Shown here: in pieces, positions 1 to 64,000 of the stretch
How the letters are laid out: each line of letters begins with the position of its first letter
Numbering within the stretch: position 1 is the first letter of the stretch
NCBI RefSeq assembly: GCF_011038885.2
Contig: NZ_CP064952.1
Coordinates: 1,612,001-1,676,000 of the forward strand
Direction: 5' to 3'
Length of the DNA: 64,000 nt
DNA from: Schaalia sp. ZJ405
Lineage (GTDB): Bacteria > Actinomycetota > Actinomycetes > Actinomycetales > Actinomycetaceae
The notes under the pieces: model-generated
What the model was told of the DNA's origin: nothing
Databases searched by the model: none
What the model saw: only the letters and a program-made list of their open reading frames with translations
Position numbers and translations under genes: made by a program

Positions 1-486
1 TCCCTCTTCCCGTGTCCACTGAATCAGGTCAATGTGATCGCGAAACACCCCGCAGATGTGTCCTCGAATTCGCGTCAGCCCAGCGTGCACGGTGACGCGA
101 GCGCCCTCTCTTTCCCACTTTCTGAGAATGTGGTGTGGTGAGGCGCGTATCGCCCACGATTCCTCCCGTTGACGAGGGGCCGCAACTCCCAGAGGCCATG
201 TGGCAGAGAGCTTGATCGTGGGAACGAGGACGAGTTCGCTTCCCGCCGCAGTTGACGATTCCACGAGGATCCACCGCTTCCCAACGTCAACGAGGATGCC
301 GGTGAATTGGCAGCCATCGGTAATGAATCCTGAGATTTCACGCCCAACGGCCTGCGCGAGTCGCGCGTCCAAGGTCACGCCTATCCGTTCAACCTCAGCT
401 AGTTCTGCGGAGCTATCGACGAGGGAACGCCGACTCAGCTCATCGAATTGCGCTGAGATGTCATTGAGAAGGGAATCGAGGTCCAT
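1..486 (-). CDS. Uncharacterised protein, truncated by window edge
   Basis: An open frame runs from an ATG at 486 down to base 1 without a stop (162 codons), so its C-terminus lies outside the window. The protein starts MDLDSLLNDISAQFDELSRR and is a mixed soluble sequence with no signal peptide or membrane segment. A mid part (ISGFITDGCQFTGILVDVGK) looks like a small beta-barrel. I do not recognise the family. It is divergent from the LysM/Rv3235-like pair, with 429 bases between them. Reality as a gene is fairly secure because the frame is long and stop-free with plausible composition; function is unknown. Confidence 0.65.
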   Translation of the reverse strand, partial: MDLDSLLNDISAQFDELSRRSLVDSSAELAEVERIGVTLDARLAQAVGREISGFITDGCQFTGILVDVGKRWILVESSTAAGSELVLVPTIKLSATWPLGVAAPRQREESWAIRASPHHILRKWEREGARVTVHAGLTRIRGHICGVFRDHIDLIQWTREEG

Positions 487-915
487 CGTGACACATTCTC
501 AGTAGCCTGATTCCCTGTCGAGTGATGTCACTGATCCTGTGAATACAGAATTTTCACTAATTGTGTTTTTCTTTGATATTTATTGAGAGTCCGTTTCTCT
601 GATTCACGCCAACGCTTCTGCGCGGGCCCGATGAGAAGCATCGTGTGCATCTCGGCGATGCGCACCTGAGCGTACTTGCGCGCTCGTCCTCGTTCATGGT
701 TAGACCCCGAAGAATTCCTTGTCACCCTATGTACCTGCTCGGCACGGACATCGTCCTCGCCAATAATGAAAACCCGCTTGCCACCTCGCTTGTGGACAAT
801 AAAAGTCTCTCTGATCAGCGTGATCGTGCAGGTCAATTAACTCCTTGTGGATAACTCTGCAGCGCCTGGACGAGTTGTTACAGTCTCGTCAAGATCAACG
901 AAGGAGTTTGTCGTG
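487..915. other. Intergenic region with possible decayed ORF
   Basis: This stretch separates two divergent genes. A minus-strand frame from a TTG at 836 to 528 (102 aa, very basic, preceded by AAGGAG) is open but resembles no family I know, and its composition looks like chance or a decayed gene. The octamer CGTCCTCG, found repeatedly elsewhere in the window, occurs here twice. No confident promoter or RNA was found. Confidence 0.3.
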
Positions 916-1767
916 ATGCGTCAATCTGGGTGCACTGATACTCAAAAAGAGACTGCTTTATGGCTGTTTGCCATTCTTTGCACAATTCTCTTTTCCCTGT
1001 GTTCTCGTTCTCTCATCCCACTTGTCAGCTGGTATCGCATGGACATCGTTGTCGCACTAAGCCTCATGGCCGCATCAACCGGTGTGGTCCTCTGGAACCT
1101 TGGGTGGGTTGTTCTTGCGCGCCTCACCCATGTTCGATGGTTTCCTCAGCATCTGCGCCATCGGCTCCGCGAGCGAGTTGAGCGTTCGGGAACACGCCTT
1201 GCTCGACGTGTTCTTTTGCGTGCTAGTTCAAGCATCCTTGTGGGAACAAGTGCACTGTCCGGCATCGGTGTGGGTGCTGCCTTCGCTGCTTCTCCCGATG
1301 TCAACGACATGAGCCAGAGCACCCACGCGCTCCATGTTGATCCACGTTTCGAGGATTTGTCGTGGTCTGGTTCCGCTGACACCCTCGCTCACGCGACCCG
1401 CCGCTCCCTTGAGCAGGCACCTGATAACGCGCTGTCGCGTGATGCCACGGAATTAGGCGTTGCAACTGTAGCGCCCTGCACACCGACATCAACTACGCAG
1501 GTTAGTGGGCTAACTTCTCCGCCAAACACGCAGAGCATGTCGCCCAGAGAAAATGTTTATCAGCAGAACTTTATACAAACATACACGGTGAAGCCAGGTG
1601 ACACGCTATCGTTAATCGCTCTGGGGTTGTTGAACAACCATCCCGGCGATGTTGCCGTGACACATGCATGGCAACGCATCTACGAATCGAACATCCAGAC
1701 AATCGGCACCAACCCGAATGTGATCTTTCCGGGCCAAGTGCTTGTTATTCCGGAGGACCTCTCATGA
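916..1767 (+). CDS. Membrane-anchored LysM-domain protein
   Basis: The ATG at 916 (or GTG at 913) follows AAGGAG at 901-906 and is preferred over the upstream GTG at 847, which has no ribosome site. The 283-aa product has two hydrophobic segments in the first ~75 residues (around LWLFAILCTILFSLC and VALSLMAASTGVVLW), a third weak one near residue 115, a Ser/Thr/Pro-rich linker, and a C-terminal LysM (YTVKPGDTLSLIALGLL...IYESNIQTIG...VIFPGQVLVIP). LysM binds peptidoglycan, so it probably sits in the cytoplasmic membrane with its C-terminus in the wall. The stop overlaps the next start (ATGA), so the two genes are translationally coupled. Confidence 0.85.
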   Translation: MRQSGCTDTQKETALWLFAILCTILFSLCSRSLIPLVSWYRMDIVVALSLMAASTGVVLWNLGWVVLARLTHVRWFPQHLRHRLRERVERSGTRLARRVLLRASSSILVGTSALSGIGVGAAFAASPDVNDMSQSTHALHVDPRFEDLSWSGSADTLAHATRRSLEQAPDNALSRDATELGVATVAPCTPTSTTQVSGLTSPPNTQSMSPRENVYQQNFIQTYTVKPGDTLSLIALGLLNNHPGDVAVTHAWQRIYESNIQTIGTNPNVIFPGQVLVIPEDLS

Positions 1768-2507
1768 ACAATCATGGACAGTCACACATCGACACCACAC
1801 AACACACTGACCTCATGCCCCCTTTAGCCCCTCATAGTCAGGAAACCATCATCACCGCATCAGTTTCAGCGCCGGAAACTCCGGCGCACACGCCCAGTCA
1901 ACACGTGCCCGAACAGACACCGACGCAGGAGCTGTCAGCAACCGCAGCCGTCCAGGGCAGCCCAGTATCCATGCCAAGCACACCTGAATTCATTCACGTC
2001 GTACCAACCAAGGTCATTCACCCCAGCCCGCGCATCCCTATGACGCGCCGTTCGCCTCGCCGCGACGTCGATTATCCACGAAGGTATTTTCGTTGGGACC
2101 CAGAAATTGACCTCAGCCCGGTTGATCGCGCCGAACTATTAGCATGGTTGACGAGCAGTTACGAGCACGACCTTTTTGGCCAGAATGATCATGCGAAAGC
2201 CGGAATCTGGGCAGCAAACTTTTCGCGCGCAGTCATTGAGGTTACTCTCCGAGCACGACCCATCACACAACTTCAACGATGGATGGTTCCACCGCTCTAC
2301 CTGGCGTTCAGTCACATGCCGCTGCCAGCGAAAAAGCCGCAAGGCCCGCAAATTTGTCGCCCGATCAACTGGTTGACACAAGAAACTCGCCCTGGAATTT
2401 ACGAGGCCAACGCAATTATTGCCTCACCTCGGGAGAATCACGCTGTCGCCATTCGGATGGAGGCTTTTCGTGGGCGTTGGATCACAACTGCACTTGAATT
2501 CTCCTGA
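1764..2507 (+). CDS. Rv3235-family protein
   Basis: The ATG at 1764 overlaps the LysM stop and is preceded by GGAGG at 1752-1756. The 247-aa product has a long Pro/Thr/Gln-rich N-terminal half of low complexity and a folded C-terminal ~110 residues. That part matches the pattern of actinobacterial Rv3235-family proteins (a VIEVTLRARPITQLQRWM-like block, then a block ending RGRWITTALEF). These proteins usually lie near secA; secA is not visible here. The function of the family is unknown. Family assignment is by pattern memory only. Confidence 0.7.
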   Translation: MNNHGQSHIDTTQHTDLMPPLAPHSQETIITASVSAPETPAHTPSQHVPEQTPTQELSATAAVQGSPVSMPSTPEFIHVVPTKVIHPSPRIPMTRRSPRRDVDYPRRYFRWDPEIDLSPVDRAELLAWLTSSYEHDLFGQNDHAKAGIWAANFSRAVIEVTLRARPITQLQRWMVPPLYLAFSHMPLPAKKPQGPQICRPINWLTQETRPGIYEANAIIASPRENHAVAIRMEAFRGRWITTALEFS

Positions 2508-2840
2508 TCCTTCTTCCCCTCCTCACACTGAGGAGTGAGGACCACACGGGGCTACATCGCAAGCCTCGCGTATGAAGGGGAGCGGATCCTGATTTTCTGG
2601 AATCCGCTCCCCTTCATCACGTGTTGCATGTTCAGCGAACTCAGCTTCACGTCGACACTGACACACACCAGGTACCCGCACGCTGACAACAGGCACACTT
2701 TTGAGGACGGGGGAAATCTCACCGCTAGCCAACTCTAGATTCACTGCGTCGTGCGACGCTCCCTACCCATCACAACGACCACACCAGTCATCAGGTATGA
2801 CTATCCGGCAAGCAAGCACCACACACCTGGGCTTGACGAG
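2508..2840. other. Intergenic region, convergent gene ends
   Basis: Apart from the stem-loop at 2574-2615 and a small CCTCAC/GTGAGG hairpin near 2521-2540, I see no gene, repeat or RNA here. It separates the Rv3235-like gene from a convergent membrane-protein gene. Confidence 0.5.
2574..2615. terminator. Strong stem-loop, probable terminator
   Basis: Two perfectly complementary 14-base arms (GAAGGGGAGCGGAT and its complement) flank a 14-base loop, about 65 bases after the Rv3235-like stop. There is no T-run, so termination is inferred from position and stem strength. Confidence 0.65.
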
Positions 2841-3359
2841 CTAGCAGGCAACCTCAAGACCGAGGGCGGTCAGACCAACGAAAATAGTCAGACCAGGCTC
2901 AGGAGTATCGGAAAAATTCTCAGTGGAAAAGGAGCTTTTCCCCTCCACTTGTCGACGCATCCGGGTAAATAAAGCGCCTGCCGCGAAGACAGCGGCGTTG
3001 GTGATCAGGAATAGAACAATCGCAATGTGACCCACATTTTGCGTCACGGAAAATACCACAGGAACGACGATTGCTGCTATTACCCCAAGCCAGCATGTCA
3101 CTTCAAGAACCCTGGAGAGGGCCTTTATTCGCGGAACGCTCGTAGCAAAAGTGAGCGCAAACACTTCTGCGAAAATTACCGGCACAAATAGAGCGCAAAT
3201 GACTGCGATAGCTCCCCACAAATTCGGATACTGTAATTCATCCGGAAATACCAGAATCAAGTCGTGTACAACTACGAAAGCATAGGCACTCCAGAACAGT
3301 AATCCCAAAATAGAGATCACCAAGGCAACGCGGAACCAAAAAACTAGTCTCTTGCTCAT
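2841..3359 (-). CDS. Four-helix membrane protein, unknown function
   Basis: The start MSKRLVFWFRVALVIS at 3359 is chosen because GGGGTG lies 7 bases upstream and the further 27 residues of open frame are Cys/His-rich and unlike a protein. The 172-aa product has four hydrophobic segments (residues ~7-33, ~45-70, ~85-105, ~112-132) and a polar tail. Size and topology resemble DUF2975-type membrane proteins, but I saw no diagnostic motif. It stands alone, next to a transposase remnant; local AT content is slightly higher than in the neighbouring core genes. Confidence 0.6.
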   Translation of the reverse strand: MSKRLVFWFRVALVISILGLLFWSAYAFVVVHDLILVFPDELQYPNLWGAIAVICALFVPVIFAEVFALTFATSVPRIKALSRVLEVTCWLGVIAAIVVPVVFSVTQNVGHIAIVLFLITNAAVFAAGALFTRMRRQVEGKSSFSTENFSDTPEPGLTIFVGLTALGLEVAC

Positions 3360-3522
3360 GATTTCACCCCGTAATGTGTGGAGCCACAGTGCAGCAAGAC
3401 GCCCACACTGCCGGAGCTGGCACGATCGACAGTGTGACACCGGGCCCCGGAAGGCTAGGTAGCTTTAACATTGCACGATTCTTCCTTGGTTGTAGCTAGA
3501 CCTACGCTTTAGACTATATCAA

Positions 3523-3906
3523 TCAGAGGCTTATTCGACAAGTGTTATTGGTAGGGTTTTTCGTTGACAGCCTTGACTGTATTGGTTGACCATGTGAAGT
3601 CGGTCCAGGTGACGGCTTGACTCGGTGCTGGCGGTGAGTTTGGTCGGCTTCTACTTCGCCTCGTGCGGCTTGTTGGTAGAGCTCGCGGATCTGAGTGTCG
3701 GTAGACACGAGGGTGATGATCTCACTGTCTGGACGCAGGTCGATCGTGTATTGGCAACTCCACCACATGCACGATTTGATCTGACGTAGAAACGGTTCGC
3801 CACGATGGACTGCGCAGCATTGCTCTGAGTTGAGAGTTCAATCCTTCGATTCGATTGCTCCTGGCAGGGATCAGACCACCAGCAGCGATGAGATGAGCAT
3901 GTCACC
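3523..3906 (-). pseudogene. Transposase remnant (IS256/IS1249-like C-terminus)
   Basis: Reading the minus strand, one frame gives LIAAGGLIPARSNRIEGLNS then QLRAMLRS, and the sequence continues after a frameshift near 3810 as HRGEPFLRQIKSCMWWSCQY. The pattern NRIEG...LR.MLR.HRG...RIK..MWW is typical of the C-terminal end of IS256/IS1249-group transposases. The N-terminal two thirds are missing and no terminal repeats are recognisable. It is a dead insertion-sequence fragment upstream of the pilus locus terminator. Confidence 0.6.
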
Positions 3907-3970
3907 CTTTGATCACGATGTTGTCTCACCAGGAAGACAACGCTCTTCGGCCCATCTTGTCGGGCAAAGC

Positions 3971-4011
3971 AAAGACCCCTGACCAGTATTTCACCTGATC
4001 AGGGGTTCTTT
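3971..4011 (-). terminator. Terminator of the pilus operon
   Basis: A stem-loop with arms ACCCCTGA and TCAGGGGT, flanked by AAAG on one side and TTCTTT on the other, lies about 140 bases past the sortase stop. It is suited to work in both directions and would separate the pilus operon from the transposase remnant. Confidence 0.7.
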
Positions 4012-4151
4012 ATGAAAGGTAGGGACTAGTCCCCCTCCCTACGCCATGCTCGGGCCGCCTCGTACAGAGCCGTGCTGTCGGAGAGATCAGAGTCTGCCTG
4101 GGCGTTCACGCCGAGCGAGTGCCCAAGTGTCCGAGTACGAGGGACGAGCCG

Positions 4152-5081
4152 TTACTCGCCCGCGCGATTGTCCTCAAGTTCAACCCCGGCGTCTTCTACG
4201 CGTTCGCCGACGTTGGCGGTGCGTTTATCGCGCCGGTAGATCACCGTTTCGCGCCCAAGATAGACCACGATCCCGACAAGCACCGCAATAGAGATGGGGA
4301 TCCACCACGGGAATCGCGGTAGCTCGGAGTTTTGACCTGCCTTGTTGAGATCAGCTTGCGGGGTGGGGATAATTCGCTCACCAGTGACGAGGATACGATG
4401 GCTGTTGACACCAAGCGGCGTGCAGGTAATGAGAGTCGCCAGGTCCCGTCCGCGTTCCACGAGCACCTCTTCGGAGTCTTCAGGCTGCACCACTTTCATG
4501 GAGAAAACGCGGTAGGTCAGCACCTCGCCGAACACTTCGAGGGTAAAGGTATCGCCCTTCTTGACCTTGTCGAGATTGTTGAAGAGCGTGGATTCAGGTA
4601 GGCCACGGTGAGCGGTGATCACGGTTCGGGTGGAATCTCCCCCCACAGGCAGAGACGTTCCCTCGAGGTGGCCAGCCCCTATCAGCAGCGTTTGTTCACT
4701 GGTTCCGTGATAGATCGGCAGGTCTACGTCGATGGACGGGATACGGATCCTACCCATGAGCCCCGTATCTCCGGCCTTGAGCTGCTGATCGTAGGGTAAA
4801 ACGTCGGGGTTCGCGTCGGTATCCACAACACCGGATCCCTGCGGGACGTGCTCATTGGATCCCAGCACGGCTCCGGAAGCGAGAAGATCGTTATACTTGC
4901 GTGCCTCTCTGATTTGGTCGATTCGGTCGGGCTCAACATGATCAACAAGGTGAGCGTAAGCATCGACCACCTGGGACTGGTTCCACTGGCTCTTCCACGA
5001 AGCAATCGTGGGGTAGAGAATGAGCCCAGTTCCGCCGAGGACGAGTAGCGCGACAACAAAAGCGCGAACAAGACGAGACAT
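4152..5081 (-). CDS. srtC: Class C (pilus-assembly) sortase
   Basis: The start MSRLVRAFVVALLVLGGTG (310 aa) puts the N-terminal membrane segment directly at the N-terminus; the 20 extra upstream residues look non-coding. The catalytic triad is visible as H158 (TAHRG), C220 (LITCTPLG) and R229 (SHRILVTGER). A second membrane segment near residues 262-280, followed by a basic tail, is typical of class C sortases, which cross-link pilin subunits through the LPXTG Thr and a pilin-motif Lys. It is the last gene of the tip-shaft-sortase operon, the order of the Actinomyces oris fimQ-fimP-srtC1 locus. Its substrate is probably the shaft pilin immediately upstream. Confidence 0.95.
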   Translation of the reverse strand: MSRLVRAFVVALLVLGGTGLILYPTIASWKSQWNQSQVVDAYAHLVDHVEPDRIDQIREARKYNDLLASGAVLGSNEHVPQGSGVVDTDANPDVLPYDQQLKAGDTGLMGRIRIPSIDVDLPIYHGTSEQTLLIGAGHLEGTSLPVGGDSTRTVITAHRGLPESTLFNNLDKVKKGDTFTLEVFGEVLTYRVFSMKVVQPEDSEEVLVERGRDLATLITCTPLGVNSHRILVTGERIIPTPQADLNKAGQNSELPRFPWWIPISIAVLVGIVVYLGRETVIYRRDKRTANVGERVEDAGVELEDNRAGE

Positions 5082-5154
5082 GAAAATCAGATCAGATCGA
5101 TCAGAAAATGACAAAGTTGTGGGGGTGCCATGCACCCCCACAACTTAGGTGGTG

Positions 5155-6585
5155 TTAGTTCCGCTGACGCGAACGAGAGGACGTCACGTAAAGCGCGGCA
5201 CCAGCAACAAGGAGAGCCACACCAGCCAGGGTCATCACCATTGTGCCGGCCGCACCGGTCAGGGGCAGGTCCGGACCGTTCTGCGGGGTGTTGCGCACCT
5301 CGTCGAGCGTGGCGTTATCAGCCACGTGGCCGGCGGTGATCTCAACTTGCTTCACCGTTTCGGAGAGGATGTAGCCGGCAGGAGCCTCCGTTTCCTTCAG
5401 ACACAGCGTCTTCTTGGCATCCGCTTGAGCGGTGCCCTTGGTGAATGTGCCGAGGTAGATTCCGTTGAATGCAACGACACCATCAGCGCCCGAGGTAGCG
5501 GTCACGATCGCGTCGCCCGTCACTGCATTGCCATCGCACTGGAAGAGACCAAAGGTGGCGCCTGCCAGCGCCTTGCCAGTATTGTTCGAGTCAACCTTCT
5601 TGAACTTGTAGTCGCCGAAGTAGGGATCCTTGGTCGGGATGATCGGAGGCGTGTCGCCACCCGGATTCTGGTTCTCGAAGGGGTTGTACTCGTTGTCAAT
5701 CGGCCATGCGCCGTTCTTGACGATACCGTTCTCCGGCATCGTCGTCACCGTGGTCTGGAGAACGAACTTCACGGTAGCACCTGCCGTAATTTGCTGGCGG
5801 GCAGCATCATTGACCGTAATTTTGACGTGCTTGGCGGGGGTGGTACCCGGCGTGACGGTAATATCCGTCACCTCCTGGTCGTTGATGAACACCTTGGCGG
5901 AACCGTTAACGTAGTCGAGGTAGCTCTCAAGTTGATCGACGATGCCGTATGCGCTCGGGTTGGCCGTGGTTGCCGTCGTGGTCATCGTCCACTCGAGGAC
6001 GTCACCGACCTTGTGAGTGTTGGTGTCGTTCGTGACTTCCTTCGTACCCGGTGTCTTCACGACGTTCTTCGGGTAGACGTGAACATTGGTGATCCACTTG
6101 TTCTGGAAGGGCAACGGGATGGTGACGAAGAACGGGGCCGCCTTCGAGGTGATGGCGTGCGTGCCCGTGCCTGTCTCCTCCACGAGGTAGACGCCGATAT
6201 CGAGACTGCTCGTGGTCACAGTACCGTTATCCGCCGTGGTCACCTTCTGTGCGGCACCGCGGGTAATGGTTTTCGCGTTAAGGGTCGAAATTTTCGCCCA
6301 ATCTGCGTTCTTGTTCAGATCGATGCCCTCGACCTTCGTCACGGTAAATTCCACGCCGCCAAGCGGATCAGCCGGCGCCTGGGATGTCCCATCGGGGTTG
6401 AGGGCAGTAGTGCTACCAATTTCCTTGTGTTTGTGGATGGTGATGGTGCCCTGCGTAGTGGGCATGTTGCCCGGGCCGGTCGGGGTGTCAGCATTCGCCA
6501 CACCCGCACCCAGCGTGAGGGCTGAAGCTACGGCAACAGCCATCGCCGCAAGAGCGCCCTGTCTCATCTTCTTCAGAAGCTGCAC
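5155..6585 (-). CDS. Major (shaft) pilin, FimP/FimA/SpaA type
   Basis: The GTG at 6585 follows AAAGGA at good spacing. The 476-aa precursor has a signal peptide ending near ANA-DTP (residue 32) and an N-terminal pilin domain. A pilin motif WITNVHVYPKN holds Lys173, the residue expected to form the isopeptide link between subunits. Later come SpaA/Cna-B type domains with an E-box-like LKETEAPAGY and a C-terminal sorting signal LPLTG (440-444), hydrophobic stretch and RSRQRN tail. It is the repeating pilus subunit polymerised by the downstream sortase. It lies 43 bases after the tip-protein gene in the same operon. Confidence 0.95.
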   Translation of the reverse strand: MQLLKKMRQGALAAMAVAVASALTLGAGVANADTPTGPGNMPTTQGTITIHKHKEIGSTTALNPDGTSQAPADPLGGVEFTVTKVEGIDLNKNADWAKISTLNAKTITRGAAQKVTTADNGTVTTSSLDIGVYLVEETGTGTHAITSKAAPFFVTIPLPFQNKWITNVHVYPKNVVKTPGTKEVTNDTNTHKVGDVLEWTMTTTATTANPSAYGIVDQLESYLDYVNGSAKVFINDQEVTDITVTPGTTPAKHVKITVNDAARQQITAGATVKFVLQTTVTTMPENGIVKNGAWPIDNEYNPFENQNPGGDTPPIIPTKDPYFGDYKFKKVDSNNTGKALAGATFGLFQCDGNAVTGDAIVTATSGADGVVAFNGIYLGTFTKGTAQADAKKTLCLKETEAPAGYILSETVKQVEITAGHVADNATLDEVRNTPQNGPDLPLTGAAGTMVMTLAGVALLVAGAALYVTSSRSRQRN

Positions 6586-6627
6586 TCGAGTTCCTTTCGT
6601 GTTGTGGGCCTAACTCAAGCCCTGTGT

Positions 6628-9414
6628 TCAGTTGCGCTTGCGACGCTGTGCAAGCTGCATGAGCAGCGCGATCCCAAGGACTCCCACGCCCAGGAAGACG
6701 AAGAAGTCACGTCCGATTCCACCGCTCAGCGGGATCGAAGGTCCGGCCTGTTTGGTGTTGTAGATCGACTGCTTACGCTCAAATTTCACATCGAGATGTC
6801 CGGAGTCGATCGTGAAGGGCTTAGGGGTTGTATCGAGTACGTACCCTGCGGGAGCCTTCACTTCCTTCAACTCGTAATTTCCCAGCGGAAGGCCCGTAAC
6901 GCGGATTACTCCGGCTCGGGAGTCTGTATCGTGCGAGGTGCCTTGGCAGGCAGCGTCGTCCACGGCGACGCAATCTGTAACCCGCCGCTCCTCTGTATTT
7001 TTGTTGTTTGTCAGAATCCACTCTGATCCAGACAGCAGCGGCTCGGTGCCAACATGATTTCCCTGATCCGCACGCTTTTCTAAGAGCAACGTGCCGGTGA
7101 GTGGCACGTTCTGCACCGCGTTATGCCGACCAAACTGGCCCACGACGGGCTGGCGGCCATCGAAGAGATGAACCTTCTTGACCTCTTGGGCAGGGGACGT
7201 CGTTGTAAAGGTATAGGTCTTTCCCGACCTTTGATATCCCTCTGGCGCGGTCTCTTCTCTCAGGGTGTAGTCACCGGGCGCAAGACCCGTAAGGAGGAAC
7301 TTGCCCGCATCCGTATCTTTGTCGAGACCGCCAGTTGCGGTCGCATCAGAAATAACGAAGCTCTTCTCAGCATTCTGAGATCCGTCAAATGTGAAGGGGG
7401 CGCCATCTCGACGCGCTATCCGCCATGAGGAACCGCCAAGCAACTGACCGGTCTCATTCTCCTTGGCCCACTCCACTTTCCCGTCAGCTTTCGGCGTGTT
7501 CGTAAACGTACACACCACGTCGCCAGGCGTGCCGGTCACGGTGATTGACGCAGTCGCGCGTGAGCCATCAACCGTCACCTGAGGGGTGGAACCGTCCGTG
7601 CAGCTGAGGCTGACGGAGTAATCGGCTAGTGTAGCCTCTGGTCGAGTAATGGTCTCGGAAACAGTGACAGTGGTGCCCGCAAGAACGGGGATACGCTCCG
7701 TGCTGACTTCCTTCTGCGCGCCGCTCGTGGTTGCCTCTCTGGTGATAGTTGCGGTCCCGCTCACCTTAAATTGATCGTTAGTATTCGCACGGCCTTCAAC
7801 AACTTTGCGCACAGTGACCGAAGGGACGAAAGCCTCACCTGCCATGTCGGTGATCTCTCCTACCCACGGATGCACCGTGTAATGGGTATCGCCTCTGAAG
7901 TCTAGACGTTTATCCCATTTCGCTAGCGGATATTCCCACACGGGCAAAGCATCACGCGTCCTGTAGTCTCCGAGATTATTGGGCATAGTCCCGATCCGGC
8001 TCACCGAACCATTCCCGTAACCATTCCCGGATATCGACAGGAACCGCGTGATGCTGTCAATTACCGCAAAATTCGCCGTTACCAGATTTCCCCCAGGACC
8101 AATGGACACACCTGCTGCCGGGCCCACGCCCGCGAAGTCCTCAGGTTTATCCTCGCCGGCGCGGATTTTCGCGCTCCTGAGAGGGTAGGAGTCGAGGGTG
8201 GTGCCATGTGCCCTATCGAGGGTTTCCTTCGTCACCACCTCAAAATTCACCTGATTAAAGCCGGGGTTTCCACTTCCGGGGATATTGGCGCGATGGTTAG
8301 TAAACCCCATCACGAGGTCGCCTGCCTCTGTAAACAGCATGTCACCGTCGTTGTTACCGATGTCGTTGCTACCGATGTTCGGCGAAAGCTGCGAATCGTA
8401 GACATCGCCGACTTTTTGGGGTCGATCCTGCTCCTGCGACGTCATCTTATAGACGTGTGCGACTAGGCGCCGTGCATTGGCCGGACCTTCTAAGTCCGTA
8501 ACCGAAAGATAATAGGTGCCATCAGGAGCGACTTGTCCTCCGTTAAAGGTCAGCTCATTTACTGGGTGACCACCAGGTCGTTGCCTATAGGGGAATTCAA
8601 ACTCGGCACCGAATTCCTCCCATGCGTCGGCCCCCGGCGCAAGACGGTAGACCTGGAACAGCGGAGCTTGTGAGGAACCCGCTCGCTCCTCATAGGGCGT
8701 ACCACTCTGACCAACCTTTAAAGTCGCGTACCGGGTGCCATCCGCTCCTATGCCAAGAGCGTTGTAGCTCACCCCACGGGAGATGTAACAAAACTTGTCA
8801 TCTTGGCGATTCGGACGATTGTCCCTGCACGGAAGATCGTTCTTCCCAAAGCGGAGCTCGCGTTTGGAACCCGAAGTCAGCGGGCCTGTCTTATTCTCTA
8901 CACTCGGGAGATATGGCGGCAGCGGGGTGATGCCCCCCGTTGCGGGGTTGAACAAATACAGCTCACCCTTACTCGACAGCACCACAACGCCCTTGTTTTC
9001 CGCGCGTGCGTTTCGGAACGCGACCAAAGACGTCAGGGGCGAAAGCTCAAGTTCATCAAGGTCTTCCGCCTCGACATCGACAGCGGCATCTGGCGATGCT
9101 AGCTCAGAAGCCCCCCCCCCCCCGGAGGTTTCATCAGATTCTGGAGAGACAGAAGATCCGGCCTGCTCGAGATCTTCAGATCCCGGCGTGGCGCTAACGT
9201 CAGGGTCTGGATTTTCCTGATCCGGCGACGTGGAAAGATCGGGGGTGGTTACGGAAGAATTCTCAGCTTCGACGGCTTCGGATGCACCCTTGTCGTCGAG
9301 GGAACCCGCGGCCATTGCGACAGGAAGACAAGCAGACCATGCAAGAGCAAGCGACAACACCAGGACGAGTGTGGCGAAAATGCGCGCCTTGCGATCCTGA
9401 ATAGATCTGTGCAT
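6628..9414 (-). CDS. Pilus tip/minor pilin adhesin (FimQ-like), with poly-G tract
   Basis: The ATG at 9414 is preceded by GGGAGG. The 928-aa precursor has a signal peptide (to about residue 35) and a Ser/Glu/Asp-rich linker. A large N-terminal region follows, possibly a beta-propeller-like adhesin (ELYLFNPATGG, GTRYATLKVG, GTYYLSVTDLEG). Then come two or three Cna-B/SpaA repeats with E-boxes (YTLREETAPEGY, YELKEVKAPAGY). The wall signal is non-standard, IPLSG, with hydrophobic stretch and QRRKRN tail. It is first in the pilus operon, as tip subunits usually are. Codons ~97-101 are built from 13 consecutive G on the coding strand, so any gain or loss of one G would truncate the protein in the linker; the present length is in frame. 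Confidence 0.9.
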   Translation of the reverse strand: MHRSIQDRKARIFATLVLVLSLALAWSACLPVAMAAGSLDDKGASEAVEAENSSVTTPDLSTSPDQENPDPDVSATPGSEDLEQAGSSVSPESDETSGGGGASELASPDAAVDVEAEDLDELELSPLTSLVAFRNARAENKGVVVLSSKGELYLFNPATGGITPLPPYLPSVENKTGPLTSGSKRELRFGKNDLPCRDNRPNRQDDKFCYISRGVSYNALGIGADGTRYATLKVGQSGTPYEERAGSSQAPLFQVYRLAPGADAWEEFGAEFEFPYRQRPGGHPVNELTFNGGQVAPDGTYYLSVTDLEGPANARRLVAHVYKMTSQEQDRPQKVGDVYDSQLSPNIGSNDIGNNDGDMLFTEAGDLVMGFTNHRANIPGSGNPGFNQVNFEVVTKETLDRAHGTTLDSYPLRSAKIRAGEDKPEDFAGVGPAAGVSIGPGGNLVTANFAVIDSITRFLSISGNGYGNGSVSRIGTMPNNLGDYRTRDALPVWEYPLAKWDKRLDFRGDTHYTVHPWVGEITDMAGEAFVPSVTVRKVVEGRANTNDQFKVSGTATITREATTSGAQKEVSTERIPVLAGTTVTVSETITRPEATLADYSVSLSCTDGSTPQVTVDGSRATASITVTGTPGDVVCTFTNTPKADGKVEWAKENETGQLLGGSSWRIARRDGAPFTFDGSQNAEKSFVISDATATGGLDKDTDAGKFLLTGLAPGDYTLREETAPEGYQRSGKTYTFTTTSPAQEVKKVHLFDGRQPVVGQFGRHNAVQNVPLTGTLLLEKRADQGNHVGTEPLLSGSEWILTNNKNTEERRVTDCVAVDDAACQGTSHDTDSRAGVIRVTGLPLGNYELKEVKAPAGYVLDTTPKPFTIDSGHLDVKFERKQSIYNTKQAGPSIPLSGGIGRDFFVFLGVGVLGIALLMQLAQRRKRN
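9111..9123 (-). repeat. 13-nt poly-G tract inside tip-pilin gene
   Basis: Thirteen C on the plus strand (13 G on the coding strand) encode Gly-Gly-Gly-Gly plus the first base of Ala. This is a contingency-locus type mononucleotide repeat. Confidence 0.95.
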
Positions 9415-9989
9415 GTGTCCCTCCCTGTCCAGGTGTTCGAGATCCTCTGCTTACTGACAAACAAACCAACCGGTAGATTAACTAGCGGATTTTCCATCGT
9501 CAAATCACCTCTTCACCCTCAATGCGACAGTGATGTCACTGAGTGGACACTGATCTTTGCACCGGAGATTCGGCCAAAAGGCACAGAATTACTGAGATTC
9601 ATCAGATATTTTCGCCGCATTGACCACCATGTGACGAATCCTAATTTTTTTCCAACATGTAAGCCATCTCATAATGACGCTTTCGACGCAACAGCTCCGG
9701 GGTCCCACTCCCCGTAACCGCCCGTAACCACATCGCAGACTCTTGCACATCCGGGCACAATGCCACACGCAACACACGTGGTCATGCGAGAAAAGGTGCG
9801 CCACATCAACGTCGCCGAAAGAGGAATCTACCAGCTAAGTCCCGCAGACCCAGGGTGTTTCTCGCGGGCGGAACCGTGGACTAAACCCCCACATAAGCCC
9901 AGTTCACCAACAGAACCTGTCATAGTAGCCCTTTTTCTGACCCTTTGGATATTTTGGGCACGGAAGCTATGGGGATACCAAGACGGATG
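9415..9989. other. Long intergenic region upstream of pilus operon
   Basis: No credible gene is seen in 575 bases. It must contain the pilus operon promoter (minus strand), but I could not fix -35/-10 elements. A short direct repeat CCCGTAACC occurs twice near 9711-9728. The block near 9925-9960 resembles one at 11003-11043 next to the tRNA gene. Confidence 0.5.
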
Positions 9990-10484
9990 AGGGATCCAGC
10001 TTTGGGTTCTGAACACGTGTCCAGTCAGGTGTCCATTTTTACTAAACAAAGCCCGGTATCTCAGCGACTTCGCACACGAGCAAATACCACTTGTCGTTCG
10101 CGGCGTCGAATGGCAGTGCTGGCGATGTCATTCCACAACCTGGATTCCAGCACTCATCCACGTTGATGGGGCCACCGATACCGTTATCCGAACAGTATCC
10201 GGACTACATCTTGCCTACCCCCAAGAGTGCCTTGCCCTCTCTGGATCATCTCTGGCGCAGACGATCAAGACTCGCCACTCCAAGAGGGCGGATCCTACCT
10301 AAACCACGGATGTCCGAGCTGTGACGCCATCGCGGGAGCGTTCTTCCTGGATGAGGCCGTCACGGAAACTCTTGTCGACAACAAAGTGGGTGACCTGCCG
10401 TTAATCGCGACATTCAGGAGGCCGAATATCGAGTACATACTTCTCGCCGCCGATCAAGATCACTCGCACTGGTACGACGACTGA
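9990..10484 (+). pseudogene. Frameshifted zinc-ribbon-like gene remnant
   Basis: One plus frame from about 9990 reads ...ARYLSDFAHEQIPLVVRG then VEWQCWRCHSTTWIPALI and ends ...TIKTRHSKRADPT followed by a stop. The next frame takes over at about 10275 and reads GGSYLNHGCPSCDAIAGAFF, ending HSHWYDD. Joined, the two give a protein with a CWRC and a CPSC pair that looks like a small zinc-ribbon domain. No start codon with a ribosome site is visible, so both the 5' end and the reading frame are damaged. The family resembles uncharacterised proteins with a TRHSKT...NGCPHCDA signature; I do not know their role. Confidence 0.55.
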
Positions 10485-10574
10485 TTGTTTAATCGTCTTT
10501 AAGTGACTCCGCCCGTTCTGCCCGCGACTGCCTCTCCGAGCTCACGAGACCATCGATGCGAGCGAGCACCCACG

Positions 10575-10670
10575 TCACCTTCGACGGTAGACCTCGCGGC
10601 GGTGACCGACGGCGAGCACGAGGACGACGAGCATCCCGTCGTCGATCTCATAGACGATCCGGTAGGTCAT
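10575..10670 (-). pseudogene. Truncated RelE-type toxin remnant
   Basis: Directly after the antitoxin (ATGA overlap) a 31-codon frame encodes MTYRIVYEIDDGMLVVLVLA then VGHRREVYRRR. This matches only the C-terminal third of RelE/ParE-superfamily toxins (YRIVYEI...VLVL.VGHRR..YR). The first ~55 residues expected are absent, as after an internal in-frame deletion that joined the antitoxin stop to a late toxin codon. The peptide is unlikely to be an active ribonuclease. Confidence 0.75.
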
Positions 10671-10936
10671 GCGAGCCCGAACTCCGCCTTGACCTCATCC
10701 CAGGGAACAGTTCCATTCTCAGTGATCTCGGCGCGGGCGGCCTCCGCGGCCTCGATGTCTGCGAGGTCCTGTGCCCTCTCCATCAGAAGTTCAAGGTCCT
10801 CCGCATCGATGACCGCAGCAACTCGATGTCCCCTGCGCGTGAGGAAGACCGGGGTGTGTCGCACACGGGCGTCGTTGATGACATCGGCGAGCCGGCTGCG
10901 CGCATCAGTGACGCTCACATCGTTCATAACTTCCAT
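10667..10936 (-). CDS. Phd/YefM-family antitoxin (orphaned)
   Basis: The 89-aa protein MEVMNDVSVTDARSRLADVI shows the Phd/YefM pattern: an N-terminal beta-alpha DNA-binding part, a central FLTRRGHRVAAVIDAEDLELL block typical of the family, and an acidic C-terminal helix that would wrap the toxin. The start may be Met1 or Met4 (MNDVS). It is followed by a toxin gene reduced to its last third, so it would act only as an autoregulator or be decaying, unless it neutralises a related toxin elsewhere. Confidence 0.85.
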   Translation of the reverse strand: MEVMNDVSVTDARSRLADVINDARVRHTPVFLTRRGHRVAAVIDAEDLELLMERAQDLADIEAAEAARAEITENGTVPWDEVKAEFGLA

Positions 10937-11050
10937 TATGAACAGAAGACGCGAAGATGTACATCGAGTGGGTGAGATCGTGGGTTATTGGGGCTTATTG
11001 GGCAATAGTGCCCCTTTTCTGGCCCCTTGGGCCATTTTGGGCAAAACTAA

Positions 11051-11088
11051 GCCCGGAACATCAGCGAGTTTTCGTTGATATTCCGGGC
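11051..11088 (-). terminator. Stem-loop downstream of tRNA gene
   Basis: Arms GCCCGGAA and TTCCGGGC, extended by ATCA/TGAT after one unpaired base on each side, form a long hairpin ending seven bases past the tRNA 3' end in the direction of tRNA transcription; TTAGTTTT follows. Likely terminator. Confidence 0.75.
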
Positions 11089-11094
11089 TTTCTC

Positions 11095-11169
11095 GTAGCG
11101 GGGGCCAGATTTGAACTGACGACCTCCGGGTTATGAGCCCGGCGAGCTACCGAACTGCTCCACCCCGCG
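11095..11169 (-). tRNA. Initiator tRNA-Met (CAT anticodon)
   Basis: The minus strand folds as a tRNA: acceptor CGCGGGG paired with CCCCGC, D-arm with GAGCAGTTCGGTAGCTC, anticodon loop CTCATAA, and T-arm GTCAG-TTCAAAT-CTGGC. Three consecutive G-C pairs in the anticodon stem (GGG/CCC) and an unpaired first base C1 are the hallmarks of formyl-methionine initiator tRNA. The 3' CCA is not encoded. Confidence 0.92.
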
Positions 11170-11351
11170 TCGGTAAGACCAACATTAGCGATCCCACCCA
11201 CGCATCTCAAACCCTCAGACGGTGACTTTCCTCTCCACAACTCAACTTTCCGCAGAATTTCGCCAAAATCTCCCCTCCTTCCAGTGCAGCAGAGGATGCA
11301 CCGAGACCTATTGACCACATGACCCGTAAGCCCCCACCGAGGAAAAGACGC

Positions 11352-11391
11352 GCCCCGTCCTCGTTAATTTCTCAATGAACGAGGACGGGGC
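11352..11391 (-). terminator. Terminator of UPF0182 gene
   Basis: Fourteen-base perfect arms (GCCCCGTCCTCGTT and complement) with a 12-base loop lie 30 bases past the UPF0182 stop. The arms contain the recurring CGAGGACG octamer of this genome. Confidence 0.75.
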
Positions 11392-11420
11392 CGCACCTAT
11401 GACGCGAAGACGCCACAAAA

Positions 11421-14400
11421 CTAGCTGTCACCACCGGATGAGGCTGAGTCATCTTTCTTCTTCGACGAACTCGAACCTGACTCCGGGGTTCCAGACTCTG
11501 GAGTGCCGGCGGGCACCTGACCGAGTTCTTCCTGGGCCTTGAGCGCATCGGCGATCGCTTGATCAAGTTTCTCCTGGGCCTTCCCGTAGGCCGCCCAGTC
11601 GCCGGACACACGTGCGTCATTGCCTTCTTTGAGTGCCGCTGACGCATCCTGCAAAGCGGACGTCAGACGCTGCTGGGCGCTCTTCATTGCGGGCGGAGCA
11701 CCATCTCCGGCGTCGGAACCCTCATCTTGTTCTTCTTCACCTGCGACTGTCGCAGCCGCATCGCCACCGAAGGTCTGGTTGAGGGATTCCTCAAGTGTCG
11801 GAGCGAATCCCACCTGGCTACCAAACGCAGTGAGAACGGAACGCAGCACCGGATACGAGGCATTACCTGTGCCCTGAACATACACGGGCTGCACGTAGAG
11901 CAACCCGCCGCCGACCGGCAAGGTCAGGAGGTTCCCGCGGATGACCGTTGAATCTGCCAGGTTCAGCAGGTTGAGTTGCGATGCGATTTTCTCATTTGAG
12001 TCGTAGGCGTTTTGCACCTGACCTGGGCCGGGAACTGTTGTCGAGGACGGCAATGCCAGCAGGCGGAGCTTGCCGTACCCCTCGCGGACCTTTCCGGCCT
12101 CGTTCCCCGTCTCGGAGTCGACCGCGAGGAAGCCAGCCATCGCCTCGCGCTTAGACTCACCACCGGGAACAAACACGGATGTTAGTGAGAATTCCGCGGA
12201 TTCTTGCGTCGGCATCTGCATTGTCAGATAGTACGGAGGCTGCGCAACGGCTTTACGCGTCGTCACAGGGTTACCTTCCGCGTCCGTTGTCTGCGTGGTC
12301 GGTGCGGACACTGCTGTTGAGGTTTCCTCGGCGAGGCGCCACCGGTCACCACCGGCGTAGAAATCCGACGCATTCTTCACGTGGTAGCTGGTGAGCAGTT
12401 CACGTTGAACCTTGAAGAGGTCTTCCGGGTAGCGCAGGTGGCTCATGAGGTCACCGGAGATATTCGCAATCGGCTCAACCATGTTCGGGTAGATCTTCGT
12501 CCACGTGTTGAGGATCGGGTCATCCTGATCCCATGCGAAAAGACGCACTGACCCGTCGTAGGCGTCAACAATAGCCTTCACGGAGTTACGCATGTAGTTA
12601 ATCGTGTTGGCCTGAACGAACTCACCGACCGTTGACGTCTGGGAGTCAACCGTTGTTTCCTCCAGCGAGGTGTGCTGCGAGTACGGGTACTTATCCGTTG
12701 TTGTATACGCATCAACAACCCACACGAGACGCTTAGGCGTTGACGGGTCACCATCCATGTCCACGACCGCCGGGTAGGCATCCTGTTCAAGGGTCAAGTA
12801 GGGCGCAACCTTTGCCACGCGCAGCAAGGGATCACGGTCGTAGAGGATCTGCGATGCCTCGTTGGTTTGCGAGGAGAAGAAAATGTCTGTCGAACCGAAT
12901 TTGATCGAATAGATCAGCTTGTTCCAGACGTTACCGATCGACGGCCCGCCATTTCCGGAGAACGTTGTTGACACCTGGCCACCGGCGGCATTGTCATCCG
13001 GGTAGTCCAACTCTTGAGGATCCGCACCCTCGGGTGCGCCGACGATCGAGTACCTGGGGGCCTTCGGAGAGAAGTACACGCGTTCCTCATAGTCGCCCAT
13101 CTCACCGACCGAGGGCACGGACTGCTCCCAGTAGGCGGGCAGGCCACCTGATGTCACGGTGTTGCCGTACGCCGCGACAACACCGTAGCCGTGGGTGTAC
13201 ACGGTGTGCATGTTGACCCAGCTGCGCTGCTCGGATGACAGACCTGAGAGGTTGAGTTCACGCACCGCAATCACGGTGTCGCGCTGCTCATCCCCAACCG
13301 TGTAGCGGTCAACGGACATGCCGGACTCGAAACCGTAGTAGGGGCGCGACTGCTGGAGCTGCTGCACGGTCTTCGTGATGACTTGGGGGTCAAGCAGACG
13401 GATTTGCGAGGTCGATTCCGAATCCTCACGCAGCTGGCCAGCCTGCGCTGTTGTCTCAGCGTCGTAGTTGGTGTATTCCAAGTCATCGAGACCATAGGCT
13501 GCAAGGGTGGCATCGATGTTGCGTTGAATGTATTCGGACTCCAAGGCACGCTCGTTCGGGTTAACGCGGAACTGCTGGATCAGTGCCGGGTATGCCTGAC
13601 CAATGACGAGGGCAGAGAGAACTGTGACAACAACACCCACCGTTGGTAGACGCCATGTCCCACGGAAAGCCGCGATGACGAAAAGAACGGCAACGAAGAC
13701 GGAGATGACCGCAAGGATCGAGTGAGCGGGCAGCGTTGAGTGGATGTCGGTGTACAGGGCACCGTCAACGTTTCCGCCGCGCTTGTTTAAGAGTGCGTAG
13801 CGTCCCAGCCAGTAGTTCACCCCGATGAGCAGTGAACCAACAGCCGCGAGAATACCTGTTTGCAGACGAGCCGGCTTGGATGCGTGAGGCCGAGGAACCA
13901 GTCGAATTGTTCCGTAGAGGTAGTGCACCACGATCGAGGCGACGAGGCAAATGCCGACCGTCGTGAGGAAGAAAGAGACGAGGATTTGCAGCGCCGGAAG
14001 AGTGAAAACGAAGAATGCCAGATCGAAGCCGAAATATGGATCCGCCTGACCGAAGGGCGACTGGTTGATGAATTGAAGGAGTTCCTGCCAGTGCTCAGCC
14101 AGGTTGGACCCGTTGATAAAACCGAGGAATAGGGCAACGCCCCAGAAAGCAATGCGACGCACCGGCTCGAAGGCTTGCTGATACTCTCGCAAGTTCGCTG
14201 ACGCTGTGCCGCGGGTGGATGAATCGCGACGCTTGTACGCCCAGTTCATTGAGACCAGGGTGGACAGGGAAACGATGAGGAACCCAACGACGAACATCCC
14301 GATGTGGGCGCCCCACCGGGTGAGAATCACTCGGGTCGCTGACATCTGCTGGAACCACAGGATCTCGGTCCAGACGATTGAGGCGGCGTAGATCAATCCA

Positions 14401-14567
14401 ACAACCACTGCAAGTGCGATGACTGTCACGACCAGCGGATTAAGACCACGCTTGCCGAAGCCACCGCCTTTGCCCTTCTTGGGCATGCGAGGTGGCCGGC
14501 GTCCTCCGGTGGTCCCGTCGTTGCCCTGGGGCTCAGAGTTTTGTTGAAAAATCGGGAAAGTGCTCAC
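11421..14567 (-). CDS. UPF0182-family membrane protein (Rv3193c-like)
   Basis: The 1048-aa protein starts MSTFPIFQQNSEPQGN with a Gly/Lys/Arg-rich cytoplasmic tail. About seven membrane helices follow in the first ~330 residues, then a large extracytoplasmic domain, and a low-complexity Ser/Lys C-terminus (SSSSKKKDDSASSGGDS). Length and layout fit UPF0182 (COG1615), a conserved actinobacterial family of unknown function; DUF-type motifs such as RSWVNMHTVYTHGYG and YFSPKAPRYSIVG are visible. The next genes are orthologues of the M. tuberculosis Rv3193c-Rv3199c neighbours, supporting the call. Confidence 0.9.
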   Translation of the reverse strand: MSTFPIFQQNSEPQGNDGTTGGRRPPRMPKKGKGGGFGKRGLNPLVVTVIALAVVVGLIYAASIVWTEILWFQQMSATRVILTRWGAHIGMFVVGFLIVSLSTLVSMNWAYKRRDSSTRGTASANLREYQQAFEPVRRIAFWGVALFLGFINGSNLAEHWQELLQFINQSPFGQADPYFGFDLAFFVFTLPALQILVSFFLTTVGICLVASIVVHYLYGTIRLVPRPHASKPARLQTGILAAVGSLLIGVNYWLGRYALLNKRGGNVDGALYTDIHSTLPAHSILAVISVFVAVLFVIAAFRGTWRLPTVGVVVTVLSALVIGQAYPALIQQFRVNPNERALESEYIQRNIDATLAAYGLDDLEYTNYDAETTAQAGQLREDSESTSQIRLLDPQVITKTVQQLQQSRPYYGFESGMSVDRYTVGDEQRDTVIAVRELNLSGLSSEQRSWVNMHTVYTHGYGVVAAYGNTVTSGGLPAYWEQSVPSVGEMGDYEERVYFSPKAPRYSIVGAPEGADPQELDYPDDNAAGGQVSTTFSGNGGPSIGNVWNKLIYSIKFGSTDIFFSSQTNEASQILYDRDPLLRVAKVAPYLTLEQDAYPAVVDMDGDPSTPKRLVWVVDAYTTTDKYPYSQHTSLEETTVDSQTSTVGEFVQANTINYMRNSVKAIVDAYDGSVRLFAWDQDDPILNTWTKIYPNMVEPIANISGDLMSHLRYPEDLFKVQRELLTSYHVKNASDFYAGGDRWRLAEETSTAVSAPTTQTTDAEGNPVTTRKAVAQPPYYLTMQMPTQESAEFSLTSVFVPGGESKREAMAGFLAVDSETGNEAGKVREGYGKLRLLALPSSTTVPGPGQVQNAYDSNEKIASQLNLLNLADSTVIRGNLLTLPVGGGLLYVQPVYVQGTGNASYPVLRSVLTAFGSQVGFAPTLEESLNQTFGGDAAATVAGEEEQDEGSDAGDGAPPAMKSAQQRLTSALQDASAALKEGNDARVSGDWAAYGKAQEKLDQAIADALKAQEELGQVPAGTPESGTPESGSSSSKKKDDSASSGGDS

Positions 14568-14655
14568 TGCGTCGTCCTCTCTTTTGACGAATGAGGTCCT
14601 AGGATTCTATCGAATGAAGCTGGGAGTGCTCGCTGTCAACAGACTTCATGAGAAC

Positions 14656-15225
14656 ATGGACCACATGGAAAGCTCAGACATGCCCACCCCGGAGCAGATC
14701 GCATTGGCGAACGTTGTTGTCGACATCGAACGCACTGCCGCGCGCGTTGGGTGGGACCACGCCCCTTCTCTGTACGCCCTCGTTCCCACGAGCGAGCTGC
14801 TCAACCAGCCGGGGCTTCCTCCTGACATTGCCCAGCAGATCACCGCGTCATGGGACGGCTCGGCCACGCACCTCTCAGCCATCATTCAGGAGGATCTGGG
14901 CGAGGACGACCTCGAGGAAGTTCTTGGTCATCTTGCCTGGCCACAGCAAGTCGCCGGAGCTGCCCTCACCGTTGAACGCCTCGTTGTTCCCCCCGAGGTC
15001 GAAGACGCTGCACCCGAAGATCCCGAGGAAGCACTGAAGTTTATTTCGACGCATCCGTCGCGCACGGATGTACGTCTGGCAGTCGGGGTGCTTCGCACCG
15101 GTGAGTCCTGGTGTGCTCTGCGCACCCGTGCCTTCGATTCCGATGACAAGGTTGGTCAAGGGTCCGCCCTCGTCCCCAATCTTGTCCAGGCGCTGGCTCT
15201 GTCCCTCCAACCCGAGGAAAAGTAG
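14656..15225 (+). CDS. PPA1309-family protein
   Basis: Divergent from UPF0182. I place the start at the ATG at 14656 (MDHMESSDMPTPEQIALAN) because the alternative upstream starts would leave no promoter space; the exact codon is uncertain (14614 and 14665 are alternatives). The ~189-aa soluble, acidic protein shows the PPA1309 pattern: VVDIERTAARVGWDHAPSLY near the N-terminus, a WPQQVAGAALTVERLVVPP block, and DVRLAVGVLRTGESWCALR near the C-terminus. The family is restricted to Actinobacteria and has no known function, but is regularly found beside the UPF0182 and PDZ/Lon genes as here. Confidence 0.8.
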   Translation: MDHMESSDMPTPEQIALANVVVDIERTAARVGWDHAPSLYALVPTSELLNQPGLPPDIAQQITASWDGSATHLSAIIQEDLGEDDLEEVLGHLAWPQQVAGAALTVERLVVPPEVEDAAPEDPEEALKFISTHPSRTDVRLAVGVLRTGESWCALRTRAFDSDDKVGQGSALVPNLVQALALSLQPEEK

Positions 15226-15288
15226 CCTCCCAGGTTGCGGATTGCCCGGGTTGTAGGTTGCCCAGGTTGCGGATTGCCGCTTCAGCTA

Positions 15289-16566
15289 TCAGCCTGCCTG
15301 ACAGGTCGGAAGCGACTGCGTTTTCCCCTCTTTGATTGCGTTCACGGCGTTGAGCGCATCCTCAAGGGTTGAAACTTTGACAACGTTCAGCCCCTCGGGG
15401 ATATGACCAACCACCTCGTCACAGTTTGAGGCGGGTGCAAGGAACCACGTGGCGCCGTCGTTGACGGCTCCCCACATTTTCTGACGAATCCCCCCGATCG
15501 CCCCGACCTCGCCGTCGTAACTCATCGTGCCGGTTCCGGCAACCACCGCTCCGCCGGTCAAAGGTCCGGGGGTCAGTCGATCAATGATTCCCAGGCTGAA
15601 CATCAGGCCGGCAGAGGGGCCACCGACCTGTTCAAGATTAAAGGTGATATTCACCGGAAGTTTCATCTTCGGAACAAGGTAAATCCCCAGTTTCGACCCT
15701 CGTTCATCCTCACCGGCTTTTCCCGTCACAATGTCCAGACTCTTCGTCTCACCGCTGCGCTCAACAGTGAGTGTGACCGTTGAATTCACAGGGATCTCAC
15801 GCATGATGGCAAAAGGATCAGAAATGGACTCAATACTGTGGACAACACCGTCAGCGGTGGTGATCGATCGAAGAATATCCCCTTCGACAACCTTGCCTTT
15901 CGCATCCGCTCCCGGCACAACTCCCGCAACTGTCACCACCGCAGGAATCGACCACCCCAGCTGTTCGAGCGCCGCAACCTCCGACGTTGACTGAGAGGAC
16001 TCCATCGCAGCTTTCGCTCTTTCCTCCACCTGCTTTTGCGTTGTCGTCGGCGCATAAACCTCAGAGTATTTGCGGATCTCATTACGAGAATCGAGCTTCG
16101 CTCCAATAAGTTCTGCAAGAGTCAACCGATGCCCCGGACCCCCCGATTCCGAAACGGTAACCATTCGTAGTTCGCCGTCACCTTTTTCATCGGTGTGATC
16201 CAGTGACACGGCTTTGTGTGTTGTCGGATCCGTTCCCGTGATGTTAATGAACGGCGACCCGTCTAAGGAGCCGATGACATTAAATGTCGGTCCCGGCATG
16301 TGGACAACGTAGGGCATCGGCACAATGAAAAGAACTGCCCCGGCAATCACCCCGACAAGAGTTCCAATCACGATCTTCACTCTCAAGAGGTGCCGAAACC
16401 TTCCCCTGGCCCGAGAAGCTGAGTTTTCACCCTCGTCCTCGTTCCCCGAAGAGGGAACACGAGAAGAAGAGACACCGGTGTGTGTCCCGCTGGCTTGCTG
16501 GTTACTGTCCTTATCACGCACCCACACATTCTGACCCGTCCCGAGGAGAATGAGCGAACCGAGCAC
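15289..16566 (-). CDS. PDZ-domain Lon-like serine protease (Rv3194c-like)
   Basis: A membrane helix (IVIGTLVGVIAGAVLFIVPM, about residues 65-84) anchors the protein. A PDZ domain follows (VVPGADAKGKVVEGDILRSI), then a Lon-type proteolytic domain with the Ser-Lys dyad visible as GGPSAGLMFSLGI and GGIRQKMWGA. Such proteins (also called YlbL) cleave or control envelope proteins from the outer face of the membrane. The first ~13 residues before VWVRDKDSN are probably not translated; a GTG near 16520-16530 is a better start, but no clear ribosome site decides it. It runs towards the PPA1309 gene, convergent. Confidence 0.9.
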   Translation of the reverse strand: MLGSLILLGTGQNVWVRDKDSNQQASGTHTGVSSSRVPSSGNEDEGENSASRARGRFRHLLRVKIVIGTLVGVIAGAVLFIVPMPYVVHMPGPTFNVIGSLDGSPFINITGTDPTTHKAVSLDHTDEKGDGELRMVTVSESGGPGHRLTLAELIGAKLDSRNEIRKYSEVYAPTTTQKQVEERAKAAMESSQSTSEVAALEQLGWSIPAVVTVAGVVPGADAKGKVVEGDILRSITTADGVVHSIESISDPFAIMREIPVNSTVTLTVERSGETKSLDIVTGKAGEDERGSKLGIYLVPKMKLPVNITFNLEQVGGPSAGLMFSLGIIDRLTPGPLTGGAVVAGTGTMSYDGEVGAIGGIRQKMWGAVNDGATWFLAPASNCDEVVGHIPEGLNVVKVSTLEDALNAVNAIKEGKTQSLPTCQAG

Positions 16567-16653
16567 CCATTTTCAGGGTTTTCCTGTTTTGCTCTCAGCG
16601 CACTCTCACGTTTCTTCACGACGACACCGATCGTTCCTCGCTAGAGTCAAGGC

Positions 16654-18243
16654 ATGGAAGCGAACGATCCGTTCTCAGAGTTTCTCCGCCGCATGCTCGG
16701 TGACGAAGCAGCCGAGGAAGCCGCGCACGCACTTCAGGCGCAGGGTTTCGACCCCTCAACCTTTCCCGCAGAGTTTTCCGACCCGCAGAAATTCACCCAG
16801 GCTGTCTCTCAGTTTGAGTTCCTCATGAATTCCTCCAGCGGGCCCGTGAACTGGCGCATCGTTGAAGATACGGCCCGTCAGCAGGCCTTCCAGTCCGGTG
16901 ATCCCTCTCCCACGGCAGCGCAAGCTCAACGCGCACGCCAGGCAATGTCTGTTGCCGACCTGTGGCTTGATTCCGTGACCGAGTTCTCTCCCGGGGCCGT
17001 CGAACGCCACGTGTGGAGCCGCAACGAATGGATCGCCTCAACCCTGGACATGTGGAAACGCATCTGCGAACCCGTTGCCGCAAGCGTGTCGCGCGCCCTC
17101 GGGGCGGCCATGTCCAGTCAGCTCAGTGACCTCGGCATCGACACGTCTTCTTCGCCTCTGACGGGCAACGAGGACGAGGCCGGAATCCTTCACGAGGACG
17201 AGGGCCCACTATCAGACGGCCTGCGCAAGATGCTGAGCCAAACCCAATCAATGATTCCCCAGTTGTCAGCGGTGATGTTCGGTGCGCAGATCGGGAACGC
17301 TCTGGCGGCCCTGTCGAAAGATTCCCTGGGGTCTTTCGATGTTGGTCTGCCGCTGGTGGACAAGCCAGTCACTGCGCTCGTCGTTCATAACATCGAGGAA
17401 TTCTCCGACGGTGTGGACATTCCCTTTGAGGAGATTCAACAATTCGTTGCCGTCCGTGAAGCCGCGCATCGGCGACTCTTCACTTCGGTTCCCTGGCTTG
17501 CCCGCGACCTCATCCATGCCGTTGAGCGCTATTCCGGTGAAATTGCCATCGACATGACGGCGATCACCGATGCCGCTCAGGGCATCGATCTGTCCGATCC
17601 TCAGTCCTTCGAGGGAGCGCTCGCGGGTGGGATTTTTGAGATGAACGTTTCGCCGACGCAGGCAGCGACCCTCGAGCGACTTGAAACGCTTCTTGCGCTG
17701 GTTGAAGGCTGGGTTGAAGTCGTCACCGCTGCGGCCGTTGCCCCGTATTTGCCGCACGCAGATCAACTGCGTGAACTTGTTCGACGCCGGCGTGCCACGG
17801 GTGCCCCAGCCGAGGACATTCTTGGCCAGCTCATCGGTCTGCGGATGCGTCCACGCCGCGCTCGCGGCGCCGCGTCGATCTTCTCCCTGGTTCAGGCTGA
17901 CGGTGGCGCAGAAGCTCGCGAGGCTCTGTGGAGTCACCCCGATGTCATCCCCACGGCAACGGAGCTGGATACTCCCGACACCTTCCTGACCTTGCGTCGG
18001 GCCGCCAAGGATCAGGACGCCGACATTGATGCGGCTCTGAACTCTTTGCTTGACGGAACGATGGGCTGGGCTTCTGGATTGTCTCCCGAGGACGATCCGG
18101 AAAGGGAGACCCTCAAACGTGCGGGTTTCAGCGCCGGGGCCGGTACGTCGGGGGCCGAGGGCGAGGCCGCTGCCGGATCGGATTCGGAAAAATCTGAGAC
18201 TGCCTGGGATGAATCCGGTGACAACGATGGCTCGGAAGAGTAG
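16654..18243 (+). CDS. DUF2342 zinc-metalloprotease-like protein (Rv3195-like)
   Basis: The 529-aa protein MEANDPFSEFLRRMLGDEAA carries the DUF2342 signature. It has VREAAHRRLFTSVPWLARDL (a degenerate metallopeptidase-like E-x-x-H block), LALVEGWVEVVTAAAVAPYL, and RRRRATGAPAEDILGQLIGL. The family is annotated as zinc-dependent metalloprotease-like or hydrolase-like, without proven activity. A Gly/Ser/Glu-rich tail of ~60 residues ends it. It is divergent from the Lon/PDZ gene, in the same arrangement as Rv3194c/Rv3195. Confidence 0.85.
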   Translation: MEANDPFSEFLRRMLGDEAAEEAAHALQAQGFDPSTFPAEFSDPQKFTQAVSQFEFLMNSSSGPVNWRIVEDTARQQAFQSGDPSPTAAQAQRARQAMSVADLWLDSVTEFSPGAVERHVWSRNEWIASTLDMWKRICEPVAASVSRALGAAMSSQLSDLGIDTSSSPLTGNEDEAGILHEDEGPLSDGLRKMLSQTQSMIPQLSAVMFGAQIGNALAALSKDSLGSFDVGLPLVDKPVTALVVHNIEEFSDGVDIPFEEIQQFVAVREAAHRRLFTSVPWLARDLIHAVERYSGEIAIDMTAITDAAQGIDLSDPQSFEGALAGGIFEMNVSPTQAATLERLETLLALVEGWVEVVTAAAVAPYLPHADQLRELVRRRRATGAPAEDILGQLIGLRMRPRRARGAASIFSLVQADGGAEAREALWSHPDVIPTATELDTPDTFLTLRRAAKDQDADIDAALNSLLDGTMGWASGLSPEDDPERETLKRAGFSAGAGTSGAEGEAAAGSDSEKSETAWDESGDNDGSEE

Positions 18244-18347
18244 TCGCCGGGTCGGTATCTGAGTTATCCACAGGTTCACCGGACTCATTGAGAACTGATA
18301 TCAACCGAACCATACTGTGATCATTCACGGAAAGGATGGAGATCACG

Positions 18348-19289
18348 ATGGCGTCGGTACTTCGTTTACGCCCGGGAACTGCGGTGATTTTCCGCGACTC
18401 CCGGTCTGTTCAGGTTGGTTCAGATCTCAATCGTCATGTGGTTCTCACGGACCTGACTGACAACGAGATGTCGTTCCTCGAATCACTTGGACGCGCCGCG
18501 CAACCCTCTGAGTTCACGGGCACACCCTCACGGTCTTCCCGTCCCGGTGTTCAACTGCCTCAGCACCGTCGAGACGCGATCGAGACCGCACTTCGCAACG
18601 CGAATATGATCGCCGAAGATCAATGCACGGCGCATCTGAGTCTCCGAGCGGAGGGGGCTACCGCGGCAACCTTTGGAATGCTCTGCCTGCTTGGTGATAG
18701 CGCCACGCTGACCATTGACATCCGCTGTCGTGGAAGCGTCGACCCGGCAATCTCCCGGTTTATTGGCCAGCGCTACCTCGGCCAATCAGTAGCCGCCGCA
18801 ATGAGGAGCTATGTGCATGACGTTGGTGCGTCGGCAACCTTCTCACCCGTTCCAGCGCCCGACCTCGTGGTTGTCAGCGCTCAACGCTTCCCAGATCCGG
18901 GGGTCCTCGCTGGACTTGCCTCCGCAGAGCAGCCGCATATTGTTCTCACACGCACCGAAAGCGGCTACATGATGTCACCGATCATCATCCCGGGGGTCAC
19001 TCCGTGCTTCTTCTGCGCTTTCCACCCGTGTTTTCGCCAGGACCCGCAGCTGTTGCGACATATGTTTCAGGCGAGTCGGTGGCGTCTGGCTCCCATCCCA
19101 CGCCGGATCGATCATTACGCTGCGTTGCTTCTGATGCAGCGCGTCGCCTCCGTCTACAAAGGTGAGGAATGCGCGCAGGCTCTGTCCCCAGACGGCCCCG
19201 AACTCTCTGATGTGGTGACGCTGACCGATGCGGGGACTGTGATCTCCCAAGCGGTCACGTGGGATCCCGATTGCGGCTGCCGGATGTAG
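18348..19289 (+). CDS. ThiF/TOMM cyclodehydratase-like protein (Rv3196-like)
   Basis: The ATG at 18348 has GGAG seven bases upstream and is preferred over 18336. The 313-aa protein resembles the leader-binding/ThiF-like N-terminal part of thiazole/oxazole-modified-peptide cyclodehydratases: an N-terminal winged-helix-like region, a Rossmann-like middle, and zinc-ligand pairs CFFCAFHPC (near residue 220) and a terminal DCGC. No peptide precursor, dehydrogenase or YcaO gene is nearby. In many actinobacteria a gene like this sits between the DUF2342 and uvrD2 genes, so here it is probably a conserved housekeeping or regulatory factor rather than part of a bacteriocin cluster. Confidence 0.65.
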   Translation: MASVLRLRPGTAVIFRDSRSVQVGSDLNRHVVLTDLTDNEMSFLESLGRAAQPSEFTGTPSRSSRPGVQLPQHRRDAIETALRNANMIAEDQCTAHLSLRAEGATAATFGMLCLLGDSATLTIDIRCRGSVDPAISRFIGQRYLGQSVAAAMRSYVHDVGASATFSPVPAPDLVVVSAQRFPDPGVLAGLASAEQPHIVLTRTESGYMMSPIIIPGVTPCFFCAFHPCFRQDPQLLRHMFQASRWRLAPIPRRIDHYAALLLMQRVASVYKGEECAQALSPDGPELSDVVTLTDAGTVISQAVTWDPDCGCRM

Positions 19290-19384
19290 GGATGGTAAGA
19301 CTCAGCTTATTGCCCACCCAAACGGAAGGAGTGATCGACGAGGACGATGCGGGCTCTTACGTCTTGAGGGGATTGCCCACGAGC

Positions 19385-21526
19385 TCAGTAGTCGCGCCAG
19401 TTGTCACCCCGGACGATTGCCAGCACGTGTGCGCCGTGGCGTTCGAGTTTAATGTCTCCCACTCCCCCGATCACGCGTAATTGCCGCAGAGTCTTGGGCT
19501 GAACCGTTGCAATGTCACGCAGTGTCTGGTCGGTGAAAACTGAGAAAGGTGGCTTTGACATCTCCTTGGACACCTCCAAGCGCCATTCTTTGAGCCGGAG
19601 AAAAAGATCGCGGGTCTGCTCGGACGCGGATTCTTCCCATTCGGCCGCGCGCTGACGCGATGCCGCGCGAGAGGAGGTGCGCACGTGACGTGGCGTTGCC
19701 CGCTGCTGCGCGGGTTCCTCTGGCCAGATGCCGTCAAAAAGCCGCGAGCGCTTGCGTGCCCCTCGACCGCTTGTGGAACGAGCACGCGCCCACGACACCT
19801 CGAGGATGTCACGGGCACGGGTAATCGCAACATAGGCCAGCCGGCGTTCCTCTTCTCGCTCATCATCCGTTGTGGCATGCGAAATCGGCAGCTGCCCCTC
19901 GGAGGCTCCGATGAGGAATACGGCATCCCATTCAAGACCCTTCGCCGCGTGGATCGTTGTCAGCTCAACACCGTTCTTGTCTGGTTCAACCTGATACTGG
20001 GCTCGTTCTCGCAGTTCAGCAACGAAGTCACCGAGCGTTGTTGCCGCGGAGTCCTGAGCCCATTGGACGATGGCCTGAAGATTTGCCCAGCGTTCACGCA
20101 GCGCAGTACCGGCGGGGGCTTGAGGAGACCATCCAACGGGTCCGAGGATGTCTTTGACCAGGTCAACGAGCCCATCATGCGGACTTTCTGTTTCATTCGT
20201 GGTCGCCGCGATGTCACCTGCGCTCGCGGGTGCCTGACCACCAACACCGGTGCCCGGAGATTGACGAGCACTCCCCGCGTGTTCTTCCTGCATCGACTGT
20301 CCACGAGAGGCAACAACGAGCGCATTAATCCCTAACCTCACCGACTCTCGGTTAAAGAACGGCGTTGCGTGAGTCATTGCCACGGGAATTCCCCGTTGAC
20401 CAAACACTTCTTCGATGATCTGAGACTGACTGTTCATCCGCATGAGCACAGCGATGCGATGAGCATCGGTCCCCTGTGCGATGAGTTGACCAACCCGATC
20501 GGCAATGCCTTCGGCTTCCGCCCGATCGTCGGCATAGGATCTGAAGGACACAGCCGGACCGCTGGGCCGCTGCGATTCCAGGCGTACCGTGCCAGCTGAG
20601 CGACCAGAGAGGGACATCAGCCGGTTGGCAACGGCCACAACCTGCGGGGTTGAACGATAGTCCCGAACAAGCTCCACCGTTCGCGCACCGGGGTGTTTTC
20701 GGGCAAAACCCAGGAGGTATTTGGGACTTGCACCGGTGAAAGAGTAGATGGTTTGCGCGACGTCACCAACGACGCACACGTCATGACGGTTCCCCAGCCA
20801 CAAGTCAAGTAATTTCTGCTGGAGCGCGTTGACATCCTGGAATTCATCGACAACGAAATGTTGGTATTGCTTACGCACGATCGCGGCAACCTCAGGTCGT
20901 TCCTGGAGAATCCCACACATGTGAACCAGAACGTCCTCGAAGTCAATGCATCCGCGTTCCGCTTTCGCGTCCTCGTACACATCGAGGAGCTGCGCCATAT
21001 CTGAGGCCGACAGGCCCGCTGGAACTTCATGACCATCACGCAGGACTCGTTGCCTGTAGTGGGCAGAGTCAATCATCGACACTTTTGCCCATTCAATCTC
21101 AGCAGCCAGATCGCGCACCAATGTTTTATCGCTTCCCAGTCCCATGCGCCGCGTTGATGCCGCAACCAGTGAGGCCTTGTGCGGAAGGATCTCAGGCAGT
21201 GGTCCACCAACAACGGTTGGCCAGAAGTGGATGAGCTGACGCAAAGCCGCAGAGTGGAACGTTCGTGCCTGGACCCGTGGGACTCCCAGCTGAGCGAGGC
21301 GGTGACGCATTTCGTAGGCCGCACGTTTCGTGAACGTCACGGCAAGGACCTGTGACGGGTCGTAAACGCCCGAGGCAACACCGTAGGCGATGCGATAGGT
21401 GATCGCCCGTGTTTTCCCTGTTCCTGCGCCCGCGAGCACAGCGAGCGGACCCGTCACCTGAGTTGCGACGGCCCGCTGGTCAGGGTCAAGAGCATCAAGG
21501 AGAGCTGAGGGGTCCGGTTGTTCCAT
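19385..21526 (-). CDS. uvrD2: ATP-dependent DNA helicase UvrD2
   Basis: A 713-aa superfamily 1A helicase. Motif I AGAGTGKT lies at residues 32-39, motif Ia AVTFTKRAAYEMRHRL, motif II VVDEFQDVN, motif III VGDVAQTIYSFTGA, motif V ELTTIHAAKGLEWDAVF, and motif VI LAYVAITRA. The C-terminus carries an HRDC domain (DLFLRLKEWRLEVSKEM...TLRQLRVIGGVGDIKLERHG), which distinguishes UvrD2 from UvrD1/PcrA. It unwinds DNA 3'-5' in repair and recombination. It is convergent with the ThiF-like gene and upstream of nudC, as in M. tuberculosis. Confidence 0.95.
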   Translation of the reverse strand: MEQPDPSALLDALDPDQRAVATQVTGPLAVLAGAGTGKTRAITYRIAYGVASGVYDPSQVLAVTFTKRAAYEMRHRLAQLGVPRVQARTFHSAALRQLIHFWPTVVGGPLPEILPHKASLVAASTRRMGLGSDKTLVRDLAAEIEWAKVSMIDSAHYRQRVLRDGHEVPAGLSASDMAQLLDVYEDAKAERGCIDFEDVLVHMCGILQERPEVAAIVRKQYQHFVVDEFQDVNALQQKLLDLWLGNRHDVCVVGDVAQTIYSFTGASPKYLLGFARKHPGARTVELVRDYRSTPQVVAVANRLMSLSGRSAGTVRLESQRPSGPAVSFRSYADDRAEAEGIADRVGQLIAQGTDAHRIAVLMRMNSQSQIIEEVFGQRGIPVAMTHATPFFNRESVRLGINALVVASRGQSMQEEHAGSARQSPGTGVGGQAPASAGDIAATTNETESPHDGLVDLVKDILGPVGWSPQAPAGTALRERWANLQAIVQWAQDSAATTLGDFVAELRERAQYQVEPDKNGVELTTIHAAKGLEWDAVFLIGASEGQLPISHATTDDEREEERRLAYVAITRARDILEVSWARARSTSGRGARKRSRLFDGIWPEEPAQQRATPRHVRTSSRAASRQRAAEWEESASEQTRDLFLRLKEWRLEVSKEMSKPPFSVFTDQTLRDIATVQPKTLRQLRVIGGVGDIKLERHGAHVLAIVRGDNWRDY

Positions 21527-21640
21527 AGAGGCATCTTCCCATGCCCAACTGACAACTGCGGCACCCGGTGAACGTCCTGTGGGAAGATCAACGCCTTAAG
21601 AACATCCCCCTCGGTTTTCACCGCACTCCCTCGCGGGGAA

Positions 21641-22744
21641 TTATCGAGACGTCAGCGGCCCGTGAGGAAGCTCCCCGCCGTACCAGTCACGCAGCATCGC
21701 ATACGCAATCGACGCACGCCCCGGAGCTTCAACCGTCCCATTGAGGATCGCCTCGGTGAGTTCCTCGCGCGAATAGAAACGTGCCCACTCAATCTCCGCT
21801 CCATCAGGCCGAGGCACAGGATCCTCAGCGTGAATTTTCGCGACGTATCCCAGCATCTGCGACCTGGGGAAGGGCCACGGCTGCGTTCCCACGTAGGTCA
21901 TGTCATCAACCGATAGCCCCACTTCCTCCATGAGTTCACGTCCAACGCTCTGATCGGGTGATTCACCGGCTTCAACGAAACCGGCGATCGTGGAGACAAA
22001 ACCCTCTCTCCACGCGGTGTTATGAGCAAGGAGCGTCCGTCCTCGTCCATCGTCAACCCGAACGATGATTGCCGGATCATGCCGGGGATACTCAACGTAT
22101 CCACACCCCGTGCACTCGCTTGCCCAGCCGCCGAGAATCTGGCGCACGGGAGCAGCGCAGCGGGGACAGTAGCGGAATGAGTGATGCCACGCGGCCAACG
22201 CAATTGCCGAAAGTGCAAGTGCCGCCTCGTTCCCGCCAAGTAGGTGCCCCACTTTGCGCAGGGGACGCCACACAGCACCCGAGGGGGTCAGTTGTGCGCC
22301 GCGCAGCATCCGTTCGTTGCCTTCGCGCTGACCACCAACGATTGCCACGTGCGCAACCGTATCCATTGACGAGGACGACTCCGCACCTTCTCCCCACTCG
22401 TTCGGCTTCGTCGCCACTGAGTTTCGTGTCGTTGTCCTCTTTGTCGGCCAGGAGCGTGTCACCCCAATGAAGTATGACTCGTCACACTCGTTGAGCATCT
22501 CTTCCGACAGCGGAACGGGAAAAGATGCAAGCCGTGGAGGCACCTCTTCCTGTTCCTCACTGTGACCCACGAGCGCGATCTCTCCTTGGGCAGTGACAAG
22601 AAAAGCGCGGACTTGAGTGACTTCCACTCCCGCGCCCGCCAGCCCCCGGGTTCCTTCACGCAGGAGAACATGAGGGTCGCAGTGCTCACGGATCGGGATG
22701 CACGCATCAACGTCACCGCGCACCAGGGGCAGCTCAATGTTCAT
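21641..22744 (-). CDS. nudC: NAD(+)/NADH diphosphatase
   Basis: The 367-aa protein has an N-terminal NUDIX-like domain, a zinc ribbon with CPRCAAP and CTGCGY pairs, and a catalytic Nudix box GFVEAGESPDQSVGRELMEE followed by VGL. The family-specific QPWPFP motif follows 16 residues later, which marks enzymes that cleave NADH to NMNH and AMP and can decap NAD-capped RNA. It lies behind uvrD2 on the same strand with 114 bases between, and its start is 25 bases from the divergent rph gene, so the two share one promoter region. Confidence 0.95.
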   Translation of the reverse strand: MNIELPLVRGDVDACIPIREHCDPHVLLREGTRGLAGAGVEVTQVRAFLVTAQGEIALVGHSEEQEEVPPRLASFPVPLSEEMLNECDESYFIGVTRSWPTKRTTTRNSVATKPNEWGEGAESSSSMDTVAHVAIVGGQREGNERMLRGAQLTPSGAVWRPLRKVGHLLGGNEAALALSAIALAAWHHSFRYCPRCAAPVRQILGGWASECTGCGYVEYPRHDPAIIVRVDDGRGRTLLAHNTAWREGFVSTIAGFVEAGESPDQSVGRELMEEVGLSVDDMTYVGTQPWPFPRSQMLGYVAKIHAEDPVPRPDGAEIEWARFYSREELTEAILNGTVEAPGRASIAYAMLRDWYGGELPHGPLTSR

Positions 22745-22769
22745 GCTCCAACGCTAACGCTCAGCTAAT

Positions 22770-23570
22770 GTGAACGTCATGACGAACAGTGAAATTCGCG
22801 CCGACGGCCGCACCTATGACCAGCTTCGCCCCGTATCTTTCACCCGAGGATGGTCGGGAACCGGCGAAGGATCCGTCCTCGTTGAATGTGGCAACACCCG
22901 TGTCCTATGTGTTGCGTCCTTGACTCCCGGTGTTCCCCGATGGAAGAAAGACAGCGGCGAAGGCTGGGTGACCGCCGAATACTCAATGCTTCCGCGAGCA
23001 ACCTCTGAACGATCAAGCCGCGAGTCAGTCAAAGGGAAAATCTCTGGACGCACCTCCGAGATCTCCCGACTCATTGGCCGCTCCCTGCGTGCGGTCATTG
23101 ATTTCACCGCGCTGGGAGAAAACACGATTGTTCTTGACTGCGATGTTCTGCGCGCCGACGGCGGTACCCGCACCGCATCGATCACCGGAGCGTATATCGC
23201 GCTTGCCGACGCTGTTCGTTGGGGAACAGAACGCGGTCTCATCACGCCGCGAGCCTCGTCGCCGGTTTTGACGGACTCGGTGTCTGCGATCTCCGTCGGC
23301 ATCATCGACTCCGTCCCCATGCTTGACTTGCCCTACGTCGAGGACGTGCGCGCCCAAACGGACATGAACGTCGTACAGACCGGCGATGGACACTTCGTTG
23401 AGGTTCAGGGAACCGCCGAGCACGCTCCTTTTAACCGCGAGGAGCTGGGCACCCTGCTTGACTTGGCCGCACACGGCAACTCTCTCCTCGCCCGCGCTCA
23501 GCGAGAATGCCTCGATGCTCCCGAAGGGGAACGCATTGAACTTGCACCCCAGGGCATCCAGGGGCAGTGA
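22770..23570 (+). CDS. rph: Ribonuclease PH
   Basis: A 266-aa phosphorolytic exoribonuclease that trims tRNA 3' ends. Landmarks: [20 protein letters not shown] at the N-terminus, [65 protein letters not shown] (phosphate/RNA-binding block), and a C-terminal [16 protein letters not shown]. The start may be the GTG at 22770 or the ATG at 22779 ([11 protein letters not shown]). The stop overlaps rdgB (GTGATG), so the two are translationally coupled, matching the Rv1340-Rv1341 order. Confidence 0.95.
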
Positions 23571-24235
23571 TGACTCAGGTCCCCAACTCGCCCTCGACAC
23601 CCTTGGGTACCGGTGTCACTCCGCGTCTCGTTTTTGCCACGGGGAACGCCCACAAAATCAGTGAACTCGAAGCGATCCTCGCCCCCGCGTGGCAAGGATA
23701 CGCACCCGGCACGATCGCACGAATGTCGGATTTCGACGTTGACGAACCCGTTGAAGACGGCGCTACTTTCGCAGAAAACTCCCTCATTAAGGCACGTCAC
23801 CTGGTCGTTGAAACCGGGATGGCAGCAATCGCAGACGACTCGGGCATCACCGTTGATATTCTCGGCGGAGCGCCCGGGATTTTCTCCGCACGCTGGTGTG
23901 GACATCACGGAGATGACGAGGCAAATCTCAACCTCCTTCTCGCGCAGCTCTCAGACGTCCCCGATCATTTGCGCTCCGCAGCGTTCGTCTCCGCTGCTGT
24001 CCTTGTGCTCCCCGACGGACGTGAATTCGTTGAGCACGGACAGGTGCGAGGAACGCTGACGCGTGAGCCTCGTGGCGATCACGGCTTCGGATACGATCCG
24101 ATTTTCGTTCCCGACGGCTACTCAGTGACAACAGCGCAGATGAGCGCCGAAGAGAAGAACGCGATCAGTCACCGAGGGATCGCTTTTCGCGCTCTGACAC
24201 CCGCAATCGTTGCGGCACTAGCCAACGATGAATGA
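23567..24235 (+). CDS. rdgB: XTP/dITP pyrophosphatase
   Basis: A 222-aa HAM1-family protein that removes non-canonical nucleotides such as dITP and XTP. The signature [18 protein letters not shown] appears at the N-terminus, followed by [36 protein letters not shown] and a C-terminal [11 protein letters not shown] and [10 protein letters not shown]. The start is ATG 23570 or GTG 23567, overlapping the rph stop. Its end overlaps by 18 bases the convergent metallo-hydrolase gene. Confidence 0.95.
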
Positions 24236-25102
24236 CCGGTCGGTATCGGCAAAGTCCACGGGACCTGACCATGTTGTGCGTAGTTCCTCAAGAACACGCT
24301 CGTGCGACACCCACGGTTGGATGTGTGTTGCCACCAGGTGACCCACGCCGGCTGCCGTAGCCAGCTCACCTGCACGCACCCCGTCCATGTGGATCCCGCG
24401 GGTCACGTCATCGGTTGTGAATCCCACTTCAGTTAGCAGCAGATCGACTCCTCGGGCACCCTCGACGATTGTGGGCACCAGATCCGTGTCGCCAGTGAAG
24501 AACATCGTTGCACCGTTTCCACCTGCCTGTAGGGACTTCGCATGCGCGTCGGTGCGCTCCCCCACAATGAGGCCGTGGGCACAGCTGGCATCACCGGCTC
24601 CGTCCTCGTCAATGAAACGTGGGCCTTCGATGCGCAAACCAAAGCTCTCGACCGTGTGCTGACCAATCACGGGAGTCACCGTCATCGGACCAACACGCAC
24701 CGGTTCCCCGGCGACAAGAGTGTGAATATCGAACTCGTCCTCGTACATCTCCGGTTCCGTGGTGCCGTCAATCTGACGGATACGATCCCGCACCGCACGT
24801 GGACCATAGAGCGCTAATGCGGGGAGGCAACCTTCCGGACCCCACTTGCGGTACACGTGCATCGAAATGATGTCACCCATGTGATCAGCGTGACAGTGTG
24901 ACAAGAACAGCGCGTCAACGTCCCGAGGCGGAAGATGCCGCCAGAGCGAACCAAAGGAGCCGGGACCCATTTCTAAGACAATCGACCATATGCGGTCGCG
25001 GCCGGTTTCCGGATCCTTCCCCGGAGCTTGCACCAGGTAGCACGAGGCAGCGGACCGCGGCCCAGACATTGATCCCGTGGCGCCAATAATCGTCAGTTTC
25101 AC
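24218..25102 (-). CDS. Metallo-beta-lactamase-fold phosphodiesterase (Rv1339-like)
   Basis: The GTG at 25102 is chosen because it overlaps the murI stop (GTGA) and gives the standard N-terminus VKLTIIGATGSMSGPRSAAS. Metal ligands are visible: LSHCHADHMGD (HxHxDH), GQHTVESFG, FFTGDTD and a late HIQPW. The fold is RNase Z-like. The M. tuberculosis homologue Rv1339, in the same position between murI and rph, has been reported to degrade cyclic AMP; that role is inferred here by synteny. It is cotranscribed with murI, clpS and the DUF2017 gene. Confidence 0.88.
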   Translation of the reverse strand: MKLTIIGATGSMSGPRSAASCYLVQAPGKDPETGRDRIWSIVLEMGPGSFGSLWRHLPPRDVDALFLSHCHADHMGDIISMHVYRKWGPEGCLPALALYGPRAVRDRIRQIDGTTEPEMYEDEFDIHTLVAGEPVRVGPMTVTPVIGQHTVESFGLRIEGPRFIDEDGAGDASCAHGLIVGERTDAHAKSLQAGGNGATMFFTGDTDLVPTIVEGARGVDLLLTEVGFTTDDVTRGIHMDGVRAGELATAAGVGHLVATHIQPWVSHERVLEELRTTWSGPVDFADTDRSFIVG

Positions 25103-25935
25103 GCGATCGCCCCCGGTTCTGGAAGATGGACCTGATGAACGTTGCCGACCTCGGGCCCAAGGAAACGCTTGGCCAGACGCGGGAACATTGTTGATTCGCC
25201 CGTTGCAAGGAATTGGTGGCACGGCTCGTCACCGTCGGCCCGAGGCTCGTGGAGAAGACCGCGGTCCGTGAGTTCGTTGTAGGTGACGTTCGCCGTTGCT
25301 TCCGACGAGGTCACGAGGGATACGCCTTCCCCCATGACGCGCCCGATGACGCCGGTGAGCAGCGGGTAGTGGGTGCACCCGAGAATGAGCGTATCGACGC
25401 CCTGTTCTTTGAGGGGCTCAAGGTATTCGCGTGCCAGCTCCTCAATTTCTGGTCCCGTTGTTTGTCCTCGTTCAACGAACTCAACGAACCGCGGGCAGGC
25501 CTGTTGGAAGACCTTCACCCCTGGCACAGCGGCAAGCGCGTTGAGGTAAGCCTCAGACTGAATGGTCGCTTCGGTTCCGATGACGCCGATCCGCTGCCGA
25601 CGAGTTGTGACCACAGCCTGTCGGGCAGCGGGGCTGATGACTTCGATGACGGGGATATGAGCGTCAATCCAGTAGCGTTCACGCGCATCAGAGAGTGCGG
25701 CGGCGGTTGCTGTGTTGCACGCGATGACCAGCATCTTGACTCCGCGAGATGCCAGTTCATCGAGGCATCCCAGAGTGAATGACCGCGCCTGGGCGATGGG
25801 TCGTGGCCCGTAAGGTGTGTGCGCCGTGTCTCCGAGGTAGAGGATTTCTTCGTCGGGGAGCTTGTCAATGACAGCGCGCGCAACCGTCAGCCCCCCAAGA
25901 CCTGAATCAAAAATACCTATCGGCGCGTTATCCAT
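25099..25935 (-). CDS. murI: Glutamate racemase
   Basis: A 278-aa cytoplasmic enzyme that makes D-glutamate for peptidoglycan. N-terminal IGIFDSGLGGLTVARAV, the two catalytic cysteines in MLVIACNTATAAAL and LILGCTHYPLLTGV, and PYGPRP are all visible. It starts 11 bases after the DUF2017 gene and overlaps the following phosphodiesterase gene, so it is inside a four-gene operon with clpS. Confidence 0.96.
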   Translation of the reverse strand: MDNAPIGIFDSGLGGLTVARAVIDKLPDEEILYLGDTAHTPYGPRPIAQARSFTLGCLDELASRGVKMLVIACNTATAAALSDARERYWIDAHIPVIEVISPAARQAVVTTRRQRIGVIGTEATIQSEAYLNALAAVPGVKVFQQACPRFVEFVERGQTTGPEIEELAREYLEPLKEQGVDTLILGCTHYPLLTGVIGRVMGEGVSLVTSSEATANVTYNELTDRGLLHEPRADGDEPCHQFLATGESTMFPRLAKRFLGPEVGNVHQVHLPEPGAIA

Positions 25936-25945
25936 ATGCGAGACA

Positions 25946-26539
25946 TTAGTGTTCTTCCTGCGCCGATATCAGTGCAGAAAGTAGTGAATCTTGCCACCAG
26001 GTGATGACCGTGTAGATCGCGGCGGCGCTTTGGTCGCGTCCTGACGGGGTTTGTGCGAAAGCCAGCTCCTCAACTCTGTGGGCATCCTCATTGTTGCGTA
26101 TCCCCAGTTCGCCAGCTAATCCCAGACGCACATCATTCATTCCCGAAAGCCAGTCCCACGCCTCCTCTGCCGCTACTTCAACACGTGTTTTCCCCGCACC
26201 GATGAGCCGATCGAGGGCGCGAGCGATCCTGCGCAACCTGCTGGATTTCTCGGCGCGAAGATAGTCCTCAGTTAACGCTCTGAGACGGGCCGCGTCAGCT
26301 TCGTCCTCGCTCATTGGCGCAAGGAGATAATTCAGCGCGCGTTCCATCGGGGCTTCGCGCTGGGATTCCCCTCCGGTGGTTGCCTCAACCATGCGAGCCA
26401 TCTCATTGTCCGCAGGGGAATCGAGGACGATGAGGATCTCCACTGCAAGTTGACGGATCAACCGCAGATATTCAGTGCTGACGTCCGCGACATAGGTGTC
26501 AACAGACCCCGACCGTACCAGGCGGAAGGGCCCAATCAT
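25946..26539 (-). CDS. DUF2017 family protein
   Basis: A 197-aa protein, largely alpha-helical, with conserved YLRLIRQLAVEIL near the N-terminus, a middle ALNYLLAPMSEDEADAARLR block and a C-terminal DVRLGLAGELGIRNNEDAHR. This is the DUF2017 family that follows clpS in many actinobacteria. The function is unknown; the constant link with ClpS suggests a role around regulated proteolysis. Its ATG overlaps the clpS stop. Confidence 0.85.
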   Translation of the reverse strand: MIGPFRLVRSGSVDTYVADVSTEYLRLIRQLAVEILIVLDSPADNEMARMVEATTGGESQREAPMERALNYLLAPMSEDEADAARLRALTEDYLRAEKSSRLRRIARALDRLIGAGKTRVEVAAEEAWDWLSGMNDVRLGLAGELGIRNNEDAHRVEELAFAQTPSGRDQSAAAIYTVITWWQDSLLSALISAQEEH

Positions 26540-26850
26540 GTTCTCTCACTCGATTCACTGCCGTCGTCTTCTTCGAGGGTCGCGTGGAGTCCGTAACCGT
26601 GCATGGCAGCAACGTCAGCTTCCATGCGTTCGCGAGTTCCCGTCGACACGATTGCTCGCCCCTGTTCATGAACTTGAAGCATCAGGGATTCACAGGTTGT
26701 CAGGGGATAGCCGAAGTGGCGACGAAACACGTAAGTCACATAATCCATGAGATTGATCGGATCATCCCACACGACGGTACGCCACTGCACGAAGCGAGAG
26801 GAACGCTCCGTGACCAGCGGATCCGGCAGTGTCGTCAGTGAACTGGGCAT
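26536..26850 (-). CDS. clpS: ATP-dependent Clp protease adaptor ClpS
   Basis: A 104-aa adaptor that hands N-end-rule substrates to ClpC/ClpA. The family core is seen as WRTVVWDDPINLMDYVTYVF (including the VWDDP and N-degron pocket residues), then LMLQVHEQGRAIVSTGTRER and MEADVAAMHGYGLHATLEED. It is first in the operon clpS-DUF2017-murI-phosphodiesterase and divergent from pncB. Confidence 0.95.
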   Translation of the reverse strand: MPSSLTTLPDPLVTERSSRFVQWRTVVWDDPINLMDYVTYVFRRHFGYPLTTCESLMLQVHEQGRAIVSTGTRERMEADVAAMHGYGLHATLEEDDGSESSERT

Positions 26851-26936
26851 ATTGCCAGCGTAGGCGCGTCACCGAGATTTAGCCGCGGATTCGGCAAGAA
26901 TTATCACCCTAAACCCGCTCATCACATGGTGAGTTG

Positions 26937-26965
26937 TTCACTTTAGGACACTGAAAGGCTAGGTT
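26937..26965 (+). promoter_or_regulatory. pncB promoter, leaderless
   Basis: TTCACT (26937-26942), a 17-base spacer and TAGGTT (26960-26965) lie six bases before the pncB ATG. Transcription would therefore start at or next to the start codon, giving a leaderless mRNA. Inferred from spacing only. Confidence 0.55.
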
Positions 26966-26971
26966 ATTCGT

Positions 26972-28321
26972 ATGCCAGCTTCGGTTTCCACGTCACTTTT
27001 GACGGATATGTATGAATTGACCATGCTCGATGCCGCATTGAAGTCCGGGACGGCTCTGCGGCGCTCAACCTTCGAGGTCTTCGGTCGTCGTCTCCCCTCG
27101 ACTCGGCGTTTCGGCGTCGTTGCCGGCACGGGACGTCTGCTTGAGGCTCTCGAACGCTTTGAGTTCGGACCCGAGCAGATTGACTGGCTGCACGAGCAGC
27201 ACATCGTTTCCGACGAGACCTTGGATTACCTCAAGGATTTTCGTTTCACCGGTGACATTTACGGCTACGCCGAAGGGGAATGCTACTTCGCGGGTTCACC
27301 GCTGGTCACAGTTGAAGGAACATTCGCCGAATGCACCCTCCTGGAAACCCTCCTCCTGTCGATCCTCAACCACGACTGCGCTGTTGCGTCGGCGGCATCA
27401 CGGATGACAATTGCGGCTCACGGCCGCCCCTGCATGGACATGGGTGCCCGTCGCACCCACGAGAGGTCCGCTGTGTCCGCCGCGCGCGCCGCCTACATCG
27501 GCGGATTCAAGGGAACCTCCGATCTGGAAGCCGCGAAACGCTACTCAATTAAGGCAATTGGCACGGCAGCGCACGCGTTCACCCTGCTTCATGATTCCGA
27601 ACGCCAGGCCTTCGATGCGCAGATCAGTCTGCTCGGGCCTTCGACAACGTTGCTCGTGGACACCTACGACGTTGAGACGGGTGTGCGTAACGCCGTTGAG
27701 GCAGCTCGTGCCGCCGGTGGTGAGCTTGGCGCTGTCCGTCTGGATTCCGGTGACCTCGTTGCTCAGGCCTTCAAGGTTCGCGGGCAACTTGACGCTATGG
27801 GGGCAAAATCTACGAAGATCACCGTGACGAATGACTTGGATGAATACGCGATTGCCGCTCTGGGCGCCGCACCTATCGACTCCTACGGTGTGGGGACAAA
27901 ACTCGTCACAGGTTCGGGTGTTCCCACAGCCGCCCTCGTGTACAAAATGGTGTCACGCGAGGACGACAACGGACATAACGTCCCCGTGGCCAAGAAGTCC
28001 GAATCGAAGTCCACTGTGGGCGGACGCAAGATCGCGGGCCGGCTCAGGGACGAGGACGGATACGCCTCCCAGGAACTCCTCGTCATTGGCTCCACCCGCG
28101 AGGAAGCACTTGCATACTTGGAATCCGTGGGGGCTCGCCCTCTTCAGGTCTCTCTCATCGAGCAGGGCACGATCCGGTCGGAACTGTGGCAACAGGAGGA
28201 CACGCTTCAGCGTGCTCAGGATCACCACGTCCTCGCCCGTAATGAACTCCCCTATCAGGCATGGCGTCTATCCGAGGGGGAACCAGCGATTCCCACGCAT
28301 TACGAACGACTCGGCGCATAA
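26972..28321 (+). CDS. pncB: Nicotinate phosphoribosyltransferase
   Basis: A 449-aa enzyme that salvages nicotinate to NaMN for NAD synthesis. Family features: N-terminal LLTDMYELTMLDAALKSG, RRLPSTRRFGVVAGTGRLLE, HGRPCMDMGARRTHERSAV, GTAAHAFTLLH with the catalytic His, and LLVDTYDVETGVRNAVEAAR, followed by GAVRLDSGDL. The length is normal. It is divergent from clpS, matching the Rv1330c-Rv1331 arrangement. Confidence 0.95.
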   Translation: MPASVSTSLLTDMYELTMLDAALKSGTALRRSTFEVFGRRLPSTRRFGVVAGTGRLLEALERFEFGPEQIDWLHEQHIVSDETLDYLKDFRFTGDIYGYAEGECYFAGSPLVTVEGTFAECTLLETLLLSILNHDCAVASAASRMTIAAHGRPCMDMGARRTHERSAVSAARAAYIGGFKGTSDLEAAKRYSIKAIGTAAHAFTLLHDSERQAFDAQISLLGPSTTLLVDTYDVETGVRNAVEAARAAGGELGAVRLDSGDLVAQAFKVRGQLDAMGAKSTKITVTNDLDEYAIAALGAAPIDSYGVGTKLVTGSGVPTAALVYKMVSREDDNGHNVPVAKKSESKSTVGGRKIAGRLRDEDGYASQELLVIGSTREEALAYLESVGARPLQVSLIEQGTIRSELWQQEDTLQRAQDHHVLARNELPYQAWRLSEGEPAIPTHYERLGA

Positions 28322-28370
28322 TTCACACTTCGCTCCCTCGTGGCGGCAGGTGCCAACGGGCGGCTCTACA

Positions 28371-28757
28371 ATGTCCCTTATGCGTAGTGCTCTGAACGAA
28401 CCAACAGGACCGTCGGCTCCCAGTGGACCGGCAGGTCCGGCAACTCAGTCCTCCACGGGACTGCTGGAGCGTACCCAGGTTGAACAAGAGAAGAGCCCCG
28501 GTGACGGCGACCGTTTCGCACACTTTGTTCGCCGAGATAAAGCAGATAACGCCATGATCACCGGCCAACCCGTTGTTGCGCTGTGCGGCAAAGTATGGAT
28601 TCCCACGCGCGACGCATCCCGCTACCCGGTGTGTCCAACGTGTAAAGAACTCCGAGACTCAATGGGACGCAATGACCGTCACTGGCCGTTCTCGAATGGA
28701 TCGGGCGGTTCAGGTTCAGGCGACTCAGGTTCGGGATCTGGGGGCGCTGGCAAGTGA
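28371..28757 (+). CDS. DUF3039 domain protein
   Basis: The ATG at 28371 gives 128 aa (a second ATG at 28380 is possible). The middle shows the DUF3039 pattern: DRFAHFVRRDKADNAMITGQ then PVVALCGKVWIP and a CPTCKELRDSM zinc-knuckle-like pair with the preceding Cys. The C-terminus is a Gly/Ser repeat. The function is unknown; the gene is regularly followed, as here with a GTGA overlap, by a DEAD/DEAH helicase gene. Confidence 0.85.
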   Translation: MSLMRSALNEPTGPSAPSGPAGPATQSSTGLLERTQVEQEKSPGDGDRFAHFVRRDKADNAMITGQPVVALCGKVWIPTRDASRYPVCPTCKELRDSMGRNDRHWPFSNGSGGSGSGDSGSGSGGAGK

Positions 28758-30565
28758 CGAGCGCGCAGGATCGATCCTCCGGCCCTTCTCGCGCATCTCT
28801 TTCAGCAGCTCGGTCTCTCCCACCGGCTTTTCCCGCGCGGGCTCCTCGCGGTTCCGCCGACAGTCTGCGCGCATGGCAGGCGGCTGCCCTCACGCAGTAT
28901 CTGGCTGACTCTCCCAAGGACTTCCTTGCCGTTGCCACTCCGGGTGCGGGGAAAACCACGTTTGCTCTTCGGATCGCAGTGGAACTCATCGGCCAGGGCA
29001 TCGTTGAAAAAATCACCGTTGTGTGTCCGACGGAGCATCTCAAAGGACAGTGGGCAGACGCGGCGGCTCGGGTTGGGATCCACATCGACCCCGCTTTTTC
29101 TAACGCGCAGGGGCGCGCAGGCTCCCACTTCGACGGTGTGGCCGTCACCTACGCGCAGGTCGCCTCTCATCCGACGGTGCATTCTGCCCGAACACGGGCC
29201 TACCGGACCCTCGTCATCCTCGACGAAATCCACCACGCCGGAGATGCCCTGTCGTGGGGGGACGGTGTGCGCGAAGCCTTCGACGACGCCACGCGGCGGC
29301 TGGCTCTGACGGGAACCCCGTTCCGCTCTGACACCTCCCCGATTCCTTTTGTCCGCTACGTCGAGGACGCCTCCGGTATTCGGCGTTCACGCGCCGACTT
29401 CACCTACGGTTACGGCGATGCCCTACGCGATCACGTTGTCCGCCCCGTCCTCTTCATGTCCTATTCGGGGCAGATGGCGTGGCGCACAAAAGCCGGCGAT
29501 ACCGTCAGCGCCCGTCTAGGTGAGCCGCTGACGAAAGACATGATGAAGCAGGCGTGGCGCACCGCCCTCGACCCTCAAGGCGAATGGATTCCGGCGGTGC
29601 TGCGCGCCGCCGATCTGCGCCTCGACGAGGTCCGTCGTCAGATTCCCGATGCCGGAGGGCTCGTCATTGCATCCAATCAAGAGCAGGCGCGAGCATACGC
29701 GCGGCACCTGCGGATGATCACGGGAAAGCCGGCAACACTCGTCCTCTCCGACGACGCAGATGCCTCCGACCGTATCGACGAGTTTAGAGAAAACACTGAC
29801 AAGTGGATGGTTGCGGTCCGAATGGTCTCAGAGGGCGTTGACGTTCCGCGTCTTTCCGTGGGCGTGTATGCAACCAACACCTCGACCTCGTTGTTTTTCG
29901 CACAGGCCGTGGGACGTTTCGTCCGTGCCCGCCGACGCGGTGAAACAGCAACGGTTTTCATTCCTTCCGTCGTCCCCCTCCTTGATCTTGCGGGACAAAT
30001 GGAAGTCGAACGCGACCACGCCCTCGATCGGCCACAGTCCTTGGACGAGGATTCCCTGTGGAACCCCGAAGATGCTCTCATGCAGCAAGCCAACCGCGCA
30101 GACAAGGCATCGGATGACCTCACGGGACAGTTCGAGGTTCTCGGGGCGGATGCCGAATTCGACGGGGTTCTTTTTGACGGCGCCGCGTGGGGGACGGGGG
30201 CCGAGGTCGGATCCGAGGAAGAACAAGAATACCTGGGGATTCCCGGTCTTCTTGATGCTGAACAGGTGACGACGCTACTGCGTGCACGCCAAGCCGAACA
30301 GGTGGCGTCGCAGAAACGACGCACGAGCGCTCAGCGTCAACGCGAGGAGAACGCTGGCCTATCCCAGCATCGCCTCAGGGCTGCGAAGAGGAAAGAGCTT
30401 CAGCACCTGGTCTCCTCATGGGCTCGGCGCTCCGGTGATACTCACGCCGTGATCCACTCACAGCTGCGTCAGCGATGCGGAGGACCGGAAGTCGCTCAGG
30501 CAACAACCGAGCAGATTGACGCACGGATCGCTCTTTTGAGAGAGTGGTTTGTTGGACGGCGCTAA
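28754..30565 (+). CDS. DEAD/DEAH-box (superfamily 2) helicase
   Basis: A 603-aa protein starting at the GTG that overlaps the DUF3039 stop. Helicase motifs: I (AVATPGAGKTTFAL), Ia (VVCPTEHLKGQW), II (VILDEIHHAGD), III (LALTGTPFRSD), V (MVSEGVDVPRLSVGVYA) and VI (AQAVGRFVRARRRGE). It resembles the actinobacterial type-III-restriction-like or RadD-like helicases. The substrate is unknown; a role in nucleic-acid repair or RNA handling is inferred only. Confidence 0.88.
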   Translation: MTSAQDRSSGPSRASLSAARSLPPAFPARAPRGSADSLRAWQAAALTQYLADSPKDFLAVATPGAGKTTFALRIAVELIGQGIVEKITVVCPTEHLKGQWADAAARVGIHIDPAFSNAQGRAGSHFDGVAVTYAQVASHPTVHSARTRAYRTLVILDEIHHAGDALSWGDGVREAFDDATRRLALTGTPFRSDTSPIPFVRYVEDASGIRRSRADFTYGYGDALRDHVVRPVLFMSYSGQMAWRTKAGDTVSARLGEPLTKDMMKQAWRTALDPQGEWIPAVLRAADLRLDEVRRQIPDAGGLVIASNQEQARAYARHLRMITGKPATLVLSDDADASDRIDEFRENTDKWMVAVRMVSEGVDVPRLSVGVYATNTSTSLFFAQAVGRFVRARRRGETATVFIPSVVPLLDLAGQMEVERDHALDRPQSLDEDSLWNPEDALMQQANRADKASDDLTGQFEVLGADAEFDGVLFDGAAWGTGAEVGSEEEQEYLGIPGLLDAEQVTTLLRARQAEQVASQKRRTSAQRQREENAGLSQHRLRAAKRKELQHLVSSWARRSGDTHAVIHSQLRQRCGGPEVAQATTEQIDARIALLREWFVGRR

Positions 30566-30690
30566 AGCGCCAGTTCACCGCTGAATCTTTCACTTCAGCA
30601 TGCACCGGAGGTCGTTGTCATCGGGGTTTCTCCCGAATCGACTCGCGCGTCCTCTGTGAGCAAAAGAAAGTACATGGGCGCTGGGCGCCC

Positions 30691-30752
30691 CGCCGGCTGG
30701 ACGACCTGCCGGTCGTATCGCATGGGGACGGCCCCACGGACAGAAAGGGGCC
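30691..30752 (+). promoter_or_regulatory. Guanidine-II (mini-ykkC) riboswitch
   Basis: Two tandem hairpins with ACGR loops are present: CCGGCTGG-ACGA-CCTGCCGG (30693-30712) and TGGGG-ACGG-CCCCA (30723-30736). Twin hairpins with these loops define the mini-ykkC motif, which binds guanidinium. GGCCCC (30730-30735) can instead pair with GGGGCC (30747-30752), which includes the ribosome site AAAGGGG of the exporter gene. Ligand-stabilised hairpin 2 would therefore free translation initiation. The mechanism is inferred from the mutually exclusive pairings. Confidence 0.85.
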
Positions 30753-30756
30753 GACG

Positions 30757-31080
30757 ATGTCGTGGCTCATCCTCATTATTTCCGGAATGTTCGAGACGGT
30801 GTGGGCAAGTGCCCTCTCCCGCCTCGCCGAGCAGTTCCGGTGGTTTGACGTCCTCCTCTTCATCGCCGGCTCCGTTGTGTCCCTGGGTGGCCTGATGATT
30901 GCGATGAAAGATATTCCTGTCGGTACCGCATATGCTGCATGGGCGGGAACCGGGGCCGTAGTCACTGTCGGCTGGTCGATTCTCTCGGGAGCTGAATCAG
31001 CATCGCTGATCAAGGTCATCCTGGTGACGATCCTCGTTGGCTGCATCGTTGGCCTTCACCTCATCGACACGGGCCACTAG
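30757..31080 (+). CDS. sugE: Small multidrug resistance family guanidinium exporter
   Basis: The ATG at 30757 follows AAAGGGG at seven bases. The 107-aa protein has four membrane helices with the conserved Glu in helix 1 (ISGMFETVWASALSRL) and KDIPVGTAYAAWAGTGAVVT, the Gdx/SugE pattern of guanidinium/proton antiporters. The guanidine-II riboswitch directly upstream supports guanidinium export rather than broad drug efflux. Confidence 0.93.
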   Translation: MSWLILIISGMFETVWASALSRLAEQFRWFDVLLFIAGSVVSLGGLMIAMKDIPVGTAYAAWAGTGAVVTVGWSILSGAESASLIKVILVTILVGCIVGLHLIDTGH

Positions 31081-31140
31081 GACCGCTGTTTCATTGACGA
31101 GGACGAGTCCGCTCGCTCCCCTTCGCGGGGCGTCCCCCGG

Positions 31141-31914
31141 TCAGGCGTGTTCCTTGTCCCAGACCTCACGATAGAAATCACCGAGCGCCAACTGTGACGC
31201 CGCCGCTTCATCGAGAAGAACCATGACATCGGGATGCATTTGGAGAATCGATGCGGGCCAGCGGCCAGATACTCCGCCCTCGATCATCTGGGCGACGGCC
31301 TCGGCCTTACCCTGACCTGTGGCGATGAAAACATGCGCCCGGGATTCCATGATCGTTCCCAAACCTTGCGTCACGCAGTGAGTCGGTACGGCATCGATGT
31401 CGCCGTTAAAGAAGCGCGCATTGTCACGACGAGTCTGCTCCGTGAGGACTCCGACGTGTGTCCTCGACACCAGCGACCCTCCCGGTTCGTTGAAACCGAT
31501 GTGTCCGTCGGATCCGATGCCGAGCACCTGAATATCGATGCCACCGGCGTCGCGGATTGCCTGGTCGTAAGCTGCTGCCCCGGCGTTGAGATCATCTGCC
31601 CACCCATCGGGGCCGTGAGCTGCGCCTTCGGGCATATCCGTATGGTCAATGAGATTGCGGTGAATAAAGTTGGCGTAGCCTTCAACGTGGTCACGAGGCA
31701 GTCCAACATATTCGTCAAGGTTGAATGATTGCGCGTGTGCGAAAGAAATATCTCCGGCCTTGTGGCGGCGAATGAGTTCAGCGTACAGAGGCAGAGGCGA
31801 AGATCCCGTTGCTAAACCGAGAACAAAGTTCTCCTTGTTCCGATACACATCAACGATTCGCTGCGCACCGACGCGTGCGATTTCGTTGTCGTTGGAGAAG
31901 ATTCCGATCTGCAT
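31141..31914 (-). CDS. nagB: Glucosamine-6-phosphate deaminase
   Basis: The ATG at 31914 is preceded by AGGAGG at eight bases; the longer open frame upstream is not used. The 257-aa product starts MQIGIFSNDNEIARVGAQ and shows LGLATGSSPLPLYAELIRRH, SFNLDEYVGLPRDHVEGY, GIGSDGHIGFNEPG and the catalytic Asp/His/Glu set typical of NagB. It converts glucosamine-6-P to fructose-6-P and ammonia. It stands alone, convergent with sugE; nagA is not in the window. Confidence 0.95.
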   Translation of the reverse strand: MQIGIFSNDNEIARVGAQRIVDVYRNKENFVLGLATGSSPLPLYAELIRRHKAGDISFAHAQSFNLDEYVGLPRDHVEGYANFIHRNLIDHTDMPEGAAHGPDGWADDLNAGAAAYDQAIRDAGGIDIQVLGIGSDGHIGFNEPGGSLVSRTHVGVLTEQTRRDNARFFNGDIDAVPTHCVTQGLGTIMESRAHVFIATGQGKAEAVAQMIEGGVSGRWPASILQMHPDVMVLLDEAAASQLALGDFYREVWDKEHA

Positions 31915-32142
31915 GGGCGAGCCTCCTACTTGTCTGATCAGCGCCAATGCGATCATACGGGGCACGAGGGAGAACCTCGCCCCTCATCCACGCGTTTCGG
32001 TTTTCTTGAAAATTGTTTATCTTCGTTGGCGTATCACCGGTAAGAAAACCCCCGGCCGAGAACGCACCGGGAAAATCGCGCTCGTCCTCGTTCCCCCACA
32101 CATGGTGACCACCCGGCCAACTCACCCACCGGGACAAAACAC

Positions 32143-32176
32143 AAGAGCTGGGGAACCCGAAGATTCCCCAGCTCTT
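32143..32176 (-). terminator. Terminator of the HU gene
   Basis: Thirteen-base perfect arms (AAGAGCTGGGGAA and complement), an eight-base loop, and GTGTTTTG after the stem on the minus strand form a good intrinsic terminator 37 bases past the HU stop. Confidence 0.85.
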
Positions 32177-32212
32177 ATATCAGAGCGGATTCATTACTGA
32201 ATCACGGCATCG

Positions 32213-32494
32213 TCACTTAGCGACAGCCTTCTTCAGGTTCGAACCAGCCGACAGCTTGACGCCGTAGCCAGCCGGGATCTGAATCTCTTCGCCGGTGCGA
32301 GGATTACGACCGGTACGGGCGGCGCGCTCAACACGCTCCACGGACAGCAAACCGGTGACCTTCACGGCCTCACCCTTCGCGAGGGATTCAACCAGGACAT
32401 CCTGGAATGCGCCCAGAGCAGCGTCAGCCTGCACCTTGGTCAGGTCGGTACGGTCAGCAATCTGAGCAACGAGCTCGGTGCGATTCACGGACAT
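32213..32494 (-). CDS. hup: HU-family DNA-binding protein
   Basis: A 93-aa nucleoid protein, MSVNRTELVAQIADRTDLTK, with the HU signature around residues 46-65 (LSVERVERAARTGRNPRTGE). It lacks the long Lys/Ala-rich C-terminal tail found in many actinobacterial HupB proteins, so it is a short, Escherichia-like HU. It has its own strong terminator. Confidence 0.95.
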   Translation of the reverse strand: MSVNRTELVAQIADRTDLTKVQADAALGAFQDVLVESLAKGEAVKVTGLLSVERVERAARTGRNPRTGEEIQIPAGYGVKLSAGSNLKKAVAK

Positions 32495-32628
32495 TGAGGA
32501 ACCTCTTCCTATCGATCTCAGGGACCTATATAACGGTCACTAGAAAACATTACGGATAAATAGCGGATTTGTCAGATCAAGCGCGGTATTTCAACGAAAA
32601 TATGAGATTATGCGACTTTTTTCGACAC

Positions 32629-32662
32629 ATTGTGCCCTCCATCGAGTGACGGAGGGCACAAT
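32629..32662 (-). terminator. Stem-loop at end of sugar ABC operon
   Basis: Twelve-base perfect arms (ATTGTGCCCTCC and complement) with a ten-base loop lie nine bases after the last permease stop. No T-run follows on the minus strand. Confidence 0.7.
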
Positions 32663-32670
32663 CATGTCGA

Positions 32671-33738
32671 TCAGGCCTTCTCCGGTTCCTGGGCTGACGC
32701 CTGGTGACCACCTTTGGCCCTTCGCATTTCAGCAAAGAAAATGATCAGACGCTGGATCACAACGAAGAGCAGCAGCATCAGACCGGTGATGATCGTCGTC
32801 GCAGCCGGAGGAATACGTCCATCACGCGTAATAATGAGCGCAGTCGTTGCAAAGACCAGAGTTCCAACAATCGAACCGAGGATATAGCCGGCACCGCCGG
32901 TGATGATCGTGCCACCAATGACGGCTGCGGCGATGGCGTTGAGTTCCCACCCTTGACCGAGGATATTCTGCCCCTTGCCCACCGCTGCGACGTAGACAAC
33001 CGAGGCGATCCCCGAGAAAGTTCCTGAAATCAGGAAAATCGCCGTCAACGACCGACCCGCGGGCAGACCCATAAGACGTGCCGAGTCTTTACCGGGGGCA
33101 CCCATCGCGTAGATTGTCCGGCCGGTGCGCGTGCGATGCATGATGAAGTAGGCAACGAGGACGACGACCACCGCGATGAGCAGACCGACCGACACCTCAA
33201 GGTCATTGCGTTTCGGCCCATCGATGAGCTTGAACGTTGAGCCCAACATCCGCAGATTGTTGTCCTTGTCCAAAACGATGGGCTTCGATGAGATCATGGC
33301 CGCAATACCCTGTCCCAAGTACATCGTCGCAAGAGTCGCAATGAACGGCTGCATATCAAAGTAGCGCACGAGGACACCCGAGATCGCTCCCATGACCGTG
33401 CCGATGAGGATCATGACAACAACAACGATGAACCACGGAACGCCGGCATTGGCGAGGGTGCAGCCCACGACCGAGCTCAGAGCGATGACCGCGCCAACAG
33501 AGAGGTCGATGCCGCCGATGAGAATCGGGACGGTCATGGCAACCGCAAGAATAATCAGATAGGCGTTGTCGTTAAACAGCGTGGAGATCGTGTTCAACCG
33601 GAAGAACTTCCCGTAGGCCAGCTGCCCGACAACGAAGAGAATGAGCAGAACAAGGATCGCGACGTAACTGGGCAGCTTGTTAAGGTCACGCGTAAGCCAC
33701 GCGTTGAAGCCACCATTCTTTTGTGTTGCAGAACTCAT
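32671..33738 (-). CDS. Sugar ABC transporter permease (YjfF-like)
   Basis: The ATG at 33738 overlaps the previous permease stop and follows AAGGAGG. The 355-aa protein has 8-10 membrane segments and the RbsC/YjfF-family blocks MTVPILIGGIDLSVGAVIAL and AIAAAVIGGTIITGGAGYIL. It is the last gene of the four-gene transporter set and probably pairs with the preceding permease as a heterodimer, as YtfT-YjfF do. Confidence 0.9.
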   Translation of the reverse strand: MSSATQKNGGFNAWLTRDLNKLPSYVAILVLLILFVVGQLAYGKFFRLNTISTLFNDNAYLIILAVAMTVPILIGGIDLSVGAVIALSSVVGCTLANAGVPWFIVVVVMILIGTVMGAISGVLVRYFDMQPFIATLATMYLGQGIAAMISSKPIVLDKDNNLRMLGSTFKLIDGPKRNDLEVSVGLLIAVVVVLVAYFIMHRTRTGRTIYAMGAPGKDSARLMGLPAGRSLTAIFLISGTFSGIASVVYVAAVGKGQNILGQGWELNAIAAAVIGGTIITGGAGYILGSIVGTLVFATTALIITRDGRIPPAATTIITGLMLLLFVVIQRLIIFFAEMRRAKGGHQASAQEPEKA

Positions 33739-34823
33739 GCTGACGCACCCTCCTTCGCAGGCGTAACAGTGGAGCCGGCTGACACGGTCGGCGTCTTCTT
33801 CTGTCTCTTCGTGGTGAGCTTGGCGAAAAGACTGGACTGAAGAACACACACGGCAATAACAATGACCGCCTTAAATGCGGGTGTCGCGGCGTTGGGGATG
33901 CCGAGCCAGACGATCGTCTTTTCGAGCATCGGAATGATCAGCGCACCCAGGTAGGTCCCCAGGAGAGAGAAACGTCCACCAAGCAGCGACGTTCCACCGA
34001 TCACAACGGCGAGGATCGCGTCCATCTCGTAGCTCATACCGGTGTTGGCCGGTTCGACACGCATGACGTTACCGACCGAGAACGCGCCGGCCATCGCAGC
34101 AAGTGCCGCTGAGATGATGTAGACAACGAATTGGATTTTCTTCGGATCAATGCCGGCCATGCGCGATGCCACGGGGTTGAGTCCCACGGCTTCGATCTCG
34201 AGGCCAAGTGCAGTTTTCCTCATAAGAAGGGCAACGAGGACCACGATGACAGTTGCCACAATCCACGCCATCGGAAGTCCAAGCAGCGAGCCGGTGGCAA
34301 GGTTGTGAAAGGCTTCGTTTTCAGCCGCGAGGTTTTGCCCATCGGTGATGACCTTGGCAATCCCTCGACCGGCGAGCATCATGATCAGCGTCGTCACGAA
34401 GGGTTGAAGACCGATGTAGGCCACGAGAGCGCCGTTCCAGGCGCCGATGAGCGCGCAAACGGCAATCGCCGCGGCCAGAGCAAGGATCGCCGATCCAACG
34501 CTTCCATCGCCAGTGGACATCACCGTCATCACAACGGTTCCCGACACTGCCATGACCGCACCCACGGAGAGGTCGATGCCTGCCGTGGCGATAACGAATG
34601 TCATGCCCACGGCGATCATGAGGTAGGGAGCCGAGTTGCGCAAAACGTCAATGAGGGGGCCGTTGAGTCCGCCGTGAGAGAATCCAATCTTCAGGAAAGC
34701 CGGGTCCTTGATCGCACACACAGCAATCAATAAGACGATAGCGACAACGGTCCACAGGATCCGGGGATCAAGGCCCGAGAGGAAGGACTTTTTTGTCTTG
34801 GCGGTTATGCCTTTGGTGCTCAC
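33735..34823 (-). CDS. Sugar ABC transporter permease (YtfT-like)
   Basis: A 362-aa membrane protein of the ribose/galactose/arabinose permease family, with MTFVIATAGIDLSVGAVMAV, GIAKVITDGQN and MDAILAVVIGGTSLLGGRFS. Its start overlaps the ATPase stop (ATGA-type coupling), so ATPase and both permeases are translated as one unit. Confidence 0.9.
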   Translation of the reverse strand: MSTKGITAKTKKSFLSGLDPRILWTVVAIVLLIAVCAIKDPAFLKIGFSHGGLNGPLIDVLRNSAPYLMIAVGMTFVIATAGIDLSVGAVMAVSGTVVMTVMSTGDGSVGSAILALAAAIAVCALIGAWNGALVAYIGLQPFVTTLIMMLAGRGIAKVITDGQNLAAENEAFHNLATGSLLGLPMAWIVATVIVVLVALLMRKTALGLEIEAVGLNPVASRMAGIDPKKIQFVVYIISAALAAMAGAFSVGNVMRVEPANTGMSYEMDAILAVVIGGTSLLGGRFSLLGTYLGALIIPMLEKTIVWLGIPNAATPAFKAVIVIAVCVLQSSLFAKLTTKRQKKTPTVSAGSTVTPAKEGASA

Positions 34824-36418
34824 GCCTGAACGCCTCCTTCGGCGATGATGCCCACGATGTCTTTCTGAGTGAGCGTTCCGTCATTTTCGATGAATGCCGC
34901 CTGCTGGCGGTCACGCATCACGACGATGCGGTTGGAAATTCGCAGGACTTCATCCATTTCAGATGAAACGAAGATGATCGACATTCCGTCCTGGGCCAGC
35001 TCAAAAACGAGCTTCATAATCTCCGACTTTGCGGAAACGTCGATGCCTCGGGTCGGTTCATCAAGCATGAGAACCTTGGGGGCGGTGGCAAGCCAGCGCG
35101 CCAGCAGGACTTTCTGCTGGTTACCGCCCGATAGCGAACCCACAGGAGTCTCACCCGAGGGAGTCTTGATCCCGAGTTTTTCGATGTAGTGGTTGCAGAT
35201 CTCTTCTTGCTCGGCCTGAGGGATTCGGCGTGCCCATCCACGCATCGCCTGAAGCGACACCATGATGTTTTCGCGCACGGAGAGCGCCGCGATAATGCCT
35301 TCGTCACGACGATTCTCCGTGGAGTAGGCAACACCGTTCTTCAGTGACCGCAGTGGGCCGCTGATTGAGAGGGGGTCACCTTTGAGGGTCACTTCACCAG
35401 AATCGGGGCGATCAGCCCCAAAGATCAGGCGGACAGATTCGGTGCGTCCCGAACCGAGCAGGCCTGCGAACCCAAGGACTTCTCCTTCGCGCACATCGAA
35501 GGAGCCAGCCTGAACAGACCCGATCTTCCCGACGTTGTTTGCAGCCAACTGAATCGCAGCGTCGGCAGGAATGTCCGGACGCTGTGATTGGATCGAATCG
35601 AGGTTCGACAGGTCCTGCCCGATCATCATGGACACCATGACGTTACGGGGGAGATTTTCAGTGAGGTCTTCTCCGATGAGCGTGCCATTTCGTAAAACGG
35701 TGATGCGATCGGAGATCTCATAGACCTGGTCAAGGAAGTGTGAAACGAAGAGGATCGCGACACCCTGGTCGCGTAGGCGGCGAATAATTGCGAAAAGTTG
35801 AGCGACCTCATTGACGTCCAGCGACGAGGTCGGTTCGTCAAGGATCAGGACTTTTGCGTGAACAACTGTGGCTCGGGCAATCGCCACGAGCTGCTGAACA
35901 GCAATGGAGACACTTGACAGAGGGGCGCGCGTGTCAAGATATTCGAGGCCGACTTGCTTGAGTGCCTCGGTTGCGCGTGCGTGCGTGTCTTTCCAGTTGA
36001 TGCCGAAAATTCCTGTCGACTCATGCCCGAGCATGAGGTTTTCTCCGATCGACAGGTTGGTGCAGAGGTTGACTTCCTGGTAGACGGTGGCGATACCGGC
36101 GGCTTCAGCTTCAGCGGTTCCAGTGAAGCGTACTTTCTTGCCAGCAACGAAAATTTTGCCTCCGTCGATGCGATACACACCGGTCAACGCTTTGATGAGT
36201 GTTGACTTTCCAGCGCCGTTCTCACCCATGATTGCGTGGACTTCACCCGGGAACAGGCGGAAATCAACGTTGTCGAGGGCCTTAACGCCGGGAAACTCAA
36301 TGGAGATGCCTTTCATCTCCACAATTGGGGTGCCACTCGTCCCCTGCGGTTCTTGATCCACTTCTCTCACGTCCTTGTTTGAGGATGGGCCCGCATCCTC
36401 GCGGGCACTGTGACGCAC
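34820..36418 (-). CDS. Sugar ABC transporter ATPase (YtfR/AraG-like)
   Basis: A 532-aa protein with two ABC domains, as in RbsA/AraG/YtfR. Domain 1 has Walker A GENGAGKSTLIKAL, signature SVSIAVQQLVAIARA and Walker B VLILDEPTSSLDV. Domain 2 has a degenerate P-loop GLLGSGRTESVRL, signature LSGGNQQKVLLARW and VLMLDEPTRGIDV. The degenerate second P-loop is normal for the family. The start is a GTG at 36418. A 16-bp stem separates it from the binding-protein gene upstream. Confidence 0.93.
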   Translation of the reverse strand: MRHSAREDAGPSSNKDVREVDQEPQGTSGTPIVEMKGISIEFPGVKALDNVDFRLFPGEVHAIMGENGAGKSTLIKALTGVYRIDGGKIFVAGKKVRFTGTAEAEAAGIATVYQEVNLCTNLSIGENLMLGHESTGIFGINWKDTHARATEALKQVGLEYLDTRAPLSSVSIAVQQLVAIARATVVHAKVLILDEPTSSLDVNEVAQLFAIIRRLRDQGVAILFVSHFLDQVYEISDRITVLRNGTLIGEDLTENLPRNVMVSMMIGQDLSNLDSIQSQRPDIPADAAIQLAANNVGKIGSVQAGSFDVREGEVLGFAGLLGSGRTESVRLIFGADRPDSGEVTLKGDPLSISGPLRSLKNGVAYSTENRRDEGIIAALSVRENIMVSLQAMRGWARRIPQAEQEEICNHYIEKLGIKTPSGETPVGSLSGGNQQKVLLARWLATAPKVLMLDEPTRGIDVSAKSEIMKLVFELAQDGMSIIFVSSEMDEVLRISNRIVVMRDRQQAAFIENDGTLTQKDIVGIIAEGGVQA

Positions 36419-36427
36419 ATGAACACC

Positions 36428-36462
36428 TCAGGGGTGGGAGGGGGATCCCCTCCCACCCCTGA
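36428..36462 (-). terminator. 16-bp stem between binding protein and ATPase genes
   Basis: The two 16-base arms (36428-36443 and 36447-36462) are perfectly complementary with a three-base loop, making an extremely stable hairpin. Its position suggests it protects the binding-protein mRNA 3' end or partly stops transcription, so that the binding protein is made in excess. Confidence 0.75.
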
Positions 36463-36560
36463 CGCTATTCGTCTGTCCCTCGTGGTAATGAGGGAGGCGC
36501 CATCATGTGGGGCCGACTCACCTGTCGGTCCGATGGTGCTACTTCAAGCGATCGTTGAGA

Positions 36561-37577
36561 TCAGTACGAACGCGCGTCGATCACGTCCTGTGTGATCGTC
36601 GAATCGAAGGACTGGGACGGAACGACGATGTTCTTCTCAACCTTTTCACCGCTCGTCAGAGCCTTAACGGCGTCAACAGCCTGCTGACCGAAGATCGGGT
36701 TGTACTCGATGACGTAGGAGAGCTTGCCAGACAGGAGAGCTTCAAGAGCCGGACGTGTACCGTCGATGGTGATGATCTGAACGCCGTCAGCACCGGTGGT
36801 CAGGCCCTTAGCTTCAACAGCCTGAGCCGCCCCAAGGCCCATCTCATCGTTCTGCGCGAAGATCACCTTGATGTCGTTGTTGTACTTGTCAAGAAGGCCT
36901 TCGGTTACCGTCTTGCCTTCTTCGGTGGACCAGTTCGCGGACTGGTGCTCAAGCACCTCGATCTTAGAGCCCTTGATTGCGTCTTCCCAGCCCTCGTTAC
37001 GCTCGTTGACAACGGAGAGGCCAGCCGGTCCTTCAAGAACGATAGCCTTCGCGCCATCCGGGTTGGACTTGATGGCCCATTCACCGGCAGCCTTGCCTGC
37101 CTCAACGTTCGACGGTCCGATGTGGGTTGAGTACAGCGACTCGTCGTTGGGCTCGATGCCACGGTCAAGCAGGATGACCGGAATCTCGGCTTCCTGAGCC
37201 TTCTTCAGGGACTCTTCCCAGCCGGTTGCCTCGGTGGCAGACAGCAGGATCGCGTCAACTTCTTCATTAACAAAGGAGTTGAAAGCTTCGAGCTGCTTTT
37301 GCTGGTCGTTGTTCTGGGTCGGCGAATACTTCAGAGTGATGCCAGCCTTCTTGAACGCATCCTGAATGTCATTCTCGTTCGCCGTGCGGAAACCACCCTC
37401 GGGGCCAACGGCAACGAAGCCAACGGTGATATCCGACGATCCCGTGGAATCAGATGCATCGGAATCGGTCGATGCATCTGTGTCACCGTTTCCTCCACCG
37501 CATGCGGCGAGGGAGAACATGGCGACTCCGGTGAAAGCGGCGATAGCCGCGCGACGGAAGTTCTTACGAATCGACAT
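36561..37577 (-). CDS. Sugar-binding lipoprotein of ABC transporter (YtfQ-like)
   Basis: The ATG at 37577 has AGGAGG five bases upstream. The 338-aa precursor has a lipoprotein signal with lipobox SLAACGGG, then a periplasmic-binding-protein type 1 domain: ITVGFVAVGPEGGFRTANEN, NEEVDAILLSATEATGWE, IPVILLDRGIEPND, VIFAQNDEMGLGAAQAV. This class binds pentoses or hexoses; the location beside araA and araD suggests L-arabinose or arabinose oligomers. It has its own LacI-type operator upstream. Confidence 0.9.
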   Translation of the reverse strand: MSIRKNFRRAAIAAFTGVAMFSLAACGGGNGDTDASTDSDASDSTGSSDITVGFVAVGPEGGFRTANENDIQDAFKKAGITLKYSPTQNNDQQKQLEAFNSFVNEEVDAILLSATEATGWEESLKKAQEAEIPVILLDRGIEPNDESLYSTHIGPSNVEAGKAAGEWAIKSNPDGAKAIVLEGPAGLSVVNERNEGWEDAIKGSKIEVLEHQSANWSTEEGKTVTEGLLDKYNNDIKVIFAQNDEMGLGAAQAVEAKGLTTGADGVQIITIDGTRPALEALLSGKLSYVIEYNPIFGQQAVDAVKALTSGEKVEKNIVVPSQSFDSTITQDVIDARSY

Positions 37578-37656
37578 TCGTTCCTCCTTGAACTTGTCTG
37601 GCTTCTGCCAGGGTTGATGGGTCGTGCAACATTGGCGCCGCACTTCCTCGATTCCA

Positions 37657-37670
37657 TGTTAACGCTAACA
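37657..37670. promoter_or_regulatory. LacI-type operator upstream of binding-protein gene
   Basis: The 14-mer TGTTAACGCTAACA has five-base inverted arms (TGTTA/TAACA). An almost identical site precedes araD at 40129-40142. It lies 80 bases before the start codon. Confidence 0.75.
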
Positions 37671-37722
37671 CGTTGAAATGGGAATTTCTGATTGTCACGA
37701 TTGAGCAACAATTGTGGGTGAT

Positions 37723-37753
37723 GCTGGCGGGCACCACCTAGATGCCCGCCAGC
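37723..37753 (-). terminator. Stem-loop after araA
   Basis: Eleven-base perfect arms (GCTGGCGGGCA and complement) and a nine-base loop lie eight bases after the araA stop. It separates the catabolic genes from the transporter genes. Confidence 0.75.
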
Positions 37754-37760
37754 GCGTCAA

Positions 37761-39266
37761 TCACAAACCTTCAGCCAGACGGTGGTAGGCCTGATTCCAT
37801 CGAGAGTTCGACGCGAAATCACGGCGTGTTGTCTGCTCGTCAATAACGAGCAGCTCCATCTTGGCGATCTGAGCAAACATCTCCCACACATCTGCACCAA
37901 CCTGAGTCGACATGCACGTGTGGTGAGCAGCTCCCGCCGTCAACCATGCCTCAACCGAGGTGTAAAAGTCGGGCTCAGGCTGCCACATTGCACGAGCAAC
38001 CGGGAGCTTGGGCATGTCATGCGGCGGTTCAATGACGTTGACAACATTCGCCGTCAGCCGGAAACGATCGCGCATATCTGACAGCGCAACAACAACACCC
38101 TTGCGCGCATCAGCATTAAAGACCATGCGGACCGGATCCTCGCGATCACCAATGCCCAGGGGATGAATTTCAATCTTCACCTTTGTGGCAGTCAGCGACG
38201 GACACACCTCAAGCATGTGGGCACCAAGAATCATCTCGTTGCCTTCGACGAGGTTGTAGGTGTAATCCTCCATGAGCGACGCTCCGCCCTCGAGCCCCTC
38301 CCCCATCACCTTTGCCGCACGAACGAGGACGGCTGTCTTCCAGTCGCCCTCGGCACCGAAACCATACCCGTCAGCCATGAGGCGCTGCACTGCAAGACCG
38401 GGAAGCTGCTTGAGCCCACCCAGGTCCTCAAAGTTCGTTGTGAATGCCTTCGCACCGCGTTCGTTCAGGAACTGACGCAGGGCAATTTCTTGGCGCGCTG
38501 CGTAACGCAGAGATTCATGCCGCTGACCCCCGGCCCGCAGCTCGGGAGCAACGTCGTACTCGTCCTCGTACACCGCACACAGCGCGTCAATCTCATCGTC
38601 GGCAACGGCGTCAACAACGGCGACGAGGTCGTTGACACCCCACGTGTTAACGGAGACTCCCAGGCGTCGTTCGGCCTCGGTCTTGTCGCCCTCGGTGACG
38701 GCAACATTACGCATGTTGTCACCGAAACGCACGACGCGCAGCTCATTTGTTGCGGCGAAGCCAGCTGCGGCACGCACCCAAGCGGCCACGCGATGACATG
38801 TCGAGGCATTCGAGGCATGTCCAACGACCGTGATGCGTGGAACTCCCAAGCGGGTAAGAATGTAGGCGTACTCGCGGTCTCCGTGTGCTGCCTGGTTGAG
38901 GTTCATGAAGTCCATGTCGATTGAGTCCCAGGGAATCTCGACATTTGCCTGGGTAGCCAGGTGGAGCATTGGCTTGGACAGCACCTCAAGTCCACGGATC
39001 CACATCTTCGCCGGCGAGAAAGTGTGCATCCACGAGATCACACCGAGAACTTTGTCGTCGGCCGATGCGTCAAGCATTGCGCGGCGGATTGCGTCAGAAT
39101 CCTTGAGAACCGGCTTCCACACGATCGGCGCAGGCATGAGTCCGGATTCGTTGAGGAGACGAACAACTTCTTGTGACTGCTGGGCGACTTGACGCAGAGT
39201 GTCCTCGCCGTAGAGGTCCTGGCTGCCGGTGTAGAACCAGACTTCACGTCCTTCGTAGAACGACAT
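37761..39266 (-). CDS. araA: L-arabinose isomerase
   Basis: A 501-aa enzyme converting L-arabinose to L-ribulose. It starts [20 protein letters not shown], the usual AraA N-terminus. Conserved blocks are [73 protein letters not shown] and a C-terminal [13 protein letters not shown]; Glu and His metal ligands are present. It overlaps araD by one base. araB is absent from the window. Confidence 0.96.
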
Positions 39267-40012
39267 TACTTGTCTCCTTCAGTGATTTGCTCGGACGAAT
39301 CATGCTGGCCGTAGACAAACTGGTAGCGGTTGTACAGGGAGTCGACTTTGTCTTGCGGAATCGGAATCGGCTCACCGAGCTGGCGAGAGATATGAACTGT
39401 TCGGGCGACCTCTTCAACCATCGCAGCGGCCTTGACCGCAGCCTTGGCGTCTTTTCCAATGGTGAAGGGTCCGTGGTTTTGCATGAGGACGGCGGGGCTG
39501 CGCGATTCCTTGAGGGTGTCAACGATGCCACGGCCAATGGAGTCATCCCCAATGAGCGCAAATGGTCCGATGGGCACCGGGCCGCCGAATTCGTCGCCCA
39601 TCATTGTCAGCACGCAGGGGATTTCTTCGCCGCGAGCCGCCCATGCCGTTGCATACGTTGAGTGCGTGTGGACAACGCCGCCGACCTCGGGCATGTGCTT
39701 GTAGACGTAGGCGTGGGCTGCGGTGTCGGATGATGGGGATCCTTCACCCTGGATCAGGTTTGCCTCGAGGTCGCAGACGACCATCGCTTCGGGTGTCAGG
39801 TCGTCATAACTGACGCCGGAAGGCTTAATAACAAGGAGGTCCTGCGATCCGTCCGCGGCAGGTCCCTTGACCCTCTGGGAGACATTTCCTGCGGTCCAGA
39901 CGATGAGTCCCCATCGTGGAAGTTCAGCGTGAAGTGCGGAAACGATGTCGCGGGTGCGTTGGACGTTCTGCGCGAAGTCAGCATCCCAGGTACTCGGATC
40001 TCGATGATCCAT
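39266..40012 (-). CDS. araD: L-ribulose-5-phosphate 4-epimerase
   Basis: A 248-aa class II aldolase-fold enzyme making D-xylulose-5-P. Metal and phosphate motifs: [47 protein letters not shown] followed by [12 protein letters not shown] (zinc ligands HxH), and [10 protein letters not shown] (third His). It is first in the araDA operon and preceded by an operator. With no ribulokinase gene nearby, the pathway needs AraB from elsewhere in the genome. Confidence 0.95.
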
Positions 40013-40128
40013 TGATTCCTCCTATGTCAGGGTTGAGGAGTCAGTCGCGGATCAGTTGCGCAAGACGAGCTCTACCGCCGCCTCGTTGCGACTCATCCAC
40101 AGCTGTCACTGCTGTGTGGACACGGTTA

Positions 40129-40142
40129 GGTTAACGCTAACA
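40129..40142. promoter_or_regulatory. LacI-type operator upstream of araD
   Basis: GGTTAACGCTAACA matches the 37657 site at 13 of 14 positions. It lies about 117 bases before araD, between araD and the regulator gene end. Confidence 0.75.
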
Positions 40143-40196
40143 CTATCGCTTTGTCTAGTCCTGATGAGATTTCCGCATCCGCTGGCGCTGGGGCAA

Positions 40197-41237
40197 CTAG
40201 TGTCGCGGAGCTGCTGTTGAATCGCGGATAATCAACTCGGTCGGACGCACAATCGGTTCAGCATCACCGATGCCGTTGATGGCATCGCGAATAGCGAGGA
40301 GCGCATTTTGTGCAAGGTCGGTAAAGTCCTGGCGAACAGTAGTCAGCGACGGCTGGAAGTAGCGAGACGCCGGTTCATCATCGAATCCAACGATCGACAC
40401 CTCATCGGGAACACTGACTCCAGCCTGCCAGAACGCCCGCATGAGTCCCAGCGCGATGAGGTCATTTGCAGCAAAAACTGCGGTGGGTAATCCCTCAGCG
40501 ATGAGGCGTTTTCCGGCCTCGAACCCAGCACATGCTTCCCATGCCCCGTAGGGCGCTTCGCGAATCGGCAGACCGGCCGCGCGCAGTTCAATGAGCCAAC
40601 CCTCGCGCCGAATTTGAGACTCAAACCACCCTTCGGGACCGGCGACATGAGCAATGTCCGTGTGCCCAAGTTCAATGAGGTGCCGGACCGCCATGCGGGC
40701 ACCCTCAAGCTGATCCCCTCTGACGAAGCGCACGGAGTCGATGCTGACCGCATTGGCAGCGGAGACCGCAATAATCGGGACGGGAGCGCCAATAGATTCG
40801 ACGATTTCTGCAATGTCGGTCATCGGTGCAATGACGACGATGGCCTCAACAGCGAGCCCCAGGAAATAATCAATTGCCTCTGTCAGCGACTCTCGGCTGA
40901 AGTCTTCAAGCGCAGTGACCCCGGTGAAGTATCCGGCTTCACGGGCGGCAACCTCGATCGCCACCAGGGTGGATGCCGGCCCATAGTGAACGGAGGTTGT
41001 CGTGATGATCCCCAGGATCCCGGATTTGCGAGTCACCAGAGCACGGGCCACGGAATTTCGCCGATATCCCAGCTCGCCGATTGCCGCCAACACCCGCTCA
41101 CGGGTTTGCGGTGCGACCTTGCCAGTACCGTTGACCACTCGCGAAACAGTCTGGTGTGAGACCCCAGCCAGGGCAGCAACATCCATCATTGCTGGCGGTC
41201 GTTTTGGTGAGCGAGACACGACTGCTTCTTTCTCCAT
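40197..41237 (-). CDS. LacI-family transcriptional regulator of arabinose genes
   Basis: The start MEKEAVVSRSPKRPPAMMDV at 41237 is preferred; an ATG at 41279 is possible. The 346-aa protein has the LacI helix-turn-helix and hinge (DVAALAGVSHQTVSRVVNGT, then LGYRRNSVARALVTRKSGIL) and a sugar-binding domain ending with VPDEVSIVGFDDEPASRYFQ. Location upstream of araDA and matching palindromes at two arabinose promoters make it the likely arabinose repressor. A half-similar site AACGTTAATA near 41311 could give autoregulation. Confidence 0.9.
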   Translation of the reverse strand: MEKEAVVSRSPKRPPAMMDVAALAGVSHQTVSRVVNGTGKVAPQTRERVLAAIGELGYRRNSVARALVTRKSGILGIITTTSVHYGPASTLVAIEVAAREAGYFTGVTALEDFSRESLTEAIDYFLGLAVEAIVVIAPMTDIAEIVESIGAPVPIIAVSAANAVSIDSVRFVRGDQLEGARMAVRHLIELGHTDIAHVAGPEGWFESQIRREGWLIELRAAGLPIREAPYGAWEACAGFEAGKRLIAEGLPTAVFAANDLIALGLMRAFWQAGVSVPDEVSIVGFDDEPASRYFQPSLTTVRQDFTDLAQNALLAIRDAINGIGDAEPIVRPTELIIRDSTAAPRH

Positions 41238-41393
41238 AGATGCGGAACGTTCATCGTTCCAGCTGTCAGCGGCTCGCATCGAGACGTTTCCGCTGTCTTC
41301 GTACTATGAGAACGTTAATACGATCTCAGGGAATTCCTCAAAAAAGCTCTCCCGACGTGGTCGTTTCGTCGATCAACAGGGTCATTAACGAGG

Positions 41394-41434
41394 ACGAGCC
41401 CCACGTTCTTTCGGCCGTGTCCGTCCTCGTCAAT
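41394..41434 (-). terminator. Terminator of the M26 protease gene
   Basis: ATTAACGAGGACG (41394-41406) pairs with CGTCCTCGTCAAT (41422-41434) with one mismatch, forming a 13-bp stem 81 bases past the M26 stop. The arms again contain the CGAGGACG octamer. Confidence 0.6.
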
Positions 41435-41514
41435 GGACACTCTCTCCCACATGACGCAACAGCGCACGCAACACACAAGATCAGACGAGGGATCGCCTTG
41501 CGTCTCAGCGTGGC

Positions 41515-44500
41515 TTAGTGCTTCCCACGACCTTTCGTCCTGTAGACCATCACCGCGCCAACACCCATCAAGATGAGTGCGATCAGCAAGGCGACCGCCA
41601 TGATGCTCCCCGAAGTCGGCAAACTGCCGGAAGTAGCCTGAACAGGGGCAGCACTCGGCTTTTGCGGCATTTTCTCCGTCGACTGGGGACGATCCGCATG
41701 GGAACCTTCGGGCACGGTTGGCGTTTCGTTCGCTGACGCATCACAGCCAAGCTCCGCACGCGCAGGCGCGCTCCACGTCCACCGCGTCCTCACGCCTTCA
41801 CCAAAGGAATATCCCGGCTTTGGCTCAGCAGTCACAACAACTGTAGCGCCGTACTCGTAGGCGTGGTCGCCGACCTCGACAACGCGACCGTTGATCGTGT
41901 AAGCCACCCCCTCGACATCAGGAATCGTAACGAACGGAGCGACCGTGCACGACCTCGGATCCGATGCGTCAGGAACGATGCCCGAGGGCGCTACCGGAGT
42001 GACAGTCACCGTCGCCGGCCCAGGCTCGGCAGGCTTCTCGGGGGCTTCCGGCTGCGGTGGAATACCCGGCTTCGGCTCAGGAGCAACAGGGGTGCTGGTC
42101 TGAGTGCCAGCCTGCTGCGCGTGAATGAAATCAGCGTTCGCTCGGGCAACCATTTGACGCATCGTTTCAGCTTCGCCGCTCGTGAGCTTGCCGCCGTCAA
42201 TTGCGGCCTGGACTCGATCAAGCAAGGCTGTGAAAGCGTCCACGTTGTCTTGCGTTGTCCACTTCTTATTCGCTGGCACATCGGAACCATCAACCGAGAC
42301 AATCGCTTTTTCGCGGGCCTGGCGCGCGGCTGTGACCGCTGCCTGAATCTGAGTGAGATCCACTGGGTCAGGAGTGAATTCCCAGGTACCCGTCACGGTG
42401 ACATCTTCGCCACCGAAAGTGCGCACAACTGGGTTCCACCCGGCAAAGTGCCATGTGCCGTTCGCCTGGGCGTCCTTATAGTCTTGCGGCAGGCTCGGCA
42501 ACGTGACATTGCTGCCCTCGTAACCAGAGACGGGCTCTGGGGCTTTGAGAGCGGCAGGCAGAGTTGGGGACCCATCAGCTGCCTTGTACACAAATGTCAC
42601 TGTGTGCTGATGCGCGGGCGTGAATACCCACATGCCCACAAGTTCCACATTTGCTTTATTAACTGTCACTCGGTCAACACTGCTGCCGTTGTGCATCCAG
42701 CCAGTAAAAGCCCACGTGCCGGGTACACCGTTGTTCATTGTGGCGCTCGTTGTGAGAGCCGGTTGAACGGTGACCGTGTCGCCTGTGGTGTAGGTAGCGT
42801 CATCGACGGGCACAGCGGGCGGATTCGTTGGCTGCATATCGCCATCGATGCGGTAGGTGACAGTGTAGGTGTGAGGGGTAAATGTCCACGATCCGACGAA
42901 CTCAATGTCATGATCTGTCACCGATGCCTGCGTGACGACATCGCCACTACCAGCGACCTTCCAGCCGTTAAATACCCATGTGCCGTCCACACCGCGGTGT
43001 TCCAGACTGGTTGAGGTCACAAGCGAGGCCTGAACCGTCTGACCGCTGCGATACTTTTGCGTTGTCACAGGAGCGGTGACGTCCTGCGGTACGTCGCCAT
43101 CGAAACGGTAGGTCACACCATATGTGACTGGGGCACTGTAGATCGAGGTCGAGAACTCATGCGTTTGCGCCTTGTAGGCAAGGTATATAGCAGACTTCAG
43201 CCGTTCGACATGGGTGTCCCTTGCTCGTATGCCTGTGCGAGTGTCTGCAAGGTCTTGATCCACAGCTGATTTCATCAACTCACGTAGCTTGGCAACGCTG
43301 TCAACCTTGATCGTCTGCCCACCGTAGGTGATTTCTACGGCAGACAGCTCATCGAGCTGAGCTTCACGCTGAGCAAACATTGCTTTGCGAAACTCAGCAT
43401 CTGAGCTGTAGGGACTGATTTTCTTCAGCACTTCACTATCGGCAAAAAGAGCTCCTTCGGGGGTGCCTGCTGGTTTGTATTGATCAGACAGGTAGGGAAC
43501 CCAGCCGTTGCTCAACCCGTACTCGCCAAGTAGCTCCCAGGCGATGCGTCGCATGTGAATGTCGCCCGTCGTCCCTTCGGATGATTGCGGAGCACCATAG
43601 AGTGGGCTGAATAATGGGATCGTTGGATAGCCGTTGTAAGGGGCAGTACCGGTATGTTGTAGGCCGACAGCTTCATAGCGAGAAACCACAGCATTCGCGC
43701 CAACGAGGTCATTAACGGATGTCCAGTTCGCAGCATCTTGGGCACGTGAGGCTATGAAAGTTTCGTCGTACTTGCCCGTATAGGGTTTCTTACTCGGGGT
43801 AAGAGTGACGATATTGAACCATTTCTGTTTCGTTGCCGTATCGCGGGTCAGGACTTCCTGAGCCTCGATGAGGTCAAGCGTGTTCGTGACGTCCAGCAGG
43901 TTCTTCATGTAGTTTTTCACGGAAGCTTCATCAGTAAATGAGGCGACCGTTGAATTTGCATACCCGTCGGCCGGCCAGTTCATGATCTGGTTCAACTGAT
44001 AGATCGGGTCGTTGTATTCGTAAGTTTCGTACAGGCCACGTGGTAACAGCTCCGTCGACGTACCTGAGCGATGCCTATGGCCTTTGAGATACGCATGAGG
44101 AGGGTTTTGCGCAAGCTGATGAGTCAGTTCGTGACTGTAGGCCGAGCTACCGGAAGGAGCTAAGAGTCGCGCTATCCAGAACGTAATATCAGCACCTGAT
44201 GCTTCAGCGCCAACAAACTTGTGATCAGACCAGAGCTTCATCGGACCGAAGAAATCCTTGACTGCCTGAGCCGCATCTGCGCCACCTCGAGGTGACCATG
44301 CTTCTTTACCCGTCCCACGGCCAGCCACAAAGTAGCCGTCAGTGACGACGCGATCAGTTTTCAGACTGTCCTTGAATTCAGGGGCCATGCGCGCCCAAAA
44401 ATCAACATAGGCAGCCTGGTCTCGACCGTACTGGGCAACACGTTCTGTAAATGCTGCCATATCGGAGGTGTTGGTCTTATCGGCAACGTAGCCTTCGCGC

Positions 44501-45414
44501 ATCCCCAAACTCACCGAGGACACATTCGACAGCACATACATGTCGCTGTTGGTTCGCGTTGCCAGAGGTAAAAGATAGGGCAAGAGTTTTGCCGAGGACA
44601 CGAGTTTGGAATACAGGCGGTAGGTTCCATCGACAACGCTGGGGCTTGCGTTTTCTGCGACAGCATTGCCGTGTTTGGTGAGTTGATCCGCATACCAGTC
44701 ATCAACCTCATCGGCCGGAACCACGCTCGTGATCAAAGCGCCAAGTGTTCGCTCATTGCTCACTGTGCCAGCAAGTACACGAGTAAAAGTCTCAACATTC
44801 TTCGGCATCGCATATTGATCGCCAGTTTGTGACCCCAAAGCGATGGCAACATCAAGAGGGTTGAAAGCTTTACCAAAGGAACCTGACGTGCGCAGCCCCT
44901 GGGCGAAATTTGTCTGGCCATAATCAAAGTCATACAAGCGCTGCTCATACGTCAAGCCAAGCAACACCTCAGCGGGCTTAGCCTGAATTGTTGAGGTGTA
45001 GTAGTCAGCACTACGCCCACTATTGCGAGAGTCTGAGGAAATCACCTGCGTCAGATACGTCTCAAGGTTTGCCTGCACATCAGCAAACGCCTGCGCATAT
45101 CCAGAACCCGCCACATACTCCTTCTGAAGTTCCCGCTTCGCTTCATCATCCGTAACCTCTGTAAAGTTACGGCCCGTCGCCTTGGCAATCGCGATGCGTT
45201 TACGTGTCACATCAGGATAAGAAAATCGCGATGGTGCGATTTTTCCTGCCACCTGAGGCGAGTCATAGGTCAGTCCACTCAGAGTGGCTCGCACATTCGC
45301 AATCACCTGCGCCACCTGCGTCTGATCCAACCCACCATCTGCGTAGGCTGGTGCGGATAGGCCTGCCAAGCTCAGGCACAAGACAGACAGAAGAACAATC
45401 ACGCTGCGTCGCAT
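41515..45414 (-). CDS. Wall-anchored M26 (ZmpB/IgA1-protease-like) metallopeptidase
   Basis: The ATG at 45414 begins a signal peptide (MRRSVIVLLSVLCLSLAGLS, cleavage near AYA-DGG). The 1299-aa precursor has the zinc site H428-ELTH-H432 with the third ligand Glu455 in RSGTSTELLPRGL, followed by SVKNYMKNLLDVTNTLDLIE. This spacing and the flanking blocks match the C-terminal catalytic part of streptococcal ZmpA/B/C and IgA1 proteases. C-terminal parts: two or three SHIRT-like repeats (VTYRIDGD...W.F.GW), a FIVAR-like helical bundle (~residues 960-1060), a Pro-rich linker, and a non-standard sorting signal LPTSG with hydrophobic stretch and RTKGRGKH tail. It is probably a surface protease acting on host glycoproteins; the substrate is unknown. 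Confidence 0.85.
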   Translation of the reverse strand: MRRSVIVLLSVLCLSLAGLSAPAYADGGLDQTQVAQVIANVRATLSGLTYDSPQVAGKIAPSRFSYPDVTRKRIAIAKATGRNFTEVTDDEAKRELQKEYVAGSGYAQAFADVQANLETYLTQVISSDSRNSGRSADYYTSTIQAKPAEVLLGLTYEQRLYDFDYGQTNFAQGLRTSGSFGKAFNPLDVAIALGSQTGDQYAMPKNVETFTRVLAGTVSNERTLGALITSVVPADEVDDWYADQLTKHGNAVAENASPSVVDGTYRLYSKLVSSAKLLPYLLPLATRTNSDMYVLSNVSSVSLGMREGYVADKTNTSDMAAFTERVAQYGRDQAAYVDFWARMAPEFKDSLKTDRVVTDGYFVAGRGTGKEAWSPRGGADAAQAVKDFFGPMKLWSDHKFVGAEASGADITFWIARLLAPSGSSAYSHELTHQLAQNPPHAYLKGHRHRSGTSTELLPRGLYETYEYNDPIYQLNQIMNWPADGYANSTVASFTDEASVKNYMKNLLDVTNTLDLIEAQEVLTRDTATKQKWFNIVTLTPSKKPYTGKYDETFIASRAQDAANWTSVNDLVGANAVVSRYEAVGLQHTGTAPYNGYPTIPLFSPLYGAPQSSEGTTGDIHMRRIAWELLGEYGLSNGWVPYLSDQYKPAGTPEGALFADSEVLKKISPYSSDAEFRKAMFAQREAQLDELSAVEITYGGQTIKVDSVAKLRELMKSAVDQDLADTRTGIRARDTHVERLKSAIYLAYKAQTHEFSTSIYSAPVTYGVTYRFDGDVPQDVTAPVTTQKYRSGQTVQASLVTSTSLEHRGVDGTWVFNGWKVAGSGDVVTQASVTDHDIEFVGSWTFTPHTYTVTYRIDGDMQPTNPPAVPVDDATYTTGDTVTVQPALTTSATMNNGVPGTWAFTGWMHNGSSVDRVTVNKANVELVGMWVFTPAHQHTVTFVYKAADGSPTLPAALKAPEPVSGYEGSNVTLPSLPQDYKDAQANGTWHFAGWNPVVRTFGGEDVTVTGTWEFTPDPVDLTQIQAAVTAARQAREKAIVSVDGSDVPANKKWTTQDNVDAFTALLDRVQAAIDGGKLTSGEAETMRQMVARANADFIHAQQAGTQTSTPVAPEPKPGIPPQPEAPEKPAEPGPATVTVTPVAPSGIVPDASDPRSCTVAPFVTIPDVEGVAYTINGRVVEVGDHAYEYGATVVVTAEPKPGYSFGEGVRTRWTWSAPARAELGCDASANETPTVPEGSHADRPQSTEKMPQKPSAAPVQATSGSLPTSGSIMAVALLIALILMGVGAVMVYRTKGRGKH

Positions 45415-45714
45415 AGGATCTCTCAAGGTTAATGTTTCAACTGAATAACGGAGTTATTGTAATTGAGGTGACTACCGCTTGGCTAGGCACTTTATGGATC
45501 TCACTCGGACGCATGACAAAACCCAGAACGCTTCACGTCTACGCCCCCTCAACCGGCAAATCTTGATGGACTAGGTCCGGGTCTGCGGACAGTTTCGGTG
45601 CGTTCTGGCAGGCCGGACCGCTACGTGGGATTGCCACCTAATCCCTGTTTACGAGGATTTTCTTGTGTTCGGCGTCTCTTTAGGCCGTAACGAGACGCCG
45701 CCTCACCCAGCTGT
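45415..45714. other. Intergenic region at the left end of the accessory island
   Basis: No gene is seen. It must hold the M26 promoter on the minus strand. A hairpin GGCGTCTC/GAGACGCC lies near 45678-45706, just before the transposase remnant. This is where core-like sequence gives way to mobile DNA. Confidence 0.4.
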
Positions 45715-46440
<726 letters not shown>

Positions 46441-46579
46441 AAAACGAAAACCAGGACAAATGCCCAGGAAACAAACCCGGGACACTTCACAAAACCCAGG
46501 GCACTTCAGTTCCTGCTGGCAGCTCCTAGGTACCTTTCATACGTAGTTGTGGTGTCTCACAGGGTTCCGCCTCTGATCT

Positions 46580-46843
46580 TTAGAGGGAATCAATAAGGTC
46601 ACGCATCAGCTGTGAGGGTGTGGTCTGGCGCTGATTGGCCACTTCGTTGAGTTTGGCTCGACGTGGCGCGTCAAGCCGAAGGGTGAACGGCTTAGCTTGC
46701 ACACCTACACTAATGGGACGACCTGGGATTGAGGCACCCAGGTGCTTACCTGTGTATCCGGTTTCGGACTCTGCTTCGCTTGCCCACTGTTCGATATCGT
46801 CATCGGTGAAAGCAGTTCCGTTGACGTCTGTGTATGTTCCCAT
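46580..46843 (-). CDS. Ribbon-helix-helix-type antitoxin
   Basis: An 87-aa protein, MGTYTDVNGTAFTDDDIEQW, whose C-terminal part (PFTLRLDAPRRAKLNEVANQ then RQTTPSQLMRDLIDSL) is a ribbon-helix-helix fold. The N-terminal part would contact the toxin. It follows the toxin-like gene with four bases between, in BrnT-BrnA order (toxin first). A palindrome upstream of the pair is the likely operator. Confidence 0.8.
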   Translation of the reverse strand: MGTYTDVNGTAFTDDDIEQWASEAESETGYTGKHLGASIPGRPISVGVQAKPFTLRLDAPRRAKLNEVANQRQTTPSQLMRDLIDSL

Positions 46844-46847
46844 CTGT

Positions 46848-47105
46848 TTACCTCCTCAACCCAACTTCAATAAGGACCTTCGTTGTTACTGGCATGGAAT
46901 GAAAGATCAGCCAACCATCAGGTTCATCTTCTACAGCGACGTACTCCAACAACCGCCCGTTTGAGTCGGTTCCTACACCAACCCACCGCACAGGGTGAGT
47001 ATCGCGCGCACGCGAACGTAGCGTGTTCTCGAACGCCGTGCGCACATCTAGCTCGCTTACCTCCGGATGTCGCTCAACAATCCTCGGATATACCCTCACC
47101 CGCAC
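46848..47105 (-). CDS. BrnT-like toxin
   Basis: An 85-aa protein starting at a GTG preceded by AGGAG. It reads MRVRVYPRIVERHPEVSELD, then VRTAFENTLRSRARDTHPVR, WVGVGTDSNGRLLEYVAVED, and ends MPVTTKVLIEVGLRR. The beta-sheet pattern GVGTDSNGRLLEYVAVE followed by a C-terminal helix is like RelE-fold BrnT toxins, which are ribonucleases. The exact family was not verified. Confidence 0.7.
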   Translation of the reverse strand: MRVRVYPRIVERHPEVSELDVRTAFENTLRSRARDTHPVRWVGVGTDSNGRLLEYVAVEDEPDGWLIFHSMPVTTKVLIEVGLRR

Positions 47106-47129
47106 ACATCACTCCTCCCATCAGTTTCA

Positions 47130-47147
47130 TACTACGTTAGTGTAGTA
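47130..47147. promoter_or_regulatory. Operator palindrome of the toxin-antitoxin operon
   Basis: TACTAC-GTTAGT-GTAGTA has perfect six-base inverted arms 25 bases before the toxin start, the expected position for autorepression by a ribbon-helix-helix antitoxin. Confidence 0.65.
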
Positions 47148-47161
47148 CGAAATTTTCTTCA

Positions 47162-47689
47162 TTACACCCCATCGGCTGACAGGATGGATGTCAGACTGGG
47201 ATTCCGTCGAACAACTTGACGCTTGGCATCACAAGTTGCTTGCTGCTTGGCGGACTCGATGTGTTGACGAATTTCAGCTAGCCACTTACCCCACTGGCTA
47301 ATCCCCATTCCAGCCTTTTGAGCCCGAACAACCCGCCCACCTGCCGCTCGCGCTCTTTGTTCATAATCAATCATGTGTTGACGCTCCAACCACCGCCCAA
47401 ACAACGCTGGATACGAAGCTGAAGGCAACTTAAACTCGCGAGCTAAGTCCGACGCACTCTCACCATCAAGCCAACGTGATCCAACTCCTGTTTTCAATTT
47501 CTATGGGCCACGTACGAAACGACGGGACTTTTCGCGCGTGTTCGATACCATGCACATCAGCTTCTCGACAATAACGACGCGCAGTTTCATACTGCTATCC
47601 CAGCCAAACGCGCGCAATCACTAATAGAAACCCCTTTGGCATACAAACGCAGCACCTTCAAGCGCCGCTCCTTACTCCTCTGACTCATA
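47162..47689 (-). pseudogene. Broken helix-turn-helix gene (transposase or terminase-like)
   Basis: From the ATG at 47689 the frame reads MSQRSKERRLKVLRLYAKGV then SISDCARLAGIAV and stops. A one-base shift gives YETARRYCREADVHGIEHAR, and a second shift near 47505 gives KTGVGSRWLDGESASDLARE then FKLPSASYPALFGRW. Two HTH-like units (GVSISDCARLAG and GESASDLAREF) suggest a DNA-binding protein such as an insertion-sequence OrfA. I do not recognise the family. The last 111 codons remain an open frame. Confidence 0.5.
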
Positions 47690-47782
47690 ACAGTCCCTTC
47701 ACATCAGAACTGTCCAACCACAGGGGTTCACTCCAGTCTCACACTCGGCTTCACCGCAATCCCCGAGCGAAAGGGAAGAGGG

Positions 47783-48163
47783 TTAGCTATTCGCCAATTG
47801 AGAGACGCGAGCACGGGACACGTTCATCAACCACGCCGCATCGGTCGTCGTCACCCCCGACGCACGCAACGCACGCACAGCCTCACGCACGCGAGCAGCG
47901 GCTTCAACCTGGGCACGAGCAGCAGCTTCGGAGGCTTCTTGAGCGCGACGCACTTCATCAATACCGGGAATTTCAGGGACGATCGTGATCTCCCAACCGG
48001 AGTGATCAACGTTTTCTTCAACGGTGTCAAGATAATCGACAACCTGTTGACGAGCTTTAGCCAGACGCTTGACCTGGGTCCAGCAGTCATCACCGTTCCA
48101 GAGTTCCCAACCGCCACCAAGAGGGCTGTCCCATTTTTTGGCTGTGATTGTCAGGTTTGTCAT
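47783..48163 (-). CDS. hicB: HicB-type antitoxin with C-terminal HTH
   Basis: A 126-aa protein: N-terminal MTNLTITAKKWDSPLGGGWE and LAKARQQVVDYLDT as in HicB partial RNase-H folds, a long Ala/Glu/Arg-rich helix (residues ~70-100), and a C-terminal HTH GVTTTDAAWLMNVSRARVSQ. It overlaps the HicA stop by four bases. It binds HicA and the operon operator. Confidence 0.85.
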   Translation of the reverse strand: MTNLTITAKKWDSPLGGGWELWNGDDCWTQVKRLAKARQQVVDYLDTVEENVDHSGWEITIVPEIPGIDEVRRAQEASEAAARAQVEAAARVREAVRALRASGVTTTDAAWLMNVSRARVSQLANS

Positions 48164-48360
48164 GACGCTTTCTCACTTTCTTCAATAGCCTTGAGCGCTT
48201 TGCGCACGAGACCAGGGGAGATTTCGACTGTTCGCGTAATGGACACCGAGATCCCAGTTTCGTGCCGCCATACTTCGTGGTCACCTTTGCCCTGCCGTGA
48301 AGCAAACCCTGCTTTCTTCAGGAGTTTCGCCAGTTTTCGGTAGGGCATCGGCTTTGTCAT
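48160..48360 (-). CDS. hicA: HicA-type mRNA interferase toxin
   Basis: A 66-aa protein, MTKPMPYRKLAKLLKKAGFA then SRQGKGDHEVWRH, with the double-stranded-RNA-binding-like fold and the catalytic His in GKGDHEVW, and a C-terminal ISPGLVRKALKAI helix. It is the first gene of hicAB. The ATG lies six bases from a -10 box, so the mRNA is probably leaderless. Confidence 0.9.
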   Translation of the reverse strand: MTKPMPYRKLAKLLKKAGFASRQGKGDHEVWRHETGISVSITRTVEISPGLVRKALKAIEESEKAS

Positions 48361-48366
48361 TCCCTA

Positions 48367-48396
48367 ATAGTAAATCCCGGATTACCTTGTTGTCAA
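48367..48396 (-). promoter_or_regulatory. hicAB promoter, leaderless
   Basis: TTGACA (complement of 48391-48396), an 18-base spacer and TACTAT (complement of 48367-48372) lie six bases before the hicA ATG. Confidence 0.7.
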
Positions 48397-48432
48397 GCCC
48401 GAATTAACAACTAGTTTGTTGGCTGAACGACA

Positions 48433-48722
48433 CACGTCAAGGCCACACTCTACGAGGACGAGGCATCCATCGGGGCCTTCTACAAGAGATTCGCCCAGGC
48501 CAGGATCGACACACCCGAGACCCGCGACCAACTCTTTGAGTACTTCATCGACAAAATCTACATCGGACACAAGCAGATCATCATCGCGTCCTACTACCAC
48601 GACAGCGCAGGGCCAATCGAATACGAAGACCTCGAAGAAGCGCTGACCAGCGGAAACAGAGCAGGGGAAGTACGAACCTACGCCCGAAAGCAAGAGTTCG
48701 ACACTTCCCCCTGGAGTGGAGA
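48433..48722 (+). repeat. 290-bp direct repeat, left copy
   Basis: Left copy of a direct repeat; the right copy is 58711-59000 in the intact recombinase gene, 10.3 kb away in the same orientation. Confidence 0.95.
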
Positions 48723-48780
48723 CCAAGGGGCATGTGTAGAACTTTTGATTATGAAAGATCACCTATTGTTTGTTGCCTAA
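48433..48780 (+). pseudogene. 3' fragment of a serine recombinase gene
   Basis: Bases 48433-48722 align without gaps to 58711-59000 at about 96% identity (12 mismatches), that is codons 430-526 of the intact recombinase. The frame HVKATLYEDEASIGAFYKRF stays open through ...FDTSPWSGDQG and then runs into unrelated sequence to a stop at 48780. The 5' 80% of the gene is missing. It forms one arm of a 290-bp direct repeat around the mobilizable element. Confidence 0.92.
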
Positions 48781-48836
48781 TCCGAGAGACTTCTATACAA
48801 CCACACACTATCGCAACGGTGACGTTGCTGATAAAA

Positions 48837-48873
48837 TCATGCGGCACCACAACAGTGTTGCAGTGCCGCATGA
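48837..48873 (-). terminator. Terminator of the secreted-protein gene
   Basis: Eleven-base perfect arms (TCATGCGGCAC and complement) followed on the minus strand by TTTTATC, 15 bases past the stop. Confidence 0.8.
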
Positions 48874-48887
48874 TGTGGGGTGGAGTA

Positions 48888-50141
48888 TTACTCCCAGTGG
48901 GCGGGAACGTCTACGATCCAGACGTCCTTTGTGCCGGTTTGACGAGACTCTTTACGGTATTTCGTGACAGTCTCATACTTCGCTGGGATTTCAACGTTGT
49001 CATACATTCTACGAGAGTTGTAGTTGCCAATATATCCTTCTTCCATCATTGCCACTGAATGTTTAGCAACTTTGTCAATAGCTTCAATACTACGTCGTTT
49101 ATATTCAGGATCTTTGAATTCTAGTCCACGAGCATCGAAAATAATAACATAACCTGTTTCAGGGAAGTAATATTTTTCCCCAACATATGCATACTCAGTA
49201 CGAGCTTCCTCAACGAGAACGTTTTCGGTGTAGGGAACATCGACTTCCTCGTACACTGGTTGCTTATCCCAGTGGCCTTTCTCGGCAACCCACTTCTTTG
49301 GTTTTGCTGCTGGAGCAGCAGGAGTTGCAGGCTTCGGTGTGGCGGGGGACGCGTTAGGAGCAGGCTGAGGGGTAGACGGTGTGGCACCCACATGAGGCTT
49401 ATCCTCAGGAGCAGGAGTGACAGCACTTGTGGTTTCCTCCACCTTGCTCTTATCGTCCTCGCTCATGTTCGGATTCGCCTTACCGTTCTTTTCAACGGTG
49501 TCCAAAGCGTTCTTACCCGCATCCCCGGCAAGAGTAGCGTCACCGGTGGCAATAGCTTTGCCGGTTTCCTCTGCGATCTTATGGATCACATCAGATGGAA
49601 CATCAGCGGGCTTGACGTTGGCAATTGGAATCTCAACGGTGGACAGCTCGTTGCGAGCAGACACGTTGATAGGAGTTGAAACAGCTTCAGCCTTGGCAGG
49701 ATCAGAGGCTACTTCAATCGAACCATCAGCGTTAATTGGAGAGATCACAGAGACGTTATAACGTCCCACAGGCACCTCAACAGTGCTCACGTCCTGAGGA
49801 TCGTTTGGACGCACAGCATGATGGAAGTCCGTGCTCTTATTAGATTCTTCAGCGCCTTGGATGCGAGTGATCGCAGGAGAAGACGAGTCTGTCCACGTCT
49901 TGTCTTTCGACTGAACATCGAGCTTGAGCTTGGCCTTAGGCTTGGGAGTGGATTTTGGAGACGTAGCTGGCGTGTCAGCGCTTTGAGCAGTGATGTGATC
50001 TGGCTGGGCGCCAAGCTGCGCGACAGCAACGCCACCTGCAACAAGAGCGAGAACCGTTGCGATGCCAGTTAAGGCAGAGAGCAGCTTGTGTTCTTTAATT
50101 GTCAGCATCAGGGTTGATGCAAAACGTCGTAGTGTTTTCAT
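48888..50141 (-). CDS. Secreted protein with tryptophan-rich C-terminal repeats
   Basis: The ATG at 50141 has AGGAGG eight bases upstream and is preferred over a start at 50186. The 417-aa protein begins MKTLRRFASTLMLTIKEHKL, with a hydrophobic segment LLSALTGIATVLALVAGGVA (membrane anchor or signal). A Ser/Thr/Pro/Lys-rich linker and a central beta-rich domain follow, then a Pro/Ala repeat region. The C-terminal ~130 residues begin KKWVAEKGHWDKQPVYEEVD and end KDVWIVDVPAHWE; these paired WVxxxxHW motifs resemble short repeats in Gram-positive surface proteins. No LPXTG signal. Function unknown; probably a surface or secreted cargo protein of the element. Confidence 0.7.
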   Translation of the reverse strand: MKTLRRFASTLMLTIKEHKLLSALTGIATVLALVAGGVAVAQLGAQPDHITAQSADTPATSPKSTPKPKAKLKLDVQSKDKTWTDSSSPAITRIQGAEESNKSTDFHHAVRPNDPQDVSTVEVPVGRYNVSVISPINADGSIEVASDPAKAEAVSTPINVSARNELSTVEIPIANVKPADVPSDVIHKIAEETGKAIATGDATLAGDAGKNALDTVEKNGKANPNMSEDDKSKVEETTSAVTPAPEDKPHVGATPSTPQPAPNASPATPKPATPAAPAAKPKKWVAEKGHWDKQPVYEEVDVPYTENVLVEEARTEYAYVGEKYYFPETGYVIIFDARGLEFKDPEYKRRSIEAIDKVAKHSVAMMEEGYIGNYNSRRMYDNVEIPAKYETVTKYRKESRQTGTKDVWIVDVPAHWE

Positions 50142-50258
50142 GAGTGTTCCTCCTGTGAAAGTGCGGGTGTGAATGATCAGACTCAAAATGAAAATAAAGC
50201 TTCAGGCTTAATAACAAAGGTGCCGTGCAACTTTAGATGAAAGTTCAACGTGGGGAAA

Positions 50259-50387
50259 TCATTCACGATACCGGCAAAGACGAAGATGAGGATTAAAATA
50301 CGCTGACAGCGACAGGGAAGCTTTCGCGTCACACATATTTGGTTTACCAGGAGCTAGCTGGAAGGAAATTGTATTCTCGGTTGACAT
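50259..50387 (-). CDS. Small 42-aa leader ORF behind poly-G promoter
   Basis: MSTENTISFQLAPGKPNMCD, 42 residues, with an excellent ribosome site (GGAGG seven bases before ATG). It lies 118 bases upstream of the secreted-protein gene on the same strand and downstream of a promoter with a 10-G spacer tract. It could be a leader peptide, a small protein, or the conserved start of a former gene. No family recognised. Confidence 0.5.
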   Translation of the reverse strand: MSTENTISFQLAPGKPNMCDAKASLSLSAYFNPHLRLCRYRE

Positions 50388-50425
50388 TTGCAACCCTCCT
50401 GCTCTTAACATTCCCCTCACAGCCG

Positions 50426-50456
50426 AGAGTACCCCCCCCCCAACGAAAACTGTCAA
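50426..50456 (-). promoter_or_regulatory. Promoter with 10-G tract in the -35/-10 spacer
   Basis: On the minus strand TTGACA (complement of 50451-50456) is followed by a 19-base spacer that includes ten consecutive G (complement of 50432-50441), then TACTCT (complement of 50426-50431). The spacer is two bases over the optimum, so G-number changes would alter promoter strength. This is the arrangement known for Neisseria porA phase variation. Promoter assignment is by inspection. Confidence 0.6.
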
Positions 50457-50459
50457 GCA

Positions 50460-50849
50460 TCTGATTTGACAAAACGTGAATGCGATGTCTCATCACACAG
50501 GATTCTTACAAACATTACCTAAAGTTTTAAGATAAATCTGTACTTCAATTACTCTTTTGAGAGTTCAACAAGTATCAGAAGAAGACGGTGCTGACGAGTA
50601 CCTAGAGAGCCTCACCGATGCATAGAAAAGTGCAGATACGGTAGTTATGGAAGTTCATAAAGACACGCCCAACGCGTTAACGAGACCTCTTGCAGCTTCT
50701 ACAGAGAAGAAGCATCTCAGCGAAGATGGATTCGAGTGAATGTCCCTGCCCTCTCAGGCCGAAACGGCGTAACACAACCGTTCTTCGACAAGCACAAAAA
50801 GAACCAGAAAACTTGCTCTGATTTGACAAGGTGTGATAGGATTGCATCA
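50460..50849. other. AT-richer non-coding region before the structured RNA
   Basis: No gene is visible in about 390 bases. The base composition is clearly more AT-rich than the chromosomal core. An extended -10 (TGATAGGAT, 50834-50842) with TTGCTC 18 bases upstream (50813-50818) could start the structured RNA on the plus strand. Confidence 0.5.
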
Positions 50850-51120
50850 AGTTCTTGAATAGACGGTATGCAAGTCGTTCGAGAAGGGATCACCCTGGGA
50901 GGTGGACGCGAGTTGGCTCAGGCCGTAATCCTCGCGCCACGGTGTAGCGCACCGAAGGTTAGCACCCATAAATTTCCCCGAGATTTATAAGTTAAGAGGC
51001 TGGGCAGGGAGTTAGCGCTCCTGTAAGGCAATGGCGGGTAACCGCTAGTGAGTAGTGCACGGTAAGATCAGACCGCCCAGATATTCACCGGGAAAACACC
51101 CCTCTCCGGACAGGTTAATT
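50850..51120 (+). ncRNA. Candidate structured RNA upstream of the polymerase operon
   Basis: No reading frame of note, but dense complementary arms. TTCTTGAA/TTCGAGAA (50852-50859/50878-50885). GTGG-CGCGAG/CTCGCG-CCAC with one bulged A (50902-50912/50931-50940), enclosing GGC/GCC. GGTG/CACC (50941-50944/50950-50953). ATAAAT/ATTTAT (50968-50973/50983-50988). CTGGGC/GCCCAG (51000-51005/51075-51080) closes a multiloop with GGGAG/CTCCT and TGGCGG-GTAA-CCGCTA, a GNRA tetraloop hairpin at 51032-51047. CCGG/CCGG follows near 51088-51109. It ends about 15-55 bases before the HTH gene. Not tRNA, RNase P, tmRNA or SRP. It could be a cis-regulator or a trans-acting RNA of the element. Confidence 0.65.
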
Positions 51121-51136
51121 ATGTCTTGGAGACGTT

Positions 51137-51430
51137 ATGACAAGTTATTCTCCGCCGTCCGAAAGGACACATTTTCTTACTTTACAGGAAGCCGTTGCCG
51201 AGGGGTATGGCGCCTATTCAACCCTCAGGCGTTGGATCACGCTGGGAAAGTTACCTGCATATAAAACAGGTAAGCGCATTAAGGTTCTAAGGGAAGACCT
51301 CAATACTTTAGTTCAACCTATTTATGCAGACACTCGGGAGTTGCATGTAGAGGCTCTCGTTAAGGATGCACCTCGTCTCACAGACGATCAAATCTTGCGT
51401 TTGCGTGATGCTCTTGGGGGTGTGCGATGA
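51137..51430 (+). CDS. Excisionase-like HTH protein
   Basis: A 97-aa protein, MTSYSPPSERTHFLTLQEAV, with a MerR/excisionase-type winged helix (LTLQEAVAEGYGAYSTLRRW then ITLGKLPAYKTGKRIKVLRE) and a C-terminal helical part. GGAG lies five bases before the ATG. Its stop overlaps the polymerase start (ATGA), so the two proteins are made together. It could be a recombination directionality factor for the serine recombinase, or a replication or transcription regulator. Confidence 0.8.
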   Translation: MTSYSPPSERTHFLTLQEAVAEGYGAYSTLRRWITLGKLPAYKTGKRIKVLREDLNTLVQPIYADTRELHVEALVKDAPRLTDDQILRLRDALGGVR

Positions 51431-54400
51431 GTGCTCTTGTCACCTCTCAGACGGGTGTAAAAAACTGTCCCGAAAAGTGTGTTGAAAAAGGGGTCTCGCG
51501 TCCAAATAAGACCTTATCGGGACAGCGCGTTTTTATTAAACCATTGGTAGAGCAACAAAATCTATCAACGGCGGCAACACTATATGGGGTAACCCCATTG
51601 CCGCCGTTGCCGCCGTTGGGGTGGAGTGTGGGTTATTTTTTAGACACGGTGACGTCGAGAAAACACCCCGCTAAGTTTGCTGTGTTGAGTAGGTCGGTTG
51701 AACGCACCGCCACCCGCACGGCAGGCGGTTTCGGGTCATATGAGTCTGTGGTGGGGATGCGGTCTGGCAAAGGCTCGATCGTCATCGGATTTGACACTGA
51801 ATTTGTTAGTGCAGATTTTTTCGATTCTGAGCGCGGGTGGGTTGGCGAGAGCGAGAAAGTCACGCGCCGCATCGTCTCCTACCAGTTCGCTGTTATCGAC
51901 CCGACCGATCATGACCGGCTGCGGCTGGCTGTGATTTTGCCTGTTCCTTACGACGGTCCTCGTGGTTTTCGGGTTGCCCGCCTGTCTTTTGGCAAGGCGT
52001 TGGAGCTTGCGATAGTGTCGCTCGGTCTGCACGAACATCCGCTGGCTGAAGGGTGGACTAGCAAGGGTGTACCCGTTAGAGACGTCACGGATGAGAATGG
52101 CAAGTTCCATCGCCAGAGGTGGTTCCGCAAGAAGAGCAAGAACGCTCACGCGCTGCCCATCACGCTAGTGGCTCACTTTCAGAACGCTGACCTCACTACT
52201 TTTGTTGACCCGGTGAAGATGCTCAACACCTGGGATGCCTCCTATCCAGAGCGCAAGAACAAGAAGGCTCGCAGTAAGAACGCTGGCTACTCCGGGTACA
52301 GGAATCGTCGTCTCGACTACAGGGAACCAGACATCTTGCGTGCGGTGATTTCTGCCAGTGCTGGAATGGTTTCACCCAAGCCTGTTGAGTGGGTTCTCCC
52401 CGGTGAGAACAAGCGTTGGGCACGCCCGGTCTTGATCTCGATTCGCGACACGATGGCGCAGTCGGGCGCCTCGAAGCTATCTGAGCTGGGCGAGGCCGTT
52501 GGGGTACCTAAGTTGGATGTCCCAGACGGCTGGATCAGCAGGATGGACGAGTACCTTGCCAAGCATCCCGTCGAGTACCTTGACTACGCGTCCAACGACG
52601 CCGTGATCGCCCTCGAGTACGTCACTCAGATGTACGGCGAGGCCCAGGAAGTCGCTCTGACGCTGCCAACGGCTGCGGCGCGTGCGGTCAGGGGCATGAT
52701 CACCACAGAACTTATTGAGAGAGGCGCAGAAAACGCGTCGAACAGCCTCTTCAATAGCGTGTTTGGTGGTTTGGAGAAAGTTACTAAGACAAGCGAGGCC
52801 ACCACGAGCGTTGAGAACCAACTCGCCTATTACCGACAGCGTGAATTACAGCCCTTGGACGGTGCCGCTGCAACGTGGATCCACGCCTGCGCACTTGCCT
52901 TCCGGGGCGGCTACAACATGAGCGCTGAGCTGGGCCTATTTGAGCAGACGACCCATGACTTTGACCTTCAGTCTTGTTATCCGACGGCGAGCTCGACAAT
53001 CTGGGATGTCGATTATCTGCACCCTGAGGGCGTCATCCTTAACACCGTCAACAACGTTGATCTTTCACTGGCTCACTTCGCCGAGGGTGGTCCGCTCACG
53101 CCGTTCGTCGGCTTCGTCAGTTTCGACTTTCCTGATTCTGTGGCCTTCCCCTGTCTTCCTGTCCCTGTTGAGGGTTCTATGGTGTACCCCCTGTCATCGG
53201 GTGGTGCTCGTGGGGTGTGGTCTATGGCCCCTGAGGTCTGGCTTGCCTTGAAGCTGGGTGCCCGCGTCAAGTGCCAGATAGGGCACTTCGGGCGTACGCT
53301 GCGACTTGAAGACGACACGCCATCTCGTTTGCTTCGTCGACCCTACAAGACATTGTTAGACGACAGGGGTCGCGCGAAGAAGGAGTTCGGCAAGAAGTCC
53401 TTTCAGCAGACCGTCCTCAAGCTGATGGCCAACTCTCCCTACGGCAAGCTCGCTCAGGGCGTCATGGGTCAGCGTGGGTGGGACGCGTGGGCGCAGGAGC
53501 GCGACGAGGTGGGTGGTTCGGCGATCACATCCCCGTGGCACGCCTCCATGACCACGTCCCTCCCTCGTGCGGTGCTGCTAGCGATTCTCAACCAGCTGCA
53601 TGACCTCGGATACTCGACGCCGAGTTGCACGACAGATGGTTTCATCACAGACGCCCCTTTTGACGTTGTTGATGGTCTCGATTTGTTCGGGCTGTCAGAC
53701 ATGTGGCGTGAAAGCCGTGAGGCACTGACGGGTTTTCGGGGCATGTGGGAGGAGAAACACACTCAAACTGACCTGCTGAATGTCACCACCCGTGCCAACT
53801 TTTCCCGCCAGCCGACAGGTGTTTTGGCTCACGGTGGTTACAAGCTGCCTGAGAGCATTGAAGCGGACAGTCAGGCCGACCGTGACTATATGTACAACCT
53901 GATGGTTTCTCGTAACGGTGCTCTACCTGTGACGATGAAGGTCTTCCCTTCGATACAAGAACTAACCCGAGTTAACAATCGTCAGGACTTTTCGCCTGTC
54001 GTTGTTCACAAACAGCAGACCATCGAATTTGATCGGAAGCGCCGCCCGGTGCCAGACGGAATGACGGCCAACATGGTGATGGTTGGTGACGAGGTCTTCG
54101 AGGTTGCGCATGTGAAAACAGTCCCGTGGAACACACCTGAGGAGTGCGAGCTAGGTAGGTCTGTCGACCGGGGCTTGAAGATTTGGGACGACGAGTTAGG
54201 TGAGCCCGTGTGGCAACGCTCCCCTGTGAGGCGAACACGCGAGCAATGGAATGACTACTTCGATCGGCTTGAGGCCTTACTCAACGAAGACGATCAAGCT
54301 GACGAGGCAGAGCGTCTTGATCACATCAGCAAAGGTATCGTCATTGCGCACCGTCAGGGCGTGATCGACATCCCGTGGCTCGGGTGTGACCGCTCCTTGG

Positions 54401-54564
54401 CCGAACGTCTCGATGCCTTTGAGAGGTTTGGTTTGCCTCGTCCAAAGGAGAGGTTTTGGAACCACGCAAGGTCAAAGGCAGAGCGCCAAATTGATGTGGA
54501 TCTTGACGCTATAAGTCCTTACGTCGAGAAGATGCTTCTCGACGACCCTTTCAATGAAAAGTAA
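51427..54564 (+). CDS. Family B DNA polymerase of a mobile element (pipolin-like)
   Basis: The 1045-aa protein carries both the proofreading and polymerase domains of family B. Exo I is GFDTEF (D123, E125), Exo II VAHFQNADLTTF, and Exo III YASND (Y387, D391). Pol A is FDLQSCYPT (D513, Y518), Pol B KLMANSPYG (K665-G673), and Pol C CTTDGF (D737). The first Asp of the usual DTD in Pol C is replaced by Thr. Length and motifs fit phi29-like protein-primed or primer-independent (piPolB) enzymes. No terminal-protein gene is seen, which favours piPolB. It probably replicates the element. Confidence 0.88.
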   Translation: MSALVTSQTGVKNCPEKCVEKGVSRPNKTLSGQRVFIKPLVEQQNLSTAATLYGVTPLPPLPPLGWSVGYFLDTVTSRKHPAKFAVLSRSVERTATRTAGGFGSYESVVGMRSGKGSIVIGFDTEFVSADFFDSERGWVGESEKVTRRIVSYQFAVIDPTDHDRLRLAVILPVPYDGPRGFRVARLSFGKALELAIVSLGLHEHPLAEGWTSKGVPVRDVTDENGKFHRQRWFRKKSKNAHALPITLVAHFQNADLTTFVDPVKMLNTWDASYPERKNKKARSKNAGYSGYRNRRLDYREPDILRAVISASAGMVSPKPVEWVLPGENKRWARPVLISIRDTMAQSGASKLSELGEAVGVPKLDVPDGWISRMDEYLAKHPVEYLDYASNDAVIALEYVTQMYGEAQEVALTLPTAAARAVRGMITTELIERGAENASNSLFNSVFGGLEKVTKTSEATTSVENQLAYYRQRELQPLDGAAATWIHACALAFRGGYNMSAELGLFEQTTHDFDLQSCYPTASSTIWDVDYLHPEGVILNTVNNVDLSLAHFAEGGPLTPFVGFVSFDFPDSVAFPCLPVPVEGSMVYPLSSGGARGVWSMAPEVWLALKLGARVKCQIGHFGRTLRLEDDTPSRLLRRPYKTLLDDRGRAKKEFGKKSFQQTVLKLMANSPYGKLAQGVMGQRGWDAWAQERDEVGGSAITSPWHASMTTSLPRAVLLAILNQLHDLGYSTPSCTTDGFITDAPFDVVDGLDLFGLSDMWRESREALTGFRGMWEEKHTQTDLLNVTTRANFSRQPTGVLAHGGYKLPESIEADSQADRDYMYNLMVSRNGALPVTMKVFPSIQELTRVNNRQDFSPVVVHKQQTIEFDRKRRPVPDGMTANMVMVGDEVFEVAHVKTVPWNTPEECELGRSVDRGLKIWDDELGEPVWQRSPVRRTREQWNDYFDRLEALLNEDDQADEAERLDHISKGIVIAHRQGVIDIPWLGCDRSLAERLDAFERFGLPRPKERFWNHARSKAERQIDVDLDAISPYVEKMLLDDPFNEK

Positions 54565-54593
54565 CGGTTGAAACATATATCAAGGAGAAAATT

Positions 54594-54881
54594 ATGAAAG
54601 AAAAAAAGAACATCGACCTGCTCATCAGTGAGGCGAAGAAAAAGCACGCGGCGCAACTACGCCGACTGCGTGAGCAAGCCGCTAAAGAAGAGCAAGAGAT
54701 CCTGATACGGGTCTCTCGTTTACTTGCAAAACACGAACCCGATCTCTTTGCCCAATACAGCGATCATGCCTTGAGGTTGATCGAACAAGAGCGAAACCAA
54801 CGTGCTGAGCGTGCACGCTCAGCACGTGCACGGCGCAAGCAGAAAGTCGCCGACTCTGAGAGTGGTGGAGGTAGTCAGTAA
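54594..54881 (+). CDS. Small coiled-coil accessory protein
   Basis: A 95-aa, strongly charged helical protein, MKEKKNIDLLISEAKKKHAA then QLRRLREQAAKEEQEILIRV, with a basic Arg/Ala-rich C-terminus. AAGGAG lies upstream. It sits between the polymerase and mobC on the same strand and overlaps the mobC start codon region. Its gene contains a 28-bp perfect palindrome. It is perhaps a mobilization or replication accessory factor; no family recognised. Confidence 0.65.
   Translation: MKEKKNIDLLISEAKKKHAAQLRRLREQAAKEEQEILIRVSRLLAKHEPDLFAQYSDHALRLIEQERNQRAERARSARARRKQKVADSESGGGSQ
54800..54827. repeat. 28-bp perfect palindrome
   Basis: Bases 54800-54827 read the same on both strands, centred on GTGCAC. 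It lies inside the small coiled-coil gene, 53 bases before mobC. A palindrome this long is not expected by chance and may be a protein-binding or replication site. Confidence 0.9.
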
Positions 54882-55546
54882 TGACGTATGTCATCAAGAC
54901 GACCTCTGCTGGTGCGACTCACAAGGGGCAACACACAACACAGAGTGTTGCACCGCTCTTGGACACCACCTCTGTTGCTGTGAAACAGGTGGTGTCTTCT
55001 CCCTCGCCCGCAGGGAGCGTAGCGACCGAGGACGGGGGCCAGCACGCATATGGAGGACACGGGAGCTTGCTCCCGATGTCCGACAATGCGCCTGCTGGCA
55101 CCACACCCTTCTACACCACACAGGACGTTAGCGCTGGGGGTAGAAGGGTGATTGAGGCTGCCCCACCGACGAAGACGGTAATACCGGGGGTAGGCGAGCG
55201 TGGAAGCCTCACTGCTCATCTTGACGTGAGGGTGACACGTAAGGAGCACGACGCCATCAAGCGTCGTGCGAGGGTGCTCGGTGTCAAGCCGAGCACATGG
55301 GCGAGAGCCGTCCTGCGAGACGCGCTGGACGAGCGACGCCATGAGGTCGAGGTACTGGCAGCGCAAGCGTCAGTACCCAGACCCTCACCCGAGCTTGCTC
55401 GGGCGGTTGAGCAGGTTCGCCGCGTCGGGGTGAACCTCAACCAAGTCGTGCGCACGGGTAGCGTGGTTGACGAGAAGATCCTTGTTGAGGTTCTCGCTGC
55501 CTTTGCTGAGGTGCGCACGCTGCTGAGAGACGAGGTGGCGTTGTGA
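54881..55546 (+). CDS. mobC: MobC-family relaxosome protein
   Basis: The 221-aa frame ends with a clear MobC domain: LDVRVTRKEHDAIKRRARVL then GVKPSTWARAVLRDALDERR (ribbon-helix-helix) and VEQVRRVGVNLNQVVRTGSV (the LNQ motif of MobC). The first ~90 residues are Thr/Gly/Pro/Ser-rich and coincide with a cluster of DNA hairpins, so the true start may be later, for example the GTG at 55148, with the upstream part being oriT. MobC helps the relaxase open the nick site. Its stop overlaps the relaxase start. Confidence 0.85.
   Translation: MTYVIKTTSAGATHKGQHTTQSVAPLLDTTSVAVKQVVSSPSPAGSVATEDGGQHAYGGHGSLLPMSDNAPAGTTPFYTTQDVSAGGRRVIEAAPPTKTVIPGVGERGSLTAHLDVRVTRKEHDAIKRRARVLGVKPSTWARAVLRDALDERRHEVEVLAAQASVPRPSPELARAVEQVRRVGVNLNQVVRTGSVVDEKILVEVLAAFAEVRTLLRDEVAL
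54936..55150. other. Candidate origin of transfer (hairpin cluster)
   Basis: Five inverted repeats in 215 bases: CAACAC/GTGTTG (54936-54950), GACACCACCT/AGGTGGTGTC (54962-54996), CTCCCT/AGGGAG (54999-55017), a 12-bp stem with one bulge (55055-55081), and CACCCTTCTAC/GTAGAAGGGTG (55104-55150). They lie directly before the conserved part of mobC, the usual oriT position in mobilizable plasmids. Confidence 0.55.
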
Positions 55547-56766
55547 GCACCGTCAACGTGCAGCCCACGACGAGTGCACGATCAGCCGTCACCTACGCGC
55601 TGCTCGGCACGGGCGAGCAACGCACGCAGCACGAGAAGGACGGCACCACACGTGCGGTGCTGCTCTCGTGCACGCTCGACTCCCCCGAGGACATCGTCCA
55701 ACGAGCAGAGCAGGTCTCATCAACGTTCCATCGCAAGAACGAGATGTACACCTACACTCAGAACTTCTCCCCCGAGGAGTTCGACGTGAACAACCCCGAG
55801 CACGTAAAGCGTGTGCACGAGCTCGGTGTGAAGCTTGCCAGGCGGATGAACAGTGCAGACTTCCTTGTCGTCACACACACTGATAGCGCTGGTGGTCATC
55901 TCCACAACCACATCTACATGGTCAATTACGACAAGCTCACAGGCAAGGCACTGTCTCGGTGTAGGTCGTGGTCACGGGGGCTACGTCAGGTTAACGACGA
56001 GCTCATGAGTGATGAAGGTTGTCAAGTGCTCCCTGACCCGCAGCAACCCAAAGCAGATTGGGATCTGCGTCGAGGAGCTTTTAAGGACGGGGGCTTCGAG
56101 CAGATCCTCGGAGACAAGATCTACGAAGCGCTACTCGATGCGCGCTCGGTTGACCGTGAAGCGTTCGAACGGGTGCTCGCTGAGCACGAGGTACGGCTGC
56201 GTGTTACTGACCGCGACGGTTGGACCTACTCCATGAGACGACTCGATAACGGTAAATGGGGACGGCGTAAAGCATCGTCCCTGTGTGATGACTTCATGAG
56301 AGCCAAGGTTGAAGAAATCTTCGACTTTCACAAGAAAAACATTAAGGAGGAGCGACATGAGCGCTCTGGACAAACTCAAAGAACAAGAGACCTCGGAAAT
56401 ATTAATAGTCTTGACTTCACGCCTCGAAGCCGTCGAACAACAGACAAAGCAACTCACAACAGCCTTGAACAAAGTGAGCGGCTTCCTCAGGTCGATGGAC
56501 GAGACACAAAGCGCCGAAATGAAGCGCTTGACCAAGTCGATCTCGCAGCTGCCCGAGCAGCACTCGCCAACGCAGCTCGACAACGAGACGAGGAACAGGC
56601 TCAGCGAGATCGAGAAGACGCTCGCAGAAATCGCCAAGCAGCTGAGCGCCAGCGGCGCAGTGAAGCTGCCCGACGGAAGCACCGTGAAGCGCTCCGATCT
56701 CGACTCGTACTCGATGATGAAGCAGCTCAGCAGCAAGCTAGAGACGACGACTTCGAGCTTGGATAG
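55543..56766 (+). CDS. MobA/MobL-type relaxase
   Basis: A 407-aa nickase that would cut at oriT and lead the strand into a recipient. The start is a GTG overlapping the mobC stop. The metal-binding motif is clear: H112-T-D114...H119-L-H121-N-H123 (THTDSAGGHLHNHIYMVN). An N-terminal Tyr (Tyr18 in AVTYALLG) is a candidate nucleophile. The C-terminal ~130 residues are highly charged and helical, and are read in a second frame by the next gene over 410 bases. No coupling protein or secretion genes are in the window, so transfer would need a helper. Confidence 0.88.
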   Translation: MSTVNVQPTTSARSAVTYALLGTGEQRTQHEKDGTTRAVLLSCTLDSPEDIVQRAEQVSSTFHRKNEMYTYTQNFSPEEFDVNNPEHVKRVHELGVKLARRMNSADFLVVTHTDSAGGHLHNHIYMVNYDKLTGKALSRCRSWSRGLRQVNDELMSDEGCQVLPDPQQPKADWDLRRGAFKDGGFEQILGDKIYEALLDARSVDREAFERVLAEHEVRLRVTDRDGWTYSMRRLDNGKWGRRKASSLCDDFMRAKVEEIFDFHKKNIKEERHERSGQTQRTRDLGNINSLDFTPRSRRTTDKATHNSLEQSERLPQVDGRDTKRRNEALDQVDLAAARAALANAARQRDEEQAQRDREDARRNRQAAERQRRSEAARRKHREALRSRLVLDDEAAQQQARDDDFELG

Positions 56767-57319
56767 CCTAACGAAGACCGTAGGTGATGGCAGGACAATC
56801 AAATTCAACTACGACAAAGTCAATCAGCATGTCGGTGGACTACTCGACAAGAAACTATCCCAAGCCGTGCAAGCCCCCGTCCAGCGTGTTGAGCGCACAT
56901 TGGAAGGCTTCGAGCAACGTGTCGCCGAAATCGGTACTCAGAAGGTCTCTGAGGCCTCTAAGAAGGTTGAAAAGGTCCTTGATGAAACCAAGGACCTCGT
57001 CTTTAGGATTGACCGCGCTGAACGCCACCTCAAAGACCTGGAAGGGCGTATGACATGGACCGTCGTAGGTAGGCTCTGCCTCGCACTGATACCACTAGCA
57101 GTGGTACTCCTGGTGGTTGGAGGTCTAACTATGGGTGTCTTCCACACCCTCGGCTTTGGACCACTTCTAGGTTGGGCGTGGGCAAGCTTCATGAATACGG
57201 ACATCTGGTGGGCCAAGGCTCTCATAGCTGTAGCTACCCTCAGCGCAGTCGCAGTATTCACAAGTATCGTATGGTGGCTAGCAAAGAAGCTTCGTGAAGA
57301 CTTCTTCAGACGTTGGTGA
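56357..57319 (+). CDS. MobB-like coiled-coil membrane protein overlapping the relaxase
   Basis: The ATG at 56357 has AGGAGG just upstream, inside the relaxase gene. The 320-aa protein begins MSALDKLKEQETSEILIVLT. Long coiled coils occupy about residues 15-215, then two membrane helices (LALIPLAVVLLVVGGLTMGV and KALIAVATLSAVAVFTSIVW) and a basic tail. In ColE1-type plasmids mobB overlaps mobA in another frame and encodes a membrane-associated mobilization protein; this gene matches that plan in position, overlap and topology. Function is inferred by that analogy. Confidence 0.8.
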   Translation: MSALDKLKEQETSEILIVLTSRLEAVEQQTKQLTTALNKVSGFLRSMDETQSAEMKRLTKSISQLPEQHSPTQLDNETRNRLSEIEKTLAEIAKQLSASGAVKLPDGSTVKRSDLDSYSMMKQLSSKLETTTSSLDSLTKTVGDGRTIKFNYDKVNQHVGGLLDKKLSQAVQAPVQRVERTLEGFEQRVAEIGTQKVSEASKKVEKVLDETKDLVFRIDRAERHLKDLEGRMTWTVVGRLCLALIPLAVVLLVVGGLTMGVFHTLGFGPLLGWAWASFMNTDIWWAKALIAVATLSAVAVFTSIVWWLAKKLREDFFRRW

Positions 57320-57423
57320 CGTAGGAAGGGTATTAAAATCTAACACCGCCTCACACACACCAGTTCCTCACGGGTAAACTCGACAGTTATCGAACAGATA
57401 CAAGCCGTAGAGGTGGTGATGGC

Positions 57424-59043
57424 ATGAAGTTACCCCCTGAGTACAACGACAACCAGATAGTTGTTGCCTATTACAGGTACTCGTCCTCCTCACAGAACGA
57501 AGCGAGTATCGAACAGCAGCGTGAGATGGTGCAGCGTTGGGCCAAGGCTCAAGGCCTCGTCGTAGTGAACGAGTACGAGGACGCGGCTAAGACCGGTACG
57601 AACGCTGACAGGCCTGGATATCAGTTGATGCTCCGTGAGCTACCGAAGATCAAACCCGCATACGTTGCCGTGTGGAAGAACGACAGGCTGGCACGTGACC
57701 GCGCAGAACTGTTGCTCGCTAAACAAGCCATCAGAGCTGCTGGGGCTCGCATCCACTACATCGAGGGCATCTCCCCCACTGACTCCCCTGATTCTGTGCT
57801 CATGGAAGGCATCGCTGACGCGTTCGCTGAATACTACTCACTACAACTCTCGGCCAACATCCGCAGAGGCCAGCGCTACAACGCAGAGCGTGCCCTAAGC
57901 AACGGACACAAGATCTTCGGCTTCACCGTGGACACAGACAAACGCTACATCCACGACCCTGAGACGGCTCCCATCGTCACACAGATCTTCAACGATTACG
58001 CCTCAGGTGTGTCAATGCAGAAGATCGCCGACCGGCTCAACGCCCAGGGCATCCGCACCACGCGCGGGTACAGGTTTACGCCCAAGAACCTCAACAAGCT
58101 CCTCAAGAACCGCGCCTACATCGGTGAATACTCCTACGGCGGGCACGTTATCGATGGTGGGATGCCTCGTCTCGTTGAGGATGAGATCTTCAATGAAGTC
58201 CAGCGCAGATTCGCCATCAACAAACGTCGCGGCGCGAAAACCAAAGCCGAGCTCGCAGCCCTGGGCGACGACGCACCCGACTACTGGCTCACAGGAAGGA
58301 CCTACTGCCTCACGTGTGGCAGCCCTATGGATGGCGTGAGCGGCACCTCGAAGACCGGCAGAACCTACCGCTACTACTCCTGCCTCAACCAAAGAAAGAA
58401 GAAGTGCTCGGCCAAACGCGTCCGCAAGGACGAAATCGAGCTGCGAATCGTTGAGATCATCGAATCCTTCCTCGCAGATACTGAAGAACTCGCCTCGCTC
58501 GCAGTAGACCTCGCCGACCACTACAAGAAAACCCACGGACGCGGAGACGAGATCCTCAAGGCACTCGAAGCTCGACGCACGGACGTGGAGGCAAAGCTCG
58601 CCAACTTCGTCAAAGCGATCTCCCAGGGCATTTTCAACGCCAGCACAGCTGAAGCAATGAACGCCCTGGAGGCACAGAAACAAGAGCTCGACGCCGCCAT
58701 CCAGGCCGAGCACGTCAAGGCCACACTCTACGAGGACGAGGCATCCATCGGGACCTTCTACAAGAGATTCGCCCAGGCCAGGATCGACACACCCGAGACC
58801 CGCGACCAACTCTTTGAGTACTTCATCGACAAAATCTACATCGGACATGAGCAGATCATCATCGTGTCCTACTACCACGACAGCGCAGGGCCAATCGAAT
58901 ACGAAGACCTCGAAGAAGCCCTCATCAGCGGAAACAGAGCGGAGGAAGTGCGAACCTACGCTCGAAAGCGAGAGTTCGACACTTCCCCCTGGAGTGGAGA
59001 TGGGGGGAATATCCCTAGATGGCGGTATGACGCGGAAAAATAA
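57424..59043 (+). CDS. Large serine recombinase
   Basis: A 539-aa site-specific recombinase. The resolvase domain has YYRYSSSSQ with Ser20 as likely nucleophile, then DRPGYQLMLRELPKIKPAYV and WKNDRLARDR. The recombinase domain (GYRFTPKNLNKLLKNRAYIG) is followed by a zinc ribbon (CLTCGSPMDG...YSCLNQRKKKC) and a coiled coil. It lies 105 bases after the MobB-like gene on the same strand and is the last gene before the divergent prophage-like region. It could integrate either the mobilizable element or the adjoining prophage. Confidence 0.92.
   Translation: MKLPPEYNDNQIVVAYYRYSSSSQNEASIEQQREMVQRWAKAQGLVVVNEYEDAAKTGTNADRPGYQLMLRELPKIKPAYVAVWKNDRLARDRAELLLAKQAIRAAGARIHYIEGISPTDSPDSVLMEGIADAFAEYYSLQLSANIRRGQRYNAERALSNGHKIFGFTVDTDKRYIHDPETAPIVTQIFNDYASGVSMQKIADRLNAQGIRTTRGYRFTPKNLNKLLKNRAYIGEYSYGGHVIDGGMPRLVEDEIFNEVQRRFAINKRRGAKTKAELAALGDDAPDYWLTGRTYCLTCGSPMDGVSGTSKTGRTYRYYSCLNQRKKKCSAKRVRKDEIELRIVEIIESFLADTEELASLAVDLADHYKKTHGRGDEILKALEARRTDVEAKLANFVKAISQGIFNASTAEAMNALEAQKQELDAAIQAEHVKATLYEDEASIGTFYKRFAQARIDTPETRDQLFEYFIDKIYIGHEQIIIVSYYHDSAGPIEYEDLEEALISGNRAEEVRTYARKREFDTSPWSGDGGNIPRWRYDAEK
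58711..59000 (+). repeat. 290-bp direct repeat, right copy
   Basis: This is the right copy of the repeat at 48433-48722, inside the 3' end of the intact recombinase gene. Confidence 0.95.
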
Positions 59044-59118
59044 GTGCTGTTAGCATTTGGTACCGCTGTGGTACCGTTTTGCTCTTCTGGCTGTGATTAG
59101 CGCCGGTTATCACCACCC

Positions 59119-59598
59119 CTAGTCCCCCACGCCGTCCCGTGCAGCAAGCGCCTCATTCACGAGGATGCGCTCCCTCTCGGTCAGCGAATCAAGCCTCACT
59201 AGGAGTGTATCGACATCCACCCATAGTTCATCCGCTATCTCTTCTGGACTCCTCCCCCACACAACCGCGTCCACGAGAGAGTCAATCTCAATCAACCGCC
59301 GCGCCGCTTCCACGCACACCTGCCGTTCTACCGCCACCGGCTGACAGCCTTCATGCCCACGCTCCACATGCACAAGCTCATGGGTGAGCGTGCACCGACG
59401 CTCAGCTTGAAGCTGGCGTGGGGTCATGTAGATGCGCTGACCATCGGTGACCCCAAGCACCCCCATAGGGAGATTGTTCGTCCACACGAGAGCAAGGTCT
59501 GTGCGCTCGCGGAGCGCCCGCCACGGATGCCACATGCAGTAAAGGGTATAGGGGGCCATAGGCAACTGCGGCAGCGATTTATACGAGTACCGCACCAC
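59119..59598 (-). CDS. ImmA/IrrE-type metallopeptidase
   Basis: A 159-aa protein with the zinc-peptidase motif TLTHELVHVERGH preceded by a beta-strand-rich N-terminus (DGQRIYMTPRQLQAERR) and a helical C-terminus. ImmA/IrrE peptidases relieve repression by cleaving an XRE repressor; the repressor-like gene is three genes upstream in the same operon. It is a typical member of temperate-phage or ICE immunity regions in actinobacteria. Confidence 0.88.
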   Translation of the reverse strand: MVRYSYKSLPQLPMAPYTLYCMWHPWRALRERTDLALVWTNNLPMGVLGVTDGQRIYMTPRQLQAERRCTLTHELVHVERGHEGCQPVAVERQVCVEAARRLIEIDSLVDAVVWGRSPEEIADELWVDVDTLLVRLDSLTERERILVNEALAARDGVGD

Positions 59599-60099
59599 CT
59601 ATCCGATTGCCATCTCTCTATAGGCAGCTTGCAAGGTTCGCAAGACAACAACCAGAACGAGAACGTAATGGCACGATACACCTACACACAAGCCAACGAA
59701 TAAACGAGACATCACCGTTCCAGAGCTGCCTGGAACGAGCACACCTAAGACAACACTCAGGATCCCAATAAGGACGGAATAGAGAACGTTCTTATACAAA
59801 CGATCAATGAGAGTGAGCACGTAGGACTCGCGTTTGAATTTCTGCTCAGCCGTAATGCGCAGCTCGAAAACGAAAACCGCAAGAGCGAATGACAGGCCAG
59901 CAAGGATCGAGATCACCGTAAGGAGCTCACCCGGAACCGACGTCAACCAGATGCCACTCGCAACGGCACTTAGGAGCGGTATCCCATAGAGGCAAGCGGC
60001 GTTGCCGATTGAGGTTTTACCCTCATTCGTTTGTAATGTAGCGGCCACATGGTCTTTGACGATGCCTCTGACATCGAATTTCGAGCTCAAACTAGTCAC
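59599..60099 (-). CDS. Four-helix membrane protein of the immunity region
   Basis: A 166-aa protein starting at a GTG, with four hydrophobic segments (about residues 38-55, 60-80, 100-122 and 128-152) and a short basic loop. It lies directly before the peptidase gene. I do not recognise the family. Position in a lysogeny module suggests superinfection exclusion or a defence effector, but this is only inference. Confidence 0.65.
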   Translation of the reverse strand: MTSLSSKFDVRGIVKDHVAATLQTNEGKTSIGNAACLYGIPLLSAVASGIWLTSVPGELLTVISILAGLSFALAVFVFELRITAEQKFKRESYVLTLIDRLYKNVLYSVLIGILSVVLGVLVPGSSGTVMSRLFVGLCVGVSCHYVLVLVVVLRTLQAAYREMAIG

Positions 60100-60124
60100 C
60101 CCCTATAGGAACACCAGTTCGATT

Positions 60125-61042
60125 CTATCGGTCACCATCCTGGCTAAGGAAGTCCTTCAGCCAACCTCTTGCACGCCGGACAAACTCCTCGTCGGAGATT
60201 GGCGGGTCACCTGCCTTTGACAGTACTTCACGTATCGTTGGCGTTCTTTCCTCACCGACTGTCATGGTCTTCTCGCGACCATCACGATAGAAGGTGGCTT
60301 GGAGTTGATCTTCTTGACCATCTGGAGGGTCTTTGAGTTCGAGCATTTCTCGGACTTTTTTCTTGGAAAGATTATCGCGGGTCTTGTGGGCGAAAAACTT
60401 GATTTTACGACCTTTAGGTTGCAAGGTGTGGCGTTGCTCGTATTCTATTCCGCGCCCCTCTGAGAATTCTTCTAGGTCTCGCGCCGGAGAGGTTCTGATG
60501 ATAGTGGCTTTGGTGAGCTCTGCACCTCGGAACCAGTCATCCGAGAAAAGTACATATGGAGCTTCGAAAGTCAGCTTCGAGGGGAGACACTTCAAGGCTT
60601 TCCGTATCAACATTTTGAGGTCAATGAAGAGGTGTCCTTGATGAGAAGACTCGATGAAGAAGTATGTGGTCGTGGGTGACCCTTCATTTTGAGCGACGAC
60701 GATTCGTAGCCGCCCGCGCTTGATGTAGTTACCGTCTTCATCATCGACAGATTCCCCAGTTGCTTCATTATGGAGATCTCCCGGTTCACCGCGGTAGCCG
60801 ATGTGCGCTTTGAGGATGAGAATATTACCGTCAATCCACTGCGGGTCACAGAGCTCCCACGACCGGTCCTGCGTGGCGGGTTTAAGTTCTTCAGCTTGGG
60901 CGGTCCTCCATGCTGATTCGATGAGGTTGATGAACCTTAATCCGTCATTGAGTTGATTAACGTTGATCCATGTTCTTTCAGCTTCCCTTTGCCCGCGTGG
61001 ATGGAGTCGACCACGTGCTATGAGCATGGTGTGTTGTGGCAT
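60125..61042 (-). CDS. Uncharacterised 305-aa protein of the immunity region
   Basis: A soluble protein, MPQHTMLIARGRLHPRGQRE, with an N-terminal beta-rich domain (ILILKAHIGYRGEPGDLHNE, YFFIESSHQGHLFIDLKML), a middle basic region and a charged C-terminal helical part ending FVRRARGWLKDFLSQDGDR. Three bases separate it from the upstream regulator gene, so it is cotranscribed. I recognise no domain. The pairing with the four-helix membrane protein recalls sensor-effector defence pairs, but no evidence fixes this. Confidence 0.65.
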   Translation of the reverse strand: MPQHTMLIARGRLHPRGQREAERTWINVNQLNDGLRFINLIESAWRTAQAEELKPATQDRSWELCDPQWIDGNILILKAHIGYRGEPGDLHNEATGESVDDEDGNYIKRGRLRIVVAQNEGSPTTTYFFIESSHQGHLFIDLKMLIRKALKCLPSKLTFEAPYVLFSDDWFRGAELTKATIIRTSPARDLEEFSEGRGIEYEQRHTLQPKGRKIKFFAHKTRDNLSKKKVREMLELKDPPDGQEDQLQATFYRDGREKTMTVGEERTPTIREVLSKAGDPPISDEEFVRRARGWLKDFLSQDGDR

Positions 61043-61045
61043 GGT

Positions 61046-62095
61046 CTACACCTCCAGATTTTCGATGTCTTGGTTTTCTTCGCCCACTGTGTCGTGGGCG
61101 TGTGTTTGGTCGTACTGCGGGCGGTTGGTGACGCGGCGGGCGGCGAGCTTGGTGAAGTCCGGCAACGACTCCTCCTCAACGGCATCACCGGGGATGAGGT
61201 CGAAGGCTTGATTCGCTAGACGTCTTCCAAGCCGTCTGATTGCATCACCAGCATCAGCCGCTCCCCTGCTAAGTTCAGAATCTATTTCTGCACGCGTAAA
61301 ACCCGATGGTGTTGGTTCAGTCGCATACCGCGGATCCTCCATTTGCATGCGGTCAACCTCATTTTTGAAGCTGGTTTCAAGTGTGCGGAGGATCGATTGA
61401 TACTGGCGCCCGTTCAACAGGTCAAAGTCATTCACTTGGCTCCCAAGCAACCAAGCAATCGCGAACATCTTAGATCGCACGTCTAATGATTGGATTGGCT
61501 CGAAGGAGAAGCTGGAAGCAGCGGACATCGCTTGAGCAACTTTTCTGGCTGCTGCTACTGTCTCAGCAACCCCTGCGGTAATAGGACATCCCGCTTCGCT
61601 AGCGATATCTCCTGGGAACTTTCGGGGTTCGTATCCTAAGAGGAGTCTTGGGAATGCATCTGGCTCCCACTGCAAAGCAAGCTCAACCGCATGCTGATCA
61701 CTAACGTTTTTAGGAAGTAATCCTGACAGTATTTGATCCACTACCGATTCAGGGACACCCGCAGCTTCTGCGAGTTTTGCTGCGTCTGAAATTCCCAGTT
61801 CCAGCATGCGCTGACGCACTACGCGAGTGACATGCTTAGGGCCGCCAGGACTCGTAGCTTCTTTGGGTTTGTCACCTTTAGATAGGATGCCTTCAGAGGA
61901 TCCTGTTTCCCAGCCGAGCGCATCATCAAGCGCGGCGAGCGTTGCTGATGCATACGCTGTTCTGCTCGCGTTCTCAATGTTCTGGATCGTCTTGGGCGTA
62001 ACCCCTATAGCGGCTGCGAGTGCTTTTTGAGTGTGGAACCCACATTTTGTCCTCGCATCGCGCACGTATGCGGCTAGTTGCTCTGCGTTCGACAT
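61046..62095 (-). CDS. XRE-family regulator (prophage repressor-like)
   Basis: A 349-aa protein beginning MSNAEQLAAYVRDARTKCGF, with an N-terminal helix-turn-helix (TQKALAAAIGVTPKTIQNIE) and a long C-terminal domain. A second HTH-like segment (ISDAAKLAEAAGVPESVVDQ) follows near residue 100. An ATG at 62101 is also possible. It is first in the operon that ends with the ImmA-type peptidase, its likely antagonist. A -10 TACAGT seven to thirteen bases upstream makes the transcript leaderless or nearly so. Confidence 0.8.
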   Translation of the reverse strand: MSNAEQLAAYVRDARTKCGFHTQKALAAAIGVTPKTIQNIENASRTAYASATLAALDDALGWETGSSEGILSKGDKPKEATSPGGPKHVTRVVRQRMLELGISDAAKLAEAAGVPESVVDQILSGLLPKNVSDQHAVELALQWEPDAFPRLLLGYEPRKFPGDIASEAGCPITAGVAETVAAARKVAQAMSAASSFSFEPIQSLDVRSKMFAIAWLLGSQVNDFDLLNGRQYQSILRTLETSFKNEVDRMQMEDPRYATEPTPSGFTRAEIDSELSRGAADAGDAIRRLGRRLANQAFDLIPGDAVEEESLPDFTKLAARRVTNRPQYDQTHAHDTVGEENQDIENLEV

Positions 62096-62270
62096 CTGCA
62101 TGGTTCGGACTGTACGACAAGACACGCCGTAATCGCAAGGGAAAACGGAAACATTTTGATCCTATTTTCCGGCATCTTTCAGCAGAATTGCAACGATGTA
62201 ATTAAGCTATCCGTTTCCGTTCCCCTCAAACAGTGTGCATATCGGAAAACTTTCCGCTACAGTCGTTCCC
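62096..62270. promoter_or_regulatory. Divergent promoter and operator region of the immunity switch
   Basis: Minus strand: TTGCGA, an 18-base spacer and TACAGT just before the repressor. Plus strand: TACAGT (62258-62263) seven bases before the small XRE gene. The region has repeated CGGAAA/TTTCCG half-sites, including a perfect CGGAAA-AC-TTTCCG (62243-62256) in the plus-strand promoter spacer. This is a bidirectional, CI/Cro-like control region. Confidence 0.65.
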
Positions 62271-62507
62271 ATGAACGGAAACGAAGCGGAACGTGAGCGC
62301 ATTGGAGTAACACTCCGAACCATCCGCGAACTACGCGGATTCACCGTCGAAGAACTAGCCCACGAACTCGGGATTAGTCGACCTTACCTCTCAAACATCG
62401 AGGCTGGACGTAAGAACCTCACCCCCAAGCTGACCACTAAGGCATGCTCAGTTCTTTTGATCCAGCAGAAGGCACTGATCCGTGAGGGTTATCTACCAAC
62501 TCGATAG
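62271..62507 (+). CDS. Small XRE-family regulator (Cro-like)
   Basis: The ATG at 62271 gives a 78-aa protein, MNGNEAERERIGVTLRTIRE, with a complete HTH (FTVEELAHELGISRPYLSNI then EAGRKNLTPKL). It is divergent from the long XRE regulator and seven bases after a -10 box (leaderless). The arrangement is that of a Cro-like regulator opposed to a repressor. Confidence 0.85.
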   Translation: MNGNEAERERIGVTLRTIRELRGFTVEELAHELGISRPYLSNIEAGRKNLTPKLTTKACSVLLIQQKALIREGYLPTR

Positions 62508-62573
62508 GAACATCAGCAGAAAACAGCAGTCCCAGCTGATCGCCTCAGCTGGGACTAGAAGAAAGGAACACCC

Positions 62574-63368
62574 ATGAACGAGTTGATGCCCTTCAACTAC
62601 AAGGGTAGCAGCGTCCGAGTTCTCACGGGAGCTGATGGACAACCGTGGTTCGTCGCAGCCGATGTGGCACGCATCCTGGAAATCGGGAACCCGTCGCAGG
62701 CTATGACTCGTCTGGACGATGACGAGCGTACCCTCATTTCAAATGAGGGTCACGACCTCAACGTTGTCTCTGAGGCCGGTCTTTACTCCCTCATCCTGGG
62801 AAGCCGCAAGCCTGAGGCTAAGGCATTCAAGCGTTGGGTAACGCACGAGGTTCTCCCCACGATTCGTAAAACCGGCTCCTACGGCAACCCCCTCGTCGAA
62901 CTCACCGGACCTGAACTCATGGCCCGAGCACTCATCGAAGCCCAAGCCACACTTGCCGCCGCACAGCAACGCGCCATCACAGCAGAAACCAAGGTCGTGG
63001 AGCTTGCGCCCAAAGCCCGCCAGTTCGACAACTTCCTCAACGCTGAGGGCGACTACTCAGTTACTCAGGCCGCGCAAGCGTTAAACCGTGCTGGGGCCAA
63101 GACCGGGAGAAACCGCCTGCACGCCACCCTCGAAGCGTTGAAATGGATTTACAAGCCCAAAGGCCACCGCCACTGGCGGGTTTACCAAACCGCTTCAGAC
63201 CGAGGACTCCTGCGTTTGCGCCCCACGACTTGGCGTGACCAGCACACCGGCGTTGAGCACGCCGCACACACAATCCGAGTCACCCCTAAGGGCCTTGATG
63301 CCTTAGCCCGTCATTTCGGCGTGACTATCACCCCAGCAGACATTGAAGGAGACACTGATGCTGCCTGA
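62574..63368 (+). CDS. Phage antirepressor with BRO-N and KilAC domains
   Basis: A 264-aa protein after AAAGGA. The BRO-N domain (residues ~5-105) reads FNYKGSSVRVLTGADGQPWF, VAADVARILEIGNPSQAMTR, then VVSEAGLYSLILGSRKPEAK and FKRWVTHEVLPTIRKTGSYG. The C-terminal KilAC domain includes YSVTQAAQALNRAGAKTGRN and HTIRVTPKGLDALARHF. Such antirepressors bind phage repressors and favour induction. It is the first gene after the Cro-like regulator. Confidence 0.92.
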   Translation: MNELMPFNYKGSSVRVLTGADGQPWFVAADVARILEIGNPSQAMTRLDDDERTLISNEGHDLNVVSEAGLYSLILGSRKPEAKAFKRWVTHEVLPTIRKTGSYGNPLVELTGPELMARALIEAQATLAAAQQRAITAETKVVELAPKARQFDNFLNAEGDYSVTQAAQALNRAGAKTGRNRLHATLEALKWIYKPKGHRHWRVYQTASDRGLLRLRPTTWRDQHTGVEHAAHTIRVTPKGLDALARHFGVTITPADIEGDTDAA

Positions 63369-63633
63369 CCTCACTACCCACGTTGCTTTCCCGCATGACC
63401 CCGCGTATCTCGTTGCTCCTGACGGCAGGGTGTATTCCCACAAGAAGGGTGGGTATCTGTCTGAGGAGAAAGGTCATGACCTTGTGTGGCGCAGGGTCCG
63501 GATCGGTCGTTACGACTATCGGGTTCGTGATTTGACGTTGATTCTCCACGGTTCGACTCGGCTTCTTGAAGAGCGCGTCCGAGCTGATTATGAGGATGAT
63601 CGCGTGTTTGACCCCGAAGATTTTTTGGCGTGA
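63358..63633 (+). CDS. Small phage-like protein
   Basis: The ATG at 63358 overlaps the antirepressor end by 11 bases and follows AGGAG, so the two are coupled. The 91-aa protein MLPDLTTHVAFPHDPAYLVA then PDGRVYSHKKGGYLSEEKG has a NUMOD4-like beta pattern (YLVAPDGRVYSHK), as found beside HNH endonucleases, but no nuclease motif. Function unknown. Confidence 0.7.
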   Translation: MLPDLTTHVAFPHDPAYLVAPDGRVYSHKKGGYLSEEKGHDLVWRRVRIGRYDYRVRDLTLILHGSTRLLEERVRADYEDDRVFDPEDFLA

Positions 63634-63639
63634 TGCGGC

Positions 63640-63747
63640 GTGATTATCGACGACGGCTACGACTGGCCGGTCGAGACGAGGAAAGCAACCGAAGAAGAAC
63701 TAGGGAGGCTGCGAGATGGTCATCGAACAACGTTACGTCTCGATTGA
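63640..63747 (+). CDS. Possible 35-aa phage ORF
   Basis: A GTG-initiated frame encodes MIIDDGYDWPVETRKATEEE then LGRLRDGHRTTLRLD. The composition is protein-like, but there is no ribosome site and it overlaps the next gene by 32 bases. Weak candidate. Confidence 0.3.
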   Translation: MIIDDGYDWPVETRKATEEELGRLRDGHRTTLRLD

Positions 63748-63928
63748 TGAGGCAGCCGTGATTCTCGGGAAAAGCGCAAGAACCATTCGTAGGTACATCT
63801 CGAGCGGCACGATCCGGGGAGCTAGGAAAGCCGGATTGTCCCAGACCTCACCGATTTTGATTCCACTGACTTCGCTTGAGCCTCAAAGGCTCGGAAAGGC
63901 GTTGACGAACATCGACGCTCACAAATAA
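63716..63928 (+). CDS. Excisionase-like HTH protein
   Basis: A 70-aa protein, MVIEQRYVSIDEAAVILGKS then ARTIRRYISSGTIRGARKAG, with the MerR/excisionase helix-turn-helix pattern. GGGAGG is nearby upstream. It lies in the early region of the prophage-like element and may be its excisionase or a regulator. Confidence 0.75.
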   Translation: MVIEQRYVSIDEAAVILGKSARTIRRYISSGTIRGARKAGLSQTSPILIPLTSLEPQRLGKALTNIDAHK

Positions 63929-63933
63929 AAACC

Positions 63934-63965
63934 GACCCCTACCAGGGGGCATCCGGGTAGGGGTC
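63934..63965 (+). terminator. Stem-loop before the last partial gene
   Basis: Arms GACCCCTACC and GGTAGGGGTC pair perfectly around a 12-base loop. No T-run follows; it may attenuate transcription or stabilise mRNA. Confidence 0.5.
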
Positions 63966-63989
63966 AGACAACCCAAAGGAGGGTTACCA

Positions 63990-64000
63990 ATGCAAAACCA
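63990..64000 (+). CDS. Start of a gene cut by the window edge
   Basis: An ATG at 63990 (MQN...) is preceded by AAGGAGG at nine bases. Only four codons are visible; the product cannot be named. Confidence 0.5.

Follow-up and report, generated by a model that had tools for sequence, protein, structure and literature searches.

A predicted structured leader RNA ahead of the replicase in a probable integrative mobilizable element with a pipolin-like DNA polymerase in Schaalia sp. ZJ405

The window, a stretch of 64,000 nucleotides from Schaalia sp. ZJ405, contains a mobile element whose genes, with one exception, are read from the plus strand. A reading of the sequence alone had listed a structured RNA, an HTH gene, a family B DNA polymerase (PolB), a coiled-coil gene, MobC, a relaxase, a MobB-like protein and a serine recombinase, and all of these parts are present. 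The features are as follows.

48433..48722, plus strand: integrase remnant, a 3' end left from a second serine integrase gene of related sequence, 96% identical to 58711-59000
48723..59000, no strand assigned: whole element, its ends placed by the duplication of the integrase end and a 7-nt core
48888..50186, minus strand: cargo gene, 432 aa, with an N-terminal hydrophobic segment seen by eye
50843..51136, plus strand: structured leader RNA, its 5' end approximate
51104..51131, plus strand: Shine-Dalgarno (SD) hairpin, whose 3' arm carries the SD GGAG of the HTH gene
51137..51430, plus strand: HTH_17 (excisionase/MerR-like) gene, 97 aa, its stop overlapping the PolB start (ATGA)
51427..54564, plus strand: PolB, 1045 aa, with exo and pol motifs
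54594..54881, plus strand: small coiled-coil gene, 95 aa
54881..55546, plus strand: NikA/MobC-like relaxosome protein, 221 aa
55543..56766, plus strand: MobA/VirD2-family relaxase, 407 aa
56309..57319, plus strand: MobB-like coiled-coil protein, 336 aa, overlapping the relaxase gene, with C-terminal hydrophobic stretches seen by eye
57424..59043, plus strand: large serine integrase, 539 aa, its codons past 59000 falling outside the att core, within the end of the neighbouring prophage
58994..59010, plus strand: GTGGAGATGGGGGGAAT, the element/prophage junction, whose 17 nt are also, in plus-strand reading, the 3' end of the host tmRNA gene

The most likely boundaries of the element, as judged from the sequence, are 48723 and 59000 (10,278 bp), since the integrase 3' end is duplicated over 290 nt and two copies of the core GTGGAGA bound the interval. 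The left copy (48716-48722) terminates the 290-nt integrase remnant, which is the left neighbour of the element. The element itself was correctly perceived in the sequence-only reading, but its span of 50850-59043 has to be redrawn, the left end moving to 48723 and the right end to 59000, which falls within the 3' part of the integrase gene. A 36-kb prophage, which begins with the same 17 nt as the tmRNA gene 3' end, separates the element from the host's own ssrA. Among the integrase relatives, the integrase end adjoins the tmRNA gene in four of four loci examined, and this in silico comparison places their target at the tmRNA site. One further integrase relative (G853) has in-frame stops. An empty site was sought in 35 genomes of the genus and none was seen; the partial matches of 67-72% in three others were not usable. 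The cargo gene matched nothing in a Pfam and NCBIfam search at E 0.01, and no inverted repeats of at least 20 nt occur in 43000-64000.

The order HTH-PolB-MobC-relaxase-MobB recurs across Actinobacteria. At the other PolB loci found by tblastn, the relaxase is present in 13/15, MobC in 13/15, MobB in 12/15 and the HTH gene in 11/15, in unchanged order; these counts, and those over 16 loci, leave out L070 (PolB 36%), whose upstream DNA stops at the locus edge, and take once each L027/L028, which are contigs of L003/L004, and L069, which is part of the L081 element. The possibility that related genomes would reveal a set of unrelated neighbours can be set aside, because a gene set conserved to this extent elsewhere is not a chance juxtaposition. 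The element also resembles integrative mobilizable elements (IMEs) in carrying its own integrase, a relaxase and a MobC-type accessory protein while no type IV secretion gene is recognised within it, and it belongs with them as an element with integrase and relaxase but without a conjugation apparatus. It differs from IMEs by its own replicative DNA polymerase; in passages of an IME review (PMC5704250), the word 'polymerase' appears once, for a sigma factor. Casposons use a Cas1-type integrase, and no Cas1 match was obtained among the eight element genes scanned.

The polymerase reads TTDG at motif C, as does the PolB of the S. epidermidis plasmid pSE-12228-03, whereas phi29 and PRD1 read DTDS. 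In the tree, PolB falls on the pSE-12228-03 side and is split from phi29/PRD1 at 96/99, although the branches are long and the tree was built without a casposon PolB or the E. coli piPolB. By sequence, PolB resembles that of the S. epidermidis pipolin plasmid more than those of phi29/PRD1, and we regard it, on this comparison, as pipolin-like. On that plasmid a small gene comes after PolB, with a MOBP relaxase and a DUF334 gene further along. The lysine of the KTRG motif is a signature of piPolB. At this position the window PolB reads TTRA, the lysine being replaced by threonine, and threonine is likewise found in 94 of 105 homologues, its own protein included (S, M or A in seven, K in one; the site was not located in three short homologues). 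It is because of this replacement that the label 'pipolin-like' is preferred to pipolin. The earlier proposal of a pipolin-like element accordingly stands for an element that is mobilizable, has a serine integrase and encodes its own PolB, while the name pipolin is not established.

Pipolins are defined by a PolB with intrinsic de novo priming, and the integrated ones encode tyrosine recombinases, according to PMC7385651. A true pipolin, whose polymerase would start DNA synthesis without a primer like piPolB and which would differ only in integrase type and host, has a little less than an even chance in our estimation. The TTDG motif and the position in the tree are in its favour, as is the want of a recognised terminal-protein gene, a trait shared with pipolins; furthermore, PMC9710591 names S. 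epidermidis plasmid pipolins and describes plasmid pipolins with relaxases and resolvases. Against it stand the threonine in the window and in most homologues, the long branches of a tree that has neither a casposon PolB nor the E. coli piPolB, and an integrase that is a serine enzyme of the ssrA type and not a tyrosine recombinase. In the comparison with pipolins, the leader core was not found in L009 or L052. The element could instead be a protein-primed replicon in which a small unrecognised gene, for example that of the coiled-coil protein, supplies the terminal protein, and the closest solved fold to PolB is indeed phi29 polymerase, with its terminal-protein complex ranking first. Terminal proteins diverge fast, and the agreement with the earlier statement that no such gene is visible comes from Pfam/PHROGs matching of the element genes, which a diverged terminal protein could escape. 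Nevertheless we consider this option improbable, given that protein-primed PolB replicons combine a terminal protein with a DTD motif C, that phi29/PRD1 with their DTDS are split from the clade of the window PolB, that a tblastn search of INPHARED with PolB gave no match, that a distant relative sits on the record of a circular plasmid, and that long inverted repeats are lacking around the element. Among other searches, the PolB profile matched no polymerase in the PDB sequences, and IMG/VR yielded one pattern match and no confirmed one.

The new part of the element is the leader RNA. Its 3' core (50998-51131) matches our model R1 at 31 bits, the weakest of 14 R1 matches, and the RNA measures ~270-320 nt. 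Model-based alignments were used because MAFFT, when class A leaders were aligned with class B leaders, misplaced the helices. In an alignment that was itself fitted to the structure, 94.9% of cells are paired for 37 pairs over 13 distinct sequences, compared with 84.5% in shuffled and 37-45% in slid controls, and 14 pairs changed on both sides, compared with 7.6 in shuffled ones. The claim of a structured RNA is thereby borne out by covarying pairs, although the window copy folded alone is unremarkable (z -1.5; 13 of 200 shuffles fold equally well). The SD of the HTH gene lies in the closing hairpin of a conserved structure in 14/14 leaders, the mark of an SD-sequestering cis-regulatory leader, and the mean pairing probability of its GGAG is 0.91-1.0 in all 14, a level of at least 0.9 being reached in 13% of 154 control ORFs, called mechanically. 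In silico, the predicted fold keeps this SD sequestered. The SD helix gives no covariation support because it hardly varies among leaders. In the window, a CCGG that stands 16 nt upstream is a possible pairing partner of the anti-SD arm; such a CCGG, at a distance of 16-20 nt, is present in all 11 leaders checked for it. The HTH stop overlaps the replicase start as ATGA in 10 of the 14 leader loci. Rfam 15 returned no family at gathering, nor did a threshold relaxed to E 5 give one over 50200-51450, and no description of the RNA was found in the open-licence literature or Rfam.

The leader is not PolB-specific. Together with the HTH gene it precedes PolB at eight loci, a DNA polymerase A fusion at L010, a P4-type primase at L048 and a Rep_OBD-like protein, below Pfam cut-offs, at L049, so that three other replicase types share it; the remaining three leaders with an HTH gene (L011, L047, L079) are remnants. 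Conversely, an R1-type leader is missing from eight of the 16 PolB loci, where long sequences of another kind stand upstream, and there SD pairing reaches at least 0.9 in two of eight. At E up to 1e-3, model R1 had matches in 12 of 20 sources; a 27-bit match at L031 was dropped, since it follows the Mob genes, is on the opposite strand and looks terminator-like by eye. Over 394 genomes of the class, R1 matched its own genome only, in two places, among at most eight candidates scored per genome, so misses are likely; the hairpin pattern matched 12 places in 11 of 396 genomes, eight of them with three mismatches (L036, L038-L042, L044, L046). The window leader had no match in plasmids.

In plasmid Rep control, as in ColIb-P9 repZ and R1 repA, the replicase is coupled to a short gene whose ribosome site is shut by a structured leader. 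The window leader is likewise predicted to shut the site of a short replicase-coupled gene, but differs as a complex multi-helix RNA common to unrelated replicases, for which an antisense RNA is a candidate regulator. The leader could alternatively be a metabolite or ion riboswitch instead of a copy-number or incompatibility device, with the SD hairpin as expression platform; the loop sequences GGGAUMACCC, UAGCG and GUAARGC, which recur across genera and are absent from some leaders, would fit. This seems rather unlikely to us, considering that 11 of 14 leaders stand before the replicase of a mobile element, the others being remnants, and that L008 has a different leader despite PolB and MobC identities to the window equal to those of L005 and L006, which is more like an incompatibility determinant. 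A direct role in replication, as primer or origin transcript, is suggested by its position upstream of replicases of uncertain priming that lack the KTRG lysine. The same RNA, however, also stands ahead of a Rep-like protein and a P4-type primase, for which an RNA primer of this kind should be dispensable, and the conservation of the SD gating and of the ATGA overlap speaks for a role in translation; we give the primer or origin role very little credence.

We favour, with reasonable though not high confidence, a mobilizable element that integrates at the tmRNA site and carries a pipolin-like PolB together with a leader RNA that would gate translation of the following replicase. Its support in silico comprises ssrA targeting by relatives, conservation of the module, the covarying leader, SD sequestration, the HTH-replicase overlap and the deduced ends. 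We propose that the serine integrase would excise the element at GTGGAGA, that PolB would copy the circular form, and that MobC, relaxase and MobB would allow its transfer through a conjugation system already resident in the cell. In the leader, the SD of the HTH gene would be kept shut; given the overlap between HTH stop and replicase start, the leader may thereby set the level of any replicase behind it, as copy-number or excised-state control; an antisense RNA, a protein or a ligand are candidate opening signals. It is about an even call whether this large actinobacterial leader RNA and its HTH gene form an undescribed class, a replicase-agnostic switch in which elements swap polymerase B, polymerase A, primase-helicase or Rep behind one RNA gate on the same mobilization backbone. 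Such a backbone, with an interchangeable replicase and a constant structured RNA, would offer a testable handle on replication control in PolB-encoding islands, and a piPolB-like branch without the KTRG lysine would be useful for finding the residues needed in primer-free DNA start. A standard sigma-70 promoter and terminator consensus scan returned none; just 5' of the leader, TTGCTC-N18-TAGGAT is a candidate promoter with a weak consensus match.

The island at 48723-59000 is an integrative mobilizable element of ssrA, the tmRNA gene, carrying a pipolin-like polymerase. The seven genes listed for it by the sequence-only reading are all present in a single orientation. Pfam recognises HTH_17, NikA/MobC, a MobA/VirD2 relaxase and a large serine recombinase with three domains, and leaves PolB and the coiled coil unmatched; PHROGs identifies the 1045-aa protein as a DNA polymerase (E 4e-8) and the recombinase as an integrase. 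A 28-nt perfect palindrome at 54800-54827, within the coiled-coil gene and immediately 5' of mobC, is a possible oriT or protein site; no such palindrome was found 5' of mobC in the related loci L002, L003, L005, L007 and L008.

The likely boundaries are given by a 290-nt repeat (48433-48722 and 58711-59000, 96% identity), both copies of which close with TGGAGTGGAGA, the right-hand one being the 3' end of the integrase gene. Integrase homologues occur in 6 of 171 family genomes, own genome counted (E up to 1e-100). Four of the five others were examined (G899, G894, G824 and G775; the fifth, G853, has an integrase relative with in-frame stops), and in each of them the integrase end continues into GTGGAGATGGGGGGAATCGAACC or a one-letter variant, with ARAGORN locating the tmRNA 3' end at this junction. 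In the window, the tmRNA match ends after 17 nt; the same 17 nt are present at the 3' end of the genome's own tmRNA, on the minus strand at window-equivalent 95366-95741. The intervening 36.4 kb (59001 to 95366 equivalent; L074 and L075) are tailed-prophage-like by eye, with an integrase adjoining the tmRNA (NF040815, 33 bits, far under cut-off). Tandem accretion at ssrA would explain this arrangement most simply, in the order older element's integrase remnant, element, prophage and ssrA. An empty site was sought in 35 genomes of the genus and none was found. Left of the remnant, 46580-48360 holds a small-gene cluster that is BrnT- and HicAB-type toxin-antitoxin-like by eye.

The PolB-Mob module recurs in other genomes. 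Of 7999 candidates scored, 105 are PolB relatives (E up to 1e-3, the window's own protein counted), and their organisms are actinobacterial in the minority of rows bearing a name. Of 396 genomes of the order, 9 have PolB, own counted; the sample includes six more genomes of the genus, all without it. A congener from outside the sample, G775, carries a 36% PolB close to an ssrA-located truncated integrase. Across 15 further PolB loci for which flanking sequence was available (L002-L008, L029-L034, L080 and L081; tblastn, E 1e-3 or 1e-2), gene order is kept, and relaxase and MobC are each detected in 13, MobB in 12 and HTH in 11. Neither relaxase nor MobB was found by tblastn in L006, L034 gave HTH and PolB only, and L004 is cut off by a contig edge. 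This core does not include the integrase: an 84% relative accompanies the same Mob genes without PolB in L067 and L068, where a 432-aa protein takes its place (Rep_OBD at E 0.0017, under cut-off, in L067; no Pfam match in L068). In L081, leader, HTH, a 38% PolB and Mob genes occur together with an ssrA-located integrase of 68%. Two further leader-bearing elements have a different large serine recombinase (L080 13939-15471 and L048 1302-2843, N-termini alike by eye); that of L048 lies directly 3' of a ychF-like GTPase gene, which suggests another integration site. On a Pseudosulfitobacter plasmid (L052 1815-7359), a site-specific integrase lies upstream of a PolB-like CDS that is apparently split by IS66 genes, and mobC and relaxase genes come next.

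Exo I-III are present in the window polymerase, as are motifs A and B. Its motif C is TTDG, as in 102 of the 105 homologues (not found in three shorter ones of 579-709 aa); the motif of phi29 and PRD1 is DTDS. KTRG is a piPolB signature: the PolB of the S. epidermidis pipolin plasmid pSE-12228-03 has TTDG together with KTRG, that of a Fusobacterium plasmid VTDG with KTRV, and the window protein TTRA at this site, whose first residue among the 105 homologues is T in 94, S in 5 and M, A and K in one each, with 3 unscored. A 26-row tree, with long branches flagged, sets phi29 and PRD1 apart from the remainder (96/99). The closest solved fold to an AlphaFold model from 31 rows (pLDDT 84, pTM 0.79) is phi29 polymerase (TM 0.55-0.58 by target length), and the viral structure-match list is headed by polymerases of viruses known for protein priming; the fold therefore does not tell a piPolB from a protein-primed PolB.

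The surprising part is the RNA leader 5' of the HTH gene (about 50843-51136) and its indifference to replicase type. Related leaders precede HTH in L002, L003, L005, L006 and L007, and occur on a Tessaracoccus plasmid (L011) and an IMG/VR contig (L010). Searched with the closing-hairpin pattern, 11 of the 396 genomes of the order match, as do 4 of the 171 of the family, and follow-up of these matches, which left out eight order-set places with three mismatches, yielded L047, L048, L049, L079, L080 and L081. R1, a covariance model built from five class B sequences and covering the 3' core, scores 31 to 169 bits at 14/14 leader loci, which were picked as likely positives and include the five that built it. 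In 13 distinct rows, 94.9% of cells are paired, against 84.5% when shuffled and 37-45% when slid, and two-sided changes affect 14 pairs against 7.6 shuffled, in helices 1, 3, 4, 5 and 6, counts that rest on an alignment fitted to the model and are thereby biased in its favour; helix 7, the Shine-Dalgarno (SD) hairpin, is nearly invariant. Over 394 class genomes, with no more than eight candidates scored in each, R1 gives two matches, both in the own genome and none elsewhere. The second (G000:C1:2278666-2278800; L047 12667-12801, minus strand) scores 114 bits, and its HTH gene is shortened to 78 aa with no replicase recognised downstream; this locus is a remnant of another element. A 20-nt direct repeat, TCTGATTTGACAA..GTGA (85%), lies at 50460-50479 and 50817-50836, the second copy in the putative promoter region of the leader, and is a possible operator.

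PolB follows eight of the 14 leaders (window, L002, L003, L005, L006, L007, L080 and L081). The L010 leader, its HTH gene interrupted by an insertion element (by eye), precedes a 1390-aa protein matching DNA polymerase A (E 2e-41), that of L048 a 583-aa P4-family primase (168.8 bits; cut-off 108.7), and that of L049 a 673-aa protein that matches Rep_OBD and RNA_helicase below threshold; no replicase was recognised after the leader in L011, L047 and L079. MobC and relaxase are also present in L010, L048 and L049, and a MobB-like relative in the latter two. Conversely, 8 of 16 PolB loci, window counted, have other long sequences upstream of PolB instead of an R1 leader; those of L008 and L030 are alike by eye, and L034 has the first 57 nt in common at about 80%. 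Leader class is not tied to PolB: class B leaders precede both an 82% PolB (L002) and a 34% PolB (L080).

In 14/14 leaders, a GGAG 5-7 nt 5' of the HTH start lies in the hairpin 3' arm, with a mean pairing probability of 0.91-1.0; 0.9 or more is reached by 13% of 154 control ORFs (SD-bearing, 150 aa or more, called mechanically, starts uncurated) and by 2/8 non-R1 PolB leaders (starts picked by eye). Each of the 11 leaders checked also has a CCGG 16-20 nt upstream of this hairpin, a potential pairing partner for the anti-SD arm's self-complementary UCCGGA; we conjecture that this pairing would act as a switch. The HTH stop overlaps the PolB start as ATGA in the window, and such HTH-replicase overlap is seen at 10/14 leader loci, the exceptions being L010 (HTH cut), L011 (degraded), L047 (HTH shortened, without replicase) and L079 (frame altered). 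Elsewhere in the window, 30693-30735 matches the Guanidine-II riboswitch (Rfam RF01068, 36 bits).
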